Source: Brachionus koreanus
Lineage: Eukaryota > Rotifera > Eurotatoria > Ploima > Brachionidae
DNA: 32,457 nucleotides
Assembly: GCA_016987375.1 (NCBI GenBank)
Contig: PJRA01000420.1
Coordinates: 44,944 to 77,400, forward strand
Direction of reading: 5' to 3'
Below the pieces are notes generated by a model that worked only from the letters and a program-made list of their open reading frames with translations, was not told where the DNA came from and did no database searches. Each line of letters begins with the position of its first letter. Within the stretch, counting starts at the first letter, position 1. Both the position numbers and the translations under genes were made by a program. Positions 1 through 32,457 of this stretch are shown here, piece by piece.

Positions 1-293
1 AAAAAGGATTGTAATTTCTAAAAATGCACTAAAATATTAATTGCGCATTTAAAATTTTTGGTCAAAATTTTTACTTTGTCAAGAATTCAAAAAAAAATTC
101 TTTAATCACTTTTAGTTGGCTATATTTGTTTAATTACTTTTTAAATTTTTAAATGTCCTTATATCTAAATGATCAAAAAATTTGCCTTTAGCTCAAATTC
201 TTATTCACTTGAAAATTAAATCTGAAAATAAAAATCATTCTTAATTGAAAAAAAATTATTTCAAGTGATCTTTAAAATTTATTTTATTTTATT
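1..293. other. AT-rich leader upstream of the first gene
   Basis: No open frame of note on either strand. It is made of A- and T-runs and presumably holds the 5' UTR and promoter of the coiled-coil gene that starts at 294. I see no convincing TATA box, repeat or RNA gene. Confidence 0.5.
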
Positions 294-2380
294 ATGGCTG
301 ACGAAGCATATCTTTTGGAGAAAAAAGTACATTTTTAAATCATTTTCCCAAAAAAAAACCCAAAATTATTTTTTAAGCTCAATGAAGAAGAAAAAACTGA
401 TGAAATCGATGATGAAAATTTAATTAATGAACTAAAGATTATTTTAGAAAGTAAGTAAAATAAACCATTTAAATAAAAACAATTCAAAACTGGTCCTACA
501 AATGTGTAAGATAATACAAAATCATTGTTAACATTAATTCTGTGTAATAAATAAATACATATTTATATATAAATATCATAAAATTATAAAATTAAATTGC
601 AGAGTGATAATCCTTTTTTTTGTAGAAAAAAACTAATCAATAATATATAAGCAATAGACAGATTATAGGGTTAAGGGTTAAGAATTTTTTAAAGTTTCGA
701 AAAACAATTTTCATTATAAATTTCATTTAATTCAAATTTCATAAGTTGAAAATTCAAAATAATTTAGAGCATGTCTGTAATTTTTTAAACAATGCATTAA
801 CAAATAAAAAAAAAATAAAAAATATTTTTTGATTCTAAAAATGCTTATTCAGACCTCTGAACGTTCTCCTATTAATGTTTACTTGAATAGAGTTGTAACA
901 AAAAAACTTAAATAAAAGCTAGAAAAAGCTAAAGTCAGATATCATGATTTTTAAGGAAATTACCTCTTTTTTCCATTGATATATTAAGAAGAGATTAAGT
1001 GTTCCTATTTAAACATAAAATTCTCATGTTCTCTGTCTCATATTTATTGCTAAATTAGTTTAAATTGATTTATTCAAAGACAAAAATTGAAAAGTTTGAC
1101 TAATCCATAAATTTATTTTATTGAATTGACTGATTGGAAAAATAGATTTCAAAACAAGATTCGATTTCTGAACAAAATTGTCCAAACTAGTAAAAACCCT
1201 ATTAACACCTAAAAGAATCAATGGCAAATAGAAAAAATGAAGGGTATTGTTTTTCTTGTGCTTGTGCTAGTAATTAAAAATCAAGCATTCATTCTCTAGC
1301 TGTTTCACAAAGCTAAGAGCATGATTTTTTAAGTTAGACTTGAAGAGAGAGCTCTTTTTGATCAGCGCTTTTTAAATTATCCACGAGCAAACACATTCGA
1401 CTAAAATAGTTTAAGCCGAACATTTTCTAAAAAAAACTCCATTTAAAATTTGAAAAAAAAAATCATAAAATCTAAAATTTTTAGCCACGCTGTTATCATT
1501 TTTAATTTAAATCTTTTTTATCAAAGAAATTTCTAAATTAAAAAAAAAATCATCTTGATCAGAAATGAATCAATCTAATGAGATACTTGCCAATACTAGG
1601 ATTAGTGAGTTTTTTGTTTATTAAGTTAATTTTAAAGATTGGTTTTTTTAAAGAATTAACTGAAATGCACAAGAAATTTTCTGCAATGGACAAGAAATTT
1701 TCTGAAATGGACAAAAAATTTACTGACTTAAGCACCGTGGTCAACTTGCAACAAAATAGTATTGATTAAATGATTGATTCATTAAAAAATTTCTAAAGTT
1801 CAATTATTTATTGTTTAAGGCATTCAAAAATTGAACTCGAATGTGAAATTTATGAATGTACTAGAAGATAGACTAGAAGAAATTAAACTAGAACAACTTC
1901 CCTTCTCAAGAAAAAGTAAATGCTTAAATTTGAATTAGCTTTTATTGTTTTTATTAGAGAAAAAAGGATCCCCCAAATATCTTCATCATGGTAATTTAAT
2001 AATTATCTATTAATTATTTTCTTTATTTTTAAAAGAAGTAACAAGTCAATTTGATTATAATAATCAACTAAATAGTAATCTAAGATAAATTAACTAACTA
2101 AATTTAATTCATTTTAAATTAATATTTAAGTCATTGGATCAAGATTAGAAGATGTTTGCATGTGCATTAAAAATTTTAAGATTGAAAGTAAATATAATTA
2201 TTTGAAAAGTTAAATTAATTTTTAGAATAAATATAATAAAATTAAATTTTTAAAGAAAGAATTTAAAAAAAAATTATTTAAGATCCAAGTAAAATTTTTG
2301 AGAAGATCATTTCAGCTTCAATGTTGTTTATATCTTTTTGTATGCTTGTTGTATGTGTTCTAATGTACTTTAAAAAATAA
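294..2380 (+). CDS. Tail-anchored coiled-coil protein, eight-exon model
   Basis: My exon model is 294-326, 378-450, 1654-1758, 1820-1915, 1958-1990, 2036-2074, 2131-2187 and 2283-2380, joining to 177 codons plus stop. Every intron is GT-AG. The first is phase 0 and the other six are all phase 1, and the frame stays open throughout, which is hard to get by chance. The protein begins MADEAYLLEKK and continues with an acidic stretch. Three near-perfect heptads follow (MHKKFSA, MDKKFSE, MDKKFTD), which should form a coiled coil. It ends with a hydrophobic segment of about 20 residues and the tail YFKK*, the layout of a C-tail-anchored membrane protein facing the cytosol. I do not recognise the family. 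All internal exons from the third to the seventh are multiples of three, so any could be skipped in frame. The 1.2-kb second intron could hide further exons. AATAAA lies about 105 bp after the stop. Confidence 0.6.
451..1653 (+). other. Long second intron of the coiled-coil gene
   Basis: It is 1203 bp, against 42-95 bp for the other introns of this gene. It starts GTAAGT and ends TTTAAAG. It contains a short open frame with a signal-peptide-like start at 1237 (MKGIVFLVLVLV) that stops after 20 codons. Otherwise it is AT-rich with no feature I can support. Confidence 0.4.
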
Positions 2381-2682
2381 TTAACAAGTTTATATAAATT
2401 TATTTAAAAATTTAATGTTTTTAAATTTATGAAGTTAAACATGGAATTTATTAAAACATTTATTTATATAATCAACTCATTTTATTCAATAAAATTTTAT
2501 TCGATTTAAAAGAATTATTTTAAATTTTTTAACAATGTTTAATCAAAAACAATTCTAATGTTAATTGGGTACAATTTATTTATACCTAAATTTTCTATAT
2601 TATCGATAACTGTTCCTTTTTTATTTTTAATTATTTGAATTTTTTTTTGATTAAATTGACTTGTTATTCAAATTTTACTTAA
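2381..2682. other. 3' flank of the coiled-coil gene
   Basis: AT-rich sequence with AATAAA near 2485, the likely polyadenylation signal of the upstream gene. No coding or structured element is visible before the tRNA at 2683. Confidence 0.5.
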
Positions 2683-2753
2683 GCACTGGTGGTTCAGTGG
2701 TAGAATGCTCGCCTGCCACGCGGGCGGCCCGGGTTCGATTCCCGGCCAGTGCA
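2683..2753 (+). tRNA. tRNA-Gly (anticodon GCC)
   Basis: A 71-nt cloverleaf. The acceptor arms are GCACTGG and CCAGTGC with discriminator A. The anticodon loop is CTGCCAC, giving GCC. The T arm is CCGGGTTCGATTCCCGG, which contains the B box GGTTCGATTCC. The sequence is close to the canonical metazoan tRNA-Gly(GCC). A T-run for Pol III termination follows within about ten bases. Confidence 0.97.
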
Positions 2754-2818
2754 TTTGTTAATTTTTTGTATAAAATTTTTTTCTAAAAAAAAAATAATTT
2801 ATTACAGGAAAAAAAAAG

Positions 2819-2890
2819 CTCCGTGACGGGGAATTGAACCCCGGTCTCCCGCGTGACAGGCGGGGATACTCACCACTATACTATCACGGA
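2819..2890 (-). tRNA. tRNA-Asp (anticodon GTC)
   Basis: A 72-nt cloverleaf on the minus strand. The acceptor arms are TCCGTGA and TCACGGA with discriminator G. The anticodon loop is CTGTCAC, giving GTC. The T arm CCGGGGTTCAATTCCCC carries the B box. The D and anticodon arms match the usual metazoan tRNA-Asp. A long T-run follows the 3' end on the minus strand. It faces the tRNA-Gly gene tail to tail, 65 bp away. Confidence 0.97.
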
Positions 2891-3000
2891 TCCCTTTTTT
2901 TTTTATTAAATATAATTAATTAGATAAATAATTTTACAGCTATTAATTTTTTATTTTAAATAAATCTTTGCATAAAAAAATTAATCAAGAAAAAAAAAAT

Positions 3001-6000
3001 TTATTTATTTTGACTAGTGGACATGTTATTACCAAATATGTCTTCATGAAATCTAAAATTTTCTTTCATTGAATTCAAATAGTCTCTGGCATCTTGTAAA
3101 TTAAGTTTAGAATTCGAATGGTTTACAAGTTGTTGTTCAAGCATTTGTGTCACATCGGCAGCCATTCGAACATCGCCACATACATAAAAGTGACCATTTT
3201 TATTCCACACCAAATCGAACAAACTTTCTCCATTTGTCTTCATTATGTCTTGAACATACATTTTTTTCTGATTCGGCTCTCTACTATATGCTGGATAATA
3301 TTCGGACAACACATTTTCCTTGAGCATTTGATCAATCTCATTTTTGTATATTTCATCAACATTTTTTTGTCTACATCCGAAATAAAGAATCATTTTTCCC
3401 CAGCCGAGTCCGTTTAAACCAGTTGGATTTGGCATCATTTCTTTTTCAATTTTTCTCTCTTGCCAAAAGCTTCTAAATGGTGCAATTCCTGTGCCTGCAC
3501 ACACCATAATTATAGGACAAGTTTTGTCTTCGGGTAGTCTAAAACTGGGAGCTCTAAAAAAAACAATTTTTTTGTTAGAATAAAAATTTGAATAAATTAA
3601 AAATTTTAAATTAATTTACTCTCTGATAAAAATTGGCACAGAATCATTTGCTTTCATTTCGTCGAGCCATTTTGAACATACACCATAGTGAGTTGACTTG
3701 CCCAAAGGTGTATACTCAATCAAACCAACAGTCAAATTAATTAGATCTGTTTGTTTCGGGGAAGAGCTAATACTGTAAAATCTTGGTTGTAATTTGGGTA
3801 GTTTGGTTATTAAGAGACTTGGATTTGGTCTAAGACTGGGAAATTCTTCAAGCACTTCAACTAAATTAGGATATCCATTCAACTTCCATTGTTCATAAGC
3901 TATGTGATCTTGTGATAGTTTCTCTAATTTTTCTCTATCCGAGTCTGTTGATGCTTGACTGCTCAAATATTTAAGCATGTCTTGACTAAGTGGTGAAGTA
4001 ATGTCAAGTAAATTTGTAAATGCGTGTCTCAGAGTAAATGGCAAATGCTTTTCGTCAACGACCCATTGTTTGCCTGGACCAAATATTGACGATTTTTCTT
4101 TGAGTATTTCAATTTTAATCATTTGATCTGGTGGTGGTGCATTGGACAATTTGTCCAATATGGCATCAACTAAATTTTTTCTATTTGAAGCAAATATCCC
4201 TACATGATCACCTGGTTTATATTGCAGTTCGCTTGAATAGCCTGTTGTGCTTATTTCTACAAGCAAAGTAACACGACCCGAGTTAATTGTTTGCAAATTT
4301 CGTTTTGACACAAATTTACAATCAAAAACTTGACGTTCATGAAGCTTTTGCAATGATTCGTACAAGTCAAAATTATTGTCGTCATGCATAGTCAAACGAA
4401 TTGTTTGAGGACTCCAGTCTAAATCAGAATTTGACAATATTTCCATAAACGAATTGTCAGTGTCAATACAAAAATAGTCAACAGCTGATTTAAATGATTC
4501 AAAAGACCATTTGCGAAATGATTCTTCTTGACCACATAGTTCATCGCCAAGGCCAATATCGTAAACTCGTTCGGCTCCAATATTATTCAATATTTGGTCT
4601 AGATACTTTCCGAATGCACAAAATTTCGGATACGATGAATTGCCCAATGCAAATACCGAAAATCTAACATTACTTAAGCCAAGTGAGTTAGTTAGTTCAG
4701 AACTATTGTTCAACAAACTGCGTTCTTTTTGCATGTCAATTAAAATTTTTTTAAAATCTTTGCCATTTTCTGGCGGATCACCATTGCCAAATGTTGATGC
4801 TACAATTAAAAGAAGTGTTTCATTTTCCAAATCGACAACATCATAGTCTTTCATACATAATATCTTTTTTTTTTTTTTTATTAAATTTAATTTTAAAAAA
4901 ATTTTTTTTTCAATAAAAATTCAATTTACCCTCGGATCAAATGCATGCTTGAAAAGATCTGATAATGTTTTGGCAAAACGTTCCGATTTACCAGTCTCAG
5001 TAGCATACAGTATTGTGCATTTAATTCGTTTGGCCATTGCTTTACCCATTAATTTAGCTGAAAATTTAACAGCTCTAGCTATATCACTAAAATAGACGCG
5101 TCGTTTCAATCGTCTTGTTTCTTGATTTGTATTTTTTTGCTTCCAAACATGATTTTTCCATGCAGGTTCCTTCATGAAAAAAAAAAATTTTTTATTCATT
5201 CAAATATTTAATTTGATTTTTTGTATTTTTTTATCTAACTTGATATTCATACGAAGGCTTTAGGATATAGTTAAGCATTTCAAGATGAAAAACAGGTGTT
5301 AAATGAGACGACAGAGGCGGCACCACCCATACCCAATCGCCAGGACAACCTCCTCTGAGAACACTTTCATTTTGAAAGTGTTTAATAAATGATTCTGCTG
5401 CTGAATGATGATCAGTAATTGTAATTTTATTTTTTTGAAATGAATACAAAATAGCATGATTTAATTCAATCAAAGCTTTGTCTTTCCATAAAGAAGAATT
5501 ACTTTTCCTATCTAAGCATAGAACATCTGCTATTTGATCAAGTTTATCATATCTATTTACATCGGCAAAATCACGTCCAATTTCAGTACCCATATACCAT
5601 CCATTAAAAGGACAAGCTGTAAACTCAATACCGCCAACATCCAACATCATTGAAGACACACCAGGTACACAATACCATTTTAAATTAAGGTCTTTGAACT
5701 TTTCATAACTGGGATGTTCTATGTTCACTTCAAGCACTAATTCAGACGGTATATCAAACCATTCCGGATCCAAGCCATTTGCTTGAAGAACCAATGGTAA
5801 CACATCAAATTCAGTGTATTTTGGTTTCCAACCGAGTTTTATACAAATTTGGGTAAATTCAAGCTGAGCTCTATCACCAATATAACTTCCGTCTTCCATT
5901 TTGTATCCAGCATAGCTTATAAATTGAGAATTCCATATTCTAAAATCATGTCCCGATTGTGTTCTTTGACGAAAAATTGTTATGGCGGATCTAATATTGC

Positions 6001-7426
6001 CTTTGTTTGTAGCATATTTTAAATGATTGCACAATGCCTCGAAAATACTTTTATTTAAAAAAAAAAAATGAAAATATAATAAAATAAATAATTTCAATTC
6101 AACCCTCTTGCAGTTGTGACATATCGAGCATCGAATACCTGCAGTCGAGACCATTGTATTCTACCAATACATCTGGGCGCATTTCGCCATGCAGTCCGAG
6201 CTCCAAAACACAATTCAGTCTCTTTTAGCTCATATGTGCCTTTTTCTTTAATAGAATTTATCACTTCACTAATTCTTTCTTGATGTGTCTTTGATCCTTG
6301 ACGTTTAACGCTTGCATAAAATTGATTTATAAAATCAATTGCTTGATTTATTTTTTCTTCTTTTGATCGCTCATAACTTGGAACTGTTTTGCCTGGTTTT
6401 AACAATGAACCTAAGCATCTTTCAGTCGAACATTCAATTTTCTTGAAATTTAATAATTAGAAAGAAAAAAAAGTATAATATAATGCATTTGATTATCTAA
6501 AAATTTCATTAAAAAAAAAAAAAACAACACCAAAAACAACAATTTTTCAATTTTTAACTTACTGTAAAGGCTTGATGATGCAGCAAATCGATATTATTAC
6601 TTTCATCAATTAAATATTTGAGTTTAAGACCTTTTTTTTTCTTTTGTTTAGCAGGTGACATCTCACCGACTTTGGCCGATGAATCGATAGATTGTATTTT
6701 TTCGATTGATTTGCATTCACTCTTCGTTCTATTTGATTCATTTAAAGTATCTTGTTTTTGATCAAGCTGATTATTAGTTTGAGAAATTTTTTGTTCAGGC
6801 TCGGGCGACATACAAACAGTCCGGTTGGTTACTATCTCCAAGCCATCATATATTTTTATACGAATATCATCACCTTCTTGAATTATACGAATTGAATTCA
6901 AATTTTTGGTTGTTAATGGCTCTGAACTATTGATTAAATTACATTGAGTGTCCGAATTGTTCAATAGAGGTTTTTGCACATCTGATTGATGCGATAAAGC
7001 ATTGCCCAAATATTCTGTATTATCTGGCAACGAGTCTTTTTTAAATTGATTTTCAGACGCACAATTCATAAATTTTTTGCGCAATTTAACTATTGGCGAC
7101 ATTAGACCATTTTTTAATCCATTCAATTTTTCACCATCTTCATTTTGTATCAAAGTTAATTCAACTAAACTGTCCGTTTTAAGCGATCGAATAATCTCCA
7201 GACCTTTTTCATAGCTTATACTTGACAAATCATGTTTGTTTACTCTAAGTATAATGTCTCCCTTGCGTATACGACCACATTGTTCTACTGATCCATTTTT
7301 TATTATGTCCCAAACTGCTAAATATGGCATTTCGTCGCGTTGTCTCAGTAAAAAGCCCAAACCTCCGACAGTCTTTTTAAGATGTACTGTGTACACTTTT
7401 TTCGAACAGTTGTTATATTTAGACAT
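3001..7426 (-). CDS. NOS: Nitric oxide synthase with N-terminal PDZ domain (neuronal type)
   Basis: It makes NO and citrulline from arginine, O2 and NADPH. My exons on the minus strand are 7426-6563, 6441-6104, 6047-5240, 5169-4930, 4863-3620 and 3553-3001. All are GT-AG with matching phases, giving 1348 residues. A PDZ domain with GLGF (about 11-95) is followed by a low-complexity linker. The oxygenase domain has the zinc motif CSTERC (292-297), the haem cysteine in WRNAPRC (379) and GWYMGTEIG with the arginine-binding Glu. A calmodulin site around 692-720 resembles the nNOS site. The FMN domain follows ([18 protein letters not shown]), then the FAD and NADPH domains ([31 protein letters not shown]). 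PDZ domains target nNOS to membrane scaffolds. The autoinhibitory insert in the FMN domain is only about 20 residues and the C-terminal tail about 9 residues after EDIFG, both far shorter than in nNOS. Confidence 0.95.
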
Positions 7427-9599
7427 CTTGGAAAAATGTGGAAAGCAAAAATGAAAAATTAAAAAAAAATCAAAAAGCCTTTATTAAAATAAGAAGCGGC
7501 GGAATCTTCCGAATATGTTATAATTATTCCCTATTTATTTTTTTAATTATAATTTAGATCATTATTAAACTAAAAGCTGTAATCATAAGTGGCAATCTCT
7601 CTTCTACTAAATATGTGATATTTTTTAATTTAAATAAAATTTTTTTTTTAAAACCAAATATTTTTTTCTTGACAAAAAAAATAAATTTAATTTGAGAAAA
7701 AATAATATTCTTATTTTTTTTTGAATCTAACAAGCAAGCAAGACTATAGAGTCCTGGAAAAGTATCGATGTTTATCATTTGTTTTTAAGTACTTAAAAGC
7801 AATTATCTCAAATAAAAGTTTTTACTATGGCCATCTAAAAATTACTTATAATTCGAAATATTGAAAATATCTAATTTGATTAATAATTAAAGGTAATTTG
7901 CCATTTTCGAGATAATAAGAGCGCAAAATGAAAACTAAATATATTTGTTCTGCACAGAAGATAATTTTTGTTTCCGACATTTGTCATAATAGAAATGTAA
8001 TTAGACCTTCAGAAAAATTCTACACTAGCTAGCTCTAACTTGTTCGTTATGACTATCAGAGAAAGAAAAAAGTTATTTTAAGTATTCTTGAAGATTTCTT
8101 TTTGATATTTTTGTTAGCTTTTGTCAAAGAAAGAAAAATACAAAAAAAGTCAAGACAAATATTTTATTATTTAGCAAAAATAAACAAATTAAATTTAAAT
8201 ATTTGACAAAGTTAAATAAATAATTTTTTTTAAAGAAAAATAATTGACTTTTTGAAAAAATAAGGCGCTATTCAAATACATAGCAATGGTGAGAGAAGCA
8301 ATTACAACAAGAAATTGAAATCGATTAAAATTATTTAACAAAAAATCAAAAAAGGAATTTAGCACGCAAAAGAAACCAGCTTGATGCAGCAAATTTTATT
8401 GCCGCATAAACCTTTAATTGCCAAGATAAACCAAAGCCATTCGTGTAGCATAAATATTTGTTTTAAATAAAATTCATTTCCGATTTTTGCCTGGATTATA
8501 CACTCATCGGCTCATATCGGAAAAATTACATATTTTTCAAAAAATTTATTAGCATACTTAAAAATTAATTTTGCAAGCATTGCCTGTTTTGGTTCAATAA
8601 AAAAAATACATATAAATGATTAAATTTTTCAAATTTATTTAATTCAAATTGAATGATACTTATTGTTCCATTTTGTGCAAAAAAAATCAACTAAAATTTT
8701 ATTTTGAAAAAAAAAATTAATCAATTTATCATTCTTAATTGACCTTTAATAAATTTAAAATAACTAAAAATTGAATTGAAAAGTAGTTTTTTTTTTCACA
8801 TAGTTCATGTATTAATATCAATTGTTGAATTAATATTTTTGCAATAAATAAAACAATTAAAACTATTTTCAAACAAGCAGAGTTCATTTTATGATTTGAT
8901 TTGAGCACCAATTTAAGAAAATTAATCTTTGAATTTTTTTTAATTTCTTTACATAAATGATAAAAAAGTTGTTTTAATGTAATTTTAGTAACTTAGTATT
9001 TACCTTCGTAGGTCTATAGTTGTTTGTTGATAGTTAATTGGGAAAAAATTTTCTTCTTTATATTAAATATTCGACTTTAAAGCAGAGAATTAAATTGCTG
9101 GGAAATGAGAAAAAACGGGCTGTTTTCTAGCTCAATTTTTGCAAAGTTTATTTTTCTTGTTGCTTAAATTTTGACATAAATCAAGGTTTAAAACATAAAT
9201 AAACATAATAATTTAAAACATTTTGTTTTTTTTTCGAATTTATTTTAATTTTTTTTTTTATTTTAAATATGATAAAAATATAAAAAAATTTCAATGTTCA
9301 ATTTAACTAGAAATATCAGATAAAAAATAATTTTTTTGTTGTCGCTAAAAAATCTATGATTGAACCCGATTAAAGTTCTCCTCGAAAAAAATACATGAAT
9401 ATGTGCCCGATACCATTTTGAATGTATCCACTTTATAATACTAATTAAAAAAAAAAAAAAAAAACTTCAATTTACACTTTAATAATTAATAATTTACATA
9501 ACGAAACTGGAAATGGTTAAATAAAAAAAATAATACTATTTAAGACTAATAGGTATAGTATTAGAAAAAAAAAAATTTAAAAACAAAACGATTCCTAAT
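7427..9599. other. Spacer between NOS start and eEF2K end
   Basis: A 2.2-kb AT-rich spacer that should hold the NOS promoter and 5' UTR and the 3' UTR of eEF2K. The short open frames here (about 65-75 codons, minus strand) are low-complexity F/I/K/N-rich and I do not treat them as genes. A GC-richer patch just upstream of NOS (7493-7514) contains GGAATCTTCC. Another patch around 8385-8520 is less AT-rich than its surroundings, but I can assign nothing to it. Confidence 0.4.
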
Positions 9600-11669
9600 C
9601 TATGATTCTTGTTCGTCTTGACTAGCAGCAGCTTCTTCGGCTAACATGTAATACTTATTGGCTATACGACCTTTACCGTATTGTATTGCTTTGTCGGCCG
9701 CTTCAGTGTACAAATTGGCGGCAATAGCGGCATTTTTAGGCATTTTATGTCCGCCTTTTAAATTCATTTCGGCCAAACAAGCCAAAATCAAATAATTTGG
9801 ATCACATTGTGCAAATGTGTCCGAATAGCCGGCATCATCTTCACTAGCCGACTCTTCCTCAATCATTTGTAACAATTTCTTGTAATATACACTTGCCAAA
9901 TTCCAGTCAATTTGTTTTGATTTTGGCAAATTAACACCAGACTCGTAGGCTTTGGCCAAAACAAACAAACTATTCTTGTCTTCTAGATCGGCACTTTTAG
10001 TCAAATAGTCAAAGCCAATCTCATTGTTTAGTTCATTTTCTGTGACCGAATAATTAGACAACAAATCATGTGGCATTTGTAAATAAATTTTAGCCATATT
10101 TACTAAAGCTTCTTTTAGACCAAGATCAGCCGCTTGTTTCAAATGGAAAAAAGCCGACTCTTGATCATAAAAGTCATAGCCACTATTGGTTTGTTCAGTA
10201 AATCTGCCCATTTCATGATATTTGGCCATTTCCAAATGTACTTGTCCCAATATTGATTCATTTTGAGAATTTAAATTCTCTTCTTCGTCATCATCATCTT
10301 CAAAATGATCAAAATTTTTCATTAGTCTTTGTTGTCCATTGACACAACTAGGCTTTGGTTTAAAATGCTTTCTGGCGTCTATTTTGTTAAAATAACTAGC
10401 TGCTTCATCATAAGAAAAAGCCGAATCCAAGCAACCTGATTGTGTTCGCATTCTGGCACCATTTATAGCTATTGGATTCGATTGCGATGGTCTATTGAAA
10501 CTAATTGGCTTTGATGAGTGTGGCGACATGGGCGATGAAGACGACGACTCGTATCCCTCGGATTCCAAGTCGTCGCTGCATGTAGACATGTTACGCACAC
10601 GACGACGCAATATCTCACAAAAACTAGTCGGCGAACCGACAACAAGTTCTTCACCACCTCGACAAATAGTAGCCGCCGAATAGCTTGCTAGTGAAGTTTG
10701 AGCTTTTTTCGAATGCAATTTGTCCAATTCATTTGGCGACAAGTCAAATTCGGTCAAGCCAATACTTCGGCACACACGATTGCACACATGGCTTGAGAAA
10801 AATAGAGCAAAACCTTTGCAGCCTAAATTTCCGTCACCATAGTCGTCGCCTTTAGCTGTGTGTATTTGTGGATCAGTGTATAAATCACCCACACCTTGTA
10901 CATCAACAACCATTAGTTCATGATTCGAGCATTCGAATGTAAAATGACTAAATGCCTGCGGTGTCGAACGAGTGTCTTCGACAAAGCCCGAATTTGAGTT
11001 GTATTTAATGTATTCGCCTTCGATAAAATGTTCCAAGTGAAACAATGGCGAACCATCTCTATTCACAAATTCCAATATGCTCATTTGAAACATGTCGATT
11101 TTTTTTGGCGGATTGTGTCTATTGAATATTTCTGCCCATAGTTTAGCGTCCATTTGAAGACGCACATCGTCAAAGTATCGCTCACGTTCAATACTCTTGT
11201 CCATATAGCTCTTGGCTACATAGTTGGCCGCATGCTCCCAACTTTCTTTGTGAACAAAATTGGACAATTTCTTCAATCTAAAACAGGCCCTCATTGCACC
11301 ATTGGCAAATTGTTTGTCCTCAATTTTAACTTTGCACTCGTCAGTTATCCACTCTTTTTTAATGGCATTATATCTGTGTCTAATTACAACCTCTGTCGGA
11401 TACTTGTTCAAATCGAACTCGGTCCACGGATCTTTTAAACGCTTTAGCTTAGCTGCAGCCATGTGCCAGCGATGTCGCGCCATTGTTACACTATTTGTCA
11501 ACGGAATTGACTTTGACTTTTGCACTGGTTTCTTTTTTTGACGAAAATTTTCCATGCCAATTGGATACATTTGACCTGATACACATGTGACCAAATTGGA
11601 CGGGTCAACAAATGAATTGGACAAATTTTCGGTCAACGGAAATATATCGTCCTCTTCGAACAAATCCAT
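9600..11669 (-). CDS. EEF2K: Eukaryotic elongation factor 2 kinase (alpha-kinase)
   Basis: It phosphorylates eEF2 and slows translation elongation when activated by Ca2+/calmodulin, in the cytosol. The single uninterrupted frame encodes 689 residues, close to the usual ~725. The calmodulin-binding segment is at about 66-83. The alpha-kinase domain is at about 118-305: NGAMRACFRLKK, FHLEHFIEGEYIKYNSNSGF, the catalytic VVDVQGVGD (254-262) and the glycine-rich GDGNLG (278-283). A Ser-rich regulatory loop follows, with RRRVRNMSTCSDD and a run SSSSSPMSP, which is the region holding stimulatory and inhibitory phosphosites in the family. SEL1-type helical repeats fill about 475-675 and end in NKYYMLAEEA, matching the conserved C-terminus needed for eEF2 recognition, plus a short acidic tail. 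The absence of introns stands out beside the multi-exon NOS and Slo1 genes. The start is the only Met near the conserved N-terminus. Identification is secure. Confidence 0.96.
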   Translation of the reverse strand: MDLFEEDDIFPLTENLSNSFVDPSNLVTCVSGQMYPIGMENFRQKKKPVQKSKSIPLTNSVTMARHRWHMAAAKLKRLKDPWTEFDLNKYPTEVVIRHRYNAIKKEWITDECKVKIEDKQFANGAMRACFRLKKLSNFVHKESWEHAANYVAKSYMDKSIERERYFDDVRLQMDAKLWAEIFNRHNPPKKIDMFQMSILEFVNRDGSPLFHLEHFIEGEYIKYNSNSGFVEDTRSTPQAFSHFTFECSNHELMVVDVQGVGDLYTDPQIHTAKGDDYGDGNLGCKGFALFFSSHVCNRVCRSIGLTEFDLSPNELDKLHSKKAQTSLASYSAATICRGGEELVVGSPTSFCEILRRRVRNMSTCSDDLESEGYESSSSSPMSPHSSKPISFNRPSQSNPIAINGARMRTQSGCLDSAFSYDEAASYFNKIDARKHFKPKPSCVNGQQRLMKNFDHFEDDDDEEENLNSQNESILGQVHLEMAKYHEMGRFTEQTNSGYDFYDQESAFFHLKQAADLGLKEALVNMAKIYLQMPHDLLSNYSVTENELNNEIGFDYLTKSADLEDKNSLFVLAKAYESGVNLPKSKQIDWNLASVYYKKLLQMIEEESASEDDAGYSDTFAQCDPNYLILACLAEMNLKGGHKMPKNAAIAANLYTEAADKAIQYGKGRIANKYYMLAEEAAASQDEQES

Positions 11670-13306
11670 TTTGCATCATTTAATTTAATAAAGATTTAAT
11701 TAAAACTAAATTGTATCTAAATTTAATAATAACAAATATTAAAAATGAAAATTTATTGAAAAAAAAAAATATAAAATTGAAATAAATTGATCATCTAAAA
11801 GTTGATGCTTTTATACATGAAAATTCTAGCTCTTTGAACATTAACAATTGGAAAAAAAAAGAATAGAAATCTTCTAATATGTCGTTTTTTATTATGATTT
11901 TTAGTTTAGAAACAATCATTCAAGATAAGCTATTTGATTAAATTGCAAATTTTCACTCCATAAATGCGTGTATTTCAAAGTAGCATTTAAATTGCGCACA
12001 ATATTTTCTTTCTAATTCTAATACCTAGTATAGTAGAAAATAGTAAGTAACTAATGTAAATGAAGAATCTCCTCGTGGTTAATGGTTGCAACAAATTTCT
12101 ACTCTATTAGTAGTAGAATCACATGAATAGTTACGTCGTAATTTAAAGCATACAAATTTAAAATATTTGCTAACTATTTTACAAAAAACGTGATTTTTAT
12201 TCTTAAATGGGCTTAAATTGAGTTACGCTCTATGTAATTTACCTATATACTTAATTTAGTTAGAATAAATCGAAATATTCTTAATACATTCTCATCAGAT
12301 AATTTTCCGATCATCAGATCATTGAACAGTTGCTATTAGCAACTATTCAGCAACTATCTTGTAGTAAATTGATGATTTTTTTTATTTTAAATGAAGAAAA
12401 GATAAGCACATGCTTTTAAATTTACAAAGTACCTGGATTGACTCATCGTGTAATTTCTATCATATTTTTTGTTGCAACTAAAAGATGCTTATCTCAATAC
12501 TTAATAATCAAATGTTTTGAGTTCTAAATGAATAAAAATTTTTCTAGTATTTATAAGAATATTTCATATTAGTAAACAAAAAGGTTGTTTCGACCATTAA
12601 TTAATCTCAAGTTCTAAAATTAGTTTTCTATTTTATAAAATAATAATAATAATAATAACAATAATAATTAAAATGCGCTATATGGACTCTTTTGAGCATA
12701 ATTTTAAAGTTTGTGTTGAGCAAAAAACGTGTGCAGCATAGGCTTATGTAGAGTGAATTTTTATTTTACGTTTTTTGCTTTTTTTTTTATAAATAGTTTA
12801 CTAGTTTGAGTTTATCTAATTCGACTTCACCTTTTTTAGCGTTAGTAACAAACAAAAATATCATCAATTCTTTTTTCATCATAGGCTTATATTAATATTG
12901 TTATTTTGCTCTAAATTTCCAACTTAAAAGTTCATGCAAATTGAAAAATTATTTTTTAAAAATAAAAAAATTATAAATCTTAAAATAATTATTATTCATT
13001 TTTTTTAATTCATCCAATTTTTAAAATTAAATTCAATATTCATCAAAATGTATATTGAATTTAAATTTAAAAAATAAAATTGATTTATGCATTATAAAAA
13101 TAAAATAATTGACATCATTTGTTGCCAATGTAAGCAAGCAAGATACTCTTGACATAAGAGAAGTCTGATCAGAATTTGAAGTGCAGTTTTCGAGGAATAA
13201 TTTAGAAAATGTATCAAATTTTAAATTAGTCATTCATTTAATTAAATTCAAAATTATTGTTTAAAAATAAAAAAATTATAAAAAAAAAAACAATTTAGTA
13301 AATTTT
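11670..13306. other. Spacer between eEF2K start and Nudix gene end
   Basis: A 1.6-kb AT-rich spacer with the presumed eEF2K promoter. It contains a TAA microsatellite and an 11-bp inverted repeat (12720-12730 and 12768-12778, GCAAAAAACGT). On the minus strand, two codon-like open stretches (13233-13147 and 12885-12787) could be exons of a small gene; see the findings. Nothing else is recognisable. Confidence 0.4.
12641..12669. repeat. (TAA)n microsatellite
   Basis: About nine TAA units with one ACA interruption. An ordinary trinucleotide repeat in an intergenic spacer. Confidence 0.9.
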
Positions 13307-14044
13307 TCAATTTTTTGTTGCAAAATCTTTTATAAATTGTTTTCCATTAACTAAATTTAAATGATCCAAATAAGTGACTAATTTATTCAATTCTAAGTTG
13401 AAATCAGGTGCGAATTGAAATTCTGGCAATTGAGAGTGAATAATTGAAGCAATTAAAATGGCTAGAGTAGATGTTATTCCAGTAATGAGACACTTTTCAT
13501 CTTCATGTTGCCAGTTAAAATAATGCATAAAGAACGTGTCATTTTTATACTTTGATTCGGTTACGTAATGAAAATCTTTTTCTAGAAAAACATTAGTAGG
13601 AACTGTAAAAATTAGATCAACTTCTTGATTGTTTAAATTTTGAGTAAATTTAGTTTGGTCCAAAAGTGCAACTATGGGAGTAACAATTGATCCATGTGAG
13701 GTAAATATTGGCTTAAAATGGCACAAAATATTCAGACAATGTTTATTCATGCCAACCTCTTCAAAAGCTTCGCGCATAGCCGTATTCAATGCACATTTGT
13801 CCTCTTTGTCTACATAGCCTCCGATAAAACAGCATTCACCTTTAAAATATCGAAGATTTTGTGATCGTCGAGTGAATGTAAAAGAAAGCTGGGATTTTGA
13901 ATCAAATGACAAAGGAATAAGAACGGCTGCTGGCTTTAATTTACTTATATTAGCATCTAACTCAATTAGTTTGTTTAAGTAATTGGGATGATTATAATTC
14001 TTAAATTTATTTATCAAGTTTTTTAAAAAATTTGAATTTTTCAT
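13307..14044 (-). CDS. Nudix hydrolase, coenzyme A diphosphatase type (NUDT7/NUDT8-like)
   Basis: It is predicted to cleave CoA or acyl-CoA into 3',5'-ADP and phosphopantetheine. The single frame gives 245 residues, the usual size for NUDT7/8. The UPF0035-type signature TRRSQNLRYFKGE (about 58-70) leads directly into a Nudix box: GGYVDKED, then AMREAFEEVGM, which supplies the metal-binding REx2EE core. The spacing matches the CoA-diphosphatase subfamily. The usual FPGG is FIGG here. The N-terminus is basic and Lys/Asn-rich. The C-terminus (ATKN) is not a peroxisomal PTS1 signal, so a mitochondrial NUDT8-like location is more likely than a NUDT7-like peroxisomal one, though this is inference. 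The start is the first Met of the frame. It is transcribed away from the Ras-association-like gene at 14545, sharing a 500-bp spacer. Confidence 0.85.
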   Translation of the reverse strand: MKNSNFLKNLINKFKNYNHPNYLNKLIELDANISKLKPAAVLIPLSFDSKSQLSFTFTRRSQNLRYFKGECCFIGGYVDKEDKCALNTAMREAFEEVGMNKHCLNILCHFKPIFTSHGSIVTPIVALLDQTKFTQNLNNQEVDLIFTVPTNVFLEKDFHYVTESKYKNDTFFMHYFNWQHEDEKCLITGITSTLAILIASIIHSQLPEFQFAPDFNLELNKLVTYLDHLNLVNGKQFIKDFATKN

Positions 14045-14544
14045 CTCGAATAATTTTAATATAAAAAATTGAAATTTACTATAAGCACTGAAAATAAAAT
14101 GAAAAATAAATATATTATAATTAATTTTAATTTAATTAATCGGTAAAAGTCAAAGCAAGAAGTTGAAAATTAAAATTGATAAATTAATAAACAAGCTGTT
14201 TGCTTGAAACTAACACTTTTGAAAGAGAGAAATATCTGTCCAATATCGCTTAATTTAGATTTTAAACGATAAGCTTATCTTTGATAGTGTGCATTAATTA
14301 AAAAAATAAAAACAAGCGCAATTAAAACCTAATCTCATAACAATAATTATTCGTGTTAGTCTACCAATACTACTAGATTACCTAATTTATCTATGGGTAT
14401 AAATTAAACTTAATCTCTGTCTTAGAGCTTCAGATTTAATTTAATAATTACATCAATTGCATAAAAATTTGTAATACTCTATCTATAAAAGCATTTAAAC
14501 AAAAAATAAACTGATATCTGACATCATTTATTTGACTCCAAAAA
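14045..14544. other. Divergent promoter region
   Basis: A 500-bp AT-rich spacer between two genes reading outward, so it should hold both promoters. The only element I can point to is the TATA box for the right-hand gene. Confidence 0.5.
14484..14490 (+). promoter_or_regulatory. TATA box for the Ras-association-like gene
   Basis: TATAAAA lies 55 bp before the ATG at 14545 in a slightly GC-richer context (TCTATAAAAGC). With initiation about 30 bp downstream this leaves a 5' UTR of some 30 bases. In such AT-rich DNA TATA-like strings are common, so the support is positional. Confidence 0.4.
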
Positions 14545-15138
14545 ATGAATTCAATTAAACAAAAATTATCAGAAATTACCAAGGCGAACAAACAAGTGCA
14601 TGTAATTGTGGGTAGTCACAAGCTTCATATCAATGTCAATTCGCTCACTACTTCATTAGAGCTAATAGCAAGATCTCTACAACAATGTAAAATTTTAAAT
14701 TTTAATTCATATGAGTTGTACGAAAATGTTTATGGTATTGAAAGACAAGTTCCAAAGAATGCATTTGTCTACGAATATGTCACCCAATGGCCAGATAAGT
14801 ATTGTTGTTTTCGAGTACGAAAAAATTTGCCTAACAGTCGTCTAATCGAAAATATAGAGAAAACCAAACAAATAAGATCAAAATTATTTGAAATATCAAG
14901 ACAAATATCTTCAATTCATAGCATCCAAGAAGAGCACATATACGAAGACGTCAAAGAATCATCGTTATCTAAAATTAAAAAATCTAAAATGAACAAATTG
15001 AAAAAGATAAAATTGAAAAACAATTTTAAAAAATTGTTTAACGATTTAAAAATAAAGAAATTTCAGAATTCATCTACTTCAGATTCAAGTACTTTAATGT
15101 TTATTCTAAATGAAGCCAATTTTGATTCAACAATATGA
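14545..15138 (+). CDS. Protein with Ras-association/ubiquitin-like domain and basic C-terminal region
   Basis: A 197-residue intronless frame ending in TGA, with AATAAA at 15146-15151. Residues about 17-95 read as a ubiquitin-fold Ras-association domain: a beta-hairpin start (VHVIVGSHKLHINV), a helix (LELIARSLQQ), a strand with YELYENVYGIERQVP, and a final strand KYCCFRVRKN. The pattern of an acidic/aromatic strand, GIER and a closing strand resembles the N-terminal RA domains of RASSF7-10 proteins, which bind Ras- or Rap-family GTPases. After it come a possible short coiled coil (about 103-125), a strongly basic Lys-rich stretch (about 142-175) and a Ser/Thr-rich tail. The assignment to the RA fold is pattern recognition; no catalytic residues or signal peptide are seen. 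It could be a lineage-specific adaptor. Confidence 0.6.
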   Translation: MNSIKQKLSEITKANKQVHVIVGSHKLHINVNSLTTSLELIARSLQQCKILNFNSYELYENVYGIERQVPKNAFVYEYVTQWPDKYCCFRVRKNLPNSRLIENIEKTKQIRSKLFEISRQISSIHSIQEEHIYEDVKESSLSKIKKSKMNKLKKIKLKNNFKKLFNDLKIKKFQNSSTSDSSTLMFILNEANFDSTI

Positions 15139-16353
15139 TAAAAGAAATAAATAAAAAATATTTTGTACACTTGTAATTTAACCTATATTTAATTTTATTT
15201 TTTAATATTGTATTATTAATCATATTTTCTTAAATAAATAAATGGTGAAAAAATGACAATTTAATTTTTATACAATGACTAAAAATGACTAACAATAAAT
15301 ATATTAAGGATTTTACATTTTTTGTGCAATTTTTCAGAAAACTAAAAAAACACTCTAAAATTATTTGGTAAACAAAAATAAAATTAAAAATTTCTTAAAT
15401 ATTACACAAAAAATCTAAAAATATGAAAATTTAAAAATATAAAATTAATTTCATTTTGCCTATATTAATCACTTTAGACAAAATTTATTCATTTATTTAA
15501 TTAAAGTAAGTCCCATGGACAAATTGAAATTAGAAAAAAGGACAGTTAAATATCCATTTCACTATTAAGTGAAAAATTCTGTTTGTTATATACAAAAAAA
15601 TGATTAAGATTATTCAATATACAATTTTCTATTAAATAAAAATAGTATTAATAGTAAAATGTATTAAGATTAAAGCGATATTTTTAAAAATTTAAAAAGA
15701 AACATCAAATTATTATTTTTTATGTATGAATTTTACTTTTTCGAGTTCGACCATTTAAAAAAAAATAAGTTTTTTTTAATTAAAAGTATTAAATTTTCAA
15801 TACAATCAATAGACTTTTTTTATTCAAATTTTATTTATTTGAAACTCGTAAAATAATTTATTTTACTACTTCAAATGAATTAAAAAGAATAAAGTCACAA
15901 ATTAAAAAAATTTAGAGTTTAATTAGACCTTGATTTCTTGAATAAAATTGTTTTCTATTTTTTTTAAAGGTTAGTTTTAATTAATTGAAGTATCTCTTGA
16001 AAATAAAAAATGGGAATTTTAAATCACTAAATTCAAATTTTTTATTTAATATGAGACATGTCTGGCAACCATTCAATAACAAAAAATAAATAATCATATA
16101 TTCCTAGAATGCTTTTGATTAAAATTTTTGAATAAAACTGTTTTAGACTACCTGCTAAAATCGACTTTATAATTAATTTGAGTTAAACAAAAATTGTTGA
16201 ATCCTTTTTTTCTCAATCAATCCAGCATTTTTAAAATTAAAAAATCAAGAATAAAAAAATAAATTGAAACCTTTTTCTTTATAAATTGATTTAAAAAGTT
16301 GCTTTAAAATTTTAGAATTTTTAAATTTACCATATAATTGGAAAAAATAAAAT
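15139..16353. other. AT-rich spacer before the P450 gene
   Basis: 1.2 kb of very AT-rich sequence. It should hold the 3' UTR of the gene on its left (AATAAA at 15146) and the P450 promoter. I see no open frame, RNA gene or repeat of note. Confidence 0.5.
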
Positions 16354-18348
16354 ATGGAAATTTTTACAATCAATTTTGAATTTTTACATCATATTGGCTT
16401 TTCTAATTCATGTCCATTAGATTTTTTTCAAATAATTGCGCTTTTATTCATAAGCTTAATATTTTTTTACATTTGGTAAATATAGTTTTATTCAATAATA
16501 TGATTTTAATACTTCTGATTATACTATTTAGTAAAATATGGTTATCGTACCGATTCTTTAAAAAACTTGGTCTTAAGACTCCAAAATATCGTTTTTTTTA
16601 TGGCAATCAATTGGAACTAACTAGAAACAATGTAATTTAAAATGAAAAATACATTTAATTTTATTTTTTTGGCTAATTAAACTTATATTTAAGAATTACT
16701 CTGATGTGTTGAAAGAATGGACTAAGTTGTATGGAAAAACCTATGGTTATTATGAAGGTCATTTTCCAGTCATAGTTTCTAGTGATTTAGAATTTTTACA
16801 AGAAGTTTTCATAAAGCAATCAACAAATTTTTCAGCTAGAAGAGTAACATTATTTTATAAAATAGAAAAATAAAGAAAAATTTAATTGAATTATTTTTAT
16901 TAAGAAAATTTTTGTGTCGAGAGACGAAGACGCGCCGGATCATGCATTATTTACGGCTAGCAGAAATCGATGGAAGAAAATGCGCAGCATTATGAATCCA
17001 ACTTTTTCGACAGCAAAACTAAGAGAAATCGGTCCTTTATTAATTATGTGTTCGGATAGACTACAGAAAGTACTAGAAAAAGAAAATGAAAAGGAAGTTA
17101 ATATTACACAGTATTTTAGTTCTAATAAAAAAAATGTTATGTTAAAAAGTAAAATAAATATTTTTTTTTAAAAAGATTTTTCAAACGTTTTACAATGGAT
17201 AGCATTTGGAATTGTGCTTTTGGTGTTGACATAGATTTTCAGAACAATCCGCAGAATATTTATTTCAAGAGATGCGAAGCGTTGTTTGAATTTTTGTCCA
17301 AACCAAATATTCTCTCATTTATTGGAAGTAAAAATTAAAAAAACTTTCTTATTTATTTATTTATTTGATTAAATGTTTGTTTGTTTGTTTTTTTGTTAAG
17401 ACTATTTTCACGAGTTTTTAGATCCATTCATGGAAGTAATTCTATTTTTGGAGAAATTTCTATCACAATTCATTGACTTTACTCGCATAAATCCCATTCT
17501 TTGGTTCATGAATCATGTTTTTGAGATAGTAGAGATTCGTAGAAAAGGAAATCAAGTTGTCAAGAGAGACTATTTACAAATTTTGATCGACTGTCAAACG
17601 TTAACTACAATAGTATATTTTTGTTGTTGTTTACTAAAAAAAATAAAAACTAATTTCATTTTTGTTTTCCTAAAGGAGGTAAAATTAAACTTGGCTTTGT
17701 TCATGATAGCTGGATACGAGACAACAAGCATTGCATTAACATATGCATGCTACTGTTTGGCCAAGTACCAGGATGAACAAGCTAAAGTGTACGAATCGAT
17801 TAGACAACATTTTGACTCAGAAGAAGAAATTAATTCGGACAGTATTCAAGAAGTAGAATATTTGGACATGTTTGTTAAAGAAGTGCTCAGATATTACCCT
17901 ACTGGAACATCGTAGAAACAAAAAATCGTTTGCAATGAAAAATTTATTTAATGTATTTTTATTTATTTAAAGAATCATAAGTAGAAGATGCACTAAATCG
18001 ACACACGTAAAAGGCATTGATATACCAGAAGGCTTGGTAATTGCAGTCGATGTTCTTAGCTTGCATGAAGACATGGATTTGTGGGGACCAGTTAATACAA
18101 AAGAATTTTATCCAGCAAGACATGCAGTTAAACGAAATCCGTTGGCATTTTGGTCGTTTGGTAACGGACCCAGAAATTGCATTGGAATTAAATTTGCTTT
18201 TCTCGAGCTTAAGGTTGCTTTGTCCAAGATGCTCATCAACTATGAAATTTTGCCTCTTAACGACATGAACGAAGAACTCGAACTTTTTGAAGCATTTGTC
18301 CGGCGGCCCAAACACGACGTTAATGTGACTCTAAGGAAACGAATTTAA
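16354..18348 (+). CDS. Cytochrome P450, CYP3-clan-like microsomal monooxygenase
   Basis: My exon model is 16354-16475, 16532-16631, 16694-16843, 16905-17110, 17176-17327, 17401-17612, 17676-17911 and 17973-18348. All introns are GT-AG with agreeing phases, giving 517 residues, the normal size for the family. An N-terminal membrane anchor is followed by FFKKLGLKTPK, typical of CYP3-type proteins. Next come the C-helix WKKMRSIMNPTF, the I-helix oxygen-binding motif AGYETTS (326-332), the K-helix ExxR in KEVLRYYP (E383-R386) and the haem loop FGNGPRNCIG with ligand Cys462. The PERF-region motif reads FYPARH rather than FxPERF, though its Arg is kept. It is probably ER-bound, acting on hydrophobic substrates; the substrate cannot be told. 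The 63-bp intron 17613-17675 is in frame and stop-free. The ATG at 16354 is chosen because it provides the membrane anchor. Confidence 0.9.
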
Positions 18349-18811
18349 ATTTTTTATTTTGATAATTAAAATTATAAAATTAAAAGTTCATTTGTAAAAT
18401 TTTTTATTTTAGATTTTTGATTAGTTTATTTTATTTTATTTTATTTTTTTTAGACTAAATTAAATATTTTGTTTACCTTTAAAATAATAATAAACGAATA
18501 AACAAAATATATTTTATTTCTTTTAGTCTTTTCATTTAAAATAAGAACAAACAGCATAAATTTAAATGAGACTAAAAATTAAATAATACTTTAGAAACGA
18601 AATTAGAGTTATGATCAATCAATTTTTTAATTTAATTTAATTTAATTTTTTATTAGAAAAAAAAAATTTAAAAATAATAAAAATAATAATAATAGTAATA
18701 AATAATAATATTCTTTTTAAAATGTTGAAAAAATTATCTGACAATATTGTCCTAAATTTGTTTGTGTCAACTTTAATACGGCTGAGTGAATTTTCGAAAT
18801 TAAAATCATCA
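18349..18811. other. Convergent 3' flanks
   Basis: Holds the 3' UTRs of the P450 and of the membrane protein on the opposite strand. AATAAA is at 18489-18494. An impure AAT-rich microsatellite spans about 18660-18715. No gene is visible. Confidence 0.5.
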
Positions 18812-20017
18812 TCAATTCAAGGTTACACTAGATAAATTGGTCGAGTTCGAATAGCTCGAGATCATATCAATCAATTCACTATCATATATAGTGCCATTAG
18901 AAGTGTTCAAACTTTTGTATTTGTCAATTATTCTCAGGCCTAAATTTGAATTTGTTGACGTTGAATTAAATTTAGATTTGATAAGTCTGGCTGCTGTGGC
19001 GCTCAAAGAGCTTTTATTTGCATTAGATGCATTATCCAAAAATAAAGCTCTGTCCGAAGTGACATTTAGAGAAATGTCCACACCTACAAATATGCTGTCA
19101 TCATTATTGTCTGTCATATTGCCCATAGTGCCATTGGTCAAATTAACTAAACTAGAATTTAACAAACGTCTTTGATTAGCATTTTGAAAACTTGTTGAAG
19201 AACTTGACATTGTACTTCTAGTGATTAGAACAGACAAAATAACAGCTATGGAAATAACAGCTACAAGCACTAGGCCAATTATTGCAAAAGCTTTTAATTT
19301 GAATTTGTTTCTTAATCTAATTGGCGATTGATTGGCAAAATTTTTATCTTGAAAGTATTGATTGTATCCGCCGGCTGTGGCACCGACACCACGTGGCTGA
19401 AGTGCATCGTTTTGATATTGATTGAGAAATTTTTGCGAACTATTTGTTGTATTTGCCGAACTGCCGTTCATTTGCCACATATTGGCCACTGGTCGATTGT
19501 ATTGTTCTACACTACGTGATTCGTAATTCATTGGCTCAAAGCTTATATTTCTGTACGATCCGTCAAACGACCTATTGGCAGGCGGATATCTTGGTGCAGG
19601 AAAATTTTGAAAACTCATACTTTGTTCAATGGGAGCAAAGCGTTTGGGCGCTGCTTCGCCTTTGATTAGACGCGAAGCTGGAACTGGACCTGCTGGTGCG
19701 TAGTATCTGTATCGATACGAAGAAGAATCGGCCTGTTTGATGCATGTCGAGAGACTAGTTCGATGAACTTCTGGCGGAAGAATGGGTGCAAAATTTTTCG
19801 CCATTGATTGAATAGGAGGTGGTGGCGGTGGTGCATAGGAAAATGTGCGATAAACAGTGTCTTGAAAGTACATGTTTGGTGTTAGAATAAAACGTTGTTG
19901 ATGTTGAATGGGTGCTGTGCTGTTTAGATGAGCAGGAATGCTGTCCGCACAAGACACATCGGTGGCTGATTCACTTTCTGTCGTAGACGAGTGACGAGAT
20001 CGCATATTTGGATTCAT
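18812..20017 (-). CDS. Single-pass membrane protein with Pro/Tyr-rich cytosolic half and N-glycosylated ectodomain
   Basis: An intronless 401-residue frame of unknown family. There is no N-terminal signal peptide. Residues 1-240 are low-complexity, rich in Ser, Asn, Tyr, Pro and Gln, and carry YAPPPPPPI (a possible SH3, WW or EVH1 ligand) and several APxxP-like stretches. A basic stop-transfer-like cluster (RLRNKFKLK) leads into one hydrophobic helix at about 243-265. The remaining 136 residues are Ser/Thr/Asn-rich and contain twelve N-X-S/T sequons with no cysteine. The basic cluster before the helix and the sequons after it indicate type II topology, cytosolic N-terminus and extracellular C-terminus. 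The composition suggests a mucin-like surface or extracellular-matrix anchor, but function is not known. The start is the first Met of the frame; a second lies four codons on. Confidence 0.75.
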   Translation of the reverse strand: MNPNMRSRHSSTTESESATDVSCADSIPAHLNSTAPIQHQQRFILTPNMYFQDTVYRTFSYAPPPPPPIQSMAKNFAPILPPEVHRTSLSTCIKQADSSSYRYRYYAPAGPVPASRLIKGEAAPKRFAPIEQSMSFQNFPAPRYPPANRSFDGSYRNISFEPMNYESRSVEQYNRPVANMWQMNGSSANTTNSSQKFLNQYQNDALQPRGVGATAGGYNQYFQDKNFANQSPIRLRNKFKLKAFAIIGLVLVAVISIAVILSVLITRSTMSSSSTSFQNANQRRLLNSSLVNLTNGTMGNMTDNNDDSIFVGVDISLNVTSDRALFLDNASNANKSSLSATAARLIKSKFNSTSTNSNLGLRIIDKYKSLNTSNGTIYDSELIDMISSYSNSTNLSSVTLN

Positions 20018-21212
20018 TTGGATTCTATTTATTTTTCTTTTTTGTTAAACAAAAAAAAAAATTTTTTTTTCTTTATTTTAAATTGAATGAAATGGCAATG
20101 AATTTCAATCTTTATATTTAGAAAAAAAAAAAAATGTATATTTCAAATCCAAGTGAGTTCAATGACCATTGGACATTTAGTTTGAAATGTTTATTTGTTT
20201 GTCACAAAACTTATCGTTTATCTTATCTAAAACGCTTGAACGATTTTCGACTATTTCAAGTTGTAATTAAAAAATAAAATGTCAATTTTATTGAATACTG
20301 GGAAATATTTTTTTTCTCAAAAATATTTCACTACTACTAGGTCATAGATAAGTGAGTTTGATGGATTAGAATGAATAAAGCAAAAATGTATGGGAATGGA
20401 TATGTGTTTCTCGTTAATTTGGACAAGAGCGACTTTAAGCTCGTTCAAGCTTAACGTTGATTTAAATTGATTTTTAATTTATATAAAAAAAAGTTTATCA
20501 TTTTTAATTAGAATTTATTCTCGTTCAAGTGCTTAACATTTTTCTTTTTTTCGTTTTTCAATTTTGTATTAGCAAACAGTTGACCAAATTTTAATTAATT
20601 TGAATAAAACCCAGCAAAATAATTAATTGGACTTTTTTTTTCCATTAATTTTTTTTTTATTTTTTCAAAATAAATATATTTAGAAAATTAATTTAATTCA
20701 TATTTGTTTTGGGTTCTAATAAACTATTAAGAAAATTTAATTCAAGAAAATTAACTAATTGCTCGGGATAAAATGGCACAAGATCAATTGAAAAGTCAAT
20801 TTTAGAGAATTGCTTAACATGCGATTAACAGAAATAAAAGAAGAAAAATTGATTTTTAAAATAAAAAATTGCAACAAAAAAAAAAAAAAATTAATTACAT
20901 GAATATTAACTATGAGCATTAATAAAAAGCGTGAGAACAAAAAGCTTTTATTTTTTAATAAATTTGATGAGCTTAGCATGATATTCAATTCCTGCTAATA
21001 ATGCTAATCACTATCATATATAGTGTCTGAATAGAATTTGATAATAGAGCATAATATAAAGCGTTGGGATTAAAAAAAGAAATAATTCCTCTTAAAATCT
21101 TTATCTGAGGCTTAATTTCAAATGCATATGCTCAACACACAAGCTAATTCAATTACACAATCTTTTAAGCAGTTTATTTAAGCTTTGGAATCAATTAATT
21201 TTCACAATAATC
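20018..21212. other. Divergent spacer
   Basis: 1.2 kb between the membrane-protein gene and the secreted-protein gene, which read outward, so it should carry both promoters. It contains an imperfect direct repeat (CTCGTTCAAG..CTTAAC near 20440 and 20520) and the 18-bp palindromic element at 21008-21025. The 77-codon frame on the minus strand near 20755 is low-complexity and I do not accept it as a gene. Confidence 0.4.
21055..21060 (+). promoter_or_regulatory. Possible TATA box for the secreted Cys-rich gene
   Basis: TATAAA followed by GCG lies 158 bp upstream of the ATG at 21213. This would leave a 5' UTR of about 125 bases. Support is positional only. Confidence 0.25.
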
Positions 21213-21533
21213 ATGAAGAATTCAACTTTAATTATTGTTTTGGTCCTGGTGTTGTGTTGTGCCAATGAATCGAAGGGATTTTTGAACTTGATCAAGCTAG
21301 CTCGCAACAAGGATAAATGCGAACAAATTGTGCAGAGCGAAAGCTACAAGTGTTCGAGAAACGACAGAGATTGTCGAACGTGCTGTCACTTTGACTTAAG
21401 TCTAATGAACGAACGCTACGGTGAACGTGAATATTTCTTAAAAGAAGCGATTGTATTGAAAGCATCTCGGGAGTGCGTTTGTCTCATATGCAAGAACTAC
21501 TTACAAGACTTTGATAATAAGCCTTTTTTTTAA
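21213..21533 (+). CDS. Small secreted cysteine-rich protein
   Basis: A 106-residue intronless frame. A signal peptide (MKNSTLIIVLVLVLCCANES, cleavage around 20-22) precedes a mature part of about 85 residues with eight cysteines at 36, 47, 54, 57, 58, 88, 90 and 93. The spacing is C-x10-C-x6-C-x2-CC-x29-C-x-C-x2-C. Charged residues are plentiful and there is no membrane segment, so the product should be a soluble extracellular disulfide-bonded protein. I do not recognise the cysteine pattern as a named family. Codon composition is richer in G and C than the surroundings (for example GAACGAACGCTACGG), which supports a real gene. Function is unknown; it could be a matrix, hormone-like or defence peptide. 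Confidence 0.75.
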   Translation: MKNSTLIIVLVLVLCCANESKGFLNLIKLARNKDKCEQIVQSESYKCSRNDRDCRTCCHFDLSLMNERYGEREYFLKEAIVLKASRECVCLICKNYLQDFDNKPFF

Positions 21534-21829
21534 TTTAACATATATAGTTTGTTTTTTATTTTTATTTTATAATTCTTTATTCGAATTAATAAAACTTTTC
21601 TTATTTTGAGTATAATGATGCGGAAATTTATATAAATTTAATTAATTTTATCAAATCAAAGACGAATACTAAACCAATAATAAACTAAGCCCGGAGGAAT
21701 TCGACTCTTGATTATAAATAATTTGAATTAAAAATTATACGACTAAATATTTAAATGTATTAAGTCAACAAACAACAAAAATCTAGTCATTGTTTAATAG
21801 AAATTCCAATTGTTGCTGGCTATTTAATA
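21534..21829. other. 3' flank of the secreted-protein gene
   Basis: AT-rich, with AATAAA near 21588 as a likely polyadenylation signal. A short GC-richer string (GCCCGGAGGAATTCGACTC, near 21690) has no assignable function. Confidence 0.4.
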
Positions 21830-22338
21830 NNNNNNNNNNNNNNNNNNNNNNNNNNNNNNNNNNNNNNNNNNNNNNNNNNNNNNNNNNNNNNNNNNNNNNN
21901 NNNNNNNNNNNNNNNNNNNNNNNNNNNNNNNNNNNNNNNNNNNNNNNNNNNNNNNNNNNNNNNNNNNNNNNNNNNNNNNNNNNNNNNNNNNNNNNNNNNN
22001 NNNNNNNNNNNNNNNNNNNNNNNNNNNNNNNNNNNNNNNNNNNNNNNNNNNNNNNNNNNNNNNNNNNNNNNNNNNNNNNNNNNNNNNNNNNNNNNNNNNN
22101 NNNNNNNNNNNNNNNNNNNNNNNNNNNNNNNNNNNNNNNNNNNNNNNNNNNNNNNNNNNNNNNNNNNNNNNNNNNNNNNNNNNNNNNNNNNNNNNNNNNN
22201 NNNNNNNNNNNNNNNNNNNNNNNNNNNNNNNNNNNNNNNNNNNNNNNNNNNNNNNNNNNNNNNNNNNNNNNNNNNNNNNNNNNNNNNNNNNNNNNNNNNN
22301 NNNNNNNNNNNNNNNNNNNNNNNNNNNNNNNNNNNNNN
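21830..22338. other. Assembly gap of 509 N
   Basis: Unsequenced bases. An acceptor-like TTTTAATTCTAG ends at 22399, just upstream of the Slo1 start codon, so a 5' UTR exon and the promoter of Slo1 may lie in or before this gap. Confidence 0.99.
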
Positions 22339-22420
22339 ATTTAGCTCACATATTAAATAAAAAAAATTTAACTTATTGATTTTTTTATTTTAATTCTAGA
22401 AAATTTAGAAATTAAAAAAA

Positions 22421-25400
22421 ATGGGCCAAACATCAACAAGCTTGGACAATAACAGTTTAGATCCGGAGTGCATTGGTCGACGCTATTGGTACGTATTTCT
22501 ATTGTCTTCATTGATAACATTCTTTGGAGGCCTATTAATCATTTTTGTGTGGCGACTTTTGAAGTTTTTGTTTTACGGAAAATTTTTCAAAAAAATTCGT
22601 AAAAGGGTAAAATAATTTCTATTTTTGATTCCTAAAAATTTTAATAAACAATAAATTTAGATTTTAAATATAGAAAACAGTGATACAGTTAATTATTTGG
22701 AAATAAATGACACAGAAATTGGTTGGGTGACAGCAGCTAGAGATTTTTGCGGTGAGCTCATATCAGCTCAGTCGATATCAGGCCGAATATTGGTAAAAAT
22801 ACTGAAATAATTTTTAAAACTCATATTGTTCATTTATCTAATTTTGAAATTTTTAAGAATTTGTGATAATTTTTAATTAATTTTAAATGCTAATTTTTTA
22901 AAGAAAATTTTTCTTTCAGATGACACTGGTATCCATTCTGAGCGTTGGTTCTTTAGTTATATACTTTTTTGATGCCAGCACATCGTAAGTCTTTTTGTAT
23001 AATAAATTATTAAAAAATTTAAATTTAAATGTTTTTTATTTTTCAATAATTTTAAATGTTTTCTTTAAGGCCCATAGAGACTTGTCAAAAATGGAAAGAA
23101 TCACTATCGCAGCAAATAGATCTTGGCTTCAATTTATTCTTTATGCTCTATTTTTTCATTAGAGTAAATTTTAATTTGAAAAATTTTTTTTTTATTGTCT
23201 ATTTTAATTTTAAGTTTGTTGCTGCTCAAGATAAATTCTGGTTTTGGCTGGATATTTATTCTATAGTTGACTATTTTACTATTCCACCATCGTTTGTGAG
23301 CATTTACTTAGACAGAAATTGGATAGGTCTAAGATTTTTGCGTGTTCTCCGTTTAATGAACATTCCGGATATATTGCAATACTTGAACATACTCAAAACT
23401 AGTAATTCGATCCGGCTTACCCAGCTTTTTGTCATGTTTCTTTCAATTTGGTTGACTGCAGCCGGATTTGTTCATTTAGTAAACTTTATTTAATCAAACA
23501 AGATTTATGTATAACTTTAATTGACAGTCAAGCCTTTATTTATTTTAATTACTTACCAATAATAGGTGAACAAAAAAATTAAAGTTATACTAATCAAAAA
23601 GATAAAGTGAAGAGAAGTTGAAAAAAAATTTAAAAAAAATTGAAATATAGGTTGAAAATTCAGATTTTGAATACACAAATTCGAGTCGAAATTTAACAAA
23701 TATGCCTTATGAGCTTCAAAATGCACATATAAATCAAAAAACTTTGCAAAAAAATCTTCACTTAAGTTATTTTGATAGCATATACTTTATAGTTGTGACA
23801 ATGTCAACGGTAAATAAGTTAAATTTGAACAAAAACAGATAAAAAGATAAATTATTTATTTAAAAAAAAAAAAAAATTAGGTAGGCTATGGAGACGTGTA
23901 CTGCCGTACCACTCTGGGCAAAGTATCAGTTGTACTATTGTTATTTTGTGGCATTGTAAGTCACATATTTTATTTAACTTCTCTTTGTCGTTGTTCTTGT
24001 TTGTATATTCTTTTTTAAAATATGTTTTAAATGTTTGTCTATGTGTTTAATTGTTAGATTGAAAATACCAGTGATTACATAAGCGGTACAAGTCAGCCGC
24101 TAAGTCATCTTGACTCTATTTATTTGCTTATTGTGTTGGTTATTTTAGCTTTTAGATTTAACTTTAATTGACATGATTTAAAATACATATATAAATATAT
24201 TTATATTTGCATCATTTTTTTTATTAAATCGTGCCAATCTATGTTTGCTAGATATGTGTTAAATATTTAAATATTTAAGAACTATGTCTACTGTTGGATA
24301 TGGTGATGTGACTTGTAGGTAATTTCTTTAGGTCAATATGTTCACTAAATTTTTAATATTTGTTTTTATTTATTTTCAATCAGAACTGTACTTGGAAGAT
24401 TATTTATGTTGTTTTTTATAATTGGTGGACTTGTGAGCCTTTTCTATACATTTTGTTCATTCATAAATTTATTTATTTAATCTTTAATAAAGGCTGTTTT
24501 TGCAAGTGCAATTCCAGAACTAGCACAAATAATTGGAAATCGTCCGAAATATGCCGGTGCCTACAAAGTAGAAAAAGGAAAAAGGTATATTATAACAAAT
24601 TTTCATTTCTTATTAATTTCTCGTGTTTTTTTTTTGTAATATTAGTTTTTTTTCCAGGTCAAATTTTTAAAAAATTAATTTAAAGCTTTATCCCAATTAT
24701 TGATGCTATTTAATGCCGTTTAATATTTAGACTTAAATGAGATTTTTGATTTTGAAGATAAGGAACAAACTTAAATTATCATGTTCGAAATTATTTTAAT
24801 TTTTAATTTTTTAGAATTTTCTTAATTGGAAAATTAAATGCAGAAGCATATTTTCACTTGTAGCAAAAAATGTACATCCATAGCAAAATATTGTGCATGA
24901 TTCTGCATGCATAAAATTTTTGCAGAATTTGCACACCTAAAATATTAAGTTTAACATTAAAATTTTACTTTGTGAAAATATGCTTCGGCAATAAATTCTT
25001 TACTTGAATATTATTAAAAATCCTATTGCTAATGATAAATTTTGAAAATTGATCATAAACTTTAATATGCCAACTTCTAGGACAATCAGTTCTTATTTTT
25101 CTAAATTAAAATTCTCTAAAACAAAGTCTTAAAATGAGTGATACACAATCGAAATTCAAAAAATTAAAATTAGATTTCAATAAATTTCAGTTTCCGAAAA
25201 AATTTTAAATTTTTTTAAATTTTCAGAAAATTTTATAAGAATAATTTTTGAACATGATCTTTAAATTTTGATCACAATAATATATTCATCAAAGGAATTG
25301 AAAAAAAAATTTAACAATATGAAGCGAAAATTAAACACCTTGTTTTGATTTAATAAATAGATAAAAATCGGTTTTGTGAAGTTTGGTACAAAAATAAAAA

Positions 25401-28400
25401 AAATTGAACAAAAATTAGTTCTAAAAACACTTATACCTTTTTATTAATTAATTAAATGATTAATAATGATGTTAAAAGTCTAATTTGTCCAAATTTAAAT
25501 AATGCTAAATTTGCAGAGTTTTACTGGATTGTTGAAAATAGTGCAACTTTTAATGTTGCACCATGTTAAATTTACAGAACTTGCTTTTGACTTTTAAAAA
25601 AAAAGTTATAAGAATTTTCAACATTTTGTTCTGTTCTATTGTACTAAATTTCACAAAGCCCTAAAAATCTAAAATTTTTTACTTAAACACTAACAAAAAA
25701 TAGGTATATTCAAAAATAAATTTTGGCGATAAAAATTATCAATAAACCAAGAAAAATATAGAAAAAATAAATTTTAATTTTTTTTATTTAAAGGCACGTA
25801 TTTGTCTGTGGCCACATCACATACTTGACTGTTTCTAATTTTCTGAATGAATTTTTGCACAAAGACCGCGAAATATACGACATTGAAGTTGTTTTTATGA
25901 ACAAGTAAGTCAATTGATATTTATCTAAAGATCTAATTTATAAATAAATATATTTATAAAAAAAAAAAAGCAGAGATAAAGACCTATTAACATTTATGAC
26001 AAATAATCTCATTAAACCCTGAATTTTATTATAGATAACATTCTAGCTTAAAACAAAAATAAAAAAAAGATAAAAATATAAAACGTTTTATTTTTTATTC
26101 TATGAAGAAAAAAAAATTAAAAATTAATGAAAAAAAAATGAGACTAAAATACAAATATTTCCTTGGATTGATAGCAACCATAGGTCTAATTAATATCATT
26201 GTCGTGCACAAGCCAAAGCATATAAGAGTCAAAGTGAATAAGTTAATTTACATCGTACAGGACTTTGTTGATCACTACATAGCCAAACTTAATCCAGTAG
26301 AAGATAATGAATTTGCTGAGCTTGATGACTTTGGTTCAAACAATTCAAAGTGTTTTTTAGCCGATCATGTAAGCACACGATCAAAACTAGCCGAACAATA
26401 TTTGGAAACAGATCGTCAATTATTACAAAAAATATTCGATTCATGTCGTGCAAATTTTAGCTATCAAAAAATAATCAAAAATGAAAACCATCTAATAAAA
26501 TTAGATTTTGATTTATTGTCTAAATTGAGCAATACACATTTGAATGACATTAGATGCAATGCATATAAATTTGACAAAAAAATGGACGTGTCCGAACAAG
26601 ACAAACAAATTGAAATTACCGGTCCCATTTACAAATTTAACACAGATCAAATTAGAGTGCAAACTCATGGATTTTATTATATAATTTGTCAAAATGCGGC
26701 TAACAAATATTCGAAAATATTTGATAAAATAATGACTGTGTATCCAAGTGATATGAGTATGTTAATTGCAGATAGACAAAAATTTAAAACTTCAAATCAT
26801 AGCTCAATTCACAATTTACCAGGTTTGAGTTTTAGTCAAGATGATAAAATGAATGTTTTAATAATTGGCATTGATTCAGTTTCGTCTAGCCATTTTAGAC
26901 GCATTTTTCCGCTCACTTTTAAATACTTGTCCACTCTTGATCACAATTTAATATTCAATCATTTTAATTCTCTTGGCAGAAATACTTTGCCTAATGTTTT
27001 GGCCATGCTATCCGGTCTAATTGACCCGGAAATAAACGATCAACTTAAAAAAGACATTGATGAATATAGAAAAAATGATAGTAGTATATTTTATGATAAT
27101 GTGCCATTTTTGTGGTATGACTATGAAAAAAATGGCTATGTAACTATGTTTCAAGAAGACGATCCAGACATAGCCATTTTTAACTATTTGAAAGAAGGCT
27201 TTGGACAAAAGCCTACTGGTGTGTACGGTCGACCATTTTGGCTTAAATATTACGAGAGTCGTTCTGGACCAGACAAATGTCACTATTCTTATCCAACCTA
27301 TTTTACTTGGTTTGATATGATAAATAACTTTTTAGAAGCAATTGAACAGAGTTCAAAAAAACGAGCCTTTTTTAGCTTTAATTTCATGACCGAATACACA
27401 CACAACTATTTTGCCATACCGGACCAAATGGACCGAGACATGCGCAATTTTTTGTCTCAACTTGATATTGATAATACTTTATTGGTGATATTTTCTGATC
27501 ATGGCAATCGATTAAAATTCTACTCTTATGCAACAGAAATGGGCAAATTTGAAAAGCATTCGCCATTTTTGAGCATAAGAGTACCAACAAAAATGACTCG
27601 GACAAAGTATTTTGTCAATATGAAACAAAATACAAATAAATTAATCTCATTCTTTGATCTCTATCAGACACTAAGACACTTTTTGTTTCTCAATAGACAC
27701 GGAACAACAAGAGGCCACGAACACGAGTTCAAAGCGAACTCGATTGGCGATAGAGCGAGACGCGGAACGTCTCTTTTTGAAACAGTCAACAAAGACAGAT
27801 CGTGTGACGAGGCTTACATACCTGCTGATTTGTGTCCTTGTTTGAAAAATTATCAGCTTAATGAAACAAATTTTAGTACAGAGACTGGTTCTAGTTTTGA
27901 ATTGGTGTCACAAAAATTATTGCAACATTTAAACGCTAAAACTGATCACATTCGATCTAAATGTAAAAAGTTTAAATTTGAAAAATTAGTTCAAATTAAA
28001 AAATTTTATCTAAAGCAAAAATCAATTTATAGAATAGTTTATATAGTTGAGCCAGGCAACGCATGGTTCGAAACCAAGTTGGTTTTTAGGGACAAAAAAA
28101 TTGAAATTAATGGTCATACTATTCGATTGAGTGCGTATAACGATCAGTCTAAATGTATAAATGATTTTAAATTAAAAGAATTTTGTTTTTGTTCTTAATC
28201 TCTGCTTTGCCTAATTTAAAATAATTAATAAATTTTTCTTTTTTTTAATCGTTTTGTTTGATAATTTTTTGAAAGTGTTCTGCCGGATTTGGACTTGGAA
28301 GCTTTGTTTAAAAAAAATTTTACCCAAGTTAAATTTTTACAAGGAAGTGTTATGAATCCAATTGATTTAGACCGTGCTAAAGTATTATTTTAAAAAAACA

Positions 28401-31400
28401 AAATTTTAAAATTTAAAAAATAAAAACCATCTAAAAGATAAAACAGGCAGATGCTGTTTTAATTTTGGCTAATAAAGAGTCGCTATCGCCTGATAGCGAA
28501 GACGAAGCTAACATAATGAGAGTAATATCCATTAAGAATTTTTTTCCCTCAGTTAAAATTATTATCCAACTACTGCAATATCACAACAAAGTAAAAACAG
28601 TGTAAATTTAAAAAAAAAAATAATTAATCATCATATCCTTTGAAGATGTATTTGTTGAATATTCCGAGTTGGGATTGGAAACAAGGTGACGAGGCTGTAT
28701 GTATTGCCGAGCTAAAACTTGGTCTAATGGCTCAGTCGTGTTTAGCACCAGGATTTTCTTCTCTAATGGCTAATCTATTCGCTATGCGTTCATACAAAGA
28801 AGTAAATAAAATAAATATTCTTTTTTTCTTAAAATTATTCCATGTTGCACCTTTGTTGCAATTAAATAGGTATTCAAAGATGGAGCTCTGTCTATATATA
28901 AAGTAATAGAAAAAAAATTAATTAACAAGCTGCTTTTGACTTTTTTATTTTCATTTAACTTGACACATTGATTACTTATTTTTTTACTAACAAAAAATAA
29001 AACTAAATTTATCTAGTATAGAGGGGAGGTCTGTGAATAGGATCAAAAAAAAATACGAGTTTTGTGGGCGTTTTTATTTAACTAAATAATCTTTTATTTT
29101 AAAAAAAAAAGAAACTAATCATTTAAACAATTTATTAATCTATTTTTATTTGAATTTAGACCAAATTAACTTTTTTTTTTATTTTGCTAATCTTAATAGT
29201 TAATCTTATTTTTTTATTTTTGTAGTAAATTCTAGTAAAAAATAAAATTCATTTTATTTGCTTAGAAAGCTTACAAGGATCCATGGCTACCACAATATTT
29301 AAGAGGATCATCAATGGAAATGTACACAGAATATTTATCGCCAGCATTCACCGGCAAAACATTTACCGAAGCAGCTATGTAATCAATTTTCTTCTATTTT
29401 TAATTAAAATAATAAAAAGTTTTCAACTTTATCTATATTTAGAATTTGTTTTACTAAATTAAAATTATTATTATTGGCTGTTGAGTCGAGCAATGAATCA
29501 GGTATCGGCTCTCATCTGTCGATAAATCCTGGAAACAAAGTGCGAGTTGAAGCAGGCACAAGGGGATTTTTCATAGCCGGCTCATTCGAAGAAATTAAAC
29601 GAGCTTATTTCTACTGTCAATATTGTCACCAAAATGTAGTTGACTTGAACAAAATAAAAGAATGCAAATGCAATCAAGGTAATTATTACAACCTAAATAA
29701 GCTGTTAATAATTAAGAAAATAAACTTGTGTAAATATGATAAGAGCTTAAAAGTTTTAAAAAAAATTTGCGCAATGTAATAGGTAAATTTTGTGATTTTC
29801 AACCTTTTATTTGTATTAGTGATTTTTTTTTGCTTTTGGTTTTTGTGTGTAATGCTTATTTATTTTTTAATTTTTTTTCACTAGCTATTAAATAATTAAA
29901 TTTAAAAATTTTAGCCAAAAGCCTTTTGGGAAAAACAATGGAAAGAATGAAAAAAAAATCAATGGTAAACCAAGAGGAATTGGTCGTAGAAATGTATTTA
30001 ATTGAAATAATCTTATCTAGAAAAAAAAAATATTTATTTAAAAAAATAGACCCGATGAAGAAGAACTTTTAACTAGTAAAGAAGAGCAACATTTGAGAAC
30101 TGATTATTTGAATACTGACGAAAAATTTGACTCAACAGGAATGTTTCACTGGAGCGAAGAGCAAAAATTTAGCGATTGTTTGCTGGATAATTGTACCAAA
30201 CATTCGTCATTTATCGGACATGTGATTGTATGTGTGTTTGCCGAGCCAAATTCTCCTCTAATAGGCCTGCGTAGTTTTGTACTGCCACTACGCGCCAGCA
30301 ATTTACACTATTCTGAATTGAAAAAAATAGTTTTTATCGGAAACAAGGACTTTTTGTTCAAAGAATGGAAAACTTTGTGCAACTTTCCAAAAGTTTATAT
30401 CCTACCAGGATCTCCGAACAGCCGATCGTTGCTAAGATCGGTAAATATTCAATTTTGCGACATGGCCGTCGTACTTTCAAGCATTGACCGAGACTCTCAA
30501 GACGAAAATTTAATAGATAAATCAGCAATATTGTGCTCATTGAATATTAAAGCGATGAATTTTGATGATTCTGCTGGTCTAATTGGCCAAATTGATCAAA
30601 TATTGTCGCCAAATATGCTATCTTGTTTAAAACCTGGACAAAATTGGAAGACAACTATTGGGCTCAGCATCCCAATGCTAACTGAATTAAGTAAGTTCAA
30701 AATTAAATTAATTAAATACTTAGAAACAATAAAAAAAAAATAGATGAATATTTTGTTAATGTTTATGTTAAAGTTTTTATTTAGATTCTAATTGAAATTT
30801 TTATTTTGTTTGGTTTCACACAATTAGATTAGACTATTGAAAAAAATCCATTATTCAATTAAATAATTTTCTATTTAGTTTATTAAATTTAATTTAAAAA
30901 ATTTTCAGAAAGTTTTAAAATAAATATTAGTTTGCAGTATTTTTCAGCTGATTAAAAAATTTGAATTTTTTCCAAGGAGTAGATTCAAATGTTCAATTTT
31001 TGGACCAAGATGACGAGGATGATCCAAACACAGAGCTTTACATGTCTCAACCATTTGCTTGTGGTACTGCATTTGCTATAAGTGTACTAGATTGCATAAT
31101 GAGCACGGCCTATTTCAATGACAATGCCTTAACACTTGTAAGGACGTTGATTACTGGCGGAACTACGCCCGAATTGGAACAAATTTTAGCTGAAGGAGCA
31201 AATATAGCACCTGGCGATATACGAGACACATATCAGAACCGTAATCGACCAAGAGTGTCTCAAATATCGCTTTTTGATGGCGAGTTTGCCAAGTATGGCG
31301 AAAATCGTTTGTATGGTGAACTGTTTGTTTATTGCCTTACTAAACACAATATGCTTTGTTGGGGAGTATACAGGTTTCGTGATGCTGAAATGGCCTCTGA

Positions 31401-31815
31401 GAATGTTATCACACCAAGCAACAAGAGATATGTAATATGCAATCCAAGCGCTGACTTCAAACTTATTCAAACCGATTTAGTATATGTATTGGAACAGTTT
31501 AATCCGAATAAGATTGTCAAACGAGAGAGCTTAACTAGAAATGAAATTCAGCATTTGCCCGATCTCCAAAATCAGTTTAAAAGAGCACCGTCAAAATCAT
31601 CGGTTCACACTGAAATTGGTCTCAGACAAGCGTACTCTAAATCGCCTTCTCGTAGTCGTCGAAAACGATCAAATAAAAATTCATTAAAAAAGTCAAATAC
31701 AGATAAAGAAGTGAATGTCAATTCAAGTAGTTTTGCTCTTAAAGAAAAAAAACCTATTGATCCTAGCCAAACAGATAGTTTATTAAAACGAGAAATAAAT
31801 GAATCAACTTTTTAG
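22421..31815 (+). CDS. slo: Slo1 (BK) calcium- and voltage-activated potassium channel
   Basis: My exons are 22421-22606, 22661-22792, 22920-22984, 23070-23163, 23215-23478, [23651-23809 + 23881-23955] or [24058-24134 + 24280-24318 + 24384-24432], 24493-24584, 25794-25904, 28276-28381, 28447-28590, 28646-28801, 29266-29378, 29443-29678, 29915-29993, 30050-30690 and 30977-31815. All junctions are GT-AG and keep frame. The product is 1163 residues with the first pore cassette or 1140 with the second. It has S0 ([16 protein letters not shown]), S1-S4 with sensor LRFLRVLRL, the pore, RCK1 ([15 protein letters not shown]) and RCK2 ending in the calcium bowl [16 protein letters not shown]. The C-tail is Ser/Lys-rich. 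It conducts K+ in neurons and muscle when Ca2+ rises and the membrane depolarises. One intron (25905-28275) contains a whole DUF229 gene. Confidence 0.94.
23651..23955 (+). other. slo: Slo1 pore cassette A (two exons)
   Basis: Exons 23651-23809 and 23881-23955 encode 78 residues: a long turret (about 44 residues, with sequons NSS and NLT), the pore helix [12 protein letters not shown], the filter VGYGDVY, and an S6 reading [16 protein letters not shown]. The outer boundaries are phase 0. The internal intron is phase 0 and lies between TMST and VGYGD. S6 is unusual: the double-glycine hinge of BK channels is CG, and the Phe residues are lost. The exon sequences are open and well bounded by GTAAAT/GTAAGT donors, so I read this as functional rather than a relic. 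Confidence 0.8.
24058..24432 (+). other. slo: Slo1 pore cassette B (three exons)
   Basis: Exons 24058-24134, 24280-24318 and 24384-24432 encode 55 residues: a short turret ([14 protein letters not shown]), pore helix [12 protein letters not shown], filter VGYGDVT, and an S6 [16 protein letters not shown] that is very close to known BK channels. The outer boundaries are phase 0. The two internal introns are both phase 2 and fall at V-TMST and C-R-TVLG, unlike cassette A. This is the conventional-looking pore. Confidence 0.9.
24585..25793 (+). other. 1.2-kb Slo1 intron between pore/S6 and RCK1
   Basis: Bounded by GTATAT and TTTAAAG, phase 2 on both sides. Apart from the foldback element at 24839-24990 it is plain AT-rich sequence with no open frame of interest. 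Confidence 0.6.
24839..24990. repeat. Foldback (MITE-like) element with nested inverted repeats
   Basis: The ends are 19-bp inverted repeats with one mismatch: TGCAGAAGCATATTTTCAC at 24839-24857 and its complement at 24972-24990. Inside is a second inverted pair, TGTGCATGATTCTGCA at 24892-24907 against TGCAGAATTTGCACA at 24921-24935. The whole could fold as a long hairpin. I see no target-site duplication and no transposase, so a non-autonomous element or a structured intronic RNA are both possible. Confidence 0.5.
26102..28198 (+). CDS. DUF229 family protein (alkaline-phosphatase/sulfatase fold), nested in a Slo1 intron
   Basis: An uninterrupted 698-residue frame. A short basic N-terminus (KKKK...RLKYK) precedes one hydrophobic helix at about 18-36, giving a type II, Golgi- or ER-lumen-facing topology. 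The DUF229 hallmarks are [64 protein letters not shown] and [10 protein letters not shown], the last followed by a [13 protein letters not shown] segment. The Asp in GIDSVS and the DHG pair correspond to the metal-binding residues of the alkaline-phosphatase superfamily. The C-terminal part has many cysteines ([13 protein letters not shown] end). Its biochemical activity is unknown. The gene lies wholly within the 2371-bp Slo1 intron 25905-28275, same strand. It has TATAAAA at 26077-26083 and AATAAA at 28227-28232, so it can be transcribed on its own. Confidence 0.9.
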   Translation: MKKKKLKINEKKMRLKYKYFLGLIATIGLINIIVVHKPKHIRVKVNKLIYIVQDFVDHYIAKLNPVEDNEFAELDDFGSNNSKCFLADHVSTRSKLAEQYLETDRQLLQKIFDSCRANFSYQKIIKNENHLIKLDFDLLSKLSNTHLNDIRCNAYKFDKKMDVSEQDKQIEITGPIYKFNTDQIRVQTHGFYYIICQNAANKYSKIFDKIMTVYPSDMSMLIADRQKFKTSNHSSIHNLPGLSFSQDDKMNVLIIGIDSVSSSHFRRIFPLTFKYLSTLDHNLIFNHFNSLGRNTLPNVLAMLSGLIDPEINDQLKKDIDEYRKNDSSIFYDNVPFLWYDYEKNGYVTMFQEDDPDIAIFNYLKEGFGQKPTGVYGRPFWLKYYESRSGPDKCHYSYPTYFTWFDMINNFLEAIEQSSKKRAFFSFNFMTEYTHNYFAIPDQMDRDMRNFLSQLDIDNTLLVIFSDHGNRLKFYSYATEMGKFEKHSPFLSIRVPTKMTRTKYFVNMKQNTNKLISFFDLYQTLRHFLFLNRHGTTRGHEHEFKANSIGDRARRGTSLFETVNKDRSCDEAYIPADLCPCLKNYQLNETNFSTETGSSFELVSQKLLQHLNAKTDHIRSKCKKFKFEKLVQIKKFYLKQKSIYRIVYIVEPGNAWFETKLVFRDKKIEINGHTIRLSAYNDQSKCINDFKLKEFCFCS
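28870..28902 (+). other. slo: Candidate 33-nt cassette exon of Slo1 in RCK1
   Basis: The segment lies between an AAATAG acceptor and a GTAATA donor, is 33 nt, phase 0 on both sides, and encodes [11 protein letters not shown]. It sits 68 bp after the exon that ends MRSYKE, a typical intron length here. The channel aligns to other Slo1 proteins without it, so it would be an optional insert of eleven residues. Confidence 0.45.
28903..29265 (+). other. Slo1 intron remainder with a G-rich segment
   Basis: AT-rich except for 29016-29070, where GAGGGGAGGTCTGTG and TGTGGGCG stand out. It is preceded by an acceptor-like ATCTAG, but the three frames do not give a clean phase-compatible exon. Confidence 0.35.
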
Positions 31816-32457
31816 AACAGTATTTTTATACTATATTTTTTTTTATTCAAATATTTTTTAAAATTCAATAAATTTCAATCAAATGATTTTCTTTTCATTT
31901 TGAATATTTTTTTATTTGTCTAAAAAAATTATTTTCGGCAGTGCCTTGGACAGTTGGAATGGAGACCGAGTCGTTCTATTCAGTCACATGATTAAATTTT
32001 GAACCATAAAAATAAGAAATAAAAATCTATTGAATATTTGTACATACTTGTCAATAAAAAATCAATAAAGATATTTTTTTTTCCTTAATATTTTTTAAAA
32101 AAATTTTTAAATTTAGCAAATAAATTAGATTTATGTTAAATCAAAAATTTGTCAATTATTCTAAGAAATATTTTAAAGAATTAAAGTCACAAAATTGACA
32201 AGAGAATTTTTCATTTGAACAACAGTTTAAATTAAATATGAATTAGAACTAAAACAAAATTTAAATCTAGTTCAACTATATTAATTTAAATTCATAATTA
32301 GCAAAAAAAATTGTGAAGTCAATTGATTCAATTTAGAGTAATATTAATTTTCGCTAAAACAAAATTAAAAACTTGAATTTTTTTTTTCTAAATAAAGGAT
32401 TAGTAATGTATAATTTGAAAATGTCTAAAATGGTCTAAATTTTTGGATATTAATATT
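31816..32457. other. 3' flank of Slo1
   Basis: AATAAA at 31867-31872 is a likely polyadenylation signal 50 bp after the stop. A GC-rich island at about 31936-31992 follows an acceptor-like TTTTCGGCAG and may be an alternative terminal exon; see the findings. The rest is AT-rich with no gene seen. Confidence 0.5.

Follow-up and report, generated by a model that had tools for sequence, protein, structure and literature searches.

Variation among BK (Slo1) channels is known to arise mainly from splicing outside the conducting pore and from auxiliary subunits. The Slo1 gene of the rotifer Brachionus koreanus raises the question of whether the pore itself can be exchanged. Between the exon that ends with S5 and the exon that completes S6, this gene carries two complete pore cassettes, here denoted A and B. 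We consider it likely that these represent a tandem-duplicated phase-0/phase-0 Slo1 pore cassette, the two copies of which are used alternatively. Exchange of a whole turret-filter-S6 unit would amount to a natural experiment on the share of that unit in BK conductance, gating and toxin block, and heterotetramers could combine A and B pores.

The Slo1 gene and its two pore cassettes

The window (the whole 32,457-nucleotide stretch of DNA that was analysed) contains the entire Slo1 (BK) gene on the + strand, at 22421-31815. Its exon structure was obtained by conceptual splicing, with the internal exons of the cassettes defined in the present analysis, and its introns span 51 to 2371 nt. The features of the gene are as follows.

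22421..22606, + strand: exon 1, with start codon and S0 (conceptual splicing; matches Brachionus plicatilis P0077)
22661..22792, + strand: exon 2 (conceptual splicing; P0077 match)
22920..22984, + strand: exon 3 (conceptual splicing; P0077 match)
23070..23163, + strand: exon 4 (conceptual splicing; P0077 match)
23215..23478, + strand: exon 5, voltage sensor to S5, ending in phase 0 with GFVHL (aligns with solved BK structures; P0077, 98% over 88 aa)
23651..23809, + strand: exon A1, long turret and pore helix to TMST (splicing; A-type pore in B. calyciflorus P0122)
23881..23955, + strand: exon A2, VGYGD filter and S6, Cys-Gly at di-glycine positions 310/311 (structure-alignment numbering)
24058..24134, + strand: exon B1, short turret and pore helix, weak donor GTTGGT (splicing; donor scoring)
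24280..24318, + strand: exon B2, filter, Thr at 294 (splicing; structure-alignment numbering)
24384..24432, + strand: exon B3, canonical S6 (splicing; structure alignment; core comparison)
24493..24584, + strand: shared exon, S6 end AVFASAIPE and linker to RCK1, starting in phase 0 (motif once in the window)
25794..25904, + strand: exon 9, RCK1 start (splicing; Slo-like_RCK)
28276..28381, + strand: exon 10, RCK1 (conceptual splicing)
28438..28590, + strand: exon 11 (start shifted from 28447 after comparison with P0122)
28646..28801, + strand: exon 12, BK_channel_a domain (splicing; domain scan)
28870..28902, + strand: 33-nt exon (counterpart VFAAGANILYK in B. calyciflorus P0122)
29266..29378, + strand: exon 13 (conceptual splicing)
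29443..29678, + strand: exon 14 (conceptual splicing)
30049..30690, + strand: RCK2 coding exon, start approximate (open frame)
30977..31815, + strand: Ca2+-bowl and C-terminal coding exon with stop codon (splicing; Slowpoke_C on frame)

In a domain profile scan, the assembly with A (643 aa) exceeded the cut-off for Ion_trans, Ion_trans_2, Slo-like_RCK and BK_channel_a, the shorter piece with B (370 aa) for Ion_trans, Ion_trans_2 and the start of Slo-like_RCK, and the last frame of the gene for Slowpoke_C. The gene has the pore, Slo-type RCK1, BK_channel_a and Slowpoke_C domains of a Slo1/BK alpha subunit and, within the exon from 30977, an acidic stretch in the RCK2 region that we take to be the Ca2+ bowl. 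The solved structures ranked highest for the A and B isoforms alike were BK channels. The exon that contains S5 shares 98% identity over 88 aa with the slowpoke-like protein P0077 of B. plicatilis and 95% with a B. calyciflorus protein.

A Slo1 search of the 83.3 Mb assembly, in which the best candidates were scored, recovered the gene in the window as the sole Slo1. Under the same scoring, two further BK-type loci, on contigs C1 and C18, matched Slo1 exons weakly; we take them for Slo2, and they were rejected as a second Slo1 that would make the window gene dispensable. Four additional weak matches (26-33% identity; C16, C2, C36 and C18) resemble other K+ channels and were likewise set aside. 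A gene for a DUF229 protein (26063-28195, +) is nested, on the same strand, in the Slo1 intron that separates exons 9 and 10. In the B. calyciflorus model P0122, a DUF229 stretch is fused into Slo1 at the corresponding point; the nesting seems to be conserved, and the fusion is probably a misannotation.

Each cassette encodes a turret, a pore helix, the TMSTVGYGD filter and S6, in a frame free of stop codons. Cassette A (23651-23809 and 23881-23955) comprises 234 nt and 78 aa in two exons, with a long turret and one internal intron, at ST-VG; cassette B (24058-24134, 24280-24318 and 24384-24432) comprises 165 nt and 55 aa in three exons, with a short turret and two internal introns at different positions. 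From T(T/V)LG to the junction, each S6 has 16 residues. With 23 of the 41 aligned pore/S6 core residues identical and only 102 nt between them, a length within the range of the other introns of the gene, these adjacent homologous cassettes have the arrangement of tandem exons. Their outer junctions are all phase 0, as are the end of the S5 exon and the start of the shared exon, so that the two are interchangeable with respect to the flanking exons, and the reading frame is preserved by A, B, both or neither. An earlier note on this DNA, which had claimed two complete, splice-compatible cassettes in one Slo1 gene, is borne out on these points: the pair is real, with protein constraint between the copies and the gene otherwise intact. 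The coordinates and phases it gave for the S5 exon, the cassettes (as outer bounds) and the shared exon hold on re-splicing, its count of about 23 identical residues in 41 and its S6 length of 16 residues in both copies were reproduced, and its remark that double inclusion keeps the frame applies to zero inclusion as well.

At the local intron composition, an open frame would arise by chance with p=0.004 over 55 codons and p=0.0004 over 78 codons. Even before the VGYGD motif is required, these probabilities exclude a chance origin of the open frames of the two cassettes. A simple motif scan of both strands found the VGYGD filter at just two sites in the window, in cassettes A and B.

Pore residues and the proposed exchange

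Residues were numbered by alignment to human BK chains (residues 168-380). At position 294, B carries Thr and A carries Tyr; at 310/311, Gly-Gly of B corresponds to Cys-Gly of A; and at 312, B has Leu where A has Ile. The turret of A contains two N-glycosylation sequons (NSS and NLT) and that of B one (NTS). A tyrosine at the 294-type site goes along with high external TEA sensitivity; in the open-access literature, no paper on a link between Y294 and TEA was found. The di-glycine pair is reported to be important for BK opening (PMC4319557), Leu312 to be a gating residue (PMC13148824), and Tyr294 to be a possible charybdotoxin contact (PMC4193333).

We infer that both cassettes enter mRNA and that A and B differ in gating and external block. 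The use of the two pores is probably alternative and mutually exclusive, with the swap most likely brought about by mutually exclusive splicing. Splicing of the S5 exon to A and on to the shared exon would yield a channel with a long turret, Tyr294 and an altered S6 in which Cys-Gly replaces the di-glycine hinge, and splicing through B would yield one with a short turret, Thr294 and a canonical S6. The turret-filter-S6 unit would be exchanged in this manner, with the voltage sensor and the Ca2+ sensor unchanged.

Conservation of the cassettes, splice signals and rival readings

Comparison of the 41-codon cores of A and B gave a saturated pS of 0.85 (25 of 29.5 sites) and a pN of 0.26 (24 of 93.5); pN reached or exceeded pS in none of 2000 codon bootstraps. 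This pattern means that, over most of a long period, the copies were maintained as proteins, which does not imply present-day constraint on each. In B. calyciflorus, the gene model P0122 shows a single pore, of the A type with a long turret, whose core is identical to that of A at 38 of 41 residues. Because of this conservation, A is judged not to be a decaying copy, contrary to the possibility raised in the earlier note that A might be a decaying duplicate; if either copy is decaying, B would be the likelier one. Among Slo1 models of other species, that of B. calyciflorus has A only, and one from the salmon louse Lepeophtheirus salmonis, discussed below, has a tandem pair. Bearing on purifying selection are the pN far below pS between the copies and the conservation of A in B. 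calyciflorus; for the lineage of B, no clear orthologue was among the matches listed.

Among the proteins compared, B is, by resemblance, the more canonical cassette. A pattern match extracted 66 distinct BK pore cores from 315 of 354 proteins (P0033, P0098 and P0117 were too short and are not counted); 50 of these cores were nearer B, nine nearer A, including the rotifer-type P0122 and P0028, and seven were ties. The best core match to B among the fetched proteins, 29 of 41 residues, came from fish. No close relative of B was among the matches listed in two protein searches with B queries (the best 120 of 282 and the best 120 of 407) or in one with an A query (the best 120 of 7997 scored). 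When the S5 exon was used to look for rotifer DNA among viral contigs, 11 stretches matched a pattern and none was a relative.

Three further sequences, P0033 (S5 exon 91% identical), P0028 (75%) and P0098 (73.6%), known as protein sequences from metagenome or assembled-read sources, appear to be of rotifer origin. P0033 (279 aa) shows exons 1-5 in succession, with no visible read-through into introns, and passes from HL directly into a pore that has a short turret and Thr at 294; it reads like a spliced message in which S5 is joined to such a pore. It ends with KYI exactly at the B2-B3 interruption, which, at the protein level, fits a read into the intron at AA-GTATAT. P0098 has a short turret and breaks off at the B1-B2 position, as if by intron read-through at AT-GTATGT. 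Judged from these read-through ends, the internal intron positions of B seem to recur in two rotifer-like sequences, B1-B2 in P0098 and B2-B3 in P0033. In P0028, S5 is joined without an intron to a long-turret, A-like cassette that ends in GI, and the shared exon begins about 75 nt further on; B is absent, and the interval of about 75 nt leaves no room for it. We read these sequences as suggesting that B keeps an older rotifer intron pattern, that A is derived and that at least one relative retains only A. Counter to the reading of B as the older cassette, the 24-residue core of P0033 is nearer A (16 residues) than B (13).

The splice signals of the two cassettes were scored against reference sites from the same gene, namely, 12 donors, all GTA, with scores from -0.2 to 8.3, and an acceptor set that included the exon 11 acceptor at a position since moved by nine bases. 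The donors of A scored 6.0 and 5.6; those of B scored -6.2 (B1, TGT-GTTGGT), 8.1 (B2) and -0.9 (B3), the GTTGGT of B1 being the lowest of the donors scored in place. All acceptors of A and B, including the three of B, fell within the reference range. Among four GT sites scored as possible B1 donors in 24100-24180, only that at 24135 is in phase for the B2 acceptor; the GT at 24139 scores better (0.3) and breaks the frame. A poor donor such as that of B1 would be compatible with regulation of the exon as well as with its failure. No docking/selector RNA pairing beyond that of dinucleotide shuffles was found in five intron pairs, for the lowest of which 20 of 200 shuffles were as low, and all four inclusion states keep the frame, so that frame provides no control of exclusivity. 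Since frame imposes no constraint and no pairing beyond chance was found in these introns, exclusivity would need trans-acting control or kinetic choice.

These observations bear on the main competitor of alternative use, namely, that A is the working pore and B a once-functional cassette that is being lost in this lineage and is spliced rarely or not at all. The weak B1 donor and the B3 donor below the reference range speak for such a loss, as do the A-like cassette of P0028, without a B, and the absence of B from the B. calyciflorus model and from the matches listed in the three protein searches. Against it stand the uninterrupted frame, perfect filter and canonical S6 of B, the three acceptors and the B2 donor with scores within the reference range, and the low pN relative to pS between the copies; on balance, we regard loss of B as unlikely, while giving it more weight than the other alternatives.

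Inclusion of both cassettes in one mRNA, resulting in a subunit in which S5 is followed by two pore segments, would be permitted by the lengths of the cassettes, both multiples of three with phase 0 at each end, and by the A-B intron, the size of which is ordinary for this gene; the L. salmonis isoform X9 model has precisely such a form. However, the S6 of A would lead straight into the turret of B with no membrane crossing back to the outside, an arrangement that appears to have no sensible topology, the XP accession of X9 is the mark of a predicted model, and the B. calyciflorus model has a single pore. We hold double inclusion to be very improbable. An origin of the pair as an assembly or haplotype artefact might be suspected from the 509-N assembly gap at 21830-22338, just upstream of the gene, but all 509 N of the window are in that single run and none is inside the gene. 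Furthermore, A and B have different residues at 18 of 41 core positions and are interrupted by introns at different places, whereas haplotypes would be near-identical, and an artefact is refuted for practical purposes. Alternative use of A and B remains our preferred reading.

Related arrangements in other genes and neighbouring loci

Pore swapping as such has precedents: alternative pore or turret exons are known from NALCN and Cav3 and, reportedly, from lobster Shaker, and the salmon-louse slowpoke model has the same pair arrangement. A Slo1 pore pair was not among the literature matches listed, which cover open-access papers and are weak evidence of absence. The shaker gene of Panulirus interruptus, reportedly described by Kim and colleagues in 1997, is said to have pore I and pore II variants as well as poreless pore 0 variants. 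That gene is a Kv1 Shaker, whereas the rotifer gene is a Slo1 and not a Kv1, so that the likeness is one of working only; the rotifer cassette, known from genomic sequence, comprises the turret, the filter and most of S6.

In NALCN of many invertebrates, exons 15a/15b and 31a/31b are tandem and mutually exclusive and encode the P-loop and filter, with exon 15 also covering the near end of S6 (PMC3557258). There, the swap concerns one of four pore domains and changes a filter residue (E to K), whereas the two rotifer cassettes have the same filter and the exchange could affect all four subunits. In Cav3, exons 12a/12b are tandem alternatives that give a short or a long extracellular turret in one domain (PMC4436565); the exchanged segment consists of the turret and first pore helix, with constant filter and S6, unlike the rotifer cassettes.

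Within the Slo family itself, tandem duplicated exons are described in Drosophila slo, C. elegans slo-1 and human KCNMA1, and of the three tandem events in Drosophila slo, one alters Ca2+ sensitivity and another conductance (PMC9741552). A change at the cytosolic face is attributed to the Drosophila exon pair 2a/2b (PMC6025963). These events belong to the same gene family as the rotifer gene; the passages of PMC9741552 consulted mention no pore pair and map the events on 3naf, a structure that matched the rotifer sequence only from the S6 end onward. One of the three Drosophila events may touch the S6 end. In the beetle models P0002 and P0003, the pore is common and the exon right after it, which corresponds to the shared exon of the rotifer, differs. 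The Daphnia magna model P0124 has two consecutive versions of this post-pore exon (AVFASWIPE... and IFASCIPE...), as though the annotation had fused two mutually exclusive exons.

Among the 354 proteins, the only one with two filters is P0123, the slowpoke-like isoform X9 of L. salmonis, presumably a predicted model given its XP accession. It reads HL-LENSGNFPRF...VGL-LENSGDPPNF...VGL-ALFAS, that is, two whole tandem pore cassettes with the rotifer junctions; P0058, from the same species, has only the second louse cassette. The louse model is like the rotifer gene in that complete pore cassettes stand in tandem in one Slo1, with outer junctions HL-LENSG and GL-A, and that position 294 differs between the cassettes (V/Y in the louse, T/Y in the rotifer). 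It differs in that the louse is an arthropod, both of its cassettes are arthropod-like, and the pair is known from a database gene model. The parallel at 294 is weak, as Tyr occupies this position in 34 of the 66 cores and both pairs would be split by chance in about one case in four. The louse tandem pore pair did not appear among the literature matches listed.

A tree of 29 cores of 41 residues, from which the partial rows P0033, P0098 and P0117 were left out, groups A with the B. calyciflorus A-type core and P0028 (support 96/97). Cassette B falls amid canonical cores without firm support, and a single rotifer origin is possible (79/98); 20 of the 26 inner branches are open, and A lies in one weak fork with arthropods. 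No branch unites a louse cassette with A or B alone. This poorly resolved tree, which amounts to neither dating nor proof, favours independent duplications in the rotifer and the louse. As a tentative and rather doubtful generalization, BK genes of at least two phyla, rotifers and arthropods, may have independently made the same phase-0 pore exon swappable, each pair offering one outer mouth with Tyr294 and one without. Splicing would then set external block and, in rotifers, also the S6 di-glycine hinge, with voltage and Ca2+ sensing fixed.

Six unnamed sequences (P0046, P0051, P0052, P0068, P0073 and P0074) have DITC at the end of the filter and an S6 of the QLMFLAVGL type. Two of them, P0046 and P0068, were included in the tree and fall with the first louse cassette (97/91). 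The six may reflect a pore duplication of wider extent among copepods, or else a paralogue.

Elsewhere in the window, successive open frames at 3004-7480 (-) gave PDZ, NO_synthase, Flavodoxin_1 and FAD_binding_1 in a domain scan that covered all of them except the frame at 3004-3615. This looks like a nitric oxide synthase gene, the PDZ start of which resembles the neuronal vertebrate type. Two tRNA genes in opposite orientation, at 2683-2753 (+) and 2819-2890 (-), are 65 nt apart. A long open frame at 9603-11675 (-) encodes an alpha-kinase domain, with a weak Sel1 repeat match below the cut-off, and resembles eEF2 kinase.
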